Notes under the pieces: generated by a model
What the model saw: only the letters and a program-made list of their open reading frames with translations
The model's database searches: none
Told to the model about the DNA's origin: nothing
Assembly (NCBI RefSeq): GCF_020510685.1
Contig: NZ_CP075185.1
Coordinates: 1,736,001-1,800,000 of the forward strand
Direction: 5' to 3'
DNA: 64,000 bases
Source: Dechloromonas denitrificans
GTDB taxonomy: Bacteria > Pseudomonadota > Gammaproteobacteria > Burkholderiales > Rhodocyclaceae
Part shown: positions 1 to 64,000 of the stretch, piece by piece
Numbering within the stretch: position 1 is the stretch's first letter
Layout of the letters: the number at the start of each line of letters is the position of its first letter
Made by a program: the position numbers and the translations under genes

Positions 1-126
1 CATTCCTGGCGCCGTTGATCTCCATCCTGGAGTGGACTCCGGACACTCCGCAAGAAACCTTAGTGGCTCCTTGATGCTGCTTGGGTTGTTGTCGTGATAA
101 ATCCCGGCAAGATACCCTGAGGCGCT

Positions 127-606
127 TCAGAACTTGCCGCTATCCAGGGTGGCGGTGATCTCCGGCGTGACCCGGTCGAAAGCCAGGATCCGCTTGCCCT
201 TGTGATCCTTCAGGAAGTCGTCGGCATCCGCCTGGCTGGCGAGCGGCACGAGTTCATGGCCCATCGGTCCGAGCACATCGGAACCGATGACATACAGCGC
301 CTTGCGCGCATCCATCCGTTCCAGATTGTAGAAATCGGTGACGTGGATGCCGGCTATGTCTTCCTTGCGATGATTCGGCGCGTACTTGGGCAGATCGTGC
401 AGGAATTTGAACATGTCTTTGGAACCGTCGAAGAAGTGGGCGTGCCCATCCTTCCATACGACGATGGCAATCCAGTTCGGATACTTCGAAACGATCATGC
501 CGCAAACCGGGCAGAGGTCTTTCGGACCCGGTTTGGGTGCGGTCTGGGCAAAGGCCGGCGCGACGCAGAAGGCGAGGCCGGCGATGACGAAATGACGCCG
601 CTGCAT
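127..606 (-). CDS. NosL-like copper-binding periplasmic protein (paralog 1)
   Basis: 159 aa. The N-terminus MQRRHFVIAGLAFCVAPAFA is a cleavable signal with a twin-arginine start (RRHFV), so Tat export is plausible. A Cys-Pro-Val-Cys-Gly-Met motif near residues 32-37 matches the Cys/Met metal site of the NosL family, which delivers Cu(I) in nitrous-oxide reductase maturation. The rest (FFDGSKDMFKFL, YVIGSDVLGPMGHELVP) also has the NosL pattern. The start codon overlaps the stop of the upstream NosL-like gene (TGATG), so the two are translationally coupled. No nosZ, nosD, nosF or nosY is visible in the window, so the client protein is not shown. Family assignment is strong; copper specificity is inferred from the family. 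Confidence 0.85.
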   Translation of the reverse strand: MQRRHFVIAGLAFCVAPAFAQTAPKPGPKDLCPVCGMIVSKYPNWIAIVVWKDGHAHFFDGSKDMFKFLHDLPKYAPNHRKEDIAGIHVTDFYNLERMDARKALYVIGSDVLGPMGHELVPLASQADADDFLKDHKGKRILAFDRVTPEITATLDSGKF

Positions 607-1208
607 CAGCCCTGCTTCTGCTGCATGGCGCGCTTGCGGCGCTCTTCGCGATTCTTGCGGATCATGCTGGCATCGCTGGCCATGTCGAGATAGGACTCGC
701 GCAGCGCGTCGTCGAATTTGGCCAGCGTGCCGCCATGTTTCGCCTGGAATTCCTTGGCGATGTCAGCCGAGGCAAAGGAGTGCTTGCTGCGCTTGGTCAT
801 TGCGTGCTTGAGATCGGCACCGATCAGGTAGAGCAGTTGATCGACCGGCAGCAGCGGGCGCGGCTCGATGTTTGAGCCGTAATCCGGTCCCCAGATGGTC
901 TTCGGTTCGCGGTCGATGTTCAGGCTGAGGCTGAGCGACAGGCAGTGAATCGAGCAGGTGCCGTCGACCAGATCGTCGGAATACTGGACCAGCATGCGGG
1001 TACGGTGATGTTCCTTGCGGTCCATGCCGCAGTAGGGGCATTTCGGATATTTGGCGAGTTCGTTGTCCAGCGGCTTGCTATCGGCGGCTGTTTTCGGAAT
1101 GAACTGGTTCGGCGTGCCATCGGTGGTGCAGGCATTGGCGCTGACCTGTGTCGAGGTGGCGGCGAAGCCGGCGAGTGCGGAGATTTTGAGAAGATCGCGG
1201 CGTTTCAT
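606..1208 (-). CDS. NosL-like protein with Tat signal (paralog 2)
   Basis: 200 aa. The reading frame stays open about 100 codons further upstream, but the start was placed at the ATG preceded by AGGAAGAG and followed by a twin-arginine leader (MKRRDLLKISALAGFAATST). The mature part has the block PLDNELAKYPKCPYCGMDR, with Cys-x-x-Cys-x-Met as in NosL, then GTCSIHCLSLSLS with further Cys/His, and a basic C-terminal tail. It is closely similar to the NosL-like gene at 5.7 kb (same PLDNEL-KYP-C-MDR pattern), which suggests duplication around the TonB receptor cassette. It is co-transcribed with the next NosL-like gene (1-nt overlap). It is probably a periplasmic or membrane-anchored Cu(I) carrier. 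Confidence 0.82.
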   Translation of the reverse strand: MKRRDLLKISALAGFAATSTQVSANACTTDGTPNQFIPKTAADSKPLDNELAKYPKCPYCGMDRKEHHRTRMLVQYSDDLVDGTCSIHCLSLSLSLNIDREPKTIWGPDYGSNIEPRPLLPVDQLLYLIGADLKHAMTKRSKHSFASADIAKEFQAKHGGTLAKFDDALRESYLDMASDASMIRKNREERRKRAMQQKQG

Positions 1209-1288
1209 TTTTCTCTTCCTGTGGCTGTTTGGTAGCTTCCAAATATTAGCGCTCGATGATGTGTCGGCGCTGCGGCAAAGTGTCGCAG

Positions 1289-1565
1289 TCAGCCCCGCAG
1301 CCTCGGCGCGATCTTGCCGAACCGCACGAAGGCCGACAGCATCGAGGGCAGCATGCCGGCACCGAAGGCCAGCATCAGTAGGCCGCCCTCCAAGAACGAG
1401 GGCTCCTTGGTCGCTTTGACGGCCTGCGCCATGGTCATCGCCAAACCGTACGAAGAAGGCGGAAAACAGCCCGCCGCACATACCGAGGCAATGGCCGCTG
1501 CCGAGCGGTTCGGTCATGAAGGCGAGCCAATAGGAAACTCGGCGATGGCTTGGTGGTGACTGTGG
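1289..1565 (-). pseudogene. remnant of a TauE/SafE (UreH-type) membrane protein gene
   Basis: Two pieces of one family can be read on the minus strand in different frames. The upstream piece, about 1565 to 1440, contains GSGHCLGMCGG followed by LFSAFFVRFG, the hallmark N-terminal motif of UreH/TauE-SafE proteins. The downstream piece, about 1438 to 1289, reads KATKEPSFLEGGLLMLAFGAG then MLPSMLSAF and ends in a stop; it resembles the family's C-terminal helix. The roughly 150 middle residues are missing and the frames do not join, so this is a decayed copy with an internal deletion. The first frame runs on into the NosL-like gene only because no stop intervenes. Family members are often near copper and cytochrome oxidase maturation genes. 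Confidence 0.6.
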
Positions 1566-1753
1566 TCAATAACGACGAGACTGCCAGACAAGCGGCTGCT
1601 TGATCACGCGGACTAGGCAAATTCGGCGAAATCGCCCGATGACAATTGCCTGACCGACCGGCTGTGCGTCAATTAGCCGCACGACCAAGGTGGTAATTGC
1701 TTCTAGAATCGCCGCCTTAAAAACAACCCTGTCCAGGTTGCCGTCAGCATTTC

Positions 1754-2251
1754 ATGGCCAGCGCAATTACCTGTCTTTATATCGAACACATCGGTGAAAT
1801 CCGGCGTTTTCTGGCGCGCCGGATTTGCTGTGTCGAGGCCGCTGCCGAACTGGCGCACGAGGTCTTCATCCGCTACATGGTTGCCGCGCCAGCCTCGCCG
1901 ATCGAGAACCCGCGTGCCTTTCTGTTCCGGATCGCCGGTCATCTGGCGACCGACCATTTTCGGGCCAATCCGGTCAAGGCGGGGCAGTGGGTCGATATTG
2001 CCGAATGCACCGAACTGGCCTCCGAATATCCGGCGCCCGAACGCTTTGCCATGGCCCGCCAGGAGCTCGATCGGCTGCGCCGGGCCATCGAGGAACTGCC
2101 GCCCAAATGCCGGGAGGTCTTCATCCGCCACAAGTTCGACGGCATTCCGCAGGCGACCCTGGCGCGGGAATACCGGGTCACCGTCAATGCTATCGAAAAA
2201 CATCTGGTGCGCGCCTTGGTCCTGCTTCGCCTGCGGGTCATGCCGGCATGA
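1754..2251 (+). CDS. ECF sigma factor, FecI type
   Basis: 165 aa, the normal length for FecI-like sigma factors. Region 2 lies at about residues 8-75 (LAHEVFIRYM, NPRAFLFRIAGHLATDHFR). Region 4 lies at about 105-160 (LPPKCREVFIRHKFDGIPQ, then a helix-turn-helix ending IEKHLVRALVLLR). It overlaps the anti-sigma gene by 4 nt (ATGA), and a TonB receptor with a signalling domain follows, so this is the classic cell-surface signalling cassette. In that scheme the occupied outer-membrane receptor signals through FecR to release this factor, which transcribes the receptor gene. The ligand is not readable from the sigma factor. I saw no convincing Fur box upstream. Confidence 0.93.
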   Translation: MASAITCLYIEHIGEIRRFLARRICCVEAAAELAHEVFIRYMVAAPASPIENPRAFLFRIAGHLATDHFRANPVKAGQWVDIAECTELASEYPAPERFAMARQELDRLRRAIEELPPKCREVFIRHKFDGIPQATLAREYRVTVNAIEKHLVRALVLLRLRVMPA

Positions 2252-3183
2252 GGCGTGATGCCACCAACTTCGGCTCCCCGGCCGGTGCTGGCGAGCCCGA
2301 CCGATTGGCTGATGAAGCGGCCACCTGGTTCATTCGCTTGCGCCAGCCACGGCTCGCCGATCACGAGCGCCAGCGTTTCCAGCGCTGGCTGGCCTCGTCC
2401 GAGCGGCATCAGCGGGAATACGCCAGCTTCGAGAAACTGTGGGGGGCTATCGATGGTCTGGCGCGGCCGCGGCGGCGCAAACAGCGTTTGGCCGGCGGAG
2501 CGTTTGCCCTTGCGGTGGCTGCCGTTCTGGCCCTGACTTATACGGCGACTGGCGTCGACCTGCAGAAAAGCACCGGGATCGGCGAAACCGCCGAACTGCA
2601 GTTGGCCGATGGCTCGCACATCGCAATCGATGCGGATAGCGTGCTGCACGTCGAGTATTCGCTGTGGCGACGGCGGATCACGCTCGAGCGCGGGCAGGCC
2701 CTGTTCAAGGTGGCACCTGGTCTGCGTCCCTTCGAGGTGCGGGCCGGCGAGGGGAGCTTGCGCGATATCGGCACGACCTTCAATGTCCTGGAAGACCGAG
2801 GCAAGGTGACCGTCTCGGTTACCGAGGGCGCCGTCGAGATCAGCCTCGACGCGCAACCGACCAAACGCCTGCTGAACGGCGGTCAGCAGGCCAGCTACCA
2901 GGCCGGCCGGATTTCCGCCAGTCAGGCCATCACGCCGCAGGCCGCCTGCGCCTGGCTGGACAATCGCTGGCTGTTTGCCGAGGCATCGCTCGGCGAAGTG
3001 GTACGCCAGATCAACCGCCAGCATGAGCGTCCAGTCAGCCTTGCCGACAGTGCGCTCGACCGCTATCGGGTCAGCGGCGTTTTCGACCGGACGGACCGCG
3101 CCGGTCTGCTCAAGGCGCTCGCCGCGATCCTGCCGGTCAGGGTCCAAGAGACGCCGGACGGTACCCGGCTACGCCAGCGCTAA
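2248..3183 (+). CDS. FecR-type anti-sigma regulator
   Basis: 311 aa. The start is the ATG overlapping the sigma-factor stop (ATGA); the frame stays open upstream, but that part is only the antisense-free shadow of the sigma gene. It has the N-terminal FecR domain that binds the sigma factor (ADEAATWFIRLRQP, RFQRWLASSERHQREY, residues about 22-65). A single membrane segment follows at about 88-106 (FALAVAAVLALTYTATG), then the periplasmic FecR domain at about 115-215 and a C-terminal domain that contacts the receptor (SLGEVVRQINRQHERPVSLAD). It relays the signal from the TonB receptor just downstream to the sigma factor just upstream. Confidence 0.92.
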   Translation: MRRDATNFGSPAGAGEPDRLADEAATWFIRLRQPRLADHERQRFQRWLASSERHQREYASFEKLWGAIDGLARPRRRKQRLAGGAFALAVAAVLALTYTATGVDLQKSTGIGETAELQLADGSHIAIDADSVLHVEYSLWRRRITLERGQALFKVAPGLRPFEVRAGEGSLRDIGTTFNVLEDRGKVTVSVTEGAVEISLDAQPTKRLLNGGQQASYQAGRISASQAITPQAACAWLDNRWLFAEASLGEVVRQINRQHERPVSLADSALDRYRVSGVFDRTDRAGLLKALAAILPVRVQETPDGTRLRQR

Positions 3184-3294
3184 GCGCAGCAAAAATATTT
3201 CGGAATCGATGTCAGGGTAGCGCCCCTTTTTACGTCTTAAGCAATGTCGGACGTATTTGTCCCGTCACAAAAACATGTAACAGGGGGAAACTTC

Positions 3295-5649
3295 ATGCAC
3301 CAACCACTGCGCCTCGCGCTGCTGGTCGCCGCCATTCATTCCGGTGGCGCCATCGCCCAGATCAAGCCGATTGACATCGCCGCCCAGAACCTGGGCAGCG
3401 CGCTCACGGCGCTGGCTACCCAGAGTGGCATCCAGATATTGTTCTCCGCCGACGAAGTCAAGGGCGCTCAGTCCGCTTCGCTGCATGGTCAGCTCGCTCC
3501 GGATGAAGCGCTGCGCAAGCTGCTCGCTGGCAGCGGCCTGGTCTTCGGCAACACCGGCAAGGGCACCTATGTCGTCAAGCGTTCGCCTCCCGATTCGACC
3601 GTGATGCCTGAGGTCCTGGTCCGGGCGAGCGCCGAGCACGGCTACAAGGCCGAGAAAATTACGGTCGCCGGCAAGACCCCCCAGACGCTGCGCGAAATCC
3701 CCAATTCGGTGTCGGTCCTGACTCGCGAGCAGATGGACGACCAGAACATGATGACCACCTGGGATGCGCTATCCCAGGTCACTGGAGTCCAGGCGGTGTC
3801 GAACGACATTACCCAAGGCCAATACCATTCGCGCGGTGCCGCGCTGGAAGTCCAGCATGACGGTATCCCGTCCTCGATGCCGCTTTCCGGGTACCAACAA
3901 TTTGATCTGCCGATCTACGAACGTGTCGAAGTGCTGCGCGGTCCATCCGGCGTGCTGCAAGGGTCCGGTTCCTTCTCGGGAACCGTCAATTTTGTCAGGA
4001 AACGCCCCAAGGATGCCTTTGCTGCCACCTTTGCCGGTTCCGCCGGGACGTGGGAAAACTACCGGATGGAAGCTGACGTGACCGGGCCGCTCAACGAAAG
4101 CGCCAGCCTGCGCGGCAGGGCGGTCTTCTCCTACATCGACCGCGACTATGTCTATAACCGGGTCCATGATCGAAAGTGGCTGGCCTATGGAACGCTGGAT
4201 CTGGATTTCACGCCGACGACCACGGGCAACGTTTTCTTCGCTTACCAGAACAACGATTCGACCGGCTTCTCTGGGCTGCCCGCCTATACCAACGGCGCTT
4301 TCCTGTCCGTGCCCCGATCATTCAACCCTTACCCGGACTGGAATCGGTCGGAGTGGGACACGCTCGACGTCGGCGGGGAATTGAACCACAGCTTCGATAG
4401 CGACTGGGTCGCTTCACTGAAGCTCCAGCGCCGCGATCAGGGCTTCTTCTTCAAGGATGGCTACCCGACGACGGGGGTCAATCCGGCGACCATGATGATT
4501 GCCAATTACGCGCGCCGGGAGTTCAAGTACGACTATCAGCACGATGGGATCGACCTGTTCGCCAGCGGTCCGTTCAAATTGCTCGGTCGCAAGCATGAGT
4601 TGCTACTCGGCGCCAATTACAGCCGCTATGAAAGTACCGGACGGGGTGCCAATCCGAACTCGTCGGGCAGTGCCTACCTCAATGTAGCCAACATCAGGCT
4701 CTCGGACCCTCCCGCCGTGCCGGAACCGAATGTCATCTACAGGGCCGGCAGTCAAAGCGTCACCAAGCAATCGGGGATTTACAGCAAGCTAACCCTGAGT
4801 CTGGCCGACCCGCTGAAAGTGATTCTGGGTGGGCGCTTCTCGAACTACGACTATCAGTCGCGCAACATCTCGCCGCACCCGACGCCGACCGACTGGACGC
4901 GGGGTGGCAACGCGAAAGGCGAATTCACCCCGTATGCCGGCGTGGTCTGGGACGTCACTCGGGACGTCACGTTATATGGCAGTTACGCCGATATTTTCGT
5001 GCCGCAAACCCAGCAGCGGGTCGATAACAGCGTCCTCGATCCGCGCGTCGGAAAACAGGTCGAAATCGGCAGCAAGGTCGACTTTTTTGCGGGAAAGCTG
5101 GCCGTTACGGCGGCTCTTTTCAATATTCGCGATACCAACCGGGCGCTGGCCGACGCGGACAATCCAGGCTATTACGTCTCGGCCGGCGAGCTCGAAAGCA
5201 AGGGCTGGGAGCTGGAAATGGTCGGTCGTCCGCTGGCCCGCTGGGATATTTCGGCCGGCTACACGAACTTGACCACCAAGTGGTTGAATAACGGCTCGAG
5301 TACGGGTCAGCCGGTCAGTTTCTGGTACCCCAAGGAAATATTCAAGTTGTGGAGCAAGTATCGTTTTGGCGAAGGCTTGTTGAGCGGCTTCAGTGTCGGC
5401 CTGGGGGTCAATGGCGCGACCCAGTCGGCCAGTGGTGCCGCCAATCCGACGGTTGCGCCGCGCCTGCAAAACGGCTATTCGGTGGTCAAGGCGCAAGTCG
5501 GTTACGCGATCGACAAGAACTACGCCGTGACCCTGGATATCAACAATCTCTTCGACACCAAGTACTACACCCGGCTTGGGGGAACGAATACCTACAACAC
5601 CTACGGTGATCCGCGCAATGTGATGCTGACCCTTCGCGCCAGTTACTGA
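3295..5649 (+). CDS. TonB-dependent outer-membrane receptor with STN signalling domain
   Basis: 784 aa from the ATG preceded by GGGGGA and followed by a signal peptide (MHQPLRLALLVAAIHSGGAI); an upstream in-frame ATG would add 17 residues that look untranslated. A secretin/TonB N-terminal (STN) signalling domain covers about residues 23-95. The plug is at about 120-240 (LREIPNSVSVLTREQMDD, ERVEVLRGPSGVLQGSG) and a 22-strand-type barrel runs to the end, with LFDTKYYTRLGG and a terminal LTLRASY (Tyr rather than the usual Phe). By sequence it falls in the siderophore-receptor class. The three NosL-like genes and SCO1 around it suggest the ligand could be copper or a copper chelate rather than ferric siderophore, as for MbnT-type receptors. 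That ligand assignment is inference. Confidence 0.9.
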   Translation: MHQPLRLALLVAAIHSGGAIAQIKPIDIAAQNLGSALTALATQSGIQILFSADEVKGAQSASLHGQLAPDEALRKLLAGSGLVFGNTGKGTYVVKRSPPDSTVMPEVLVRASAEHGYKAEKITVAGKTPQTLREIPNSVSVLTREQMDDQNMMTTWDALSQVTGVQAVSNDITQGQYHSRGAALEVQHDGIPSSMPLSGYQQFDLPIYERVEVLRGPSGVLQGSGSFSGTVNFVRKRPKDAFAATFAGSAGTWENYRMEADVTGPLNESASLRGRAVFSYIDRDYVYNRVHDRKWLAYGTLDLDFTPTTTGNVFFAYQNNDSTGFSGLPAYTNGAFLSVPRSFNPYPDWNRSEWDTLDVGGELNHSFDSDWVASLKLQRRDQGFFFKDGYPTTGVNPATMMIANYARREFKYDYQHDGIDLFASGPFKLLGRKHELLLGANYSRYESTGRGANPNSSGSAYLNVANIRLSDPPAVPEPNVIYRAGSQSVTKQSGIYSKLTLSLADPLKVILGGRFSNYDYQSRNISPHPTPTDWTRGGNAKGEFTPYAGVVWDVTRDVTLYGSYADIFVPQTQQRVDNSVLDPRVGKQVEIGSKVDFFAGKLAVTAALFNIRDTNRALADADNPGYYVSAGELESKGWELEMVGRPLARWDISAGYTNLTTKWLNNGSSTGQPVSFWYPKEIFKLWSKYRFGEGLLSGFSVGLGVNGATQSASGAANPTVAPRLQNGYSVVKAQVGYAIDKNYAVTLDINNLFDTKYYTRLGGTNTYNTYGDPRNVMLTLRASY

Positions 5650-5705
5650 TGGTCCGACAATTTCGCCCGGGAGTCATGCCTGCCGGGCGGTGACAGGAGA
5701 TTTCG

Positions 5706-6278
5706 ATGAAAAGAAGAACACTGCTCGGCGGTGCCCTGCTGCTGGCGATGGCCGGCTGTGGTGCGGCGCAGGAAAAGAAGGATGCCGATGAGGTGCGCGT
5801 CGATGCTGCGCCGCTCGACAACGAACTGGAAAAATACCCGCGCTGCGTGATCTGCAACATGGATCGTCGCCGTTTCCATTACGCCCGGCATCTGTTGGTT
5901 TATGGCGACGGCTTCGTGCAAGGCACCTGCTCGGTGCATTGCGTCGCCGAATGCATGCTGCGCGAGCGGCGGCGCGGCTTCACGGCGATTTATGCCCCGG
6001 ACAACGGCGTGACCGCCAATCCCCGGCCGCTGGTCGAAGCTGCATCGGCTACTTACCTGATCGGCAGCGATCTGCGCGGCGTGATGACGCCGGTCAGCAA
6101 GGTTCCGTTTGCCAGCCGCGATGCAGCGCTGCAGGCCAAACTGACTTACGGCGGCGAAATCGGCAGCTTTGCCACGGCGATCAGCGCATCGCTGGAAGAA
6201 ACGGCCAACAGTCTGCTTAAGCGTTACGGCAACGATCTGGAGCGGCAGCGGCGAAAGAAAGCTGAAGCGGCGGGCTGA
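5706..6278 (+). CDS. NosL-like lipoprotein (paralog 3)
   Basis: 190 aa. The leader MKRRTLLGGALLLAMAGCG combines a twin-arginine pair and a lipobox-like Ala-Gly-Cys, so it is probably a Tat-exported lipoprotein. The core PLDNELEKYPRCVICNMDR parallels the paralog at 0.6-1.2 kb, but the Cys-x-x-Cys-Gly-Met element is here Cys-x-x-Cys-Asn-Met. GTCSVHCVAECM adds more Cys/His ligands. The C-terminus is highly basic (ERQRRKKAEAAG). It has a good ribosome site (AGGAGA) and lies 56 nt after the TonB receptor, so it is probably in the same sigma-controlled transcript. That position gives the strongest local link between the receptor and copper handling. Confidence 0.82.
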   Translation: MKRRTLLGGALLLAMAGCGAAQEKKDADEVRVDAAPLDNELEKYPRCVICNMDRRRFHYARHLLVYGDGFVQGTCSVHCVAECMLRERRRGFTAIYAPDNGVTANPRPLVEAASATYLIGSDLRGVMTPVSKVPFASRDAALQAKLTYGGEIGSFATAISASLEETANSLLKRYGNDLERQRRKKAEAAG

Positions 6279-6293
6279 GCCGGCTCAGTTTTT
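6275..6293 (+). terminator. weak intrinsic terminator after the NosL-like lipoprotein gene
   Basis: A perfect 14-nt palindrome CTGAGCCGGCTCAG (6275-6288) is followed by TTTTT. It overlaps the stop codon of the lipoprotein gene and faces the converging TlpA operon. The stem is short, so termination may be partial. Confidence 0.45.
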
Positions 6294-6361
6294 CTGCAGG
6301 CGCCGCGAGTGGCTCCAGTCGTCGCTGTGGAATATCTGTGCAACAAATGGGGCCGGCTCTT

Positions 6362-6856
6362 TCATTTGAACAGGGCGAAGGCCTGGCGTTCGAAGGTGAC
6401 CTCGTCGGCCTCGCCGACGATCTTGCCGCGGACGATGCCCTGCGCGTCGACAAAATAGGTCGTCGGCAGGCCGACCACGCCGTAGCGTTTGGTAATGGCC
6501 GAGGTTTCATCGAGCAGAGTGGGGTAGCTGAAGCCGACCTTATGGGCGAAGGCGGCGATGGTCGCCCGGTCCTGGCCGGTATTGATCGCCACGACTGCCA
6601 GGCCTTTATCCTGGTGGCGTCGATAAACCTGCTCGATGGCCTGCATTTCGCCGGCGCAGTATTTGCACCAGTCGGCCCAGAAACGAATGACCAGCGGCTT
6701 GCCGGCATAGGTGGCGGGGTAGGCGACCGAAGTGCCGTCGACGGCGACGGTGGAAAATTGGGGGGCCGGATCGCCGTTATTCAGTTTCATGTCCGGGTGG
6801 TCGCTACCGCAGGCGGTCAGCACGAACAACCCGGCCAGCAAGGCAAGAAGGCGCAT
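6362..6856 (-). CDS. TlpA/ResA-like thiol-disulfide lipoprotein
   Basis: 164 aa. A lipoprotein signal (LLAGLFVLTACGSD) is followed by a thioredoxin fold of the TlpA/ResA/AhpC-TSA class. The catalytic motif Trp-Cys-Lys-Tyr-Cys is at residues 63-67, and the cis-Pro loop GLPTTYFVD is near residue 130. Family members reduce disulfides in apocytochromes or copper-site proteins on the outer face of the membrane. It is the last gene of a six-gene operon that begins with SCO1, one base after the stop of the membrane-protein gene. With SCO1 in the same transcript, a role in keeping copper-binding cysteines reduced is a reasonable inference. Confidence 0.88.
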   Translation of the reverse strand: MRLLALLAGLFVLTACGSDHPDMKLNNGDPAPQFSTVAVDGTSVAYPATYAGKPLVIRFWADWCKYCAGEMQAIEQVYRRHQDKGLAVVAINTGQDRATIAAFAHKVGFSYPTLLDETSAITKRYGVVGLPTTYFVDAQGIVRGKIVGEADEVTFERQAFALFK

Positions 6857-6857
6857 T

Positions 6858-7865
6858 TCAGTGTTCGATCAGGATCAGATTGGAAGCCAGCACAAACCAG
6901 GTCACCAGTGCCGTGAAGAGGATATAGCCGGCGGCAGCCAATCCGGCGAGACGGCCGGATACGGCCGGAACGATGGCCTGCAGGCTGCGCACCCGGGCAA
7001 AGGCCTGCAGCGCGCCGGCGCCCAGGCCGGCCGCCGTGCCGGTAAAGAGCGGCACGTACAGCCAGTAGCCCTGGTAGCTGTATTCAGGCTTGAGAATGCA
7101 GAACGGGCAGTGGTGGTGCGGGTGCTCGTAGATGTAAAGCGAAACGAAGGACAGCACCCCGATGATGGCAACGATGAAGCCCATCGCGCTGCTCGCCGCC
7201 AGCAGGTAGCCGCCGGTCCAGCTGGGGCGCCGCCAGTGCCACAGCGCATTGGCAATGGTCAGCGTCATCGTGCCGTAAAAGAGGAAGAGCGCTGGTTGCG
7301 CAGCCATCGCCGAGGCTTCGCTGGCAATCGTCGTCGCTTTTTCGGAAAACAGGCTGCCGCAGCAGGAGGTGATGACGTTGGCCTTGAGGCCGAGAAAGTA
7401 CTTCAACTCCAGCCAGAAACTGACGATCAGCAGCGGGAGCAGGACCAGCAGCAGGGCATATTTGATCCGCACCAGCGGGTAATCAGGAGCGCGGGTGTCG
7501 ACGTGGTTGATCGCCAGCCACATGGCGGCGAAGAAAAAAACCAGCATCTGGGTGATCAGCGAGGGAAAGCCATAGCCATTGACGTTCAGCGTGCCGACCG
7601 CGCACATGGCGCCGACGAACATCGCCGATAGCCGGTCGGCGTTGAAGACAAAGAGCAGCAGGGCGCCGAGCTGGGCAACAAAGACAAAACTGAGCAGGGT
7701 CGAGAACAGGTAGGTCTGGCGCTCCAGCCCGAGTTGCCGCTCGGCGCCGCTGCGGATGTCCCAGTGACGGATCACCCGGACGGCAAACGGCGCGGCGGCC
7801 GCCAGCATGACTACCGCAACGCCGGCGGCCATGAGCAGGGCAATGATGGCGGGCTGGAAAAGCAT
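6858..7865 (-). CDS. eight-helix membrane protein with a His-rich CPFC motif, function unknown
   Basis: 335 aa with about eight predicted membrane segments (around residues 5-27, 53-74, 102-120, 135-160, 190-210, 220-246, 265-288 and 305-332). Two features stand out: a Cys-Cys pair at 168-169, and a cluster EHPHHHCPFC at about 247-256 in a loop after helix six. The cluster looks like a soft-metal or redox site. I do not recognise the family. It lies 6 nt after an ABC ATPase gene and 1 nt before the TlpA-like gene, inside the SCO1/ABC operon, so it probably works with the exporter or the thiol protein at the membrane. It could be a metal permease, a quinone-linked thiol oxidoreductase or an accessory subunit. 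Confidence 0.75.
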   Translation of the reverse strand: MLFQPAIIALLMAAGVAVVMLAAAAPFAVRVIRHWDIRSGAERQLGLERQTYLFSTLLSFVFVAQLGALLLFVFNADRLSAMFVGAMCAVGTLNVNGYGFPSLITQMLVFFFAAMWLAINHVDTRAPDYPLVRIKYALLLVLLPLLIVSFWLELKYFLGLKANVITSCCGSLFSEKATTIASEASAMAAQPALFLFYGTMTLTIANALWHWRRPSWTGGYLLAASSAMGFIVAIIGVLSFVSLYIYEHPHHHCPFCILKPEYSYQGYWLYVPLFTGTAAGLGAGALQAFARVRSLQAIVPAVSGRLAGLAAAGYILFTALVTWFVLASNLILIEH

Positions 7866-7871
7866 GCCGGG

Positions 7872-8546
7872 CTAGTGGTCGACCAGCATGCCGTCGCGCA
7901 TGCCGACGACGCGATGCACCGCCGACGATTCGACGACCAGCGGATCGTGGCTGGTCAGCAGCACGGTTTTGCCGGCGGCCGTGAAGCCTTCGAGGATGGC
8001 CATGAATTCGCGGGAAAGCGTGGTGTCGAGATTGGCCGTCGGCTCGTCGGCGATGATCACTTCCGGATCGTTGATCAGCGCCCGGGCGATCGCCACGCGC
8101 TGCTGTTCGCCGCCGGACAGCCATTCGACCTTGGCATGCAGGCGGTGGCCGAGTTTCAATTGCTCGAACAAGGCGGTGGCGGCAGCGACCAGTTCGGCGC
8201 GCCGGCGGCCGGTCGGAAAGCCGGGCAGGATGACGTTTTCCAGCGCCGACAGGCCCTTGATCAGGTTGAATTGCTGGAAGATGAAACCGAAGCTCCGGCG
8301 CCGGATGTCGGTCAGGAAGCGCTCGGGCAGCCCGGAAATATCCTCGCCCTTGAAACGCACCCGGCCGCTGGTCGGCCGTGCCAGGCAGCCGACCAGCGTC
8401 AGCAGCGTTGTCTTGCCGGAACCGCTGGGGCCGCGAAAGGCGGTCACCTTGCCGGCTTCCACCGTCAGGTCGATGCCGTTGAGGGCCCAGTATTCGTTGG
8501 GCCGGCCCTGGTTGAAGGCCTTCTTGATGTCGGACAGTTCGATCAT
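7872..8546 (-). CDS. ABC transporter ATP-binding protein, LolD/MacB class
   Basis: 224 aa. Walker A is GPSGSGKT (39-46), the Q-loop lies in FIFQQFNLI, the signature is LSGGEQQR (about 142) and Walker B is VIIADEPT. This length and motif set mark the LolD/MacB/FtsE subgroup, whose members couple to FtsX-like permeases and extract lipids or lipoproteins, or drive envelope machinery, rather than importing solutes. Its permease partner is immediately upstream and overlaps by 4 nt (ATGA). The operon context (SCO1, TlpA) suggests envelope metalloprotein maturation. Substrate unknown. Confidence 0.93.
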   Translation of the reverse strand: MIELSDIKKAFNQGRPNEYWALNGIDLTVEAGKVTAFRGPSGSGKTTLLTLVGCLARPTSGRVRFKGEDISGLPERFLTDIRRRSFGFIFQQFNLIKGLSALENVILPGFPTGRRRAELVAAATALFEQLKLGHRLHAKVEWLSGGEQQRVAIARALINDPEVIIADEPTANLDTTLSREFMAILEGFTAAGKTVLLTSHDPLVVESSAVHRVVGMRDGMLVDH

Positions 8547-9676
8547 CGCATCACCGCGTCGGGGTCGGTAATTGCCGCCCGCCAGATCGGCACCAGTACT
8601 GCTGCCGTGTAGGGAAAGACCGTGAAGAAAAACAGCGTGGCGATCTGCAGGCCGTCAACCGCCGGCAGCAGCGTAAAGCGCGGGTAGAGCACCGACCAGC
8701 CCTTGAGCACCGGCTCGAAGATCGGCGCGCCGAAGTGGAAGACATGCACGTAGGCACCGATGAAACCGAGCAGGAAGGCGGTCAGCGAAATGAGCAGGCC
8801 TTCCCACAGCTTCATCCGGATGACGTCGCCGGTCTCCCAGCCGATGGCTTTGAGGATACCGATTTCGCGTTTTTCCTCGGCGGAAAGGCCGGATGCCTTT
8901 TCCCAGGCGAGGATGACGAAAGCCAGGATGGCACCGGACAGTACGGTGAGGACGATGCCTTCGCGCCAGCCGAAAATGCTCTGGTAGGTGCGCAATACCT
9001 CTTCGCGCAAAATCGGCCGTGAATCCGGCAAGGCTTCCGAGAGTTTGCCGGCGATGTTGCGGACTTCCTGCGGATTGGCGACCGACAGCGCGATATCGGT
9101 GTAATGCCCGGCCGGATACTCGAAGAAGGAACGGAAGTCGTTTTCCGACAGCAGGATCAGATCGGCCGACAGCAGTTCGGAGTCGGGTGACAGCACGCTG
9201 GCGACCTCGAAGGCAAACAGCTTGCCCGAGTAGGAACGAAAGGAAATGGTGTTGTGCGCCTCCAGGCCGCGCTCGCGCGCCAGCGCCGCACCGACCATGA
9301 TGTAACCGTCGGCGACTTCGGCGGCGGGGCGGGCCATGAAGGTGTAGTTGGCCTTGAGTACCGGGTCGTAGTAATAACCCCAGAGCCGCCCCTCCTTCTT
9401 CTGGACGCCCCGGATGCGGCCGATCTTGTCCAGATAGCCGGGCGGAATCAGGTCATGCCGGCCGGCCACCATGCGTTGCACGATGACTTCCGGCGAGCCG
9501 GCCAGCACAAAAGCCGCCTCGGTGCGCAGCGCGTTGGTGAACAGCGCCAGCGAAGCCAGCACGAAAACCAGCAGCGTGTAGGCGAGCAGCAGGCCGATAT
9601 TCTTGGTTTTGCGGCGGGCCAGCGAAGCCAGCGTGAAATCAATCAGGTGTCTTTGTTTTTCCAGCCAGAGTCGCAT
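8543..9676 (-). CDS. ABC transporter permease, FtsX/MacB-like
   Basis: 377 aa. There is one membrane helix near residues 28-48 and a large periplasmic core (about 50-240). Three C-terminal helices follow (about 243-268, 290-315, 345-367), the standard FtsX/MacB/LolC layout. The cytoplasmic coupling segment SAEEKREIGILKAIGWETGD between helices two and three is typical. Its ATPase overlaps its stop codon. Its start lies 38 nt inside the preceding small gene. No periplasmic adaptor of the MacA type is present in the operon, so the pair may act alone or with the small exported protein. Confidence 0.9.
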   Translation of the reverse strand: MRLWLEKQRHLIDFTLASLARRKTKNIGLLLAYTLLVFVLASLALFTNALRTEAAFVLAGSPEVIVQRMVAGRHDLIPPGYLDKIGRIRGVQKKEGRLWGYYYDPVLKANYTFMARPAAEVADGYIMVGAALARERGLEAHNTISFRSYSGKLFAFEVASVLSPDSELLSADLILLSENDFRSFFEYPAGHYTDIALSVANPQEVRNIAGKLSEALPDSRPILREEVLRTYQSIFGWREGIVLTVLSGAILAFVILAWEKASGLSAEEKREIGILKAIGWETGDVIRMKLWEGLLISLTAFLLGFIGAYVHVFHFGAPIFEPVLKGWSVLYPRFTLLPAVDGLQIATLFFFTVFPYTAAVLVPIWRAAITDPDAVMR

Positions 9677-9971
9677 GGGATTCAGTCAGGTGAGCGGGGG
9701 GCGGCAGCAGCGAGCCGGTCGGAAAATGCTCGAAAGCGCCCGGATGGTCCTGCAGGGCGGAGTGCAGATCGGCCTGCGAGGGGTGGCGAGTGTAGCGGGC
9801 CTCGGTGAACAGCGCGAGATCGGTCAGGCCAAGGCGGGCGACCAGATCCCGGGTCGCTTGCAGGCGTGGCTTGTGGCTTGTGGCGGCTTGCCCGGAGTGG
9901 ACGAAAATCCCGCCGGCGGCCGCGCCGAGAATTGCCAGTAACAGAAAAGCCAGATTCGATGGGCGTCCCAT
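9639..9971 (-). CDS. small exported or anchored protein of unknown function
   Basis: 110 aa starting at the ATG that overlaps the SCO1 stop (TGATG); a TTG one codon earlier is also possible. A hydrophobic N-terminal segment (LAFLLLAILGAAAGGIFVHS) suggests a signal or anchor. The rest is polar (RDLVARLGLTDLALFTEARYTRHPS) and ends in a proline/threonine-rich tail. No family is recognised. The 3' end overlaps the permease gene by 38 nt in another frame, so the last 12 or so residues are encoded twice. The unbroken frame, signal-like start and coupling on both sides support it as real. It may be a periplasmic partner of the ABC transporter. Confidence 0.65.
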   Translation of the reverse strand: MGRPSNLAFLLLAILGAAAGGIFVHSGQAATSHKPRLQATRDLVARLGLTDLALFTEARYTRHPSQADLHSALQDHPGAFEHFPTGSLLPPPAHLTESHATLAGKTKTPD

Positions 9972-10549
9972 CAAAGCAGCTTTTTAACCGTTGCGATGAC
10001 CTTGTCGGTTGGCGTGCCGAGATCGAGTACGGCGGCCAGGTGGCCGGCCGGATCGACGACATAGGTCGCTACCGTATGATCGACCGCGTAGCTGCCGTCG
10101 GCCTTGGCCGGCTGTTTGCCGTAGCCGGCCCCGAAAGCCTTGGCGACTGTCGCGATCTCGGCCGGCGAGCCGGTGATGCCGGTCATCGCGGGGTGGAAGA
10201 AGGCGGTGTATTCCTTCAGGTGCTGCAAGGTGTCGCGCTCCGGGTCGACCGAAATCATCAGCATCTTGACGCGGCTGCGTTCTTCCGGCGCCAGCGCCTT
10301 CAGTACCTGACCACCGGCGGCCAGCGAGGCCGGGCAGACGTCGGGGCAATTGGTGTACCCGAAATAAACCAACAGAACCTTGCCGCGCAAGGCTTTCGAG
10401 TCGACCGGGCCGTCCGCCGACTGCAAAACGAAATCGGTGCCGGCCGGCAACTTTTTGTCCGATGCGTTCGCTTCGCTACGGAGCAACCACGCCGCGCCGA
10501 GCAGCAGCGCCAGGCCAACGGCAATCCCGATCAGGGCGTATTTTTTCAT
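9971..10549 (-). CDS. SCO1/SenC/PrrC copper chaperone
   Basis: 192 aa. One N-terminal membrane anchor (residues 4-23) precedes a thioredoxin-like SCO domain. The copper ligands are visible: Cys68 and Cys72 in CPDVCP, and His158 in AVDHTVATYVVDP. SCO proteins pass Cu to the CuA site of cytochrome oxidase and, in some denitrifiers, to N2O reductase. This is the first gene of a six-gene operon that also holds an ABC exporter pair and a TlpA-like thiol protein. About 200 bp of non-coding DNA with hairpins lies upstream. Confidence 0.93.
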   Translation of the reverse strand: MKKYALIGIAVGLALLLGAAWLLRSEANASDKKLPAGTDFVLQSADGPVDSKALRGKVLLVYFGYTNCPDVCPASLAAGGQVLKALAPEERSRVKMLMISVDPERDTLQHLKEYTAFFHPAMTGITGSPAEIATVAKAFGAGYGKQPAKADGSYAVDHTVATYVVDPAGHLAAVLDLGTPTDKVIATVKKLL

Positions 10550-10566
10550 ATGCTGACAGATGCTGA

Positions 10567-10591
10567 AAAGGCAGACTCGAAGTCTGCCTTT
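10567..10591 (-). terminator. hairpin, probable terminator of the 10.7-16.5 kb operon
   Basis: Arms AAAGGCAGACT (10567-10577) and AGTCTGCCTTT (10581-10591) pair perfectly over 11 bp around a CGA loop. On the minus strand the stem is followed by a short T tract. It sits between the end of the degenerate hydrolase gene and the SCO1 gene, about 20 bp before the SCO1 start codon, so it could equally act in the SCO1 leader. Confidence 0.5.
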
Positions 10592-10688
10592 GGAATGAGT
10601 GGTGCCCAGGTCAAAAACGGTTGGCTGCCCCCATCAGCGCACCGCGCAGCGCGATGGTCAGGCTGGAGCGGCCATGCTAACCAGTTCG

Positions 10689-10731
10689 GCGACTGGCGGG
10701 TATGCGGCAAATTGCCGCAGACCGCAGTCGC
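10689..10731. repeat. nested inverted repeat in the SCO1 upstream region
   Basis: The outer arms GCGACTGGCGG and CCGCAGTCGC pair with one bulge. They enclose a perfect inner repeat, TGCGGCAA-A-TTGCCGCA (10703-10719). The element could be an operator for the SCO1 operon, a structured leader or a second terminator-like structure. No known RNA family is recognised. Confidence 0.4.
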
Positions 10732-10747
10732 CGGGTCGCATGGCTTA

Positions 10748-12007
10748 TCACGGCTTGCGCAGGGCCAAGCCCGAGGTCCCTATGGTTTTCCAGAACTGGT
10801 CGAGGGTTGCCAGCAGTGCCGGGGAAGTGACAGCCGGGTAGCTGGCGTAGAGGGCGACGACCAGGCGGCGGTCGAAGTCGATGTACAGGCTGTTGCCGTG
10901 CGGGCCGATCAGGGCGGCCCGGTTGCTGTCGCCGCCGAGGTGCACGAAGCCATAGCGCGCCTCGCTGCCTTTCGTCAGGCCGCGGATTTCCGGGGTGCGC
11001 AGGCCGGCCGAGGCGGTCAGGGTTTCGATGAACCAGCTCGGGATGCGGCTGCGATTGCGGTTGCTGCGGGTTTCGAGCAGCAGGTTGCCGAGCCGGGCGA
11101 AATCGCGCAGCGACAGGGCCAGCCCGTCGGCCAGTTCGGTACCCTGGCTGTCGGTCAGCCAGAGCACCGGATGTTCCGGGCGCAGGCGAGTCTGCAGTTG
11201 TTCGCAGAACAGGCGGGAGAGCGGCATGGCGTTGCTCTCGGCGAGCAGCCAGGCGAGCAGGTCGTCATCCGGATTGCCGGCGACGGCCGGGGCGCTTAGC
11301 TCGGTCGGCGGCTTTTCCCAGCGTCCCGCCAGGCTGAGCCAGGGGCGCATGCCTTGGCCGGTTTCTTCGGCCGTCCAGCCGCCGGCCTGTCGCCAGCCGG
11401 CAAGATCCTGGTCGTTCCAACTGCGACTTTCCTCGTTCTCGAGCAGGCGTTGCACCGATAGTTTGCGGATGCCGGGCTGTTTGCCCAGGGTCGGAAGATA
11501 ACGATTGACCGGGCGGTCGGCGGCCAGCTTGCCCGCCCCGATGCTGATCGCCCCGAGCAGGTTGAGCAACGGGCGGGTGGCCTGGAGCAGCAGGCGAGGA
11601 TCTTCGGGGCGCAGGCCGTGGCGATAGCTTTCGGCCAGAATGCGTCCGTTTTGCAGGATCAGGATGCCGTCGGCGGCCAGGCGGCTGTCGAGCAGGAACT
11701 CGAGGTCGCGTTCGCGCCCGTCGATCGGGTCGGTCGCCTTGGCAGCCGCGAGATCGAGCTGGCGCGAGGCCGGACGCAGCACTTCGCCGGCTTGGTCGGG
11801 CTCGAGGCGCAGGGCCGGCATGAAGATGTTGGCAGCCGGCAGCGTACGGCGCAGGTTTTCGGTGGTCAGCCAGTTGTTCTTGTCGATCCAGCGGCCGATT
11901 TTCTGCGGCCCGCTCGCCACGCTTTCGAACTGGCAAGCCGGGGGCGCGGCAATCGTCGGCGTGCTGGCCGCAATGAGGAGCGAAAAGATCGACAGCCGGC
12001 GCTTCAT
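10748..12007 (-). CDS. class-C beta-lactamase-fold protein lacking the catalytic Ser-x-x-Lys
   Basis: 419 aa with a signal peptide (LSIFSLLIAASTPTIAAPPA). The layout follows the NylB/class-C beta-lactamase group: DGILILQNGRILAESY, then LGAISIGAGKLAADRPVNRY, and near the end SLYIDFDRRLVVALYASYPA. At the position of the nucleophile motif Ser-x-x-Lys, however, the sequence is Gln142-Ala-Thr-Arg145, so both catalytic residues are absent. It is probably a non-catalytic, exported fold member (binding or sensing) or an enzyme in decay; the intact frame argues for function. It is the last gene of a five-gene operon, overlapping the YbdK stop by one base (TGATG). Confidence 0.75.
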   Translation of the reverse strand: MKRRLSIFSLLIAASTPTIAAPPACQFESVASGPQKIGRWIDKNNWLTTENLRRTLPAANIFMPALRLEPDQAGEVLRPASRQLDLAAAKATDPIDGRERDLEFLLDSRLAADGILILQNGRILAESYRHGLRPEDPRLLLQATRPLLNLLGAISIGAGKLAADRPVNRYLPTLGKQPGIRKLSVQRLLENEESRSWNDQDLAGWRQAGGWTAEETGQGMRPWLSLAGRWEKPPTELSAPAVAGNPDDDLLAWLLAESNAMPLSRLFCEQLQTRLRPEHPVLWLTDSQGTELADGLALSLRDFARLGNLLLETRSNRNRSRIPSWFIETLTASAGLRTPEIRGLTKGSEARYGFVHLGGDSNRAALIGPHGNSLYIDFDRRLVVALYASYPAVTSPALLATLDQFWKTIGTSGLALRKP

Positions 12008-13161
12008 CAGGAATTCTCCGCGGAGGGTTTGCTGGGGGGCGGCATCAGGCGCTCGGTGGCCTCGCGCACGACATCGTTCAGGTTGCCATGCTCTTGCTGT
12101 TTTGCGCGCAGCCAGGCGGCATCGCCGGCCTCGTCGGCGATGCCGTGGCGGAGGGCCTTGAGCCAGTGTTCGCAGCCGAGTTCCCGGGCATCATCGGCCA
12201 GGGTTTCGAACAAGGCTTTGAGAATTTCCTGCATCGGTTGCTGAGCGAGCGCGATCGGGTCGGAAATCATCGCCGCCATGCCATAGCGGCAGGCCTGGAA
12301 CTTGTTGTAGCGGGCAACATGAAGTTGTTTGGCGGTCTGCAGTTCGGGGCGGGTGCGGAGCAGCCAGCGGGCCAGCGATTGGGCCAGGGCGGCCAGGGCG
12401 ACGGCCTGTTCGATGGTCAGCGGGGTGTCGCAGACGCGGATCTCGACGGTGCCGAATTCCGGTTTTGGCCGGACATCCCAATACAGATCCTTGATGCTCT
12501 GGGCAATGCCACAGGCCTGCAGGAAACTGAAGTGCTCGACGAAGTCGGCCCAGCCGGCCAGGGGCGGGCACTGGCCGCTCAGCGGAAAGGCCGAAACGGC
12601 ATTGAGCCGCGCCGACTGGAAGAAACTGTCGACGCCATCGACGAAGGGCGACGAGGCGGACAGCGCGATGAAGGCCGGCACGTAAACACCGAGCGCCTGG
12701 GTCAGCCAGATGGCGTCATCGGCCGAGGTGCAGCCGACGTGGATGTGCTGGCCGAATACCGTGAATTGCTTGGCCAGGTAACCGTAGCGCTGGTAAAGGT
12801 CGTCGAAGCGCTCGCCCGGGCAGATGCGGCGCTCCGGCCAGCGGTGGAAGGGATGGGTGCCGCCGCCGCAGATGCCGATATTGTTGCGTTGGCTGTGATG
12901 GCGCAGCGTCTCGCGCAGGCCGCCGAGGTCGGCGGCGATGCCGTCGACGGTGGCCTGCGGCTGGGTGCTGATCTCGATCATGCTCTCGGTTATTTCCAGC
13001 TTGATCTCGCCGTAGCGGCCGTCGTAGTCGAGGCTGCCGATCAGGTCGGTGGCGCCGCGCGTCAGGTCGAAATCGCGCCGCGATACCAACTGCAGTTCAA
13101 GCTCGACCCCGAGGGTCAAGGCGGCGCTGTCGGTGAATTCGCCGAGTGGCGTGCTGCTCAT
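12007..13161 (-). CDS. ybdK: YbdK-type carboxylate-amine ligase (GCS2 family)
   Basis: 384 aa, full length for the family. Typical motifs are LGVELELQLV near the N-terminus, IGICGGGTHPFHRW (about 95-108), FTVFGQHIHVGC (about 134-145) and EFGTVEIRVCDTPLT (about 235-250). YbdK proteins have weak gamma-glutamylcysteine ligase activity, and their true substrates are mostly unknown. Here it lies in one operon with a glutamine amidotransferase/gamma-glutamyl hydrolase and two KefB-like antiporters, with 1-4 nt overlaps on both sides. That suggests a gamma-glutamyl compound that is made and hydrolysed to control ion exchange. Confidence 0.9.
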   Translation of the reverse strand: MSSTPLGEFTDSAALTLGVELELQLVSRRDFDLTRGATDLIGSLDYDGRYGEIKLEITESMIEISTQPQATVDGIAADLGGLRETLRHHSQRNNIGICGGGTHPFHRWPERRICPGERFDDLYQRYGYLAKQFTVFGQHIHVGCTSADDAIWLTQALGVYVPAFIALSASSPFVDGVDSFFQSARLNAVSAFPLSGQCPPLAGWADFVEHFSFLQACGIAQSIKDLYWDVRPKPEFGTVEIRVCDTPLTIEQAVALAALAQSLARWLLRTRPELQTAKQLHVARYNKFQACRYGMAAMISDPIALAQQPMQEILKALFETLADDARELGCEHWLKALRHGIADEAGDAAWLRAKQQEHGNLNDVVREATERLMPPPSKPSAENS

Positions 13162-14432
13162 GCGATACCTCCCGTCTCAGGCGTCCCGCTTTCGCATTCG
13201 CCCGATTTCTTCAAGGCCTGGCGGCACAGGGCAGGGCCGGCCAGTTCCATGATGGCGGCGGCGAACAGCGGCAAGGCCAGGGTCGAGCTGCCGATTTCCG
13301 GGTAAAGGCTGGCAATCTCGTAAGCCATGAAGACGGCGGTGGCCGACAGTGGCTGAATGCCCATGCCGACCAGCAAACGCTTGGGCATCGGCAGGCTGCC
13401 GCCGGCCAGCGCGAGGGCGGCCGTTTTGGCGATGGCGCGGACGGCGAGCAGGCCGAGCGCCTGAAGACCGGTCAGCCAGGTGAAGTTCTGCCAGGGCAGG
13501 GAGGCACCGACCACCACGAAGAGGACGATGGCGAGCAGCCAGTGGCCCTCCGGCAACTGCGTGTAGCGCAGCGTTTGCTGCGGGTCGTGGGTGGCCAGTA
13601 GCACGCCCATCAGGAACAGCGTGAGGAAGACCGGTACCGCCAGCATCCGGCCGATGCCGACGGCGAGCAGGGCGCAGGCGATCAGCACAAAAACCTGGGC
13701 GAGCGACCGTTTGGGGAGCAGTCGGGCGATGGCCAGGGCCATTCGGCTGGTCAGGCCGGCAATCAGCAGGGCTCCCGCCGCCACCCAGAGCGGATGGGCT
13801 AGCGCGTTCAGCCAGCCCTCGTTTTGTTCGGCATGCACGATGCCGAGGACAATGGCGAAAGCGACGAAGGAGGCGGCCGAACTGATCGCCGTATGCAGGA
13901 TTACGCGTTCGGTGACCTGGCCCTGGGCCTTGTATTCGTCGATGGTGAGCAGTACGACCGCCGGCGCCGAGGCCATGGTGACCGCCGCGGTGGCGGCTGC
14001 CCAGGCGGGCGTCAGGCCGACCACCCAGAGAGCGAAGAGGAAGATCAGGGCGAACGACAGAACGATGTCGCCCAGCGTACTGCGCAACAGTTCGGGGTTG
14101 CGGCCAAGCCAGGAAATATCCAGCCGGCGGCCGACCTCCATCATCAGCAGGCCGAGGGCTGCATCGGCAATCGGCCGCGCCTGGGCCAGTGCCTCGATGC
14201 TGATCCAGCCGAGCAGCGAGGGGCCGAAAACGGTTCCGGCCAGTACGTAGCCGATGACTTTCGGCCAGCCGACCCGGGCGTGCAGCCATTCGCCGATCAG
14301 CAGTCCGATGACCAGCAGCAGGCTGAACAGGGCCAGCGAATCGATGCTTTCCGGAAACGGCGGCAGGAAGAACAGCCGTTCGAGCAGGCTTTCCCAAAGC
14401 GAACGCGGCAGCGCGAGGAGGCTATCGAGCAT
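13158..14432 (-). CDS. CPA2-family cation:proton antiporter (KefB/RosB-like), copy 1
   Basis: 424 aa with about 12 membrane segments. Typical family elements are FSLLLVIGLLIGEWLHARVG, GYVLAGTVFGPSLLG, DAALGLLMMEVGRRLD and TMASAPAVVLLTIDE. There is no C-terminal TrkA-N domain, so this is the membrane part only, unlike full KefB/KefC. The 4-nt overlap with ybdK (ATGA) indicates coupled translation. It shares the operon with a second antiporter of the same superfamily. Likely transport is K+ or Na+ against H+, perhaps gated by a small gamma-glutamyl ligand made by the neighbours (inference). Confidence 0.88.
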   Translation of the reverse strand: MLDSLLALPRSLWESLLERLFFLPPFPESIDSLALFSLLLVIGLLIGEWLHARVGWPKVIGYVLAGTVFGPSLLGWISIEALAQARPIADAALGLLMMEVGRRLDISWLGRNPELLRSTLGDIVLSFALIFLFALWVVGLTPAWAAATAAVTMASAPAVVLLTIDEYKAQGQVTERVILHTAISSAASFVAFAIVLGIVHAEQNEGWLNALAHPLWVAAGALLIAGLTSRMALAIARLLPKRSLAQVFVLIACALLAVGIGRMLAVPVFLTLFLMGVLLATHDPQQTLRYTQLPEGHWLLAIVLFVVVGASLPWQNFTWLTGLQALGLLAVRAIAKTAALALAGGSLPMPKRLLVGMGIQPLSATAVFMAYEIASLYPEIGSSTLALPLFAAAIMELAGPALCRQALKKSGECESGTPETGGIA

Positions 14433-14462
14433 GCGGTGTCCGATCGTCGGTGCCGGGCGAGA

Positions 14463-15245
14463 TCACCAGCGTCGGCCGCGCGCGGCGTTCAGGAAGCCGT
14501 CGAGAATCGGGGTGCAATCGAGCAGCTGCGGGCTACCCGGCGGGTGAAACTCCGGATGCCATTGCAGACCGAGGACGTAGGGCCGGCCTTCCAGTCTGAC
14601 CGCCTCGATCAGGCCGTCGCCGACGCTTCGCGCCTCGACGTGCAGGCCCTTGCCGAGGCTCTTGATCGCCTGGTGGTGGATGGATACCACGGCGCCGTGG
14701 GTGGTCTCGGGGTAGAGCTTGCTCAGGCTGGAGTCGGCATCCCATTCGATTTCGTGGGCATGTTTGTCGTAGTCGTCGTGCAGGTGGATGGCCGGCTTGT
14801 CGTATTGCGTGGCGATGTCCTGGTACAGCGTGCCGCCGAGCGCCACGTTGATCAGCTGGGCGCCCCGGCAGATGCCGAGCACCGGCTTGCCGGCCTCCAT
14901 GAACTCGTGCAGCAGCTCCATTTCATAGGCGTCGCGCAGGCGGTCGCCGGCCCACTCGGGCTGTTGCGGTTCCTCGCCATAGCTTTGCGGACAGATGTCG
15001 GCGCCGCCCTGCAGGACCAGGCCATCGAGATATTGCGGGTAGTCGGAAAGCCGGATGCTGCGCCGATGGACGATAGCGTCGCCGCTTACCGAGGGGATCA
15101 TGAAGACCATCACCTCGCGCGACATGACCCAATGGGCCACCGATTGTTCGAGATACTGCAGCGACTTCGACTGCAGCCCGCTGGCCCCGGGCAGGGGATG
15201 GTAAATCCGGGCGGAAAGGCCGATGCGTAAGGGACGTCTGCTCAT
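14463..15245 (-). CDS. class-I glutamine amidotransferase, gamma-glutamyl-GABA hydrolase (PuuD) family
   Basis: 260 aa starting at the ATG that overlaps the upstream antiporter stop (ATGA); the frame is open further upstream but that part is antiporter coding sequence. The peptidase C26 triad is present: Cys126 in LGICRGAQLINV, His230 and Glu232 in LGLQWHPEF. GLVLQGGADICPQSYGEE and HEIEWDADSSL match the PuuD/YvdE type. Relatives hydrolyse gamma-glutamyl bonds or act as amidotransferases. Sitting between two antiporters and upstream of a carboxylate-amine ligase, it may degrade the product that YbdK makes. The specific substrate cannot be read from sequence. Confidence 0.88.
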   Translation of the reverse strand: MSRRPLRIGLSARIYHPLPGASGLQSKSLQYLEQSVAHWVMSREVMVFMIPSVSGDAIVHRRSIRLSDYPQYLDGLVLQGGADICPQSYGEEPQQPEWAGDRLRDAYEMELLHEFMEAGKPVLGICRGAQLINVALGGTLYQDIATQYDKPAIHLHDDYDKHAHEIEWDADSSLSKLYPETTHGAVVSIHHQAIKSLGKGLHVEARSVGDGLIEAVRLEGRPYVLGLQWHPEFHPPGSPQLLDCTPILDGFLNAARGRRW

Positions 15246-16471
15246 GGTGCTGTTCCTCCGTGCGATTTGGCCGCCTCGGGCACTTTGGCCGGCGGTCGTC
15301 CGAGGATGAGTTTGCTGGCTTCGCCAAACCCCTTGATCGCGGTCTGCGTCGCCAGCGGGCCGCATAACTGCATCAGCAGTATAGTCGCCAGCAGCATGCC
15401 AACAAGCTTCGGGTCGAGACCTGAATAGAGCATTTGTGTGTTGGCGAGCAGAACCAGCGCAACGCTCGACATGGGTTGCAGACCGACGGTCAGCAGCCCC
15501 CTTTCCCTGAGCGAAAGACCGAGGCGTTTGCCGGCCAGGGCGCTGGCCAGCAACTGGCCGGCCAGGCGGGTGAGGGCGATCAGCAGCACTTCCGGCCAAT
15601 AGTCGCCGAGGTAGGCGATATCGAGCGCCGCGCCGGCAAGGACAAAGGTGATGACGAGAAAAACGCGGGCGTCGCTGGCGATACGCAGGGCGATGACCTT
15701 GCGTTCGCGGTCGATGCTGCGCACCAGAAAACCGAAAATCAGCATCGGCAGAAAGACCGAGACTTCAAGATGGATAGCCGTCCCGACACCGAGAACGATG
15801 CAGCCGAGGATCAGCAAGTGCTGGTGCTCGGTTTGCTTTTCCAGCTTTTCGGCGCCGAGCAGGACCAGTCCGGCACAAGCGCCGCCCAATATCAGCGAGC
15901 CGATGATGCTGCCCAGTCCTTCGCCCAGGCGCGCCAGCGTGCCGGCCGCTTCGCTGTCGTTGAGGAAGGGCGTGAGCAGTGCGACGCCGGAAAAGGCGAC
16001 GCAGCCGTTGATTGCAACCATCGTGTACAGCAGGTCGGTACGCTCGCCCCGGGCGCCGACGTCGCTACAGGTGGCAATGGTGATGGCCGGCGAGGTGGCG
16101 AGACAAAGGGCGGCGGCAAACAGCGCGCTACCAGTCGAAAAACCCCAGTAAGCGAACAGCGCGAAGGTCAGCAGGCCGCAGGTCAACGCAATGCCCAGGC
16201 CGGCCAACAGACGCTGCCGGCCGGCGCCGGCGGTGCTGCGCGGGACCAGATAGCCCAGCTCGAAAAGAATCAGGCCGAGGGCGAGGTCGATAATCAGCTG
16301 GATCGATTCGATATGAAAAGCGGTGATCCAGTTCAGGCCGCTTGAGCCGGCGAGCAGACCGAACACGACAAAGCCGGTGGTCCGGGGGAGCGAAAACAGG
16401 CGTCTCGATGCCTCGCCAGCCGCCAAGCCGCCCAGTAGAACGAGACCGAAAAGCTGGATCGAGTTGATCAT
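15242..16471 (-). CDS. CPA2-family cation:proton antiporter (KefB-like), copy 2
   Basis: 409 aa from the ATG reading MINSIQLFGLVLLGGLAAGE, where the first membrane helix begins; the open frame extends 44 codons upstream through the promoter and hairpin, so those are not used. About 12 helices are visible (GFVVFGLLAGSSGLNW, IDLALGLILFELGYLVPR, ATSPAITIATCSDVGARGE). A hydrophilic C-terminal tail of about 35 residues lacks a nucleotide-binding domain. It is the first gene of a five-gene operon. A GC hairpin followed by six T residues ends exactly at its start codon, so expression is probably controlled in the leader. It is only distantly similar to copy 1. Confidence 0.87.
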   Translation of the reverse strand: MINSIQLFGLVLLGGLAAGEASRRLFSLPRTTGFVVFGLLAGSSGLNWITAFHIESIQLIIDLALGLILFELGYLVPRSTAGAGRQRLLAGLGIALTCGLLTFALFAYWGFSTGSALFAAALCLATSPAITIATCSDVGARGERTDLLYTMVAINGCVAFSGVALLTPFLNDSEAAGTLARLGEGLGSIIGSLILGGACAGLVLLGAEKLEKQTEHQHLLILGCIVLGVGTAIHLEVSVFLPMLIFGFLVRSIDRERKVIALRIASDARVFLVITFVLAGAALDIAYLGDYWPEVLLIALTRLAGQLLASALAGKRLGLSLRERGLLTVGLQPMSSVALVLLANTQMLYSGLDPKLVGMLLATILLMQLCGPLATQTAIKGFGEASKLILGRPPAKVPEAAKSHGGTAP

Positions 16472-16494
16472 AAAAAAGGGGGCGCAGCCCCCGG
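16472..16494 (-). promoter_or_regulatory. terminator-like hairpin abutting the antiporter start codon
   Basis: On the minus strand GGGGGC (16492-16487), a TGC loop and GCCCCC (16483-16478) are followed by TTTTTT (16477-16472), and the next bases are the ATG of the first operon gene. This has every feature of an intrinsic terminator, yet it lies in the 5' leader. The G-run is also the only Shine-Dalgarno-like sequence available. Attenuation, riboswitch-type control or ribosome-site masking would all fit. Confidence 0.6.
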
Positions 16495-16531
16495 AAATCC
16501 CCGTCAAAAAAGAAAGTACGCCAAAAAAAAC

Positions 16532-16560
16532 CGTACAACTACATTGCTGGCAAATATAAT
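16532..16560 (+). promoter_or_regulatory. predicted promoter for the marR-ompA pair
   Basis: A perfect -10 TATAAT (16555-16560) lies 17 bp after CGTACA (16532-16537, matching the last three bases of TTGACA). Candidate regulator half-sites CTGGCAA (16547-16553) and TTGCCAG (16587-16593) flank it as a widely spaced inverted repeat with centres 40 bp apart. Both lie inside the two divergent promoters. Confidence 0.45.
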
Positions 16561-16581
16561 TGATGCCTTTCGTCCACGCAA
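16553..16581 (-). promoter_or_regulatory. predicted promoter for the antiporter/ligase operon
   Basis: On the minus strand a -35 TTGCGT (16581-16576) and a -10 TATATT (16558-16553) are separated by 17 bp. This would give a leader of about 75 nt containing two U-rich stretches and the hairpin next to the start codon. It overlaps the divergent MarR promoter. Confidence 0.5.
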
Positions 16582-16601
16582 GCCAATTGCCAGGCCCCGT
16601 C

Positions 16602-17114
16602 ATGCCAGCTCATCCCGATTCGTCGTCGCTGTTAGCGATGGAGGTGTTGCAACAGTTCCGGCTGATCTACGGTTCGCTGCGCCAGTATTTCCGTCTGGTC
16701 GAGGAACGTTGCGGTCTGCCCGGCTCGCAGATGTGGGTCTTGCAGGAGGTTCGGCGCCGGCCGGAGATCGGCATCGGCGATCTGGCGGTGCGGATCGGCG
16801 TGCATCAATCGACCTGCAGCCTGTTGGTGGACAAACTGGTGGCCCAGGGCTGTCTGACCAAGAAACGGCACAGTGCCGATCAGCGCCGGGTCGGGCTTTG
16901 TCTGGCGCCGAACGGCCTGACGGCACTGGCCGCCTTGCCGGGGCCGGCCGAAGGCATCCTGCCGCAGGCGCTTGCCGAGCTGCCGGAGGTGGCCCTGAAA
17001 ACATTGCATATCAATCTTGATGCCTTGATACAACAACTACCCGGCAAGGATGCGTCTTATGCCGGGACGCCGCTCGCCGACCAGGTCGGCAGCGTCGATG
17101 GAGAGAACAGCTGA
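16602..17114 (+). CDS. MarR-family transcriptional regulator
   Basis: 170 aa if it starts at the ATG at 16602. An earlier in-frame ATG at 16563 lies too close to the predicted -10 box to be downstream of the transcript start. The winged-helix part runs from about residue 25 to 115: QMWVLQEVRRRPEIGIGDLA, then the recognition helix VHQSTCSLLVDKLVAQGCL, and the wing KKRHSADQRRVGLCLAPNG. It is transcribed away from the antiporter operon with overlapping promoters, so it is the likely repressor of that operon and of itself. The downstream lipoprotein gene overlaps its stop (TGATG). The inducing ligand is unknown. Confidence 0.85.
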   Translation: MPAHPDSSSLLAMEVLQQFRLIYGSLRQYFRLVEERCGLPGSQMWVLQEVRRRPEIGIGDLAVRIGVHQSTCSLLVDKLVAQGCLTKKRHSADQRRVGLCLAPNGLTALAALPGPAEGILPQALAELPEVALKTLHINLDALIQQLPGKDASYAGTPLADQVGSVDGENS

Positions 17115-17602
17115 TGGCCGGTTTGCTACGTATGATATTTCTCGCCGCTTTGCTGGCCGGTTGCGCCAGCGAGGCACCGCTCGAGCTGCAGCCATCGCCG
17201 TCCTTGGCGCCGCCGCGCGCCAAAGCCACGGCGACGCGGCGTGCCGTGCCGAAGCCAGAAACGCCGCTCGAGGCGGAAAACAATATATTTTTCCCAGCCA
17301 GCGCGGTACAGGTCGATGCGGATGGCCGGCGGAAACTGCAACGCCATGCGCAACGCCTGAAGGCCGATCCGAAGCTGGAACTGATGCTGGTCGGTTATAC
17401 CGACGACCAGGGCAGCCGCTCCTACCAGCTGGCGGTGGCCGAGCAGCGGCTGGAGGCGGTGTTCAAACTATTGCGCGGGATGGGCGTGCCGGGACGGCAA
17501 CTGCGTCGCTATCCGGTCGGGCGGGAAATGAGCATCCCGGGGTGTAGCGATGCCGCGTGTCGCGACAGCATGCGCCGGGTCGAGCTGATCTATCAGGATT
17601 AA
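17114..17602 (+). CDS. OmpA-family lipoprotein
   Basis: 162 aa. A lipoprotein signal ends in LLAGC with the lipidated Cys at residue 17, and a proline-rich linker covers about 22-52. A C-terminal OmpA-like peptidoglycan-binding domain (about 55-160) has NIFFPASAVQVDADGRRKL, LVGYTDDQGSRSYQLAVAEQR and a final RDSMRRVELIY. It probably anchors outer membrane to cell wall. It is translationally coupled to the MarR gene (TGATG) and therefore belongs to the same divergent unit as the antiporter operon, which hints at an envelope-stress role. Confidence 0.88.
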   Translation: MAGLLRMIFLAALLAGCASEAPLELQPSPSLAPPRAKATATRRAVPKPETPLEAENNIFFPASAVQVDADGRRKLQRHAQRLKADPKLELMLVGYTDDQGSRSYQLAVAEQRLEAVFKLLRGMGVPGRQLRRYPVGREMSIPGCSDAACRDSMRRVELIYQD

Positions 17603-17606
17603 CCGC

Positions 17607-18961
<1,355 letters not shown>

Positions 18962-18965
<4 letters not shown>

Positions 18966-19843
18966 TGCAGCGCCTTGCTCGCCGTGGCCTCGAACAACGC
19001 GGCGACATCGGCGGCCGAAAAGTGGTAATCGCGGTTGCAGATGTCGTCGCGAATCAGGATTTCGCCGTGCTCGGCGAGAATCGTTTCGGCATCCTGCCGG
19101 CCAATGGCGCGAATCATGTCGCCCACCTTCTCCCGGTCTTCCGGGCAGTGGTAAGTGACCGGCAGGGCGTCGTAGAGGCGCAGGCCGTGCGTCGCCATGT
19201 CCTCATGGAACAGCCGGGTGAGCAGGGTTTCGACATCGAGTTCGAGCAGTTCGGCCGGTTTGACCGTGCTCGCCAGCTGGCTGATGCGCGCCCAGCCGTC
19301 GGCGTCGTGCTGGTCGGCTTGCGGCATTTTCTGCAGGAACAGGCAGGCCGCGGCTTGTCGGCCGGCCGTGGCAAACAGGCGCGACGGCTGCTGCTCCGAC
19401 TGCTCGAGGTAGTGCTCGAAAATGGCGGCAATGCTGTCGCCGACCATCGGGACAAAGCTCTGATAGGGCTGGCGGGCATCGGGCATGTCGAGGCTCATCA
19501 TCAACTGCCCACCCTGATCGGCGCCAAGCAGTGTCGGCACCGGCGCCGGTAGCACCACCGGGTTGCTGCGTGCCATGCCGCGCATTTGCAGTTGTTCGTT
19601 GCAATCCATCACCAGCAGCTGAATCGGCCCGTTGCCGCGCAACTGCAGCGTCAGGCGCCCGGGCTGCTTGAGCTGGCCGGCGATCAAGGCGGTGATGGCG
19701 GCCGTCTCGCCGAGCAATTGGGCGACGGTCGGCTGATAGTTGCGGTCGAATTGCATTTGTTGCCAGGCATCGCCGAGGTGCACGATCGCGCCGCGGATGT
19801 CCAGGCCGTCGAACAGGAAGCGGCGGACGAAGCTGTCGCTCAT
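18962..19843 (-). CDS. hslO: Hsp33-family redox chaperone with altered zinc-ligand set
   Basis: 293 aa, full Hsp33 length; the start is the ATG overlapping the upstream ArsC-like stop (ATGA). The N-terminal core is normal (QLQMRGMARSNPVV, GDSIAAIFEHYLEQSEQQPS). Canonical Hsp33 binds zinc through Cys-x-Cys and Cys-x-x-Cys near the C-terminus, and their oxidation switches on chaperone activity. Here the first pair reads HCPEDRE (Cys233 kept, second Cys replaced by Glu235), and the second reads RDDICNRDY (first Cys replaced by Asp266, Cys269 kept). Only two of four ligands remain, so zinc binding and the disulfide switch must differ. I checked both places against the DNA. Confidence 0.88.
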
Positions 19844-20184
19844 TTCAATTGTTCCGTGTAGGTTTCCGGGCTGAAGCCAACCAGCAGCGTCTTGCCGGTA
19901 TCGAGCACCGGGCGCTTGATCAGGCTCGGGTATTGCGCCATCAACTGCAGCGCCTTGGCTTCGTTGACGTCGGCGCGCTCGGCCTCGCTGAGTTTCTTCC
20001 ACATCAGGCCGCGAGTGTTCAGCAGTTTCTGCCAGCCGGCCCGCTGATTCCAGTCGGGTAGCCTGGCTTCGGCAATGCCGGCCTTCTTGTAATCGATGAA
20101 TTCGTAGGCGACGTCGTTCGCTTCCAGCCAGGCGAAGGCTTTCTTCATGGTGTCGCAATTCTTGATGCCAAATATTTTGATCAT
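19840..20184 (-). CDS. ArsC/Spx-family (YffB-like) protein
   Basis: 114 aa. Thioredoxin-like ArsC fold: FGIKNCDTMKKAFAWLE carries a single N-terminal Cys, EFIDYKKAGI follows, and the conserved Arg lies in PSLIKRPVLDTGKTLLVGFS. This matches the YffB/Spx-like branch rather than the glutaredoxin-dependent arsenate reductases proven to reduce arsenate. Function is usually unknown; some act with glutathione. It is first in an apparent transcript with hslO and a histidine kinase (4-nt overlaps), a combination that suggests thiol or redox stress. Confidence 0.88.
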   Translation of the reverse strand: MIKIFGIKNCDTMKKAFAWLEANDVAYEFIDYKKAGIAEARLPDWNQRAGWQKLLNTRGLMWKKLSEAERADVNEAKALQLMAQYPSLIKRPVLDTGKTLLVGFSPETYTEQLK

Positions 20185-20345
20185 TGCCGCGGGTGCTTAT
20201 TGGGAAAAATGAATGATAACAGCGCCCGGGGCTTCGGCGGACCGGGCCGGAGGATCAACTCAGGGGGAAGTCTGTCCCGGCATCTTGCCCCGTTCGCCGG
20301 CCACGTCGCCGGTTCGCCGCCGGTGGTTTTAGCGTATCGGCAAAC

Positions 20346-20374
20346 GATAACCGCCTGACGGGCAGGCGGTTATC
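20346..20374 (-). terminator. strong hairpin after tex
   Basis: Arms GATAACCGCCTG (20346-20357) and CAGGCGGTTATC (20363-20374) pair perfectly over 12 bp with loop ACGGG, seven bases past the tex stop. The T-run is weak, but placement and stem stability suggest a transcript end. Confidence 0.6.
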
Positions 20375-20380
20375 TGGGGG

Positions 20381-22708
20381 TCAGCGTTTCAGCTTGGCGA
20401 AGGCCGAGGCCATTGCGTTGCCGGCTGGCGCCGGTGCGCCGCTGCTGCGCGGCGCGGCGCGGCCCGGGTTGTGGTTGCCGCGCGCCGCCGGTGGGCTGTC
20501 GTGGCGGCTGCTGCCTTTGCCCGGTTCGTCGCCCATGCGCATGGTCAGCGCAATGCGCTGGCGTTGCAGATCGACTTCCAGGACCTTGACCTTGACGATC
20601 TGGCCGGCCTTGACGATGGTATGCGGGTCCTTGACGAAGGTGTTGGACAGAGCCGAGACGTGCACCAGACCGTCCTGATGGACGCCGATATCGACAAAGG
20701 CGCCAAAGGCGGCGACGTTGGTGACGACGCCTTCGAGGATCATGCCCGGGCGCAGGTCGCCGACCTTTTCGACGCCATCGGCGAAGGTCGCCGTCTTGAA
20801 CTCGGGGCGCGGGTCGCGGCCGGGTTTTTCCAGTTCCTTGAAAATGTCCTGGACGGTCGGCAGGCCGAAGCGCTCGTCGGTGTATTTGCTCGGGTTCAAG
20901 CCCTTCAGCGCGCGGCTGTCGCCGAGGATTTCCTTGATCGGCTTGTTCAGGTCGACAATGATCTTCTCGATCACCGGATAGGCCTCGGGGTGTACCGAGG
21001 AGCTGTCGAGCGGGTTGTCGCCGTTCGGTACGCGCAGGAAACCGGCGGCCTGCTCGAACGTCTTGTCGCCGAGGCGCGGAACTTTCTTGAGGGCATCACG
21101 TGAGCGGAAAGCGCCATTGGCATCGCGGTAGCTGACGATATTCGTGGCCAGCCCGGCGTTGAGGCCGGAAATGCGGGTGAGCAGCGGAATCGAGGCAGTA
21201 TTGACATCGACCCCGACGGCATTGACGCAGTCTTCGACCACCGCATCGAGGTTGCGCGCCAGCTTGGTTTGCGAGACGTCGTGCTGGTACTGGCCGACGC
21301 CGATCGACTTGGGATCGATCTTCACCAGTTCGGCCAGCGGGTCCTGCAGCCGGCGGGCAATCGAGACGGCGCCACGGATTGAGACGTCGAGGTCGGGGAA
21401 TTCCTTGGCGGCGAATTCGGAAGCGGAATAGACCGAGGCGCCGGCTTCCGAGACGACGATCTTGGTCAGCCGGGCTTCCGGGTAACGCTTCATCACGTCC
21501 TGCACCAGCTTGTCGGTTTCCCGGCTGGCCGTGCCGTTGCCGATGGCGACCAGCGTCACTTGGTACTTCGCAGCCAGGCGGGCGATGGTGGCCAGCGAGC
21601 CATCCCAGTCGCAACGCGGTTCGTGCGGGTAGATGGTGGCGCTATCGAGAAACTTGCCGGTGGCGTCGACGATGGCCAGCTTGCAACCGGTGCGAATGCC
21701 CGGGTCGATGCCCATCGTGACGTGCTGGCCGGCCGGGGCGGCGAGCAGCAGGTCCTTCAGGTTGCGGCCGAAGACGCGGATCGCCTCTTCCTCGGCGCGT
21801 TCGCGCAGCTCGTTCATCAGTTCGAGTTCGAGGTGGGTATAGACCTTGACCTTCCAGGTCCACCGCACGGTGTCGGCCAGCCACTTGTCGGCCGGACGTT
21901 TCTGGTCCTTGATGCCGAAGCGGACGGCGATGCGCTGCTCGCAAGGGCCGGGGCCGGGTTTGATGTTCTCTTCGTCGAGTTCGGAATCGAGGACCAGCGA
22001 GACGTTCAGCATCCCTTCGTTGCGGCCGCGCAGCAGGGCGAGCGCACGGTGTGAAGGCATGGTGGCGATGGCTTCGGCAAAGTCGAACCAGTCGCGGAAC
22101 TTGGCGCCTTCGGTTTCCTTGCCTTCGACGACGGTAGACCGGACGTGGCCGTGTTCATTCAGGTATTCGCGCAGCTGGCGCAGCAGTTCGGCGTCTTCGG
22201 CGAACTTTTCCATCAGAATCTGGCGGGCGCCGTCGAGTACCGCTTTGGCATCGGCAAAGCCGGCTTCGGCATTGAGGAATTTTTCCGCCTCGTCATCCGG
22301 CGTCAAGTTCGGGTCTTCGAGCAGGCTCAGGGCGAGCGGCTCGATGCCGGCTTCGCGGGCGATCTGCGCCTTGGTCCGGCGCTTCTGCTTGTACGGCAGG
22401 TAGAGATCCTCTAAACGCTGCTTCGTTTCGGCATCGTCGATCTCGGCCTTCAGTTCCGGCGTCAGCTTGCCTTGTTCCTCGATGCTGGCGAGCACCGCGC
22501 TGCGCCGTTCTTCGAGGTCGCGCAGGTAGGTCAGGCGTTCTTCCAGATTGCGCAGCTGGGTGTCGTCCAGTTCGCCGGTCACCTCCTTGCGGTAACGGGC
22601 GATGAAGGGCACGGTGGCGCCTTCGTCGAGCAGGGTGATGGCGGCGATGACCTGAGCCGGGCGGACGCCGAGTTCAAGGGCGATACGGTGTTCGATGGGA
22701 GCGAGCAT
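20381..22708 (-). CDS. tex: Tex-like S1 RNA-binding transcription accessory protein
   Basis: 775 aa, normal for Tex. The N-terminal Tex domain shows [19 protein letters not shown] YqgF/RNase-H-like central domain shows [17 protein letters not shown] and [12 protein letters not shown]. Helix-hairpin-helix segments are at about 500-570 ([20 protein letters not shown]). The S1 domain is at about 655-725 ([20 protein letters not shown]), followed by a disordered Gly/Ser/Pro tail. It is a cytoplasmic nucleic-acid-binding protein of transcription or RNA quality control. Single-gene unit with its own hairpin terminator, divergent from fliW. Confidence 0.95.
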
Positions 22709-22823
22709 GGATGCGGCAGTGCAACAAGGGGGGGTGAATGATGCTTAATTCATTGGAAAAATACAACTGCGTTCATGTGGTGTAGCATGTTCTGGCAACT
22801 AATCCAACGAAGAGGAGAATCCC

Positions 22824-23267
22824 ATGAAAGTTGAAACTTATCTGTTTGGTGGCGTCGAAATTGACCCGGAAAAAGTTATCACCTTCCCGAATGGCCTGGT
22901 CGCCTTCGAGAAAAACAAGCGCTTTACGTTGGTTCATGAAGAAGGCAAGACACAACCGTCGAGTTTCACGCTGCAGTCGCTGGATGATCCGTTCCTGGCT
23001 TTCCAGATCGTCGATCCGACGACGCTCGGCTTCAACTACGATCTGCTGCTCAGCGATGCCGAAAATGCGCTGCTGCAATCGCCGGCCCCCGAAGACGTCG
23101 CCGTGATGCAGGTGCTGTTCAAGAGCGAAGGCGAAGGCAAGGCGGCGATCAGTCCGAATCTGCGCGCCCCGCTGGTGATCAACGTCAAAGCGCGGGTCGG
23201 TCTGCAAAAAGTGATGGAAAACATGCAGACGAACATCACCCTGTCGAACCTGTCGAGCGCGGTCTAA
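22824..23267 (+). CDS. fliW: flagellar assembly factor FliW
   Basis: 147 aa, full length. Motifs include [37 protein letters not shown] and [18 protein letters not shown]. In other bacteria FliW binds flagellin and antagonises CsrA to tie flagellin translation to assembly. It has a strong ribosome site (AAGAGGAGA, 8 nt before ATG). No flagellar or csrA gene is nearby, so it is an isolated copy. It is followed by a compact GC hairpin terminator. Confidence 0.94.
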
Positions 23268-23288
23268 ACGCTTCCGAATGTCACGAAT

Positions 23289-23309
23289 GCGGGGCTGCGG
23301 CCCCGCTTT
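23289..23309 (+). terminator. intrinsic terminator of fliW
   Basis: GCGGGGC (23289-23295), loop TGCG and GCCCCGC (23300-23306), then TTTG. It lies about 20 bp after fliW, in the gap to the converging carbonic-anhydrase-like gene. Confidence 0.65.
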
Positions 23310-23314
23310 GTCGT

Positions 23315-23836
23315 TTACAGCGGCGACAGCGTGTCGCGATAACGCTCGGCGTTGTCGACGTAATGGGCCGCCGATTTCAGCAAATTGGCCGCGTCTTCAT
23401 CGCTCAGTTCCCGCACCACCTTGCCCGGCGAGCCGACGATCAGCACGCGGTCGGGAAAAACCTTGCCTTCGGGAATCAGCGTGTTGGCCCCGACAATGCA
23501 GCCCTTGCCGATCACCGCCCGATTCAGAATGACCGAGCCGATGCCGATCAGGCTGCCGTCGCCGACGGTGCAGCCGTGCAGCATGACCAAATGGCCGACA
23601 GTGACGTTGTTGCCGATGTGCATCGGAACGCCTGCGTCGGTGTGCAGCACCGAGCCATCCTGGATATTGGTGTTCTCGCCGATGTGGATCGGGTCGTTGT
23701 CGCCGCGCAGCGTCGCATTCCACCAGATCGAGGCATTGGCGCCGAGCCGGACGTCGCCGATCAGCGTGGCATTGGGCGCGACCCAGGCGTTGTCGCCCAG
23801 CCGGGGGTATTTTTCACCGAGACGAAAGAGGGGCAT
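23315..23836 (-). CDS. gamma-class carbonic anhydrase-like hexapeptide protein (YrdA/PaaY family)
   Basis: 173 aa from the ATG preceded by AAAGGAGA; six codons upstream are also open. It is a left-handed beta-helix of hexapeptide repeats ([20 protein letters not shown], then [36 protein letters not shown]), with the three zinc His positions in [16 protein letters not shown]-terminal helix ([20 protein letters not shown]) is typical. Members are Zn- or Fe-dependent and some have carbonic anhydrase activity. Physiological role uncertain. Confidence 0.92.
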
Positions 23837-23892
23837 GTTGTCTCCTTTTGGCAATCTGGACGTTGATTGTTTGGCGTTGCCGGAAATCGATT

Positions 23893-25128
23893 CTACGCCC
23901 GCTTACTGCTGAGTTTTTGCACGATCAGGCTGCCGATCATGTCGCCTTCGACATTGACCGCCGTGCGCACGGTATCGAGGATACGGTCGATGGGCAGCAG
24001 GATGGCGATGGCCTCGGTCGGCAAACCGACTGATTGCAGGACCAGCACCATGCTCAGCATGCCGACGCTAGGTATCCCCGGCGCGCCGATGGCGCCGAGC
24101 ATGGCGACGAAGAAGATGATCAGCTGGCTGGCGATATCCAGTTCGATGCCGGCCAGACGGGCGACGAACAGCGCCGCCGCCGCTTCGTAGAGGGCGGTGC
24201 CGTCCATGTTCACGGTGGCGCCGAGCGGCACGACGAAATTGGCGATGTCCTTTTTGACGTGCAGATGCTGCTCGGTACAGCGCAGCGTGACCGGCAGCGT
24301 CGCCGAGCTGGAGCTGGTGGCAAAGGCCGTGATCAGGGCTTCGCGGGCGCCCTTGAAAAAGAACAGCGGCGACTTGCCGGTGACCAGCCAGAGTATCAGC
24401 GGCAGCACGACAATGCCGTGCAGAAGCGTGCTGCCGGTCACGACCAGGATGAAATGGCCGAGGCTTTGCAGCAGCGCAGCGTTCTGCGTGCTGACCAGTT
24501 GCAGCAGCAGGGCGGCGAGGCCGAGCGGGGCGAGGTGCATGATCCAGCCGACGATCATCAGGCAGAGCTCCTGCAATTCCTCGATCAACTGGCGCAAGTT
24601 GCGGTAACGCTCGCCGCCGATGACCAGCGCGATGCCGAGAAACAGGGCAATCATCACGATGGCCAGGATGTCGCCCTGGGCCAGCGCCTTGAACGGATTC
24701 TGGAACAGGCCGCGCATGAACTGGGCGATGTAGTCGGGCAATGGCATCTGCCGCGCCTGATAGTTTTTCGTCGCCTCGGCGAACATCTCGAGATGCAGTC
24801 CCTCGCCGGGCCGGAAAATATGCGCCGCCCCGAAGCCGATGACGATGGCTAGCGCCATGGTGATGAAGAAAAAGACCAGGGTGGTGATCCAGACGCGGTG
24901 CATCTGGTCGTGTGCCCGCAGGTTGGCAACGCCAATCACGATGGACGAAAAGACCAGCGGCACCAGCACCATGCGCAGCAGATCGAGAAAAAGATTGCCA
25001 ACCAGTTTCGCGCCGTAAAGGGTATCCAGCACCAGCGCTGTCTGGCCTTGCGCGTGCAGCGCCAGTCCGGCGGCAATGCCGGCAGTACAGCCGATCAGGA
25101 TCTGGGTGTTGAGCGAGATGCGTTTCAT
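23893..25128 (-). CDS. dicarboxylate/amino acid:cation symporter (DAACS family)
   Basis: 411 aa with about eight helices and re-entrant loops. Diagnostic elements are the serine-rich loop [19 protein letters not shown], then [18 protein letters not shown] and [20 protein letters not shown]. Relatives (GltP, GltT, DctA) import glutamate/aspartate or C4-dicarboxylates with H+ or Na+. The motif set suits glutamate/aspartate transport slightly better, but the substrate cannot be fixed here. It diverges from the small MazG-like gene with about 100 bp between them. Confidence 0.92.
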
Positions 25129-25227
25129 CGTGGGCAGGCTGTGATCGAAGTAATCGGCATTCTAGCGGCGTTGTCCCGCGCCGTTCGTGCTGGCATCATC
25201 GCCGCACTACATTTACCGGGGTTGAAG

Positions 25228-25584
25228 ATGGACGATTTCGAAACCTTGACCGCCGCACTGCGGGAATTCCGCGATGCGCGCGATTGGCGGCAGTTCCATT
25301 CGCTGCGCAACCTGATTACCTCGCTCAACCTCGAAGCGGCCGAATTGCTCGAACTGACCCAGTGGAAAAGCGACGCCGAAGTCGAGGCGCTGCCGGGCGA
25401 GCCGCTGGCCGCCGAAGCCTTGCGCGACGAGTGCGCCGACATCCTGCTTTACCTGCTGCTGATCGCCGATACGGCGGGCATCGACCTGGCCGCCGCGGCA
25501 CGTGCCAAGCTCGTCAAGAACGCCGCGAAATACCCGGTCGACAAGGCCCGCGGTTCGCGGGCCAAGTATTCCGAACTGGGCTAG
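25228..25584 (+). CDS. MazG-like nucleotide pyrophosphohydrolase
   Basis: 118 aa; the start is the ATG of MDDFETLTAALREFRDARDW, and earlier open sequence is shadow of the symporter gene. All-alpha NTP-PPase fold: helix one with the metal ligands in LNLEAAELLELTQWKSD, and the second pair in RDECADILLYLLLIAD. The C-terminal KNAAKYPVDKARGSRAKY is the common ending of this RS21-C6/dCTPase-like group. These enzymes hydrolyse non-canonical or excess dNTPs to the monophosphate plus PPi. Single gene. Confidence 0.9.
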   Translation: MDDFETLTAALREFRDARDWRQFHSLRNLITSLNLEAAELLELTQWKSDAEVEALPGEPLAAEALRDECADILLYLLLIADTAGIDLAAAARAKLVKNAAKYPVDKARGSRAKYSELG

Positions 25585-25599
25585 GCGGGATGGCCCGGC

Positions 25600-26559
25600 T
25601 CATGCCGTGTCCGGCAACGCGTTCCAGGTCGCCGGCGATTCGCCATCCGGGCCGACCAGCCGGGGATGTAGCAGTTCGGCCAGCCAAGCCATGAACAGCC
25701 GGGTGCGGCGGGGCAGGTGGCGCCGGTTGGCGTAAAGGAGCGAGACCGGCATGGGGCGGGCGCGATACGTCGGCAGGACCTCGACCAGCCGGCCGGCGTC
25801 GATCAAGGGCCGCAAGGATGCCTCGGGCGCCTGGATCAGGCCCAGGCCGGCCAAGCAGGCGGCCTGGTAGGCCTCGGAATTGTTGACGGTCAAGGCGCCC
25901 GGCATCGCCAGGAAACGGGTTTGATTGCCATTTTTCGTATCGAGGTACTCGAAGCCCGGGCTTTTTGCCCCCAGCGTCGGGACATAATGTACCAGCCGAT
26001 GCCCGGTCAGTTCGTCGAGGCTTTGCGGGGTTCCGAAGTGCGTAACGTAGGCCGGGCTGACGCAGTTGATCATCCGGTAATAGCCAAGGCCGCGGGCAAT
26101 CAGGCTGGAGTCGCTGACCGTCCCGACGCGGACCACGCAGTCGAAAGCCTCGCGCACCGGATCGACCAGACGGTCGGTGCTGCTCAGCTCCACGGCCAGC
26201 TGGGGATGGGCCGCCATGAAGGCGGGCAATTGCGGCATCACCAGATCGCGCGCCATGATCAGCGGCATGTCGACGCGCAACCGGCCGGCCAGTTCGGCTG
26301 GGTTGGCGCGGAACATGCCCTGAACCTCTTCCATGTCGGCCAGCAGATCCGTGCACCGTTCGTAAAACGCCAGACCATCCTGAGTCATTTGCACCCGCCG
26401 CGTCGTCCGATGCAGCAAGCGCGTGCCGAGCAGGTTTTCCAGCCGTTGAACGGCGGTTGAAATGCTCGCTTTCGGCAAGCCCAGGCGCTGGGCCGCCTGG
26501 GTGAAACTGGCCAGCTCGGCCACCCGGACGTATATCTGCATTGCTTCGATCTGGTTCAT
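25600..26559 (-). CDS. LysR-family transcriptional regulator
   Basis: 319 aa. The N-terminal winged helix is at residues 1-60 (FTQAAQRLGLPKASISTAVQ, LLGTRLLHRTTRRVQMTQDG) and an effector-binding domain at about 90-300. It is divergent from the SDR gene, the usual arrangement for a LysR regulator and its target. A CTGTTC-N9-GAACAG inverted repeat lies 15-35 bp upstream of its start codon. Close relatives control neighbouring oxidoreductases. The inducer is unknown. Confidence 0.92.
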   Translation of the reverse strand: MNQIEAMQIYVRVAELASFTQAAQRLGLPKASISTAVQRLENLLGTRLLHRTTRRVQMTQDGLAFYERCTDLLADMEEVQGMFRANPAELAGRLRVDMPLIMARDLVMPQLPAFMAAHPQLAVELSSTDRLVDPVREAFDCVVRVGTVSDSSLIARGLGYYRMINCVSPAYVTHFGTPQSLDELTGHRLVHYVPTLGAKSPGFEYLDTKNGNQTRFLAMPGALTVNNSEAYQAACLAGLGLIQAPEASLRPLIDAGRLVEVLPTYRARPMPVSLLYANRRHLPRRTRLFMAWLAELLHPRLVGPDGESPATWNALPDTA

Positions 26560-26573
26560 GAAACTTGTACCAA

Positions 26574-26594
26574 CTGTTCATTAATGGCGAACAG
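26574..26594. promoter_or_regulatory. candidate LysR operator
   Basis: Inverted repeat CTGTTC (26574-26579), nine bases, GAACAG (26589-26594), between the divergent LysR and SDR genes. Size and placement fit a LysR-type site, but the T-N11-A core is not exact. Confidence 0.45.
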
Positions 26595-26709
26595 TCTAAT
26601 CGGTTAGTGCTTGTTTATCTTCATTTCATCGTTCAATAGACTGCATTCATCCCGCTGCTATTCAACGCAGCTGGCAAACCCGCCAATCAATGAAGAACAG
26701 GAGCACAAC

Positions 26710-27468
26710 ATGCCGCGCAAAATCGCCATCGTTACCGGCGGCAGCCGGGGTCTCGGCCGCAATGCCGCCTTGAAGCTCGCCGCCCGGGGCGTCGATGTCA
26801 TCCTGACCTATCGTACCGGTCGGGCTGAGGCGGAAGCGGTGGTCGGCGAAATCGAAAAGCTGGGTGCCCGGGCTGTGGCACTGCCGCTCGATGTCGGCCT
26901 CAGCCGGTCCTTTGCGGCCTTTGCCGCCGAGGTGCGCGAGGTCTTGCGGCGGGAATGGCAGCGCGAATGCTTCGATTACCTGCTCAACAATGCCGGTATC
27001 GGCATCCATGCCAGCTTCGCCGAAACCAGCGAGGAACAATTCGACCAACTGGTCAATATCCAGTTCAAGGGCGTCTTCTTTCTCACCCAGGCGCTGGTGC
27101 CCTTGATGGCCGACGGCGGGCGCATTCTCAACGTGTCGACCGGGCTGACCCGCTTCGCGCTACCGGGCTTTGCCGCCTATGCCGCGATGAAAGGCGCGAT
27201 CGAAGTGCTGACCCGCTATCTCGCCAAGGAGCTCGGGCCGCGCGGCATTACCGTCAATGTTCTTGCTCCGGGGGCGATCGAGACCGATTTTGGCGGTGGC
27301 GCGGTGCGCGACAATGCGCAAATGAACGCTTTCATCGCTTCGCAGACAGCACTGGGGCGGGTCGGTTTGCCGGATGACATCGGCGATGTGGTCGCCTCGC
27401 TGCTTTCCGACGATAACCGCTGGGTCAATGCCCAGCGGATCGAAGCCTCGGGCGGCATGTTCCTGTAA
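26710..27468 (+). CDS. short-chain dehydrogenase/reductase
   Basis: 252 aa from the ATG preceded by AGGAG; upstream in-frame codons contain no good ribosome site. It is a classical SDR: cofactor motif TGGSRGLG (residues about 9-16), NNAG (about 93-96), and a catalytic region with a Ser in LNVSTGLTRF. The usual Tyr-x-x-x-Lys is AAYAAMKGAIEVLTRYLAKE, and the C-terminus is WVNAQRIEASGGMFL. The Arg at the end of beta-2 (TYRTGRAEAE) favours NADPH. Target of the adjacent LysR regulator by position; substrate not predictable. Confidence 0.92.
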   Translation: MPRKIAIVTGGSRGLGRNAALKLAARGVDVILTYRTGRAEAEAVVGEIEKLGARAVALPLDVGLSRSFAAFAAEVREVLRREWQRECFDYLLNNAGIGIHASFAETSEEQFDQLVNIQFKGVFFLTQALVPLMADGGRILNVSTGLTRFALPGFAAYAAMKGAIEVLTRYLAKELGPRGITVNVLAPGAIETDFGGGAVRDNAQMNAFIASQTALGRVGLPDDIGDVVASLLSDDNRWVNAQRIEASGGMFL

Positions 27469-27497
27469 GCACCGCGGCTGGCCAGGGTGGCGAGCCT

Positions 27498-28343
27498 TCA
27501 GCTCGACTCGCTTTCCACCGTGTATTTCGCGCCCTCGCCCTGGGCCAGCAGGGCGGTCAGCTTGGGCAGGGTTTCGTGCATTTTCTTTTCCAGCGTCCAC
27601 GGCGGGTTGATGATGAACATGCCGCTGCCGTTCATGCCGTAGCCGTCTTTCGACGGCGCGCTGACTTCCAGCGAGACGTGCAGCCAGTTCTCGGCACCCA
27701 GGCCTTTCAGCTTGGCCGGCAACTTGCGCGATTCGAGCTTGGAGAGCATCGGGTACCACACCGCGTAAGTTCCGGTCGGGAAGCGTTTCAGGGCTTCCTG
27801 CAGGCCTTTGACGACATTGCTGTAATCGTCCCGGGTTTCGTAGGAAGGGTCGATCAGGACCAGCGCCCGGCGGGGCGGTGGCGGCAGGATGGCCTTCAGC
27901 CCGGCGAAACCGTCGCCCGCGGTGATCGCCACCTCGCGCCCGGCGGACTTGAAACATTCCTGCAGCAGCTTGACGTCGGTGCTGTGCAGTTCATAGAGCC
28001 GCAGCCGGTCGCTTTCCCGCATCAACTGGCTGGCCAGCCACGGCGAGCCCGGGTAGTAGCGCAGCTGGTCGTCCGGGTTGAGCATCTTGACGAACTCGAG
28101 ATAGACCACGGCCGCTGGCGGCAGACCCTTCTGGCCCCACAGGCGGCCGACGCCATCCTTGTATTCGGCCAGCTTGGTGGCGTGGGCCGACTCCAGTGCG
28201 TAGCGCCCGGCACCCGCATGGGTGTCGATAATCCAGAACGGGGCGGGCTTTTCGCCCATGTATTCGGCGATCTGGATCAGGATGATGTGTTTCAGCACGT
28301 CGGCATGATTGCCGGCGTGAAAGGCATGGCGGTAGCTGAGCAT
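27498..28343 (-). CDS. rlmJ: 23S rRNA A2030 N6-methyltransferase RlmJ
   Basis: 281 aa, full length. It starts MLSYRHAFHAGNHADVLKH, a signature of RlmJ, and has the SAM loop DTHAGAGRY and the catalytic motif region LIDPSYETRDDY (Asp-Pro-Pro/Ser-Tyr type for N6-adenine methylation). It modifies 23S rRNA before subunit assembly. It converges on the SDR gene and lies 10 nt after the PilZ-like gene, possibly in one transcript. Confidence 0.95.
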   Translation of the reverse strand: MLSYRHAFHAGNHADVLKHIILIQIAEYMGEKPAPFWIIDTHAGAGRYALESAHATKLAEYKDGVGRLWGQKGLPPAAVVYLEFVKMLNPDDQLRYYPGSPWLASQLMRESDRLRLYELHSTDVKLLQECFKSAGREVAITAGDGFAGLKAILPPPPRRALVLIDPSYETRDDYSNVVKGLQEALKRFPTGTYAVWYPMLSKLESRKLPAKLKGLGAENWLHVSLEVSAPSKDGYGMNGSGMFIINPPWTLEKKMHETLPKLTALLAQGEGAKYTVESESS

Positions 28344-28353
28344 TGAGCGGGAA

Positions 28354-29925
28354 TTAATCCGGAAGCGGGTCGAGGGCTACGAATTCTAGCCCTTCGTTGG
28401 CTTCTATGCATTTCCCGATTTGTCGATGAAGAGTCCGGCCGGCAGTATTGAAGGTGACCCGTTGCCTGGCGACGAGCCGGCCGGGCGGTGCGATCAGGCC
28501 GGAAAACTTGCCATAGGCTGGCAGGCTGTGCAGGAAAATGGCGCGCAGGCTGGCCGCCTTTTCGCTCGGCAGTTCGACGATGCTGACCTGCGGCGAGAGC
28601 AGTTGCAGACCGAGTTCGAGCCGGGTATTGCTGGCGCTTACCCGGCGCACCAGGCAGACGTGAATCCGGCTCGATTCGCGCGGTTGCAGCGCGACGACGG
28701 CGCCGGCGCCGATCCGGCATTTTTCGCCATTGACGAAGCGGATAAGGAAGCCGTCCGGGCTTTCGTCGATCAGCGACCATTCGCTGGTCTTGAAGGTCTT
28801 GCCGTCATGGCGGCAATCGGCGTCCAGGGCGCGGCGCGAGAAGGCGTTGCCGTCGAGGAAGGCGATCACCTCGTCGAGTCCGCCGACCAGGTCGGCCCGC
28901 GGCTTGAACTTGCTGCGGCTGAAGCGGCGGGCATTGCGGCCGCCAACGGCAACGCGCAGGCTGTGCAAGAGCAGCGGGCTGATCTCGAGGTCGGGCTGGA
29001 CTGCCTTGCCGGGCTGGCGGGCGAGATTGCGGTCAAGCGCCGCCAGCACCTGGGTGCAGTCAATGATCAGGCAGCCGCTCTCCGGCAGGTCGGAAGACAG
29101 TCGGCTCAGCGGCTGGCCCGGGCAGCCGGTGTCGGGGCAAACCAGGAAGCAGGACTCGGCGCGCCGGCTGTTGACGATTTCCGGCGATGCCTCGGCCACC
29201 ACTGCGTAGGCTGCCAGTTGCCAGGTGCAGGCGTGAATCAGGTCGAGCTGCGGGCGGGGCAGCTTGGCCGGTTCGAGATAGGCGAAGAGCAGGGCGCCGA
29301 GATATTCATGCTCGATCGGTGCCGTTTCCCCGTTGAGCGGCTTGGCCAGCGGGTCGCAGGCCATCCGGTAGAGGGCGTGCAGCATCTGCCAGGAGGCGGC
29401 GGACGGCGCGGTATAGGCCCGGTAAGCCAGCAACTGCCGGCGGGAAAGCAGTGCCAGCGCCCGCTGAATCGCCCGGTGGAGCAGCTGGTTGAGACCCGCG
29501 CCGTGATGGTGTTCGAGGATATCGTGGGCAATGCCGGCGTAGGCCTGGGCCATGCCCTTGAGCAGGTTGTCGGCGTTGATCGCGGCGCTGGTTGCGGCCC
29601 TGGGCAGCGGCAGGACGGCTTGCCCGATTTCCTGCTCCAGGCTCGGCAAGGCGCGTTCGGCTTCCTGCCGCATTTCTTCCAGTTGGCTGAAGCGCAACTG
29701 CGGATCGGCCTGGCGGCTGATCGACGGCAAGACCGCGCTCCCCAGTTTTCTGACCAGCTCGAGTGGCGAGAGGCCGCTGGTCGTCAGCAATTGCGTCCGG
29801 AAATCCGCTGTCGCCTTGCTGTCGGCATGCGGTTGACTGAAGGGGAGCAAATCGCGGATCAGTTGCAGCGGGGAGTCCATCGACGGGGATAATGAAGTGA
29901 CATTCGCATTATCCCGCATATTCAT
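28354..29925 (-). CDS. large PilZ-like protein of unknown function
   Basis: About 523 aa; the start is uncertain among in-frame ATGs at 29970, 29925, 29919 and 29880, none with a clear ribosome site, and a GATAAT box near 29908 would favour 29880. The N-terminal two thirds are mainly helical with no family I recognise (EEMRQEAERALPSLEQEIGQ, GIAHDILEHHHGAGLNQLLH). The C-terminal part (WSLIDESPDGFLIRF, CRIGAGAVVALQPRES, LELGLQLLSPQ) looks like a PilZ-type beta-barrel. The two Arg-rich c-di-GMP motifs are not obvious, so nucleotide binding is unproven. It is soluble and cytoplasmic, and divergent from the DUF3301 gene. Confidence 0.75.
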   Translation of the reverse strand: MNMRDNANVTSLSPSMDSPLQLIRDLLPFSQPHADSKATADFRTQLLTTSGLSPLELVRKLGSAVLPSISRQADPQLRFSQLEEMRQEAERALPSLEQEIGQAVLPLPRAATSAAINADNLLKGMAQAYAGIAHDILEHHHGAGLNQLLHRAIQRALALLSRRQLLAYRAYTAPSAASWQMLHALYRMACDPLAKPLNGETAPIEHEYLGALLFAYLEPAKLPRPQLDLIHACTWQLAAYAVVAEASPEIVNSRRAESCFLVCPDTGCPGQPLSRLSSDLPESGCLIIDCTQVLAALDRNLARQPGKAVQPDLEISPLLLHSLRVAVGGRNARRFSRSKFKPRADLVGGLDEVIAFLDGNAFSRRALDADCRHDGKTFKTSEWSLIDESPDGFLIRFVNGEKCRIGAGAVVALQPRESSRIHVCLVRRVSASNTRLELGLQLLSPQVSIVELPSEKAASLRAIFLHSLPAYGKFSGLIAPPGRLVARQRVTFNTAGRTLHRQIGKCIEANEGLEFVALDPLPD

Positions 29926-29968
29926 GCAAATTCTGCGGTGAAATCGCGCTCTTACGTATACTTGCGCC

Positions 29969-30319
29969 ATGGATATCTACGAATTACTGGCTCTCGCCCT
30001 GCTGGCGGGCGGCATCTGGCTCTGGCTCGACACCCTCAAGGCGCGGGAAGTCGGCGTTCGTGCTGTGCAGCAGGCCTGCGCCGACGAGGGCTTGCAGTTC
30101 CTCGACGAAACGGTCGTCGGGCGTTCATTCAGCCTGGCCCGCGACGACGACGGTCAGCTCAAGCTGCGTCGCGTCTATGCCTTCGAATACAGCGATACCG
30201 GCAACGATCGCAGTGCCGGCAGCGTGACCTTGCTCGGCAGCCAGGTCGAGTTCCTGCATCTCCGCCCCCACCTCTACGTGGTGCCCAAGGCACCGGAAAA
30301 AAATGAAACCTTCCATTGA
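29969..30319 (+). CDS. DUF3301 membrane-anchored protein
   Basis: 116 aa. One N-terminal membrane helix (LLALALLAGGIWLWLDT) is followed by AREVGVRAVQQACADEGLQF and LDETVVGRSFSLARDDDG, the conserved DUF3301 pattern. The remainder is a small soluble domain ending LRPHLYVVP. Function unknown. It overlaps the mutarotase gene by 17 nt, so the two are co-transcribed. A TATACT box ends about 8 bp before the ATG, so the transcript may have a very short leader. Confidence 0.88.
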   Translation: MDIYELLALALLAGGIWLWLDTLKAREVGVRAVQQACADEGLQFLDETVVGRSFSLARDDDGQLKLRRVYAFEYSDTGNDRSAGSVTLLGSQVEFLHLRPHLYVVPKAPEKNETFH

Positions 30320-31151
30320 AGCAATTGAATTTCACGGCATCGAAGCCTTTCGTCTGAATGGCCCGCGCGGCTCAAGCGCGATCATCAGCAAGCTCGGCGC
30401 GCAGGTTCTGTCCTGGGTGACGCCGGATGGCCGGGAACATCTCTTCCTTTCCGACCAGGCCGTATTCGACGGCAGCGTCGCCATCCGTGGCGGCATCCCG
30501 GTCTGTTTTCCGCAGTTTTCCAATTTGGGCAATTTGCCCAAGCATGGCTTTGTCCGGACTCGCCCATGGTCGGTGAGCACCGAACGTTGCGGCGACGATT
30601 TCGCCCTGATCACGCTGGAAATCGCCGATGACGAAGCGACGCGCGCCCTCTGGCCGCATCCCTTCCAGGCGGAAATCACGCTGATGCTCGAAGCCGATCG
30701 CATCGACGTCGAGTTCTGCGTGACCAACACCGGTGGCGTGCCGTTCAGCTTCACCGGCGCATTGCATTCCTATCTGCGCCTGGTTCAGGTCGAGGATGCT
30801 GCGCTCGAGGGGCTTTCCGGCCATGCCTACCGCGACGCGGCGAATGGCGACCGGATGGTCTTCGACAGCGCGGCCGAACTGCTCGTCGAGGATGTCGTCG
30901 ATCGCGTCTACCACGACGTCAACAAGCCGCAAATTCTACGCGCCGCGAATCTCAGCCTGGCCATCCAGGCGCAAGGCTTTCCCGACGTGGTGGTGTGGAA
31001 TCCGTGGGTCGAACTGTGCGCCGGGATGAGCGACATGCCTGCCGACGGCTGGCGCCACATGCTCTGTGTCGAGGCGGCGATTGCCCAGCACCCGATCACG
31101 CTGCCGGCCGGCGAGGAATGGTACGGGCGGCAGACGCTGGTCGCTATCTGA
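30303..31151 (+). CDS. D-hexose-6-phosphate mutarotase (YeaD family)
   Basis: 282 aa. Aldose-epimerase fold: LNGPRGSSAIISKLGAQVLS, GGIPVCFPQFSNLG and HGFVRTRPW. The catalytic His is in FTGALHSYLRL and the Glu in VWNPWVELCAGMSD. It interconverts alpha and beta anomers of glucose-6-phosphate or related sugars. It overlaps the DUF3301 gene. About 110 bp follow before the CooA-like regulator. Confidence 0.93.
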   Translation: MKPSIEAIEFHGIEAFRLNGPRGSSAIISKLGAQVLSWVTPDGREHLFLSDQAVFDGSVAIRGGIPVCFPQFSNLGNLPKHGFVRTRPWSVSTERCGDDFALITLEIADDEATRALWPHPFQAEITLMLEADRIDVEFCVTNTGGVPFSFTGALHSYLRLVQVEDAALEGLSGHAYRDAANGDRMVFDSAAELLVEDVVDRVYHDVNKPQILRAANLSLAIQAQGFPDVVVWNPWVELCAGMSDMPADGWRHMLCVEAAIAQHPITLPAGEEWYGRQTLVAI

Positions 31152-31179
31152 GCGGTCGGCCAGTCGGCGGGCCGTAAAT

Positions 31180-31195
31180 TGTCGTAAAGCCGACG
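31180..31195 (+). promoter_or_regulatory. candidate CooA-type operator
   Basis: TGTCG (31180-31184), six bases, CGACG (31191-31195). This matches the reported Rhodospirillum rubrum CooA recognition pattern TGTC(A)-N6-CGAC(A) except for the outermost base on the right. It lies 70 bp before the CooA-like start codon, upstream of cowN, so positive autoregulation is possible. Confidence 0.5.
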
Positions 31196-31264
31196 TGCGC
31201 TTGTTTGCCAAGTCATTGATTGTCAAGCGGTTTGGTGTGGTCTTGCTCTTGCTTGCCAGCAGGT

Positions 31265-31969
31265 ATGGAGAACGCACACCACATCCCGCCTGCCGCCGAG
31301 CCGAGGCTGGCCAGCATGCCGCCGATACCGGATGGCTTGCTGGCCGGTTTTGAAGCCCGCGAACTGGCCAAAGGCTGCCTGTTCTCGACGCCCTCGGGCG
31401 GGCGGGATCAGGTTTTCGTCGTCGGCAGCGGACGCTTGCGGGTCTATCTGGCCGGCGAGAGTCGCGAACTCAGCCTGAGCTATCTCGAACCGGGCGATAT
31501 CTACACCACCCATACGCCGACCTATGTCGAGGCGGTTCTGCCGACGACGCTCTGGGTGATGCCAACCGCCGCCTTCGCCCGCCGCTTGGCGGTCGATCCC
31601 TCGGTCACGCCGGTCATGATGCGGGTGCTCGGCCGCCTGCTGGCGAATGCCGTCAACCTGATCGAGGATCTCGCCTTCCGCGAAGTGCCGGCGCGCCTCG
31701 CCCGCTTCCTGCTCGGCCTGGCCAATCGGCGTGGCCAGATCACCGATGACGGCTGGCTGATTCCGCTCGATCTCGGCATGGAGGATATCGCCAGCCTGCT
31801 CGGGACGACCCGGCAGACGGTGTCTTCGCTGATCAATCAATGGGAGCGCGAAGGCATCCTGGAGCGCCAGGGCCGGCGGGCGTTGCGCGTCCGTTCGCTG
31901 GCCGCGCTGGCCGTGCACTGTCCCGCTAGTGTCGGCCAGCCGACGGACATGGCCGGCGCCGGTCGCTAA
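31265..31969 (+). CDS. CooA-like CO-responsive Crp/Fnr regulator
   Basis: 234 aa from this ATG, or 217 aa from the ATG at 31316, which reads MPPIPDG and would supply an N-terminal Pro as in Rhodospirillum CooA. The effector domain follows CooA closely: VFVVGSGRLRVYLAGESREL then SYLEPGDIYTTHT. The reduced-haem ligand (CooA His77) is kept as His83, while the oxidised-state ligand Cys75 is Thr81. The HTH at about 178-211 (GTTRQTVSSLINQWEREGIL) resembles Carboxydothermus CooA. There is no FNR-type Cys cluster. The next gene is cowN, a known CooA target in Rhodobacter, which supports CO sensing. Confidence 0.8.
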   Translation: MENAHHIPPAAEPRLASMPPIPDGLLAGFEARELAKGCLFSTPSGGRDQVFVVGSGRLRVYLAGESRELSLSYLEPGDIYTTHTPTYVEAVLPTTLWVMPTAAFARRLAVDPSVTPVMMRVLGRLLANAVNLIEDLAFREVPARLARFLLGLANRRGQITDDGWLIPLDLGMEDIASLLGTTRQTVSSLINQWEREGILERQGRRALRVRSLAALAVHCPASVGQPTDMAGAGR

Positions 31970-32000
31970 AGTCCGGCCATGTTTCATTCAAGGATAGATC

Positions 32001-32318
32001 ATGGAAGCGAATCGGACTTTACCAGCGGACTGCGGTTGCCAGCGGAAGACAGACCGTTACATCAGCTTTGACGGACTGGACTGCGACGGCAACGCCCGCC
32101 GGGTCATGGCCTGCATCGAACGCAACATGCAGGCGGCCGGCCAGGCCCAGCCGTTCTGGACTTATTTCATGACCAAGCGCCAGCCGCGGAGCGGGCCGGT
32201 GCCGGACGATCTGTTTCTCGTCCATTCCCATATCAACCAGATTCGCGAGTTTTTCGAGGAGTGCGCTGACGAAGCCGCGCTGGCTTTGCTGACGCAGGTC
32301 GAAGAGGAGTGCTGCTGA
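32001..32318 (+). CDS. cowN: CowN, protein sustaining N2 fixation in the presence of CO
   Basis: 105 aa. The pattern DRYISFDGLDCDGNARRVMA, then FWTYFMTKR and GPVPDDLFLVHSHINQIREF, ending LLTQVEEECC, matches CowN, which protects Mo-nitrogenase from CO. Ribosome site AAGGAT. It lies 31 nt after the CooA-like gene with no promoter between, so it is co-transcribed. Its presence implies that the genome carries nitrogenase, although no nif gene is in the window. Confidence 0.9.
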   Translation: MEANRTLPADCGCQRKTDRYISFDGLDCDGNARRVMACIERNMQAAGQAQPFWTYFMTKRQPRSGPVPDDLFLVHSHINQIREFFEECADEAALALLTQVEEECC

Positions 32319-32355
32319 ACTTTCCGGCCGGCTGACTGGCCTGGCTGCCGGGCAA

Positions 32356-34113
32356 TCAGGCGTGGCTCGGTTGCCAGTTGCTGGCGACGCGGTTGCGCCC
32401 GGTCTGCTTGGCCCGGTACAGCCAGGCGTCGGCATCGTGGATCAGTTTGTCGAGCGATTCGTGATCGCCGAGTTGGGCGATGCCGAAGCTGGCCGACAGC
32501 CTGAATCCTTGACCGGCTGAGCCGAATTTCAAGCATTCGATTTCGCCGCGCAGCCGCTCGGCCAGCTGGCAAGCCTGGGCAGCATCGGTTTCCGGCAGCA
32601 GCAGAACGAATTCCTCGCCTCCCCAGCGAGCGGCGATGTCGCCGCTGCGGCAGGCGGCGGCGAGCAGCCGGGAGATTTCGGCGAGCACCTTGTCGCCCAT
32701 CGCATGACCATAGCCGTCGTTGATTTCCTTGAAATGGTCGATGTCGGCCATCAGCACCGACAAGTGGCGGTTGCTGCGCAAGGCCGTACTCCAGACCGGC
32801 CCGGCATGCTCGAAGAAAGCGCGGCGGTTGAGCAGGCCGGTCAGCGGGTCGGTGCTGGCCAATTGCTCGGCTTGCTGGCGGGCCTGCTGGTGCTGGCGCA
32901 TCCGGTAGGCGAGGGCAAGGGCGAGCAGAATGCCTTCGATGACGACCCCCCAGCCGGCGGCATGGAAGGAGATCGAGGTATAGGGCAGGCCGTGCCAGAC
33001 CGCCAGGGCGGTGACCGAGGTGCCGAGCATCGTGGTCAGCGCCGCGGCAAGAAAGTAGCGGCCGGCAATCCGTCCATGTCGGATGGTGATGATCCCGAGC
33101 CAGACCATGACCACCGAAAACAGCAAAACGAACAGAAAGGCGACGAGCACGGTGTCCTGCTGGCGTTGCATGGCGACCGTCGAGAAAATCAGGATCAGCC
33201 CGAGCGTGACCTGCCAATGCACCAGCCGACGAGCGACCGGGGCGTGCTGGCGCAGATTCAGGAAGCCGCTGGCGAAGCGCAGGCCGAAACAACTGAAGAT
33301 CACCATCAGCAGCGGGATGGCGTATTGCTGGAAGGCGGTTTGCTGGGGCCATAGCCAGACGTAGGCATGGCCGGTGTAACCCAGGTGGAGCAGTACGAAG
33401 GAGCCGAGATAAAGCGTGTAGTCGAGATAGCTGCGTTCGCGCAGACCGATGAAGAGCATCGCGTTGTAGGCGATCAGGGCGAGCAGGAAGCCGTAAAGCA
33501 CGCCGTAGCCGTAGTCGTACTGGAGCTGCAAGGCTTCTGCCTGGGCCGTATCGAGCAGCCGGACGGGGACGACCAGCGGATCGGGCGTCGCTACCCGGAG
33601 AAAAATATCGCTGCGCCCGGGCGGCAAGGTGAGATCGAAAACATAGCCGAGTCCGGCGAGCGGCGAGCGGTGCGCGGTGTTGGCATCGCCGGCGATCGAT
33701 TGGGCTACCAGCTGGTTGCCGTGCACCTGATAGAGCTCGATCCGGTCGAGCCAGGAAATCTCGATCTCCAGCCGGCGCTTGGCCGGGAGTGCTTGATTGT
33801 TGCCGACGGCAAGATGCAGCCAGACCGGCTTGGCGGCAATGCCGAACTTGGCGACGTCGCTGTCGCCCGGCTGAAAGGCGCCCTGGCGTTGTTGCTGAAG
33901 GGCCTCCTTGATGCTCAACGGCGGGCCGCTTTCGATCAGGATGTTCATCCAGCGCCCGAGCGGTTCGGTCGGCAAGGTCTCGAGCGGATGAACCTGGGCC
34001 TGGGCACCGTGCATCAGCAGCAGCCAGAACAGCGCCAGCCAGCCGGCCCAGGACAGAACTGGCCGGTCTTGAGGTTGGCGTTGCGGCGAAGTTTGAACGA
34101 TGGCGTCCGACAT
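32356..34113 (-). CDS. 7TMR-DISM diguanylate cyclase
   Basis: 585 aa. A signal/anchor is at about 20-40, with an extracellular DISMED2 jelly-roll domain at about 45-190. Seven helices cover about 203-405 (7TMR-DISM type; YGYGVLYGFLLALIAYNAML). A short coiled coil leads to a GGDEF domain (about 415-580) with the active motif GGEEF at 498-502 and an intact inhibitory site RSGD at 489-492. It should make c-di-GMP in response to an extracytoplasmic, possibly carbohydrate, signal. The PilZ-like protein a few kb away is a possible but unproven receptor. Confidence 0.93.
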   Translation of the reverse strand: MSDAIVQTSPQRQPQDRPVLSWAGWLALFWLLLMHGAQAQVHPLETLPTEPLGRWMNILIESGPPLSIKEALQQQRQGAFQPGDSDVAKFGIAAKPVWLHLAVGNNQALPAKRRLEIEISWLDRIELYQVHGNQLVAQSIAGDANTAHRSPLAGLGYVFDLTLPPGRSDIFLRVATPDPLVVPVRLLDTAQAEALQLQYDYGYGVLYGFLLALIAYNAMLFIGLRERSYLDYTLYLGSFVLLHLGYTGHAYVWLWPQQTAFQQYAIPLLMVIFSCFGLRFASGFLNLRQHAPVARRLVHWQVTLGLILIFSTVAMQRQQDTVLVAFLFVLLFSVVMVWLGIITIRHGRIAGRYFLAAALTTMLGTSVTALAVWHGLPYTSISFHAAGWGVVIEGILLALALAYRMRQHQQARQQAEQLASTDPLTGLLNRRAFFEHAGPVWSTALRSNRHLSVLMADIDHFKEINDGYGHAMGDKVLAEISRLLAAACRSGDIAARWGGEEFVLLLPETDAAQACQLAERLRGEIECLKFGSAGQGFRLSASFGIAQLGDHESLDKLIHDADAWLYRAKQTGRNRVASNWQPSHA

Positions 34114-34185
34114 GCTGTGCAGGATAACGTCCTAATCCGCGGTACGACACCATTTTTTGCCGCCCGGCCGGCGCCGTTTTGATCT

Positions 34186-34214
34186 GCGTTAGGGCGCGGC
34201 CGGCGGCCTAACGC
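34186..34214. repeat. inverted repeat upstream of the DUF2189 gene
   Basis: GCGTTAGG (34186-34193) and CCTAACGC (34207-34214) flank a GC-rich 13-bp centre. It lies 36 bp before the DUF2189 start codon, between divergent genes, so it is an operator candidate. Confidence 0.4.
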
Positions 34215-34249
34215 TAGTCTGGGCCGATTCGACTCGAACGACTGTTGCC

Positions 34250-34987
34250 ATGGCGCTGCATCCCCAACCGCTCACTCTTTACAGCCTGCGTCACGCCCTT
34301 GCCGTCGGCTGGCGGATGACCATGGCGACGCGGGCCGTCGCTGTCACCTTTTCGCTGGTGTTTGTGCTGGCCGGGGCGGTGATCATCGGTGGTCTGCTGG
34401 CCCAGGGCTTGCTGCCCTTCGTGATCGTTGCCGCAGGGGCCTTCATGCTGCTCGGGCCGGTCATCCTGGCTGGATTCTTCGGCGTTGCCCAAGCTTTCGA
34501 AGGCGATGGCCAAGTGCGGCCGGCGGCCGTGCTCGCCGGATTCAGCACGGCACCGGCCGCGCTCTGGGTGCTGGCCCTGGTCTGCGGCCTGTTGTTCATG
34601 ATCTTCGTCACCGATGCGACCATTCTTTATGCCTATATGCTCGGCCAGGCCCCAGTATGGCTGACTGACCTCGTGCCGTTCGCCGATAACCTGTTGCGGT
34701 TCGTCAAATGGGCGGCGGTGTCGGGTTTCGTCGTGGCGTTGATGCTGTTCTGCGTTTCGGCATTCTCGGTGCCCTTACTCTGCGAGCGTCGGGCCGGTCT
34801 GGTCGAGGCGGTGGCGCTCAGCGTGCGGATCGTTTTCGCCAATTTTCCGCTCGCCATGTTGTGGGCCGCTGTGCTGGCCTGCGTCATCATCGGCAGCATC
34901 CTGCTGCTGCCGGTGCTGTCCTTGACCCTGCCGTGGCTGGCCTTTGCCAGCCGGGCGCTCTACCGCCAGGTGTTGCCGGGCGCCTGA
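34250..34987 (+). CDS. DUF2189-family integral membrane protein
   Basis: 245 aa with about six membrane helices. It begins [20 protein letters not shown], followed by [20 protein letters not shown] and a Cys-containing stretch [22 protein letters not shown] typical of DUF2189. Inner-membrane protein of unknown role, widespread in proteobacteria. It stands alone, 86 nt before prfC. Confidence 0.85.
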
Positions 34988-35073
34988 GATCTACGGTTGC
35001 TTCGCGGGCCGGGCGCCGTCAGCCGGGGTGGCGACGGTATAATTGCGACCTTTCCGTTTTCGCCCAGCCTACC

Positions 35074-36648
<1,575 letters not shown>

Positions 36649-36650
36649 CC

Positions 36651-37118
36651 ATGACTGTCCGGGTCCAGGAAGCCGATTTCGACCTCGGTGCCGAGCTTGC
36701 CGCGCTGCGCGCCGGCGACGCCCGGGTCGGCGCGCTGGCCAGCTTTGTCGGACTGGTGCGCGACATCAACGCCGGGGCCGGCGTTTCGGAAATGACCCTG
36801 GAGCACTACCCGGGCATGACCGAGAAGGCGCTCGAGGAAATCGTCGTCGAAGCACGAGGCCGCTGGGCGCTCTACGACGCGCTGGTCATCCACCGCGTCG
36901 GTCCGCTCAAGCCCTGCGACCAGATCGTCCTGGTCGCCGTGACCAGCGCGCACCGTGGCGAAGCCTTCGCCGCCTGCGAATTCATCATGGACTACCTGAA
37001 GACCCGCGCCCCGTTCTGGAAGCGCGAAGTCACGCCGGATGGCGCGCACTGGGTCGATGCCCGCGAGAGCGACGACAGCGCCGCCGCGCGCTGGCAGAAC
37101 CCGCCGCTGGCCAACTGA
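36651..37118 (+). CDS. moaE: molybdopterin synthase catalytic subunit MoaE
   Basis: 155 aa. Motifs: GALASFVGLVRDINAGAGVS, LEHYPGMTEKALEEI, the catalytic HRVGPLKPCDQIVLVAV, and DYLKTRAPFWKREVTPDG with the two conserved lysines. It inserts sulfur into precursor Z using MoaD-COSH to make molybdopterin. No moaD is adjacent. It is unusually placed directly behind prfC. Confidence 0.95.
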   Translation: MTVRVQEADFDLGAELAALRAGDARVGALASFVGLVRDINAGAGVSEMTLEHYPGMTEKALEEIVVEARGRWALYDALVIHRVGPLKPCDQIVLVAVTSAHRGEAFAACEFIMDYLKTRAPFWKREVTPDGAHWVDARESDDSAAARWQNPPLAN

Positions 37119-37132
37119 CGGCGCTCCGGCGC

Positions 37133-38794
37133 CTACGCTACGGCCCTGGTCAGTTCGGCAATCCGCGTCCGCAGGACATCGAGGCTGAGCGGTTTGTGCA
37201 GAACGACGATCTGTTTCCTGGCCATGCGGCGAATCACTTGCGGATCGGTATCGCCGGTGATGATCAGCGCCGGCAACTGGCTGCCGAAATTCTTGCGTAG
37301 CGTCGCGATGACGTTGAAACCGTCTTCGTTCCCGGCGAGCCGATAGTCGGAAATGATCAGGTTCGGCGGATTCCCGCCGAGGCGGGCCAATAGTTCGGCG
37401 CCGGAGGGCGCTGAAACGACCTGGTGGCCGATTTCGGCCAAGGCGTAGGTCAGTGCCTTGACCAGCTCGGCATTGTCGTCGACCACGCCGATTATCAAGG
37501 GAATATGCGGCTCTTGCACCGGGGGCATCGGCTTGGCTGCTTCGCCCAGCGGCAACTCGACGGCGAATACGGAGCCTTTGCCGAGGCGCGAACAGAGGTT
37601 GATTTGCAGCCCCAGCAAGCTCGCCATCTTGGTGACGATCGCCAGCCCCAGGCCGCTCCCTTTGGTGCTGTTACGCTCGCGGTTGTCGAGCTGCTTGAAT
37701 TCCTCAAAAATCTCGCCGGTCTTGTCGGCCGGAATGCCTATGCCGGTATCCCAGACCTCAAGCCACATTTTTCCCTGGCGCCGCTTGCAGCCGATCAGGA
37801 CGCCGCCGTGCGCGGTGTAGCGGATGGCGTTATCGACCAGATTTCCGACAATGCGCTGGAACAGCACAGGATCGGTGCGCCCGGTCAGGCCGAAGCGGGT
37901 ATGGCGCAATTTGAGTCCTTTGCTCCGGGCTTCCGGGCCGTAAGATGAAACCACCCGCTTGAGCAGCGCGTCGAGTTCGAAATCGCAAGGTTTCGGGACA
38001 ACCACGCCGGCTTCGAGTTTCGACAGGTCGAGCAGGTGCGAGAGCATTTCGCTTAGTGTCGCGGCGCAATTCTTCATGCCGCTGACCAGTTGCTGATCGC
38101 TCGCGCCCAGTTTGTGTTCGAGTGCCGCAATGTAGAGCGCCAGGCCGGCCAGCGGCTGCCGCAGATCGTGACTGGCGGCGGCGAGGAAGCGCGATTTGGC
38201 GCAATTGGCCCGCTCGGCGTCGGCCATGGCCTGTTTCAGCGAGGTTTCGGTTTGCTTGGTGGTGGTGATGTCAATCAGCAGGAGGCGATACTCCTGCCCC
38301 GTTTCATCGCGAATGGCTTTGACCTGTATGACCCGGGCCGGCTGCTCTTCCAGCGACGGTATGGTGATCTCGCTGACTTGTTTGGTCGGGCTGGCCCACA
38401 CGGCGTTGAGGAATCCGGCGAAAGTCGGCCGACTGGCTTCGTCGATGAACAGCGCGAAACTCTTGTTGACCAGTTTCGAACGGCCCAGGCCGAGCAGGCG
38501 GGCGCCGGCCAGATTGATCTGTTGAATCTTGCCGTCGCGGCTCAGTGTCACATAGCCGATTGGTGCGAAATCGTAGAGGTCGGTGTACCGCGCCAGGGCA
38601 GCTTCGGCTTGATGGTAGCTTTCGCGCAATGCCTCGTTCTGCATTTCCAGTTCGATTTTATGCACGCGTAGTTCGTGCAGCAGCGCCGAAACGTTGCTTG
38701 TGCCGTCTGTTTCTTGCTCATCCTTTGTCGCGCGCTCTTCTGCCAGACGGCGCAGCGCCAGCGACCTTGCGGCAATGTCCGGATTTTTTTTCAT
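37133..38794 (-). CDS. PAS hybrid histidine kinase with C-terminal receiver
   Basis: 553 aa. The start is the ATG after GGAGGACCCAATGCC. A coiled N-terminus precedes a PAS domain (about 65-190; DFAPIGYVTLSRDGKIQQIN). A HisKA box RFLAAASHDLRQPLAGLAL has the phospho-His. A HATPase domain (VDNAIRYTAHGG, DTGIGIPAD, GSGLGLAIV) and a receiver domain (VVDDNAELVKAL, acceptor Asp in LIISDYRLAG, Lys in VVLHKPLS) follow. There is no membrane segment, so it is cytoplasmic. It is 16 nt after the CheB-CheR fusion gene, a common pairing, so the two form one signalling unit. The output partner is unknown. Confidence 0.93.
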   Translation of the reverse strand: MKKNPDIAARSLALRRLAEERATKDEQETDGTSNVSALLHELRVHKIELEMQNEALRESYHQAEAALARYTDLYDFAPIGYVTLSRDGKIQQINLAGARLLGLGRSKLVNKSFALFIDEASRPTFAGFLNAVWASPTKQVSEITIPSLEEQPARVIQVKAIRDETGQEYRLLLIDITTTKQTETSLKQAMADAERANCAKSRFLAAASHDLRQPLAGLALYIAALEHKLGASDQQLVSGMKNCAATLSEMLSHLLDLSKLEAGVVVPKPCDFELDALLKRVVSSYGPEARSKGLKLRHTRFGLTGRTDPVLFQRIVGNLVDNAIRYTAHGGVLIGCKRRQGKMWLEVWDTGIGIPADKTGEIFEEFKQLDNRERNSTKGSGLGLAIVTKMASLLGLQINLCSRLGKGSVFAVELPLGEAAKPMPPVQEPHIPLIIGVVDDNAELVKALTYALAEIGHQVVSAPSGAELLARLGGNPPNLIISDYRLAGNEDGFNVIATLRKNFGSQLPALIITGDTDPQVIRRMARKQIVVLHKPLSLDVLRTRIAELTRAVA

Positions 38795-38810
38795 GGCATT
38801 GGGTCCTCCT

Positions 38811-41588
38811 TCACCCCCCGCGGTCCTGGCTCGCAGCACTGGTCCTCTTCGCCCGGCGCGGCTGGCCGGTAGCGGGCAATGCCGGTTGGGCGATGTTGGC
38901 TTTTTGAGGGTGCTTCGCTTTGCTTTGTTCCACCAGCCAGCGTGCCTCAGTGAGGATTTTCTCCAGTCCGGCAAGCTGATCAGGGGCGCTGCCGCTGGCC
39001 GCCAGGCCGTCTTCCAGAGCCTGCGCGATCTTGTCAAATGCCGCTTCCAGCGACTTGGCCTCGCTGATGTCGATGAAGGTGATGACTACGCCGCTGATGA
39101 TGTTGTCGAGGCTACGGTACGGCATGATGCGAACCTTGAACCAATGCCCGCCCTGGGCGGCAATGGCTTTGTCGGAAAAGACCAGCGTGCGCAGGACTTC
39201 CTTCGCATCTTCCTGCAGTTGCGGATAATCGAGCTCGGTGACGATATTCGACAGCGGCCGCCCGACATCGAGCGGCAATAGCTTGAAAAGCCGTGTGGCA
39301 TAAGGCGTGAAGCTGCGTATCCGCATTTCCGTATCGAGGAATACGGTGGCGATTTCCGTACTGTTGATCAAGTTCTGCATGTCGCCGATCACCGACGACA
39401 TGCTTTTCATCTTGGCTTCCAGTTCGGCGTTGACGCTGTGCAGTTCTTCGTTCAATGCCTGCATTTCCTCTTTCGAGGTCGTCAGTTCCTCGTTGGTCGA
39501 TTGCAGCTCTTCATTGGTCGACTGGAGTTCCTCGTTGGTCGACTTGAGCTCCTCCTGTGCGCTCTGCGATTCTTCGCACATGCTCTGCAGTTCGCTGCGG
39601 GTATGTTGCAATTCGACCACCAGTGCGTTTTCGTCGACAGCGGTGGATTTCTCGTCCGCTACCGTGCGGCCGTCGGCACTGCTTTCGGTGGGCGAGGGGA
39701 CGTCGGTAAAGACGATCATTACCCGGTCCCGTTTTTCCCAGGGCCGCTCGATCGCCTGTACCGTGACATTGACGGTCTGGATCAGCCCGTTGCAGTCCAC
39801 CTTCAAGCCATCCAGATTGACCGCCGCCGGCTGTTGCAAGGCCTGCCGGATGGCGCCGGGCAAAACATGGCGCAGCCCTTCGCGGGTCATCGCGTGAATA
39901 TTCAGGTTGGCCTTGCCGACCGCCGGTTCAAGGTACTTGCCGGTGCGTCCGCTGATGTAGAGAACCTCGCCATCGGCGTTGGTGAGAACCGCCGCCGGCG
40001 TGTAATGCAGGCGCAGCTGTTCATGGACGAGCTGCTCGTTGCTGGCCGGGGAGGTTGGCCGGGCATCCGCGACGAGCTTCGGTGTCGTCACGTGATATTT
40101 GGTCGGAAAGTCGACCTTGGCCGGCTGTTCGTTGAGGCGCCGGTAAATCCGCGCCCGGCTCTCGAGCGGCGAGAACAGGGCCTGGTGGCTGCCGATGCTT
40201 TCGGCGCTGCCGAGCACCATGATGCCGCCGTGGTTCAGGGCGTAGTGAAATAGCGGGATGAGTTTCTTTTGCAGTTCCGGCCCGAGGTAGATCAGCAGAT
40301 TGCGGCAACTGAGGATGTCGAGCTTGGTGAATGGCGGGTCCATGATGATGTTTTGCGTCGCAAAAATCACCATTTCGCGTATTTCCTGGGTGACCTGAAA
40401 ACTCTTGCCGGCCTCGACGAAATAGCGCGCCAGGCGCTCCGGCCCGACATCGGCGACGATGTTGGCGGGATAGAGGCCAATCCGCGCCTGCTCGATGGCA
40501 TTGCTATCGAGGTCGGTGGCAAATATTTGCAGCGAGTAACGCACCGGGGCCTTAAGCTCGGCGAGGACTTCCTTGAAGACGATCGCCAGCGTGTAGGCTT
40601 CTTCGCCGGTGGAGCAGGCCGGGATCCAGGCGCGCAAGGCCATGCCGGCCGGATGCTTGGCCAGCAGTTCGGGCAGGGCGACGGTTTTCAGGTAGTCCCA
40701 GACCGCCGGGTCGCGAAAGAAGCTGGTCACGCCGATCAGCAGTTCATTCAGCAGCAGATCGATCTCGTCCGGGGTCTCCCGTAGGTAGCGGACATAGTTC
40801 GCGATCGTGTCGATCTGGTGCAGCGCCATGCGGCGCTCGATGCGGCGGTAGAGGGTATTTTTCTTGTAGAGGGCAAAGTCATTGCCGGTACGTTCGCGCA
40901 GCAGGATGACAATTTTCTCCAGGGCGCTCTGGACTCGCGACTCGCTGGTCGATTCCGGGTCGATCGGCGTACCCCGCAGGGCATGGCGGAAATAAACGGC
41001 GATCCGCTCAGGCAGCTCTTCGGCTGGTGCAACGAGGTCGGCCACGCCGGCATCGACGGCGCTCTGCGGCATGCCCTTGAACTTGGCTGAGCCGGGGTCC
41101 TGAACCAGGGTCAGGCCGGAGTTTTCCTTGATGGCGCGCAGGCCGAGCATGCCATCGGAGCCCATGCCGGAGAGAATGACGCCGACGGCGTTTTCCTGCC
41201 GGTCGATGGCCAGTGTCCGCAAGAAAAAATCGATTGGCAACCGCAGCCCGTGTCTTTCCGCCGGGTCAAGGAGGTAGAGCGTACCGTGCAGGATCGACAG
41301 ATCCTTGTTGGGCGGGATCACATAGATGTGATTCGGCTTGACCGTCATCCGGTTTTTCGCCTGGGTGACCGGTATGCTCGTCAGGCGCTGCAACAACTCG
41401 GGCAGCATGCCTTTGTGGTTCGGATCGAGATGCTGGACGATGACATAGGCCATGTCGCTGTCACCCCGGATCTGGCCAATAAAGAGGGTTAGCGCTTCCA
41501 GGCCGCCGGCCGAGGCGCCGATGCCGACAATCGGGAAGTGATTGTCGTCGGCCGCGAGAGACTTGTGCGAGCGTGATGCCGTCGCCAT
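38811..41588 (-). CDS. CheB-CheR-PAS fusion protein
   Basis: 925 aa. The CheB methylesterase domain is at about 18-200 with its triad in GIGASAGGLEAL, VQHLDPNHKG and LSGMGSDGMLG, but without a receiver domain. The CheR methyltransferase domain is at about 215-480 (VTSFFRDPAVWDYLK, WIPACSTGEEAYTLA, FDILSCRN-type motif as LDILSCRNLLIYL). A PAS segment at about 515-620 is followed by a coiled coil with the repeated block ELQSTNE (about 660-745) and a second PAS at about 750-865. These fusions probably modify receptors or partner kinases. It is operonic with the hybrid kinase downstream. Confidence 0.93.
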   Translation of the reverse strand: MATASRSHKSLAADDNHFPIVGIGASAGGLEALTLFIGQIRGDSDMAYVIVQHLDPNHKGMLPELLQRLTSIPVTQAKNRMTVKPNHIYVIPPNKDLSILHGTLYLLDPAERHGLRLPIDFFLRTLAIDRQENAVGVILSGMGSDGMLGLRAIKENSGLTLVQDPGSAKFKGMPQSAVDAGVADLVAPAEELPERIAVYFRHALRGTPIDPESTSESRVQSALEKIVILLRERTGNDFALYKKNTLYRRIERRMALHQIDTIANYVRYLRETPDEIDLLLNELLIGVTSFFRDPAVWDYLKTVALPELLAKHPAGMALRAWIPACSTGEEAYTLAIVFKEVLAELKAPVRYSLQIFATDLDSNAIEQARIGLYPANIVADVGPERLARYFVEAGKSFQVTQEIREMVIFATQNIIMDPPFTKLDILSCRNLLIYLGPELQKKLIPLFHYALNHGGIMVLGSAESIGSHQALFSPLESRARIYRRLNEQPAKVDFPTKYHVTTPKLVADARPTSPASNEQLVHEQLRLHYTPAAVLTNADGEVLYISGRTGKYLEPAVGKANLNIHAMTREGLRHVLPGAIRQALQQPAAVNLDGLKVDCNGLIQTVNVTVQAIERPWEKRDRVMIVFTDVPSPTESSADGRTVADEKSTAVDENALVVELQHTRSELQSMCEESQSAQEELKSTNEELQSTNEELQSTNEELTTSKEEMQALNEELHSVNAELEAKMKSMSSVIGDMQNLINSTEIATVFLDTEMRIRSFTPYATRLFKLLPLDVGRPLSNIVTELDYPQLQEDAKEVLRTLVFSDKAIAAQGGHWFKVRIMPYRSLDNIISGVVITFIDISEAKSLEAAFDKIAQALEDGLAASGSAPDQLAGLEKILTEARWLVEQSKAKHPQKANIAQPALPATGQPRRAKRTSAASQDRGG

Positions 41589-41877
41589 TACCGTGCTCTT
41601 TTTACGCCACCACGGCAGATTGAAGTCGGGCCAGTGCCCGCGTTATGGATGTCTGCATAAACAGTTGGGCAGGACAGCGTGTCCATGTTCGGGCTCCCTT
41701 GGCTAGCCTCTGGTTATCGGTACGGGGTGCGACAATCGATTGGCACCGCTCGGGTGGCGTTATTGTCCATCGATTGCTTATTTTGCAGCAAGGCGGCTGA
41801 GTCCGCGCAGGTTTTATGACGCTGGCTCGAGCCAAGGCAAGGCCGGGTCAGACTATCCCTGGCGGCGCCGAAAACAG
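41589..41877. other. non-coding interval
   Basis: No supported gene. It holds the presumed promoter of the CheB-CheR fusion gene (minus strand) and, at its left end as drawn on the plus strand, no recognisable motif. Short open frames here lack coding character. Confidence 0.5.
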
Positions 41878-41918
41878 CCGGGGGGCACGTCCGGATCCGG
41901 TCCGGACGTGCCCCCCGG
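41878..41918 (-). terminator. strong intrinsic terminator of the chemoreceptor gene
   Basis: Perfect 18-bp stem: the arm 41878-41895 pairs with 41901-41918 around loop TCCGG. It begins about 19 bases past the chemoreceptor stop and is followed on the minus strand by a short T tract. Confidence 0.75.
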
Positions 41919-41936
41919 CAGGCGCAGAGGCCAGAA

Positions 41937-43571
41937 TCAGGTTTTGAACTGGGCGACGGCCTGGTGCAGCGATACCGAGAGCGATTGCAGGTGGCGGGCG
42001 GCTTCGGCCGTGTGCTTGACGGCGACAGCGCTTTCTTCCGACATCTGGGCGATGGTTTCCAGCTTTTGGGCAATATCGCTGCCCGCCGTACTTTGCTCGC
42101 GGATCGAGTCGGAAATTCCGTTGACCACGCGCGTTACCTGTTCGGCTCCATCACGGATGCGATTGATCGAATCGCCGGCCTGGTTCGCCAACTCGACGCC
42201 ATTGCTGACCTGGACGACGCCGGCCTGCATGCTGGCCACCGCGCTGCGGGTGCCGCTCTGGATCTTGGAGACCATCGTGGCAATTTCGGTAGTCGACAGG
42301 CTGGTTCGCTCGGCCAGTTTGCGCACTTCGTCGGCAACCACTGCGAAGCCACGCCCCTGTTCGCCGGCCCGGGCCGCTTCGATGGCCGCATTCAGGGCCA
42401 GCAGGTTGGTCTGGTCGGCAATTTCCTTGATGGTATTGACGATCGAGGTGATCTGGTCGGACTGGCGGCCAAGATCTTCAACGATTTCCGAGGAGGACTG
42501 AACCGCTTCGGAAATCTTGCGCATTTCGGTCGCCGCGCCATGAATGATGCCGGCGCCTTGCTGGGAAATGGTGCCGGATTCCTGCGAAATGCTGTGGGCT
42601 TCCTGCGCGTTGTCCCGCACCTGATCGATGCTGACCGACATTTCCTCGACCGAGGCGGCCATCGAGGAGGCTGCATCACTTTGCTGGCGGGCCCGGTCGG
42701 CCACCGACTCGGAGGCATGCAGCAACTGGCTGGCAGCGCTGGCCACCTGCTCGGCGTTGCCGGTGATGGTGCCAATCATGCTGCGCAGCGTGTCTTGCAT
42801 CGTACTGATATTGGCCAGCAGGCTGGTGGTGTCGCCTGGTTCACAATTGATCGGAGTCGCCAGATCGCCGCTGGCGATGCGTTGGGTGATGCTGGATGCG
42901 ACAACCGGGTCGCCACCCAGCGTCTTGATGATATTGCGCGACAGCAGCAGCAGGGAAATCGAGATGAAGCCGCCGATGCCCAGCCCCCAGAGCAACAAGG
43001 TGATGGCATCGGTGCGGAACTTGGCATCGACGTCATCGATATAGATGCCCGAGCCGATTACCCAGCCCCATGGCTGGAAGCCGGATACGAAGGAAATCTT
43101 CGGGACGCCTTCGTCGGAACCCGGTTTGGGCCAGAGATAGTCCACGAAGCCCGAGCCTTGCGACTTGACCATCGCATTGAATTCCAGAAAGAAGAATTTT
43201 CCGTTCTTGTCTTTCAATTGATCCAGTTTTTTGCCGTCGAGGTCCGGCTTGATCGGATGCATGACCATCAGGTCATTCATGTCGTTGATCCAGAAGTACT
43301 CGTTCTTGTCGTAGCGCATCGCCCTGACGGCATCCAGGGCGGCTTTTTTCGCATCTTCGACGCTGATTCGACCTTCGCGTGCTTCTTTCTCGAAGTGGCC
43401 GACCGTCGTTTGGGCAACCTCGACGAGATTGCGGACCTTGTCCTTGCGGTCGCCCAGCATCTGGCTCTTGCCGTTGATCAGGAGAACGGCAAACAGCACG
43501 ATCAGTGCCACGATTGTTGCCGTCGTCATGGCGACAAGTTTGCCGCGCAAGGTAAATCCTTCGGTATTCAT
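41937..43571 (-). CDS. methyl-accepting chemotaxis protein with single Cache sensor
   Basis: 544 aa. The first membrane helix is at about 12-33, with a periplasmic sCache/Cache_2 domain at about 38-190 ([38 protein letters not shown]). A second helix is at about 192-213, then HAMP, then the signalling coil with the conserved tip [20 protein letters not shown]. No C-terminal pentapeptide tether is seen (ends HQAVAQFKT). Cache_2 receptors often sense small organic acids. Standing alone, it probably feeds the main chemotaxis array. Confidence 0.93.
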
Positions 43572-43689
43572 TGTCTTGCCCCCAGAAATGCAGTATCGCT
43601 AAAGTGGATATTTATAGCTCTTGCCACTTTTCAAGAATACTATTTTTTCCACAAGCTGTTTCGAGTGTTTGAATCGACATCCGGTCGCG

Positions 43690-43717
43690 GTTGAAAATTT
43701 CCGATCCGTCCTCATCT
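43690..43717 (+). promoter_or_regulatory. sigma-32-type heat-shock promoter of clpB
   Basis: GTTGAAA (43690-43696), 13-bp spacer, CCTCATCT (43710-43717). This is a near match to the RpoH consensus CTTGAAA-N13-17-CCCCATnT, 36 bp before the clpB start codon. Confidence 0.7.
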
Positions 43718-43752
43718 ACCGGGTATCAAAATTTGCCCAGGAGGACAGTCAG

Positions 43753-46335
<2,583 letters not shown>

Positions 46336-46354
46336 TCGCCTGGCGTTGAAATGA

Positions 46355-46388
46355 AAATGGCGGAACCGCCGGGTTCCGCCATTTCTTT
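46355..46388. terminator. bidirectional terminator between clpB and the DUF2502-like gene
   Basis: AAATGGCGGAACC (46355-46367), loop GCCG, GGTTCCGCCATTT (46372-46384), then CTTT; on the other strand T residues also follow. It serves two convergent genes. Confidence 0.8.
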
Positions 46389-46400
46389 GGCCGAAAGAGC

Positions 46401-46700
46401 TTAGCAGTTGCCCTTCTTGGCCTGGCCCGGCGGGCAGTGACCGCCACCCTGATGGGGGACACCCTTGTTGCCCCGGCCGGTGTAGTACTTTTCACCGCGT
46501 GGGCCGTTATGCTGTCGCCAGTAGTCTTGATCGCGCCAGTCGTAGCCGTCCCAGTAATAGCCGCGGTCGTTGCGGCTGCCGAAGGTGATGGTGGCGCCTG
46601 GGGTCTGGACACGAACACTGCCGATATCGACATTGATATCGACGGCGTGGGCAAATAGCGGCGAAGCGGCAAAAAGCGCAGCCAGAAGAAGTTTTTTCAT
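46401..46700 (-). CDS. small exported protein, DUF2502/YpeC-like
   Basis: 99 aa from the ATG after GAGGAAATTGCGA. Signal peptide MKKLLLAALFAASPLFAHAV. The mature part has a short beta segment (INVDIGSVRVQTPGATITFG), then RGYYWDGYDWRDQDYWRQHN, an aromatic/acidic block shared with E. coli YpeC. The tail is Gly/Lys-rich with two Cys (GGHCPPGQAKKGNC). Periplasmic protein of unknown function; the Cys pair in the tail is not a feature I know from YpeC. Confidence 0.8.
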   Translation of the reverse strand: MKKLLLAALFAASPLFAHAVDINVDIGSVRVQTPGATITFGSRNDRGYYWDGYDWRDQDYWRQHNGPRGEKYYTGRGNKGVPHQGGGHCPPGQAKKGNC

Positions 46701-46791
46701 TCGCAATTTCCTCGAAAAAAACGTGCAGGTGAATCACCTCGTGCATGAATAGCGGATTATCGTTCGAATCAACCCTATCGGAATCTAAAAA

Positions 46792-47571
46792 ATGTCGGAT
46801 GACCTGAAACGTTGGCAAAGCGAGCGCCATGCCGAGTTGAGCTCGCCGGGCAGTTGGCTTGGGCTGGTCGGCTTGTTCTGGCTACAGCCGGGCCGCAATC
46901 CGGTCGGCAGCGCGGCGACGGCAACGGTTGTCTTGCCCCACGGCCCCGAACTGCTCGGCGATTTGTCCTGGGCGGACGGGCGTATCGTCTGGCAGCCTGC
47001 TGATGGCCCGGAAGTGGCGTTGGCGACCGATCGGCATGGCGCGCCGACAATAGTCGACTTTGAAAATCTGTCTTTTTTCGTCGTCGATCGTGATGGTCAG
47101 TTGGCCGTGCGCCTCAGGGACCGCAACTGGGCCGCCAAAACGCCTTTCGCTGGGCTCGACTATTTTCCGTTCGACCATCGCTGGCAGATCGTCGCGACAT
47201 GGCAGGCGATCGATCCGCCGCTGACCATGGAGGTGCCGAACGTCAGCGGCGAGCTGAAAACGGTCAGCGTGGCACATCGCGCCGTTTTCGAGCTGGCCGG
47301 CCAGATGGTCAGCTTGTTGCCGATGGCGGTTAGTGACCAGGAGGTGTTCTTTGTCTTTCGCGATCGCAGCAGTGGCCGGGAAACCTACGGGGCCGGGCGC
47401 TTTCTAAAGGTGCCGGTGGCGACCAGCGGCCAAATCACCCTCGATTTCAATCGCGCCTACAACCCGCCCTGCGCTTTTACGCCCTTCGCCACCTGCCCGC
47501 TGCCACCACCCGAGAACTGGTTGCCGTTTGCCGTCCCGGCCGGCGAGAAAAAATGGTTAAAGCCGGCATAG
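46792..47571 (+). CDS. DUF1684 family protein
   Basis: 259 aa, no signal peptide. It shows WQSERHAELSSPGSWLGLVG at the start and LDFNRAYNPPCAFTPFATCP then LPPPENWLPFAVPAGEK at the end, both diagnostic of DUF1684. GRETYGAGRFLKVP lies between. Function is unknown in the family. Single gene without a clear operon partner. Confidence 0.92.
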   Translation: MSDDLKRWQSERHAELSSPGSWLGLVGLFWLQPGRNPVGSAATATVVLPHGPELLGDLSWADGRIVWQPADGPEVALATDRHGAPTIVDFENLSFFVVDRDGQLAVRLRDRNWAAKTPFAGLDYFPFDHRWQIVATWQAIDPPLTMEVPNVSGELKTVSVAHRAVFELAGQMVSLLPMAVSDQEVFFVFRDRSSGRETYGAGRFLKVPVATSGQITLDFNRAYNPPCAFTPFATCPLPPPENWLPFAVPAGEKKWLKPA

Positions 47572-47697
47572 GCCGATCGTCTGGCCAACGAGTGTGTTGT
47601 CGCGTACCGACATCCGCCGGGCTTTTGCTGTAGTGTGTCAGGGCCGCTTGAGTAACGCTCAGGAGGAAACCCTTCCACTTTTTCCGGTTGCCTTCCG

Positions 47698-48432
47698 ATG
47701 ATCGAACCCCTACTGCTCTCTGCCGCGCGTGTCTGCACGTTCGAGCGACAACGACTGCTCACCAACGCTAGTGGCCTGTTCTTCGAGCGTGATGGACGCC
47801 TGTTTGTGGTGACCAGCCGCCACGTGATGTATGACAAGCCGAGCAAGCATTTTCCCGACCGCATCGAGGTCGAGCTGCATATCGACCCCGACAATATGGC
47901 CAAGTCGATCGGTTTCTCGATTCCGCTGTATCGCAACGGCAAAGGCATTTGGCGCCAGGGACTCGACACGTCCGGCGAGATCGATGTGGCGGTGATCGAG
48001 ATCGAACGCTCGGCGTTGCCGCCGACCGCCGTTTACCGGGCTTTCACGCCGCAGCATCTGATCGGTCCGAACGATCAGGTCGAGATCGGTTCGTCCTTGC
48101 TGGTCGTCGGTTTTCCGCTCGGCTTTCACGACACGCTGCACCATATGCCGGTCGTTCGACATGCCGTGCTGGCCTCGTCATTCGGCTTGCGTTTCCAGGG
48201 CGAGGGCTATTTCCTGACCGATGCGCGAACGCACCGGGGAACCAGCGGGGCGCCGGTCGTCATGCGCGTTCCCGGCAGCGATCCGAACGTCCATGGCGAT
48301 CTGCCGTGGATGCTGCTCGGCATCCATTCGTCACGCCTCGATGTCGGTACGCGCGACCTCAAGCTCGACGAGGCGCTTGGCCTGAACTGCGCCTGGTACG
48401 CCGACATCCTGATGACGCTGACCAAGCAATGA
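47698..48432 (+). CDS. trypsin-like serine protease without signal peptide
   Basis: 244 aa. The chymotrypsin-fold triad is visible as His42 (VVTSRHVMYD), Asp96 (GEIDVAVIEI) and Ser183 (HRGTSGAPVVM). There is no signal peptide, membrane anchor or PDZ domain, so it is not a DegP homolog and is probably cytoplasmic. Its neighbours are unrelated, so the substrate is unknown. Stand-alone trypsin-like domains of this sort often serve as housekeeping or stress modules. Upstream is about 125 bp without a gene. Confidence 0.85.
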   Translation: MIEPLLLSAARVCTFERQRLLTNASGLFFERDGRLFVVTSRHVMYDKPSKHFPDRIEVELHIDPDNMAKSIGFSIPLYRNGKGIWRQGLDTSGEIDVAVIEIERSALPPTAVYRAFTPQHLIGPNDQVEIGSSLLVVGFPLGFHDTLHHMPVVRHAVLASSFGLRFQGEGYFLTDARTHRGTSGAPVVMRVPGSDPNVHGDLPWMLLGIHSSRLDVGTRDLKLDEALGLNCAWYADILMTLTKQ

Positions 48433-48482
48433 TGACGCATCGCCATGCCCGCTGGTGCGGGGTGGCGACGGGGAGAGCAGGG

Positions 48483-48611
48483 TTAGCGGGTAATCAGCGG
48501 ATGAACGGCTTCGCTGGCGTGTTTCTTGACCTGCTTGACTGCTTTCTTTTCCTTCGGGGTCAACGCCGGCTGTTTCTTCACTTCCTTGGTGCTGTGTTTG
48601 GTCTTGCCCAT
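48483..48611 (-). CDS. very small Lys-rich protein
   Basis: 42 aa, beginning MGKTKHSTKEVKKQPALTPK and ending SEAVHPLITR; 13 of the residues are Lys. A strong ribosome site (AAGGAG, 7 nt before ATG) and clean start and stop support translation. It is too short for ordinary gene callers. The strongly basic, helix-prone sequence suggests nucleic-acid or ribosome association, but no family is certain. It sits between the protease gene and the aminotransferase gene. Confidence 0.6.
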   Translation of the reverse strand: MGKTKHSTKEVKKQPALTPKEKKAVKQVKKHASEAVHPLITR

Positions 48612-48732
48612 GATCTTGCTCCTTGGTGCGTCGACAAATGCGGCGTCGTTTCAGTATAGGCCGATGCGCCAGGAAGACCAGCACGGACATCGAATCGGGC
48701 GGCGCCGCTTTGCCGCCCGTCTTTTCGCCGGT

Positions 48733-49869
48733 TCAGGCTTGGCTGGGCACGGTCGCCAGCGCCTCGGCGAAATTGTTCACGGTGCGCTCCGGGTTATGCA
48801 GTTTGTCCAGACCGAACAGGCCGACCCGGAAGGTCCGGAAAGTGTCCGGCTCGTCGCATTGCAACGGAACGCCGGCGGCCGTCTGCAGGCCGGCGGCGAG
48901 GAATTTCTTGCCCGACTGGATGTCCGGATCGGTGGTGTAGCTGACCACCACGCCAGGGGCTTGGAAGCCTTCGGCGGCGACGCTGGGGAAGCCCTTGGCG
49001 ACGAGCAGCTGGCGGATGCGGCGGCCGAGTTCCCATTGTTCCTGGCAGACCTTGGCGAAACCGTAGGCTTCGGTTTCCAGCATGATGTCGCGCAAGGTCG
49101 CCAAGGCATCGGTCGGCATGGTTGCGTGGTAAGCGTGGCTGCCGTTCTCGAAGGCCTCCATGATCGACAGCCACTTTTTCAAGTCGCAGGCAAAACTGCT
49201 GCTGGTCGTCGCGTCGATGTGCGCCCGGGCGCGTTCGCCGAGCGCGATCAGTGCCGCGCAAGGTGGGGCGCTCCAGCCTTTTTGCGGGGCGCTGATCAGC
49301 AGATCGACATGGTTGGCCGCCATATCGACCCAGATCGTGCCGGAGGCCACGCAATCGAGTACGAACAGGCCATCCACCGCCTGCACGGCGGCACCGACGG
49401 CGCGCAGATAGTCGTCGGGCAAGATCATGCCGGAGGCGGTTTCGACATGCGGGGCAAAGACGACGTCCGGCTTGTGGGCGTGGATGGCGGCGACCACTTC
49501 CTCGATCGGCATCGGAGCGAAGGGGGCCTGGGCGCCCGTGGAGATCTGGCGGGCTTTGAGGACGATGCTCTCCGAGGGAATCTGGCCGACCTCGAAAATT
49601 TGCGTCCAGCGGAAGCTGAACCAGCCGTTGCGGATGACCAGGACTTTCTTGCCAGTCGCGAACTGGCGGGCCACCGCCTCCATGCCGAAAGTGCCGCTGC
49701 CGGGCACGATCACCGCCGACCTGGCGTTATAGACTTTTTTCAGGATCCGCGAGATGTCGGTCATCACCCCCTGAAAGCGTTGCGACATGTGATTCAGGGC
49801 GCGGTCGGTATAGACCACCGAGTATTCGAGCAGGCCTTGGGGATCGGGTTGGGGTAGCAGGGCGGGCAC
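48733..49869 (-). CDS. class V aminotransferase (serine/alanine-glyoxylate or pyruvate type)
   Basis: 378 aa. PLP enzyme of the class V fold: IVPGSGTFGMEAVARQF, HVETASGMILPDDYL, VLDCVASGTIWVDM, and the Schiff-base Lys197 in ISAPQKGWSAP. The C-terminal domain has VVSYTTDPDIQSGKKFLAAG and FRVGLFGLDKL. Relatives include serine-glyoxylate, alanine-glyoxylate and 2-aminoethylphosphonate-pyruvate aminotransferases; the exact reaction cannot be fixed. It is divergent from putA with about 170 bp between. Confidence 0.9.
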   Translation of the reverse strand: MPALLPQPDPQGLLEYSVVYTDRALNHMSQRFQGVMTDISRILKKVYNARSAVIVPGSGTFGMEAVARQFATGKKVLVIRNGWFSFRWTQIFEVGQIPSESIVLKARQISTGAQAPFAPMPIEEVVAAIHAHKPDVVFAPHVETASGMILPDDYLRAVGAAVQAVDGLFVLDCVASGTIWVDMAANHVDLLISAPQKGWSAPPCAALIALGERARAHIDATTSSSFACDLKKWLSIMEAFENGSHAYHATMPTDALATLRDIMLETEAYGFAKVCQEQWELGRRIRQLLVAKGFPSVAAEGFQAPGVVVSYTTDPDIQSGKKFLAAGLQTAAGVPLQCDEPDTFRTFRVGLFGLDKLHNPERTVNNFAEALATVPSQA

Positions 49870-50037
49870 GTTGTCTCTCCGTTTGATTGTTCGATCACGC
49901 AGCTAGCTGCGTGGCGGCCAGCATAAACCGAAGCGATGACGGCACGCTAGTCGATGGCGGCGGAGCGGGCAAGCTTGCCGCCTTTTCGCGGCCGAGGCAT
50001 ATTCTTGAGGTCTGGCAAACTGCGGCGAGGCAAGATC

Positions 50038-53000
50038 ATGGCAACGAATCTTCGCGAAGCAATCCGGCAAGTCTGTCGGCGCGACGAAGCGCTCTGCGTC
50101 GCCGCTCTGGTCGATGAGCTGGAGAAGATTCCCGGCGATCAGCCGGCCGTTCAGGCGCTGGCCCGCCAACTGGTCGAAGCGGTGCGCCAGCAGCGCAGCC
50201 GGGCGAGCGGGGTCGACCACCTGATGCAGGAATTCGCGCTGTCGAGTCAGGAAGGCGTCGCCTTGATGTGTCTGGCAGAAGCGTTGTTGCGTATTCCGGA
50301 TAGTGCGACGGTGGACCGCCTGATCCGCGACAAGATAAGTCATGGCGACTGGCGATCGCACCTGGGCGGCAGTTCGTCGCTGTTCGTCAATGCCGCGACC
50401 TGGGGCATGCTGCTCACCGGCCAGTTGCTCGCCAGTCAGCCGCATGGCGAACTGGGCGAGGTGCTGAGCCGCTTGTTGCGGCGGGGCGGCGAGCCGCTGA
50501 TCCGGAAAAGCATCAATTTCGCCATGCGTCTGCTCGGTCAGCAGTTCGTGCTCGGCGAAAGCATTGCCGCGGCGCTGCAGCGCAGTATCGACAACGAGCG
50601 GCGCGGCTATACCCATTCCTTCGACATGCTCGGCGAAGCGGCGCTGACCGCGGACGATGCCGAAAATTACTGCCGCGCCTATCAGACGGCGATCGAAGCC
50701 ATCGGTCAGGCCAGCGGCGGGCGGGGCGTGCACGCCGGGCCGGGGATTTCGGTCAAGTTGTCGGCGCTGCATCCGCGCTATGGACGCAGTCAGCGTCAGC
50801 GGGTGATGGCCGAACTGCTGCCGCGTCTGAAGGGCTTGATGCTGCTCGCCCGGCACTATGGCATCGGTTTCAACATCGATGCTGAAGAGGCCGAGCGACT
50901 GGAGCTTTCCCTCGATCTGCTCGAAGAACTGGCCGCCGATCCCGAGCTGGCCGGCTGGCCTGGCCTCGGCTTCGTCGTTCAGGCCTATCAGAAACGCTGT
51001 CCCTTCGTCATTGACTGGCTGGTCGATCTGGCCCGGCGCAGCAGCCGCCGACTGATGGTACGCCTGGTCAAGGGGGCCTATTGGGACAGTGAGATCAAGC
51101 GTGCCCAAGTCGACGGTCTGGCCGATTACCCGGTTTATACGCGCAAGGCCCATACCGACCTGGCCTATCTGGTGTGCGCCCGCCGCCTGCTCGCTGCGCC
51201 GGATGCGGTCTATCCGCAATTCGCCACGCACAATGCCCAGACGCTGGCCAGCATCGTGTTGATGGCTGGTGACCGCGGCGTCGAGGACTACGAGTTCCAA
51301 TGTCTGCACGGCATGGGCGAACCCTTGTACGACATGGTGGTGGGGCCAGCCGGACTGGGCCGGCGTTGCCGCATCTATGCGCCGGTCGGCAGTCACCGGA
51401 CGCTGTTGCCCTATCTGGTGCGCCGGTTGCTCGAGAACGGGGCGAACAGTTCCTTCGTCCATCGCCTCGTCGACCCGGCGGTGTCGATCGAGGACCTGAT
51501 CGAAGACCCGTTGCAGCAAGTTCGCCGCACCGGCCCGACGCGTCACCCGAAGATTCCGCTGCCGGCCGAGCTGTATGGGAACGGTCGGGTCAATTCGGCC
51601 GGCGTCGATCTGGCCGATGAAGCAAGCATCGCCGGGCTGGCAAAGGCCCTGGCCGCGCTTGCCGACAAACGCTGGTCGGCTGCGCCGCTGGTCACTGGCG
51701 CAAGCAGCAGCCAGGCGTGTGCCGATCTGCCGGTGCGCAACCCGGCGGATCGCCACGATGTCGTCGGTCACGTGATCGAGGCCGATGCGGCAACCGTCGA
51801 GCAGGCCTTGTCCAATGCCGCGGTCGCTGCCCCGCGCTGGGCGCAGACGCCGCCCGCCGCGCGTGCCGCAGCGCTGTGGCGCGCCGCCGATCTGTTCGAG
51901 GCCAATCGCGTGCCCTTGATCAGCCTGGCCATCCGCGAAGCCGGCAAAACCTGGGGTAATGCCCTGGCCGAGGTGCGCGAGGCCGTCGATTTCTGTCGTT
52001 ACTACGGCCAACAGTTGCTGGCGGGCCATTTTTCGGTGGCCGGCGAGCCGCCCGGCCCGGCGGTTTGCATCAGCCCGTGGAATTTTCCGTTGACCATTTT
52101 TGTCGGCGAAGTCAGTGCCGCCCTGGCTGCCGGTAGCTCGGTTCTCGCCAAGCCGGCCGAGCAGACGCCGCTGATTGCCGGCTTCGCCATCGAACTGCTG
52201 CATCAGGCGGGCATTCCGCTCGACGTGCTGCAGTTTCTGCCTGGCCGGGGCGAAACGGTCGGGGCGATACTGACCGCCGACCAACGGGTCCGTTCGGTGG
52301 TCTTTACCGGGTCAACCGAGGTGGCGCGCTTGATCAACCAGAGCATCGCCAACCGCCCCGGCGTTCGGCTGATTGCCGAGACCGGCGGCCTGAATGCGAT
52401 GATCGTCGATTCCTCGGCGCTGCCCGAGCAGGTCGTCCAGGATGTCCTGGTCTCCGGCTTCGACAGCGCCGGCCAGCGCTGTTCGGCGCTACGCGTCCTG
52501 TGCCTGCAGCACGATATCGCCGGGCGCGTAATGGGCCAACTGCAGGCCGCCATGCAGCAGCTCACGATTGGCAATCCGCTGCATCTGGCCACCGATATCG
52601 GGCCGGTTATCGATGATCCGGCACGGCGGGCCTTGCTCAGCCACATCGCCCGGATGCGCAGTATCGGCCGACCGGTCTTCGACTTGCCGCTGCCGGCCGA
52701 CTGCCTCGCTGGCAGCTTCGTGTCGCCGACGTTGATCGAGATCGATTCGCTGGCCGATCTGCCCGGCGAAGTCTTCGGGCCGGTCGTCCATGTGCTGCGT
52801 TTTGCCGGCCAGCAACTCGATGCCCTGCTTGACGCGATCAATGCCAGCGGCTATGGGCTGACGCTCGGCGTGCATAGCCGTATCGACGCGGCGGTGCAGT
52901 CGATCGGCATCCAGTCCAGGGTCGGCAACATCTACGTCAATCGCAACATGGTCGGGGCGGTGGTCGGCGTCCAGCCTTTCGGCGGCGAGGGCTTGTCGGG

Positions 53001-53643
53001 TACCGGGCCGAAGGCCGGCGGGCCGCTCTATCTGCATCGGCTGGCGGGCAGTCTGCAGGTCGCCCCGGCCGAAATCGGCGGCCGTTCCGTCGTTGGCGAT
53101 GCGGCGCTCGATTGCCTGAGCGAATGGCTGATGGTGGCCGGTCATCCCGAGTTGGCTTCGCGGTGCGCCGAATACGCCGCCTTGACGCTGCGCCACACCC
53201 GGCTTGACTTGCCCGGCCCGACCGGGGAGCGGAACACGCTGCATTTCGCGCCGCGCGGCGTGTTGTTGTGCCTGGCCGATCAGGAACAAGCCTTGCTCGG
53301 CCAGATCGCCGCGGTGCAGGCTACCGGCAACACGGTTGGCGTGCTGGACACGGCTTATTGCCGAAAGCTGCTGGCCGGTTTGCCGGCTGCACTCGCCAAG
53401 GATATTCGGTGGCGCCAGCCCGGCGATTTTCGTGGCATCGCGGGGGTGTTGTTGGCTGGAACGGGGCCCGATGAAAGCGGCTTGCGCCAGCGTTTGGCAA
53501 GTCAGCCGGGGGCGCTGATTGCCGTCTATCGGGCGGACGATCGTCAGCGGTACCCGTTATTCCGGATGTTGAGCGAACGCGTTGTCAGTGTGAATACGAC
53601 GGCGGCTGGTGGCAATGCGAGCTTGATGAGCCTGGGCGGCTGA
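50038..53643 (+). CDS. putA: bifunctional proline dehydrogenase / P5C dehydrogenase PutA
   Basis: 1201 aa from the ATG after GCGAGGCAAGATC; 28 codons upstream are open but have no ribosome site. It lacks the N-terminal ribbon-helix-helix DNA-binding domain of E. coli PutA (which is about 1320 aa), so it should be enzyme only. The FAD proline dehydrogenase barrel is at about 170-480 (VQAYQKRCPFVIDWL, QCLHGMGEPLYDMVVG). The aldehyde dehydrogenase is at about 570-1000, with the Glu in AETGGLNAMIVDSS and the catalytic Cys in SAGQRCSALRVLCLQ. A C-terminal extension follows, ending ASLMSLGG. It oxidises proline to glutamate with substrate channelling. Confidence 0.95.
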   Translation: MATNLREAIRQVCRRDEALCVAALVDELEKIPGDQPAVQALARQLVEAVRQQRSRASGVDHLMQEFALSSQEGVALMCLAEALLRIPDSATVDRLIRDKISHGDWRSHLGGSSSLFVNAATWGMLLTGQLLASQPHGELGEVLSRLLRRGGEPLIRKSINFAMRLLGQQFVLGESIAAALQRSIDNERRGYTHSFDMLGEAALTADDAENYCRAYQTAIEAIGQASGGRGVHAGPGISVKLSALHPRYGRSQRQRVMAELLPRLKGLMLLARHYGIGFNIDAEEAERLELSLDLLEELAADPELAGWPGLGFVVQAYQKRCPFVIDWLVDLARRSSRRLMVRLVKGAYWDSEIKRAQVDGLADYPVYTRKAHTDLAYLVCARRLLAAPDAVYPQFATHNAQTLASIVLMAGDRGVEDYEFQCLHGMGEPLYDMVVGPAGLGRRCRIYAPVGSHRTLLPYLVRRLLENGANSSFVHRLVDPAVSIEDLIEDPLQQVRRTGPTRHPKIPLPAELYGNGRVNSAGVDLADEASIAGLAKALAALADKRWSAAPLVTGASSSQACADLPVRNPADRHDVVGHVIEADAATVEQALSNAAVAAPRWAQTPPAARAAALWRAADLFEANRVPLISLAIREAGKTWGNALAEVREAVDFCRYYGQQLLAGHFSVAGEPPGPAVCISPWNFPLTIFVGEVSAALAAGSSVLAKPAEQTPLIAGFAIELLHQAGIPLDVLQFLPGRGETVGAILTADQRVRSVVFTGSTEVARLINQSIANRPGVRLIAETGGLNAMIVDSSALPEQVVQDVLVSGFDSAGQRCSALRVLCLQHDIAGRVMGQLQAAMQQLTIGNPLHLATDIGPVIDDPARRALLSHIARMRSIGRPVFDLPLPADCLAGSFVSPTLIEIDSLADLPGEVFGPVVHVLRFAGQQLDALLDAINASGYGLTLGVHSRIDAAVQSIGIQSRVGNIYVNRNMVGAVVGVQPFGGEGLSGTGPKAGGPLYLHRLAGSLQVAPAEIGGRSVVGDAALDCLSEWLMVAGHPELASRCAEYAALTLRHTRLDLPGPTGERNTLHFAPRGVLLCLADQEQALLGQIAAVQATGNTVGVLDTAYCRKLLAGLPAALAKDIRWRQPGDFRGIAGVLLAGTGPDESGLRQRLASQPGALIAVYRADDRQRYPLFRMLSERVVSVNTTAAGGNASLMSLGG

Positions 53644-53709
53644 GCGGAGAACGCGATGGACAGCCGAGCCGCCTTCCTGCTTTTTCCGCGAAAAGCTAGG
53701 GTCTCGCCT

Positions 53710-54450
53710 TCAGAGGCTGATGACGACTTTCTGGTACAGCCCGCCAAACGACGTGGATTTGGCTAGCGCAACGAGCGCTGAGTCGGTGGGCAGGTAAGTC
53801 GCGATTTCCTGTTCCCAGAGATCCAGTGCGAATGGCTCAAGGGCTTTCAATACGCCGGTCATCAGATAACGCAGCGGGTTGCCGGGGCTCGGCTTGTGGT
53901 AATCGACAATGACGATCTTGCCGCCCGGCCGGGTAACGCGCAGCGCTTCGGCCAGCGTTGCCCGGCGCACCGCTGCCGGTTGCTCGTGCAGCAGAAAGAA
54001 CAGCAGTGTTGCGTCAAAGCTTGCATCGGCAAAGTGCAGGGCGCTGGCGTCCTGCTGATGCAGGTGGATGCGCGGGTCGGGCGGCAGTTTGCGGCGCAGG
54101 TTGGCGAGCTGGATCGGCGCGACATCGACGACGTCGAGCCTGCCTTGCGCGCCGAGGCGGGCGGCAATGCGCTGGGTGAAGTCGCCATAGACGCAAGCGA
54201 TCTGCAGGATGCGCTGATTGATCGCGGTGCCGAATTCGGCCAGCACCGCATCACGCAGGCGACTGAAATTGCCCCACAGAATCAGGTTGACCAGCCACTG
54301 GCGCTCAAAGAGGCGGACGCCGTTGGGGTGCAGATAAGCCCACCAGTAAACGTCCTGCAGATAATCGGGAATGGCCGGTGGGGCCGGCGTCGCTCCCGGT
54401 GGTTGTTCGAGAGGCAAATGGGCAGCAAGGGACGGAGCACTGGGGGGCAT
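53710..54450 (-). CDS. rquA: rhodoquinone biosynthesis enzyme RquA
   Basis: 246 aa. It resembles class-I SAM methyltransferases but has the RquA pattern: PDYLQDVYWWAYLHPNG, RLFERQWLVNLILWGNFSRL and the altered SAM loop ILQIACVYGDFTQRIAARL (no Asp-x-Gly-x-Gly). LLFFLLHEQPAAVRRATLAE and GGKIVIVDYHKPSPGNPLRY follow. RquA converts ubiquinone to rhodoquinone by swapping a methoxy for an amino group, giving a low-potential quinone for fumarate reduction. Alone between putA (convergent) and a DUF3567 gene. The assignment rests on recalled family motifs. Confidence 0.8.
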   Translation of the reverse strand: MPPSAPSLAAHLPLEQPPGATPAPPAIPDYLQDVYWWAYLHPNGVRLFERQWLVNLILWGNFSRLRDAVLAEFGTAINQRILQIACVYGDFTQRIAARLGAQGRLDVVDVAPIQLANLRRKLPPDPRIHLHQQDASALHFADASFDATLLFFLLHEQPAAVRRATLAEALRVTRPGGKIVIVDYHKPSPGNPLRYLMTGVLKALEPFALDLWEQEIATYLPTDSALVALAKSTSFGGLYQKVVISL

Positions 54451-54707
54451 GGCAGGAATGTTTCGCGGATCGCCAATTCAGATGAAATGAAAATGGATGA
54501 CAGCCCTGCAATCGTGGCCGTGATCCTGCGGGCGCTCCTTCCCTCCGTCGGGTCGCTGCTCGTCTTGGCGCGGCTGATGGCCGGTTGGCAGCGTCACCTT
54601 CGCGTAACTTACACCGTCGACCGGCATTAGGCCAGTTGCCGCCGCCTCAAGTAAGCCCCGGGCAGGCCGTAAACATACTTGCAAGCAGTTACTTTTGGAG
54701 GTGTGCG

Positions 54708-54941
54708 ATGAACGTCATCTACAGCAGCGATCACTTCTGGGTCCTCGCCTACCCTGCGCAACAGGGGTTCGAGTTGCTCGACAAGGAATATATGCGCACG
54801 CTCTTTCTGCAAGGAGCCTCGGCCTGGCACTTCCGGCATGCGATGGAAGCGATTCCGGAAAATGAGCGCGACGACGAAAGTATCGACGCCTTCCTCGACG
54901 CCTATTGCACCGATGCCGCCCGGCCCATCGTCATCCACTGA
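54708..54941 (+). CDS. DUF3567 family small protein
   Basis: 77 aa after an excellent ribosome site (TTGGAGG, 6 nt before ATG). The sequence MNVIYSSDHFWVLAYPAQQG, then FELLDKEYMRTLFLQGASAW, matches the DUF3567 pattern that I associate with betaproteobacteria. It is acidic and soluble. Function unknown. The 250 bp upstream, to rquA, should hold both promoters; no clear motif was seen. Confidence 0.85.
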   Translation: MNVIYSSDHFWVLAYPAQQGFELLDKEYMRTLFLQGASAWHFRHAMEAIPENERDDESIDAFLDAYCTDAARPIVIH

Positions 54942-54990
54942 CGTGCTAGAATCGCGGCATTGTCTTGATTAGCCTTGGGAAAACAGCCAA

Positions 54991-55200
54991 ATGGGTGACG
55001 TAAATACGAGCTACGTGTCGGATCACACGAAGTGGATCAACGAACAACTGGAAAAGAACCCGGCCTGGGTCGAAGATCAGAAAGTCGGTCGCGCCCTGTG
55101 GTGGGACAAGAAGCAGGATGTCGATAGCAGCCAGCGCAATGCCGAGTCCAAGGTGGCGCAGAAGCCGTACCCGTACGACGTGAATTTCTTCGGCGAATAA
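54991..55200 (+). CDS. DUF3460 family small protein
   Basis: 69 aa. SDHTKWINEQLEKNPAWVED, QKVGRALWWDKKQ and a C-terminal KPYPYDVNFFGE are the conserved DUF3460 blocks, a betaproteobacterial family of unknown function. It lies 49 nt after the DUF3567 gene and is followed by a strong terminator, so the two may be co-transcribed. Confidence 0.9.
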   Translation: MGDVNTSYVSDHTKWINEQLEKNPAWVEDQKVGRALWWDKKQDVDSSQRNAESKVAQKPYPYDVNFFGE

Positions 55201-55224
55201 TCGCCAAACGGATTCCAACCCGAT

Positions 55225-55255
55225 AAAAAAGCCGATCATGTTGATCGGCTTTTTT
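55225..55255. terminator. bidirectional intrinsic terminator
   Basis: A6-GCCGATCA (55225-55238), loop TGT, TGATCGGC-T6 (55242-55255). It is a textbook terminator for both the DUF3460 gene and the converging Pat-like gene. Confidence 0.9.
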
Positions 55256-55292
55256 CTTGCCTTCGCCAGGCCGGGCCTGGCGAAAACCCTGC

Positions 55293-57989
55293 TCAGGTAC
55301 CGGTCAGCGGCTTGACGACGCGTTTGACGGCGGTGTCTTCCGGGTGCGGATGGATGGTGAAGCCAAGGCTGGTCATCAGGCGGAACATCTTGCTGTTGGT
55401 CGACAAGACGTCGCCGACCACGGCGCGATAGCCTTTCATCCGGGCGCACTCGATCAGTGCCGTCATCAGCTTGCGGCCGACGCCGGACTTCTGGAAGTTG
55501 TCGCCGACGGCCAGCGCAAACTCGACCGATTCGCCATCCGGATTGCCGACATAACGCGCGACGCCGATCTGGGTTTCCTTGCCTTCATCGTTGGTCATCG
55601 TGGCGACCAGCGCCATTTCGCGGTCGTAGTCGATCTGGGTGAAGCGGACCAGCATGGTCTGGGTCAGTTCGCGCAGCGTATCCATGAAGCGGTAGTAGCG
55701 TGATTCGTCGGACATGTTCTTGACGAATTCCTGCTCCAGATCGGCATCTTCCGGACGGATCGGGCGGATGGTGACGACCTTGCCATCGTTCATCTGCCAT
55801 TCCTGGATCAGATGCACCGGGTAGGGATAGATGGCCATATGGGCGTAGCGGTCGCCACTGGCATTGGCCGCATGGTCGATGACGATCCGGGCGTCGGCGG
55901 CGATTGCGCCGTTTTCGTCCACGATCAGCGGGTTGAGGTCCATTTCCATGATCCACGGCAGTTCGCAGACCATTTCGGAGATGCAGAGCAGGACTTCCTT
56001 GATCGCCTCGCGGTCGACCGGCGGCATGTTGTGGAATTGATCGAGAATCTTCGAGGCGCGCGTCGAGTCGATCAGGTCCTTGGCCAGGAACTTGTTGAGC
56101 GGCGGCAGGGCAACCGAGCGGTCGCTGAAGATTTCGACATCGAAGCCACCGGCACCAAAGGTGATCACCGGCCCGAAAATGGGGTCGCGGAAGACGCCGA
56201 TCATCAGCTCGCGACCATTCGGATGCGACAGGAAGGGTTCGATCGAGACGCCGTTGATCTTGATGTTCGGATGGCGCTTCTGCACGGTCTCGATAATGTC
56301 GTGATAGGCATTACGGACGGCCGGCGCGTTGCCGATATTCAGCCGGACACCGCCGGCATCGGACTTGTGCTGGAGTTCTGGCGAGTCGACTTTCATCGCC
56401 ACCGGGAAACCGATCTGTTCGGCCAGCAGCAGCGCTTCGGTTGCCGTGCGGGCGACCATGGTCTGGGCGACCGGCACCTTGAAGGCGCGCAGGATAGCCT
56501 TCGATTCCATCTCGGAGAGCACCTTGCGCCGTTCGGCGAGCAGGGCCTCGATCAGCATCTTGGCCCCTTCGGCTTCCGGCCGGCCGTGCTGGCGGGTCGG
56601 TTCCGGCGTTTGCAGCAGCAGCTTCTGGTTGCGGTAGTACTTGGAGATATGGTGGAACAGCTCGATCGCGGTTTCCGGCATGCGGAAGGCCGGGATGCCG
56701 GCATCTTCGAGCAGCTTGCGCGAACTGGCGACCTGTTCTTCGCCCATCCAGCAACAGATGATCGAGCGGTTCAGTTTGTCGGCCACTTCGATGATCGCCT
56801 GGGCGACGCCCATCGGGTCGGTCATCGCCTGCGGTGAAAGCATCACCAGCGTGCTGTCGACGTTCGGATCGTGGGTGACGGCCAGGATGGCGTCGCGGTA
56901 GCGCTCCGGCGTGGCATCCCCGCCAATGTCGATGGGGTTGCTGTGCGACCAGCTGGTCGGCATCGTCTTGTTGAGTACGGCCATCGTCTCATTCGACAGC
57001 TCGGCCAGCGGGATGCCCAGATCGCCGGCCCGGTCGGCCGCCATGGCGCCCGGTCCGCCGCCGTTGGTGATGATGGCCAGACGGTTGCCGAGCGGGCGGA
57101 ACTTGGAAGCGAGCGCTTTAGCCGCATAGAACAGCTGGCCGACGTTCTGGACGCGGACGACGCCGGCCCGCCGCACGGCGGCATCAAAGACGGTGTCGGA
57201 GACAGCGGCCATGCCGGAGTGCGTCGCGGTGGCCATGGCGCCCGCTTCGTGGCGGCCGGCCTTGAGCAGAATGATCGGCTTGATGCGCGCGGCGGAACGC
57301 AGGGCGCTCATGAAGCGGCGGGCGTTGCGAATGCCTTCGACGTACATCAGGATGTAGTGGGTACGGCTGTCGTAAATCAGGTAGTCGAGGATTTCGCCGA
57401 AATCGACGTCGGCCGTCATGCCGATCGAAATGACCGACGAGAAGCCCACCTGATTCGACTTGGCCCAGTCGAGTACGGCCGAACACATCGCGCCGGACTG
57501 CGAGACGAGGGCGAGATTGCCCGGGGCGGCGGTCGTTTTGGTGAACGTCGCGTTCAGGCCCAGTTCCGGGCGGATGATGCCGAGGCAATTGGGGCCGAGG
57601 ATGCGCACGTTGTAGGAGCGGGCGATTTCCAGCACCTTGCGCTCGAGCGCGGCGCCGATATGGCCGGCTTCGGAAAAGCCGGCGGAAATGACGATGACGT
57701 TGCGCACGCCGCTCCGGCCGCATTGCTCGATCAACTGCGGCACGGTCTGCGGGCGGGTGGCAATCACCGCCATTTCGACGCGGGCACCGATTTCCTCGAT
57801 CGACTTGTAGGCCGGCTGGCCCTGAATCGTCTCGTGCTTGGGATTGATGGCGTACAGTCGGCCCTTGTAGCCCGAGCTGAGGATGTTCTTGAAAATGATG
57901 TTGCCGACCGAGTTTTCGCGGTCGGAGGCGCCGATCACAGCAACCGATTTCGGTTCGAAAAGCGAGGTTAGATAGTGCTGTTCCAACAT
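55293..57989 (-). CDS. acyl-CoA synthetase (NDP-forming) fused to GNAT acetyltransferase, Pat-like
   Basis: 898 aa. A CoA-binding Rossmann domain is at about 8-140 (SVAVIGASDRENSVGNIIFK), with succinyl-CoA-ligase-like domains at about 150-460 (GPNCLGIIRPELGLNATFTK, TNGGGPGAMAADRAGDLGIP). An ATP-grasp part is at about 490-700 and a GNAT domain at about 735-890 (SGVGRKLMTALIECARMKGY). This order matches E. coli Pat/PatZ, which acetylates lysines of metabolic enzymes such as acetyl-CoA synthetase and whose synthetase part is usually inactive. A 17-nt palindrome lies 23 bp before the start codon. Confidence 0.93.
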   Translation of the reverse strand: MLEQHYLTSLFEPKSVAVIGASDRENSVGNIIFKNILSSGYKGRLYAINPKHETIQGQPAYKSIEEIGARVEMAVIATRPQTVPQLIEQCGRSGVRNVIVISAGFSEAGHIGAALERKVLEIARSYNVRILGPNCLGIIRPELGLNATFTKTTAAPGNLALVSQSGAMCSAVLDWAKSNQVGFSSVISIGMTADVDFGEILDYLIYDSRTHYILMYVEGIRNARRFMSALRSAARIKPIILLKAGRHEAGAMATATHSGMAAVSDTVFDAAVRRAGVVRVQNVGQLFYAAKALASKFRPLGNRLAIITNGGGPGAMAADRAGDLGIPLAELSNETMAVLNKTMPTSWSHSNPIDIGGDATPERYRDAILAVTHDPNVDSTLVMLSPQAMTDPMGVAQAIIEVADKLNRSIICCWMGEEQVASSRKLLEDAGIPAFRMPETAIELFHHISKYYRNQKLLLQTPEPTRQHGRPEAEGAKMLIEALLAERRKVLSEMESKAILRAFKVPVAQTMVARTATEALLLAEQIGFPVAMKVDSPELQHKSDAGGVRLNIGNAPAVRNAYHDIIETVQKRHPNIKINGVSIEPFLSHPNGRELMIGVFRDPIFGPVITFGAGGFDVEIFSDRSVALPPLNKFLAKDLIDSTRASKILDQFHNMPPVDREAIKEVLLCISEMVCELPWIMEMDLNPLIVDENGAIAADARIVIDHAANASGDRYAHMAIYPYPVHLIQEWQMNDGKVVTIRPIRPEDADLEQEFVKNMSDESRYYRFMDTLRELTQTMLVRFTQIDYDREMALVATMTNDEGKETQIGVARYVGNPDGESVEFALAVGDNFQKSGVGRKLMTALIECARMKGYRAVVGDVLSTNSKMFRLMTSLGFTIHPHPEDTAVKRVVKPLTGT

Positions 57990-58011
57990 GTCGAGCCTCT
58001 ATTACAATGTT

Positions 58012-58028
58012 ATTGTGCAGTGCACAAT
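58012..58028. promoter_or_regulatory. perfect palindrome upstream of the Pat-like gene
   Basis: ATTGTGCA (58012-58019), G, TGCACAAT (58021-58028). A 17-nt perfect dyad 23-39 bp before the Pat-like start codon is the right size and place for a dimeric repressor. The core TGCA-type dyad recalls PhaR sites, but the regulator is not identified. Confidence 0.55.
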
Positions 58029-58070
58029 TCTAACATAAAGCGCCAAATATTAGCCTTGAAAATCGTAGGG

Positions 58071-58484
58071 TTAAGGCTGTCCGGCGAGCTGGCTGGCGAT
58101 CAGCAAGGGCTGGCTGAGAGCGCGATGAATAGGGCATTTGTTGGCGATGTCGAGCATCCGCTGGCGTTGCTCGGCGCTCAGGTCGCCCTCCAGCGTGATG
58201 GTCCGGTTGATCCGGTCGCGCAGGCTGCCGTCGATTTCCAGTTTTTCATGGCTCAGGGTCACGCTGATCCTGCGCACCGGCAGTTCTTTGCGCTCGGCAT
58301 ACATGCGCAAGGTCATCGAGGTGCAACTACCGAGAGCGGCCATCAACAAGTCGAAGGGCGCCGGTCCGGCATCGGCGCCACCGACGCTTGCCGGTTCGTC
58401 GGCGAGCAGATGATGCTGGCCGGCAATGACTTCCTGCTGGTATCTTCCCTTACCATTTTCCATTACGACGACGATGCCCGACAT
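58071..58484 (-). CDS. OsmC-family protein
   Basis: 137 aa from the ATG with GGAA eight bases upstream (an earlier ATG would add 4 residues). OsmC/Ohr fold: GGADAGPAPFDLLMAALGSC with the first Cys, TLRMYAERKELPV, and the second redox Cys in ANKCPIHRALSQPL. Members reduce organic hydroperoxides using the two cysteines. Divergent from a methyltransferase gene with only about 10 bp between start codons. Confidence 0.9.
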   Translation of the reverse strand: MSGIVVVMENGKGRYQQEVIAGQHHLLADEPASVGGADAGPAPFDLLMAALGSCTSMTLRMYAERKELPVRRISVTLSHEKLEIDGSLRDRINRTITLEGDLSAEQRQRMLDIANKCPIHRALSQPLLIASQLAGQP

Positions 58485-58494
58485 AACTGGTTCC

Positions 58495-59022
58495 ATGAAC
58501 GAAATGATCCAAATGATACCCCCTTCGCCATGGGTGAAGTGTCATATCGAAGACATTCGGGAAGGCGGGACGGTTCTCGATCTGGCCTGTGGCAGCGGTC
58601 GTCACGCGCGCCTGCTCGCCGCCCGGGGGCGCTCGGTTCTTGCGGTGGATCGTGATGCGGAAGCGCTTTCTCGGCTGCAGGGCATTCCCGGCATCGTGAC
58701 CGCCTGCCTTGATCTCGAAGGCGAGCACTGGCCGCTGGCCGGCCAGCGTTTCGCCGGGGTGGTTGTCACCAATTACCTGTGGCGGCCGCGTCTGGCTGAA
58801 CTGCTTGCCTTGCTGGCGCCCGGCGGGGTGTTGATTTACGAAACCTTCATGCGCGGCAACGAGGCCTACGGCAAGCCGTCCAATCCGGATTTTCTGCTGC
58901 AGCCCGGCGAGTTGCGCGCCCTTGCGGCGACTGCCGGTCTGCGCGAAATTGCCTTTGCGGAAGGCTACACGGCCAGCCCGAAGCCGGCCATGCGTCAGGC
59001 CATCTGCGCCGTCCGCGACTGA
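58495..59022 (+). CDS. class-I SAM-dependent methyltransferase (TehB-like)
   Basis: About 175 aa. The start is uncertain: in-frame ATGs at 58474, 58495, 58504 and 58513 all lack a good ribosome site. SAM-binding motif I is VLDLACGSGRHARLLAARG, the acidic strand is VLAVDRDAEAL, and LLALLAPGGVLIYETFMRGN follows. It is a small soluble enzyme of the TehB/tellurite-resistance group. Its start region abuts osmC and its 3' end overlaps mnmH by 28 nt tail-to-tail. Substrate unknown. Confidence 0.85.
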   Translation: MNEMIQMIPPSPWVKCHIEDIREGGTVLDLACGSGRHARLLAARGRSVLAVDRDAEALSRLQGIPGIVTACLDLEGEHWPLAGQRFAGVVVTNYLWRPRLAELLALLAPGGVLIYETFMRGNEAYGKPSNPDFLLQPGELRALAATAGLREIAFAEGYTASPKPAMRQAICAVRD

Positions 59023-60056
59023 GCGATGGCGCTGGCCAGTCGGGCGATGCCGGTCGGTGTCAGGTCATCGGTCGTGAAATTCTGCAGCTTCGCCATGCCG
59101 CTGTAGTTGGCGTTCTGGGAACGGCGGTACAGAGGGTCGTAATGCTGTTCGAGCAGTTCGCGGACCAGGGTCGGCCACTGCTGGCCATCAATCAGTTGCT
59201 GCCAGCGCCCCAGGGTTTCGCGGCTTTGCACGCTGCGCAGGGCATCGAGCCGGCTCATCAGGAATTCCGGCAGGGTCAGGAAGTAGTCGTAGTCCTTGAG
59301 CAGGAAGTCGACGCGGGCATCGAGGCTGGCATCCACGTTCAGACATTCGCCATTGCGGATGCGCTCGATCAGGGCATCCGGTACGTGCAGGTTGCCGATC
59401 TTGCGGCTCTCCGCTTCAACGTAGATCGGGCGGTCCGGCGTGAAGGTCTGCATCTTGCCGAGCAGCATCGTTTCGAAGCCTTTCTGGCTCGGCTGCGGCT
59501 GCCCGGGTAGTACGCCGAGAACCGATCCCTTGTGGCTGGCCAGCGTTTCGAGATCGAGCACCTGCTCGCCTAATTCCTCGATGCCTTGCAGGATGCGGGT
59601 CTTGGCGCTGCCGGTGGGGCCGGAAACAACCCTGAAGCGGAACTGCGGCGGCAGTTCCTGCAGGCGAGCCATGACGTGCGTCCGCCAAGCCTTGTAGCCG
59701 CCATCCAGTTGCCCGGCTTGCCAGCCGATAGCGCGGAAAATAGTCACCATCGAACCGCTGCGGTCGCCGCCGCGCCAGCAGTAGATCAGCGGTTTCCAGG
59801 TCTTCGGACGGCCGAGGAAGCGTTCACGCAGATGGCGGGCGATGTTCTCGGCAACCAGCGCCGCGCCGATTTTTTTCGCTTCGAAGGGTGAAACCTGTTT
59901 ATAGATGGTTCCGACTTCGGCTCGCTGGGCATCGTCGAGCACCGGGCAGTTGATGGCGCCGGGGATATGGTCTTCGGCGAATTCGGCGGGCGAGCGGACA
60001 TCGATGATTTCATCGTAGGCGGCAAGGTCGGCAATGGTCGGGCGGTGTTGTTTCAT
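58995..60056 (-). CDS. mnmH: tRNA 2-selenouridine synthase
   Basis: 353 aa. An N-terminal rhodanese domain has DVRSPAEFAEDHIPGAIN and the active Cys93 in IYCWRGGDRSGSM. A P-loop domain begins at about 143 with GPTGSAKT, where the usual second-last Gly of Walker A is Ala. The enzyme geranylates, then selenates, 2-thiouridine at the tRNA wobble base using selenophosphate. selD is not in the window. The gene ends inside the 3' end of the methyltransferase gene on the other strand and lies 4 nt upstream of tesA. Confidence 0.94.
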   Translation of the reverse strand: MKQHRPTIADLAAYDEIIDVRSPAEFAEDHIPGAINCPVLDDAQRAEVGTIYKQVSPFEAKKIGAALVAENIARHLRERFLGRPKTWKPLIYCWRGGDRSGSMVTIFRAIGWQAGQLDGGYKAWRTHVMARLQELPPQFRFRVVSGPTGSAKTRILQGIEELGEQVLDLETLASHKGSVLGVLPGQPQPSQKGFETMLLGKMQTFTPDRPIYVEAESRKIGNLHVPDALIERIRNGECLNVDASLDARVDFLLKDYDYFLTLPEFLMSRLDALRSVQSRETLGRWQQLIDGQQWPTLVRELLEQHYDPLYRRSQNANYSGMAKLQNFTTDDLTPTGIARLASAIAQSRTAQMA

Positions 60057-60060
60057 CGGC

Positions 60061-60663
60061 TTATTTCAGTAGCGGGGCCAGCGATGGCCAGAGGTGATCG
60101 AGAATCAGCGGCTGCGCTTCGGCGGTCGGATGCAGGGTGTCGGCTTGAAAGAATTCGGGCTGGGTGGCGACCGGTTCGAGCAGAAATTCGAGCAAGCTCG
60201 TTTTCTTGTTGCGGGCGATGTCGGCAAAACTGGCGAAGAATTCCGTCGCATACGGGCCGTAGTTCGGGGGCAGGCGCATGCCGGCGAGCAAGACCTTAGC
60301 GCCGCTGGCGCGTGCCGCATCGATCATGGCGTTCAGGTTGTCGCGCATCTGCGGCAGCGGCAGGCCGCGCAGGCCGTCGTTGCTGCCAAGGGCAATGACA
60401 ACGATGGCCGGCTTGTGCTGGCGCAGCGCCGGCGTGAGGCGCGAACGTCCGCCGGCCGAGGTTTCGCCGGAAATCGAGAGGTTGGCAACGCTATAATCAA
60501 AGCGCTTATCGTGCAGCCGCTTGGCCAGCAGCGCCGGCCAGGCCTGCTCCGGGCGAATGCCGTAGCCGGCCGAGAGCGAATCGCCCATGACCAGGATGGT
60601 CTTGGCGGCAAAAACCGGGGCGCTGGAAAAGAGCAGGGCAAACAGGAAGAGAGCAAGCCGCAT
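60061..60663 (-). CDS. tesA: arylesterase / thioesterase I (SGNH hydrolase)
   Basis: 200 aa from the ATG reading [20 protein letters not shown], a signal peptide. The SGNH blocks are all visible: GDSLSAGYG (Ser29), the Gly in SGETSAGG, GSNDGLRG, and DTLHPTAEAQ with the Asp/His pair. It is a periplasmic lysophospholipase/thioesterase. Its start codon overlaps, on the opposite strand, the start codon of the ABC ATPase gene (sequence CATG), so the two divergent genes have no intergenic space. Confidence 0.94.
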   Translation of the reverse strand: MRLALFLFALLFSSAPVFAAKTILVMGDSLSAGYGIRPEQAWPALLAKRLHDKRFDYSVANLSISGETSAGGRSRLTPALRQHKPAIVVIALGSNDGLRGLPLPQMRDNLNAMIDAARASGAKVLLAGMRLPPNYGPYATEFFASFADIARNKKTSLLEFLLEPVATQPEFFQADTLHPTAEAQPLILDHLWPSLAPLLK

Positions 60664-61333
60664 GGCAGAGAAACCGGTCGTTGATGTCATTAATCTGGGT
60701 AAAACCGTTGATAGCGGCGGCGAGCCGCTGACAATTTTGCAGGATATTTCGTTTTCGGTGATGCCGGGCGAAACGGTAGCCATCGTTGGTGCCTCGGGGT
60801 CCGGCAAGTCTACGCTACTTGGCTTGCTAGCCGGGCTGGATGTGCCGAGCGCCGGCGAAATCCGCCTGGATGGCGTATCGCTGGCTGCCCTCGACGAAGA
60901 TGACCGGGCCAGGCAGCGCGGCAAATTGCTGGGGTTCGTTTTTCAGTCCTTTCAGTTACTGCCGTCGCTCAATGCGCTGGAAAACGTCATGCTGCCGCTC
61001 GAACTGGCCGGGCAGAAAACTGCGCTGGCGACGGCTCGTGGCTGGCTGGAGCGGGTTGGCCTTGAGCATCGTCTGAAGCACTACCCGAAGTACCTGTCCG
61101 GAGGCGAACAGCAGCGCGTGGCGCTGGCCCGGGCGTTCGCGCCCGCGCCGCGGCTGGTGCTGGCCGACGAGCCGACCGGCAATCTCGACGCGGCGACCGG
61201 TCAGCAGATTATCGACCTGATGTTCGACCTGAACGCCAGGCAGGGCACGACGCTGGTTCTGGTTACCCACGACGAGGCCATTGCCGCGCGCTGCGGGCGG
61301 ACGCTGCGCATTCATTCCGGGCGCCTGGTGTAA
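60662..61333 (+). CDS. ybbA: ABC transporter ATP-binding protein, YbbA/LolD class
   Basis: 223 aa. Walker [10 protein letters not shown]-loop [11 protein letters not shown], signature LSGGEQQR, Walker B LVLADEPT. The tesA-divergent position is that of YbbA in E. coli, where the permease YbbP follows. Here no permease follows; the next gene is hpnE on the other strand, overlapping the last 22 nt. It is thus an orphan ATPase that must pair with a permease encoded elsewhere, or the system has been broken. Confidence 0.9.
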
Positions 61334-62541
61334 GCCAGGCGGGCGGCGCGCAGGCCGCTGCGCACCGCACCTTCGAGCGTTGCCGGATAGTCGGCCCAGG
61401 TGTAATCGCCGGCCAGAAAAAGCTGTGGTTGGGCGGTGGTGCAGCCCGGGCGGCTAAGGCCGGGAGCTGCCGAGAAGGTTGCGCGTTTTTCCCGGACGAC
61501 CTGGCGCCATATGGCTTTCTCGGCGTAACCGAGTTCGGCTTCGAGGGTTGCCGCCAGTTCCGCATCGCTGAACTTTTCCCACTCGCCATGCCCGCTCAAT
61601 ACGCAGGCGAGCAGGCCGTCGCCACGGTCGACCACCCACTGGCCATGTTGGCCAAGGAGATTGCGTAGCGGAAAAGATTGGCTGGTGGTTGCCGCGAACT
61701 GGAGATACACCGTCGCAATCGGCTCGTAGGCGTAAGCAAGTTGCAATGCCGGCCACAACTGCGTGGCGTGTTGGGGGGCGGTGGCGAGAATGGCCGCCGC
61801 GAAGTGCTCGCCATCGATGGCGATGCCGTTTTCGTCGGCGGCGAGTTTCCTTACCCGGCGGCCCATGCGCAGCTCGGCGCCTTGCCCGGTCAGCCAGTGT
61901 GCCGCCGGTTCCGGTAGCAAGCGGCCCAAATCGACGCGTGGCAACAACAGGTCGGTAGCTTCCCGCTGCGAACTGCCCAGGCTGTCGCGCAACACGTTGG
62001 CAAACAATTGCGCCGAGGCGCGTTCGGCCGGAACGTTCAGGGCGGCCAGGCAGAGCGGCTCCCAGAGGTGGCGGCGCAAGCGGCCAGTCTGGCCGGCGGC
62101 GTCGAGCCAGTTGGCGACCGTGGTGTCGGCCGCTAGCTGAAAGCCCTGACGCTTGATGCCATCCATCCACAACGCGGTCTTCAGCTTTTCGCCTAGACCG
62201 ACGCCATTGGCGCTCAGCAACCCCCAGGCGACATTGAGCGGCGCCGGCAGCTTGGGTAGTGCAAGGCGGAAACCGGTGTTGTCGACGATCTGTAGCGGAC
62301 GGCGGTCGAAGAGCTGCGCGGGGTCGGCGCCGAGCCGGCGCATCAGGGCCAATGTCTGGCTGTAGGCGCCGAGCAGGATGTGCTGGCCGTTATCCAGCCG
62401 ACGGTCGTCGACGCTGATTGTCCGGGCGCGACCACCGAGAACGCGGCCGGCTTCGAACAGGGTGGTTTGGGCGCCGGCTGCCGTCAGTTCAACGGCGGCG
62501 GCGATCCCCGCCCAGCCGCCGCCGATGACGGCAACTTTCAC
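61312..62541 (-). CDS. hpnE: hydroxysqualene dehydroxylase HpnE
   Basis: 409 aa. An N-terminal FAD-binding motif (VAVIGGGWAGIAAAVELTAA), then LGGRARTISVDDRRLDNGQH typical of squalene-associated amine-oxidase-like enzymes, and a C-terminal FAD region LFLAGDYTWADYPATLEGAV. It reduces hydroxysqualene to squalene, the last step of the three-enzyme hpnCDE route to hopanoid precursor. It overlaps hpnD by 4 nt (ATGA). The 3' end overlaps the convergent ybbA gene. Confidence 0.93.
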   Translation of the reverse strand: MKVAVIGGGWAGIAAAVELTAAGAQTTLFEAGRVLGGRARTISVDDRRLDNGQHILLGAYSQTLALMRRLGADPAQLFDRRPLQIVDNTGFRLALPKLPAPLNVAWGLLSANGVGLGEKLKTALWMDGIKRQGFQLAADTTVANWLDAAGQTGRLRRHLWEPLCLAALNVPAERASAQLFANVLRDSLGSSQREATDLLLPRVDLGRLLPEPAAHWLTGQGAELRMGRRVRKLAADENGIAIDGEHFAAAILATAPQHATQLWPALQLAYAYEPIATVYLQFAATTSQSFPLRNLLGQHGQWVVDRGDGLLACVLSGHGEWEKFSDAELAATLEAELGYAEKAIWRQVVREKRATFSAAPGLSRPGCTTAQPQLFLAGDYTWADYPATLEGAVRSGLRAARLAYTRRPE

Positions 62542-63371
62542 GCGAAAGCCCAGGTTTTCCAGGCAATCCAGATTTTGCGGACCGGCGTCAGTGCGATGCG
62601 CTGGTGCAGAACCTGGAAATTCTCGCGCTTGATCTCATCGAGCAGCGTCCGGTAGATCGCCGCCATGATCAGCCCGGGGCGCTGGCTCTTGCGGTCGACG
62701 GCCGGCAACTGGGCAAAAGCCTGCGCGTAATATTTCTCGGCGCGCTCGGTCTGGAACTTCATCAGTGCCGTGAAGTTGTCCGAATACTTGGCATTCAGAA
62801 TGTCGGCGGCCGGCACGTTGAACTGTTTCAGCTCGTCCATTGGGATGTAGATGCGGCCACGCCGGGCATCTTCACCGATGTCGCGAATGATGTTGGTGAG
62901 CTGGAAGGCCATGCCCAGATCGTGCGCGTATTTCTGCGTCTGCCGGTCCTGGAAGCCGAAGATTTCGGCGGCGAGCAGGCCGACGACACTGGCCACCCGG
63001 TAGCAGTAGAGCGACAGTCCCTTGAAGTCGAGATAGCGCGACTGTTGCAGGTCCATCTCCATGCCGTCGATGATTTCCAGCAACTGTTCTTTCGGCAGGT
63101 TGAACTGGCCGCTGACGCCTTTCAACGCCAGGCCGACCGGGTGCTGCGGCTGGCCTTCGGCAACTCGTTCAATCTCCTGACGCCACCAGGTCAGTTTGGT
63201 CGAGGCCAGCGACACGTCGTGGCATTCGTCGACCACGTCATCGACCTCGCGACAGAAGGCGTAGAGGGCCATGATGGCGCGCCGGCGCTCGGCCGGCAGG
63301 AAAAGGAAGCTGTAATAGAAGGAGGAGCCGCTGGCGGCGCACTTCTCCTGGCAGTATTGGTCGGGATTCAT
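62538..63371 (-). CDS. hpnD: presqualene diphosphate synthase HpnD
   Basis: 277 aa from the ATG of MNPDQYCQEKCAASGSSFYY, which follows hpnC by 4 nt. The trans-isoprenyl synthase fold has both Asp-rich motifs: AFCREVDDVVDEC (first) and LTNIIRDIGEDARRGRIYIP (second). It joins two farnesyl diphosphates to presqualene diphosphate. It is translationally coupled to hpnE. Confidence 0.94.
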   Translation of the reverse strand: MNPDQYCQEKCAASGSSFYYSFLFLPAERRRAIMALYAFCREVDDVVDECHDVSLASTKLTWWRQEIERVAEGQPQHPVGLALKGVSGQFNLPKEQLLEIIDGMEMDLQQSRYLDFKGLSLYCYRVASVVGLLAAEIFGFQDRQTQKYAHDLGMAFQLTNIIRDIGEDARRGRIYIPMDELKQFNVPAADILNAKYSDNFTALMKFQTERAEKYYAQAFAQLPAVDRKSQRPGLIMAAIYRTLLDEIKRENFQVLHQRIALTPVRKIWIAWKTWAFA

Positions 63372-63375
63372 GGGG

Positions 63376-64000
63376 TCACATTGTAAGGGAACGGCCGGCG
63401 AGAACCAGCCAGTCCCATTTGCCGAGTTTGGGGCGGCGCTCGAAAACATCGCCGCGCACCTGACGCAGGCGTTCAAGGATGCGCAGGCCGCCCTGGATGG
63501 TCAGGCGGATTTCCCAGCCGAGCCGGCCGGGCAGGGCGTGCACGAGCGGGGCGCCGCGCCGCATCAGGGCCAGCGCCCGGTCCATTTCAAAATCCATCAG
63601 AGCCGCCCAGTTGTCCGAGCAGCGGCCAGCGGCGATGTCGGCCTCGCTGATCCTGAAGTGCGGGAAATCAGTCTGCGGGATGTAAACCCGGTCTTTTTGC
63701 CAGTCGACTGCAACATCCTGCCAGAAATTGATCAGTTGCAGCGCCGTGCAGATGCAGTCCGACTGCTCCAGATGTTCCTGCTCGGTGCGGCCGAACAGGT
63801 GCAACACCAGTCGGCCGACCGGGTTGGCCGAACGACGGCAGTAGTCGAGCAGTTCCGGGTAATCGGCGTAGCGCTTCTTGACCACATCCTGGGCAAAGGC
63901 ATCGAGCAGGTCGCGCAGCAGCTGGATCGGCAGGGCATGCTGGCGAACAACCTCGGCCAGCTCGGCAAAAAGTGGCGTTTGCGGCGTGCTGCCGGCCGCG
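63376..64000 (-). CDS. hpnC: hydroxysqualene synthase HpnC (5' end beyond the window)
   Basis: About 208 codons are present; the frame stays open to the window edge, so the start lies outside. An apparent GTG start near 63885 is only an internal Val codon, because coding-quality sequence (ELAEVVRQHALPIQLLRDLL) continues upstream. The second Asp-rich motif is ALQLINFWQDVAVDWQKDRV; the first should lie outside. It converts presqualene diphosphate to hydroxysqualene. It is first of the visible genes in the hpnCDE operon. Confidence 0.93.
   Translation of the reverse strand, partial: AAGSTPQTPLFAELAEVVRQHALPIQLLRDLLDAFAQDVVKKRYADYPELLDYCRRSANPVGRLVLHLFGRTEQEHLEQSDCICTALQLINFWQDVAVDWQKDRVYIPQTDFPHFRISEADIAAGRCSDNWAALMDFEMDRALALMRRGAPLVHALPGRLGWEIRLTIQGGLRILERLRQVRGDVFERRPKLGKWDWLVLAGRSLTM

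Follow-up and report, generated by a model that had tools for sequence, protein, structure and literature searches.

The window analyzed was a stretch of 64,000 nucleotides of the Dechloromonas denitrificans genome (contig NZ_CP075185.1, positions 1,736,001 to 1,800,000), and the locus of interest comprises five minus-strand genes lying opposite a plus-strand pair, marR and ompA (Table 1). All seven genes of a preliminary description of this DNA were found in place, with family matches. In the minus-strand group, CPA-A and C26 overlap by 4 nt, C26 and CPA-B are separated by 30 nt, CPA-B and GCS2 overlap by 4 nt, and GCS2 and the NylB-like gene overlap by 1 nt; marR and ompA also overlap by 1 nt. 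The overlaps and the gap had been correctly given before, but what was counted as a fifth junction is the fourth, five genes having four. The operon is real and conserved. A longer in-frame reading of CPA-A extends to 16603, and its N-terminal extension is not conserved. The idea that pseudogenes are present was ruled out by the open frames and the strong conservation across genera. PADLOC, applied to the seven proteins, gave no convincing match to a defence system (MarR and OmpA matched weakly), and no known RNA element reached the gathering threshold between 10000 and 19000.

Table 1. Genes and regulatory features of the locus (positions in the window)
Feature	Coordinates	Strand	Evidence
NylB-like conserved pseudo-hydrolase, class C beta-lactamase fold, 419 aa	10748..12007	-	profile vs PDB, E 7.9e-21
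GCS2, YbdK-type ATP-dependent carboxylate-amine ligase, 384 aa	12007..13161	-	PF04107, 2.7e-57
CPA-B, CPA-fold membrane protein, 424 aa	13158..14432	-	PF00999, E 9.1e-22
C26, gamma-glutamyl hydrolase-type class I GATase-fold peptidase, 260 aa	14463..15245	-	PF07722, 1.6e-52
CPA-A, CPA-fold membrane protein, 409 aa	15242..16471	-	PF00999, E 9.2e-23
GC hairpin with a run of six T after it, immediately 5' of the start codon of CPA-A	16478..16492	-	terminator-like scan
Candidate MarR operator, imperfect palindrome TATATTK-N5-MAATRTA	16540..16558	.	15-row alignment
marR, divergent MarR-family regulator	16602..17114	+	PF12802, 1.2e-10; PF01047, 2.1e-8
ompA-like lipoprotein, Pal-like	17114..17602	+	PF00691, 4.2e-8

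The predicted operator lies between the divergent marR and CPA-A genes, as would be expected for a local MarR repressor. The palindrome has a single exact match in the whole 4.6-Mb genome and, with at most one mismatch, was found beside marR at 27 of 32 related loci; the start codon of marR is uncertain (16560-16602). A single operon had been proposed from the outset, with independent promoters named as a finding that would speak against it. The shared divergent candidate operator argues against unrelated promoters, and one regulatory unit is supported. The search for sigma-70 consensus promoters gave zero, with 1.0 expected by chance. In a palindrome scan, the hairpin was present 5' of CPA-A in 6 of 15 rows, with the T-run in 4, and is possibly an attenuator.

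The assignment of GCS2 to the YbdK type is supported by a score of 471.3 bits against the NCBIfam YbdK equivalog NF010040 (cut-off, 425), by matches to the YbdK structures 1r8g and 1tt4 (E 7e-91 and 2e-91), and by 40% identity to E. coli YbdK, which is reportedly a weak gamma-glutamyl:cysteine ligase (Lehmann 2004). The E. coli gene differs in its setting: ybdK adjoins ybdJ and hokE, and neither C26 nor CPA appears in the 7 kb displayed. In the GCS2 tree, YbdK, L157, and L158 (three unlinked rows) fell on one side, with a support of only 67. The C26 peptidase scored 178.9 bits against PF07722 (cut-off, 20.5) and carries Cys126-His230-Glu232, the catalytic residues being invariant in 19 sequences. 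It shares the Peptidase C26 fold and the Cys-His-Glu residues with the gamma-glutamyl-GABA hydrolase PuuD, but it scored 96.6 bits where the PuuD equivalog demands 266 and has a conserved N-terminal region of its own. A second C26 gene lies elsewhere in the D. denitrificans genome, away from the module, an observation that runs counter to the interpretation favored below. The Amidoligase system likewise pairs a ligase of this superfamily with a GATase-like thiol peptidase, for which a peptide metabolite was proposed (Iyer 2008, PMC2588565); that family is stated there to be other than GCS2, and the section concerned names no membrane partner. A ligase and a hydrolase with intact family signatures would fit a dedicated gamma-glutamyl compound, in keeping with what the preliminary description had suggested.

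The Pfam scan of CPA-A and CPA-B found PF00999 alone in each, with no RCK domain. The AF2 model of CPA-B (pLDDT 87.5) predicts that the two breaks in the helices persist and, together with the structure matches, points to the CPA fold, in which two broken helices cross. A PDB search with the single sequence of CPA-A or CPA-B gave no match at E up to 1, and an alignment profile was required. The ion site was read from an alignment to KefC and NapA without the own-genome paralogues L134 and L136, and the rows were counted after removal of ten duplicate loci. Asn155-Gly156 of CPA-A takes the position of KefC Gln155-Asp156, and in CPA-B the Asp pair is replaced by Ser184-Ser185. An acid in the KefC D156 column (NapA D157) was found in 0 of 71 CPA-B rows and 0 of 21 CPA-A rows, 2 of the latter having an Asp one residue earlier. 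Strict conservation has been described for D156 of KefC, and K+ density was missing when it was changed to Asn (PMC11150392). The Asp at position 7 of the superfamily motif, given as present in 94% of CPA sequences (PMC6181914), was found in 0 of 70 clade rows, a count that leaves out KefC and L133, both with QD. The basic residue at motif position 8 in TM11 (KefC K307, NapA K305) is kept in CPA-B as K336 (70/71 rows). In CPA-A the same position is Gln in 20 of 21 rows, which weighs against the reading developed below.

Although the Asp-Asp sister group and the NapA-type CPA2 exchangers share the crossed broken helices and the TM11 Arg/Lys with the clade, the latter has both aspartates replaced, an acid at position 99, Arg176 (this and the acid being typical of the clade), and usually a GCS2 neighbor. 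The Asp-Asp pair was kept in all 18 sister sequences read, and GCS2 was nearby at 1 of these 18 loci, L184, where it adjoins the exchanger and stands against the same reading. As to whether the aspartates were lost only once, the tree placed the Asp-Asp group inside the clade (support 87, long branches). This aspartate-retaining group provides a ready internal control.

The co-occurrence of the genes exceeds chance. Among 80 loci with C26 that the genome collection yielded, with neighboring genes picked from open reading frames by the analyst rather than from annotation, 60 had GCS2 in the fetched stretch, and a CPA gene was present at all 60; CPA without GCS2 was seen only at L057 and L080, on short contigs ending there. 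Where at least 3.5 kb was available on both sides, GCS2 accompanied C26 at 39 of 53 loci. In a survey of 396 genomes, chosen free of GCS2 or C26 selection but searched with a CPA profile built partly from loci found through those genes, this CPA clade was represented by 28 genes, 24 of which adjoined GCS2. The wider core consists of GCS2 and a membrane protein of the CPA fold, to which C26 is often added, and CPA-B is a core member. There were exceptions, all of which speak against the interpretation given below: four clade members (G492, G043, G526, and G442) have no GCS2 anywhere in the genome, the fetched stretches around two of the family's GCS2 genes (L157 and L158) contain no CPA, and C26 occurs without GCS2 at 14 of the 53 roomy loci. 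The set is nevertheless widespread, which refutes the notion that it might occur only in this strain. The earlier remark that no described system has this gene set agrees with our literature search, which, with most subscription papers outside its reach, found it described in none of the rows listed.

The NylB-like protein had no Pfam or NCBIfam match at 0.001. A profile of 32 orthologues matched the 6-aminohexanoate-dimer hydrolases (NylB) over residues 38-393, bearing out the earlier guess of a pseudo-lactamase fold. The fold is common to both, but the SxxK catalytic motif is lost: Arg-Pro occupies positions 145-146 in 34 of 34 rows, the Arg falling in the SxxK Lys column of NylB, and the Ser column holds Ser in only 2 of 34 rows. 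By eye, its N terminus resembles a signal peptide and the OmpA-like protein has an LLAGC lipobox; the latter matched TIGR02802 (Pal) at 1.1e-15, below the cut-off.

From the gene order, the conservation of the operator, the co-conservation of the genes, the motif loss, and the catalytic signatures, all established by sequence comparison, we tentatively hypothesized a MarR-controlled module that makes and breaks a gamma-glutamyl compound and whose CPA-fold proteins carry an anionic metabolite, a reading that we hold at somewhat below an even chance. By family, GCS2 would link an amine X to glutamate at the gamma-carboxylate, and C26, by family and catalytic residues, would cleave gamma-Glu-X. 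The CPA-fold proteins appear to have kept the crossed broken helices and the basic residue(s) of TM11 while losing the aspartates that bind Na+, K+, or H+; the central site is therefore expected to be net positive. They would most likely carry anionic gamma-Glu-X or an exchange partner instead of exchanging K+ for H+, with the ligase setting the inside pool and the hydrolase recovering X. In the version shared by the window's relatives, an accessory role in the envelope would fall to the NylB-like pseudo-hydrolase and to the OmpA-like lipoprotein. The ligand of MarR, the identity of X, and the transport with its direction are the postulated parts of this scheme.

The main alternative, which we consider rather unlikely, is that cations and protons are still exchanged, with Glu99 of TM3, possibly joined by Glu48 of TM1, as the relocated acid, the gamma-glutamyl compound being an osmolyte, counter-anion, or co-substrate in a module for ion and osmotic homeostasis. 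An acid is present at position 99 in 64 of 70 clade rows versus 1 of 13 sister rows (sister by tree labels), and this conserved acid could serve a cation, which counts against anion carriage. It is replaced, however, by Gln in L044 and L165, by Arg in L170-L172, and by Leu in L143, and the lost Asp was essential in the exchangers tested in the sources cited (PMC11150392, PMC6181914). The pairing of GCS2 with an Asp-Asp exchanger at L184 agrees with this alternative, as do genes of the NhaD/CitMHS type lying no more than 250 nt from the module at 5 of 77 GCS2 loci (L041, L071, L090, L100, and L126; of four neighbors scanned, two passed the NhaD cut-off and L041 and L126 failed) and Mrp, P-type ATPase, CLC, and Na_H_antiport_3 genes near other loci. 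Such Na+/H+ antiporter genes point to ion homeostasis and away from anion carriage. Many module neighborhoods show no ion transporter, and the enrichment, counted at module loci alone, is no more than suggestive; each of the three genomes examined for PF03600 had between 1 and 4 matches.

It is improbable that the CPA-fold proteins have given up transport and instead serve the ligase or its product as a scaffold in the membrane or as a sensor. The loss of the ion site, the close pairing with GCS2, and the presence of two CPA paralogues both at the D. denitrificans locus and at L170 would be consistent with such a role, but prediction has both breaks in the helices retained, the first of them has a proline that is invariant across 83 sequences, and charged residues within the helices remain conserved, which a mere scaffold would not need.

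The preliminary description had envisaged a gamma-glutamyl metabolite gating K+/H+ exchange as glutathione gates Kef, whose C-terminal RCK domain binds glutathione and AMP in KefC (PMC11150392). While PF00999 membrane proteins do adjoin gamma-glutamyl enzymes here, this idea is very improbable and such gating is unsupported, because both CPA proteins, unlike KefB and KefC, have neither an RCK domain nor a QD/DD ion site (D156 included) and have a ligase and a hydrolase as operon partners, and another exchanger, of the Kef type and with QD, is encoded at 806 kb of the genome in an open frame of 661 aa. The metabolite may still regulate in some way other than in Kef, or ions may be exchanged at an altered site.

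Returning to carriage of an anionic metabolite, the proteins may, though we regard this as rather doubtful, represent a new class of CPA-fold carrier that has given up the cation site and moves a gamma-glutamyl or other anionic metabolite, partnered nearly always by a YbdK-type ligase, and in many species by a C26 hydrolase, and controlled here by a MarR repressor of its own with one site. Family membership is the sole basis on which YbdK-type ligases and many "cation:proton antiporters" are annotated, and the present clade, which would be annotated in this way, lacks the activity-linked residue and pairs with a gamma-glutamyl ligase. If confirmed, annotations would be corrected in many Burkholderiales-like genomes, and the YbdK family would gain a physiological context and the CPA fold a new substrate. 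Carriage of this kind, if true, would amount to a gamma-glutamyl transport cycle that gives YbdK-type ligases a physiological role.

The preliminary description had reported a seven-gene set at positions 10748-17602 of the window, and this was borne out and extended to relatives. The five minus-strand genes are joined by overlaps of 4, 4, and 1 nt at three of their four junctions, the remaining junction being a 30-nt gap, while marR and ompA are divergent from them and overlap each other by 1 nt. The genome is a single contig of 4.62 Mb, and the closest named loci were those of Dechloromonas and Azonexus.

Coordinates of the minus-strand operon genes (window numbering) and of an additional gene in a relative
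Feature	Position	Strand	Remark
CPA-A	16471-15242	minus	first in transcription order
C26	15245-14463	minus	second in transcription order
CPA-B	14432-13158	minus	third in transcription order
GCS2	13161-12007	minus	fourth in transcription order
NylB-like	12007-10748	minus	fifth in transcription order
DapB-like reductase	L067:8905-9657		example of seven loci

The query with C26, a gamma-glutamyl hydrolase-type peptidase, gave 80 loci, and profiles placed GCS2, the YbdK-type ligase, within the fetched stretch of 60 of these and a CPA gene in all 60. Where at least 3.5 kb was available on both sides of C26 (53 loci), the ligase was present in 39 and missing in 14. Beyond the window, 20 distinct loci carry CPA-A (the L127 copy is a distant relative only), 33 carry the NylB-like gene, and 70 carry CPA-B, and the alignments comprised 21, 34, and 71 rows, respectively, with the window counted. 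A CPA-profile survey of 396 genomes of the phylum, the window's own genome excluded, yielded 28 genes of the clade that lacks the ion-binding Asp; 24 had GCS2 within about 150 nt, and no GCS2 was obtained from the genomes of the remaining four (G492, G043, G526, and G442). Seven GCS2 genes scored above 460 bits in the class survey; five adjoined a CPA gene, and two (L157 and L158) did not. The core beyond the window's close relatives is CPA plus GCS2, with C26 optional. The tandem GCS2-CPA-GCS2-CPA at L127:3442-8198 is a duplication of this pair, and L170 (C26-CPA-GCS2-CPA) is a second cluster with two CPA genes. The window's genome has a second C26 away from the module (G000:C1:1019423-1020193; L139:6403-7194), which scores 406 bits against the module profile, shares 70% identity, and adjoins a CRP/PAS/GGDEF protein.

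The proposal that a gamma-glutamyl metabolite gates Kef-style exchange was not supported, since both CPA-A and CPA-B lack an RCK/TrkA domain and the Asp equivalent to KefC D156. Published work on KefC places AMP and glutathione binding in the RCK/TrkA part, terms D156 strictly conserved, and describes an Asn variant without K+ density (PMC11150392); in a tree of about 6,500 CPA proteins, Asp occupies the equivalent position in 94% of sequences and this position is termed essential (PMC6181914). HHalign set Asn155-Gly156 of CPA-A opposite KefC Gln155-Asp156, and Ser184-Ser185 of CPA-B opposite the same CPA-A residues; the KefC reference alignment used for this included two rows read in a wrong frame. 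The placement was matched by a separate HMMER profile, in which these columns fell on KefC Gln155-Asp156 and NapA Asp156-Asp157. The D156 column held G (19) or C (2) in CPA-A (n = 21) and S (37), A (14), T (9), C (8), N (2), or M (1) in CPA-B (n = 71). Judged from these sequences, CPA-A and CPA-B are not ordinary exchangers. In clade members L165, L169, L171, and L172 the ion site reads Asn-Asn, and their genomes yielded no GCS2.

An Asp one residue before the D156 column was retained in 2 of 21 CPA-A rows and in 3 of 70 clade tree rows (L141, L167, and L075 CPA-A). The second-ranked reading, in which a relocated acid allows cation exchange in an osmotic or ion module, was considered less likely than the best account. 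Some loci have genes of the NhaD/CitMHS, Mrp, P-type ATPase, CLC, and Na_H_antiport_3 types nearby, a recurrent pattern that is suggestive only, but other neighborhoods hold ordinary genes. Genes for the proton-translocating transhydrogenase PntAB (L126:4860-7886) lie directly upstream of CPA-GCS2, and L040 has the same two upstream gene clusters as L126. In seven Accumulibacter loci (L095, L096, L097, L098, L101, L103, and L104), a CLC chloride-channel gene lies 41 to 2480 nt from a stand-alone C26. Six of these C26 genes also adjoin a conserved ORF some 1,725 aa long.

The sister group, of similar length, carried Asp-Asp in all 18 members read. In a tree built without the motif columns, the 13 of these members that were included formed one side of a branch (SH-aLRT 100). 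No GCS2 was present in the fetched stretch of 17 of the 18 (that of L179 spans only 6.7 kb). In the sole exception, L184:5753-8415, an Asp-Asp exchanger adjoins a distant GCS2 (208 bits), possibly an ancestral pairing of GCS2 with a working ion exchanger; this exception hints that the GCS2-CPA link may be older than the acid loss.

GCS2 scored over the YbdK equivalog cut-off (40% identity to Escherichia coli YbdK), and C26 retained its Cys, His, and Glu but scored far under the PuuD cut-off. Most of the NylB-like protein aligned with 6-aminohexanoate-dimer hydrolases, but Arg replaced the SxxK Lys in 34 of 34 rows, which marks the protein as a conserved pseudo-hydrolase; inspection by eye suggests that it is probably exported. 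In seven loci (L059, L063, L064, L065, L067, L111, and L113), a DapB-like reductase gene lies between C26 and CPA-B. Its product retains an E.H...K....SGTA pattern and shares 25% identity with E. coli DapB across 195 aligned positions; the inserted gene may be a clue to the substrate's chemistry.

The 130-nt CPA-A/marR intergenic region contains an imperfect palindrome, TATATTK-N5-CAATGTA, which emerged when the window was aligned with 14 loci, its right half being degenerate in L052 and L054. With at most one mismatch and no more than 250 nt from the start of marR, it occurred in 27 of 32 marR loci. Fourteen of these lack CPA-A and were left out when the pattern was derived; 12 had it (three being near-copies), upstream of C26. 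The whole genome contained one exact match, in the CPA-A/marR region, with two one-mismatch matches elsewhere versus two for the reversed-pattern control. The genes thereby read as a single regulatory unit, and the marR product looks like a putative local repressor with one target and the palindrome as candidate operator. On the minus strand, a GC hairpin carrying six consecutive T (16478-16492) abuts the CPA-A start codon, where no Shine-Dalgarno sequence was visible; the hairpin was present in 6 of 15 aligned rows, four also with the T-run, and could be either an attenuator or a hairpin separating the ribosome site from the start.

Among the papers that the literature searches listed, none described this set of genes. 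Iyer et al. describe a ligase adjoining a GATase-like peptidase, but from a different ligase family (PMC2588565). The best account, a tentative one, is a module under MarR that would make and break a gamma-glutamyl compound, with CPA-fold carriers of changed specificity.
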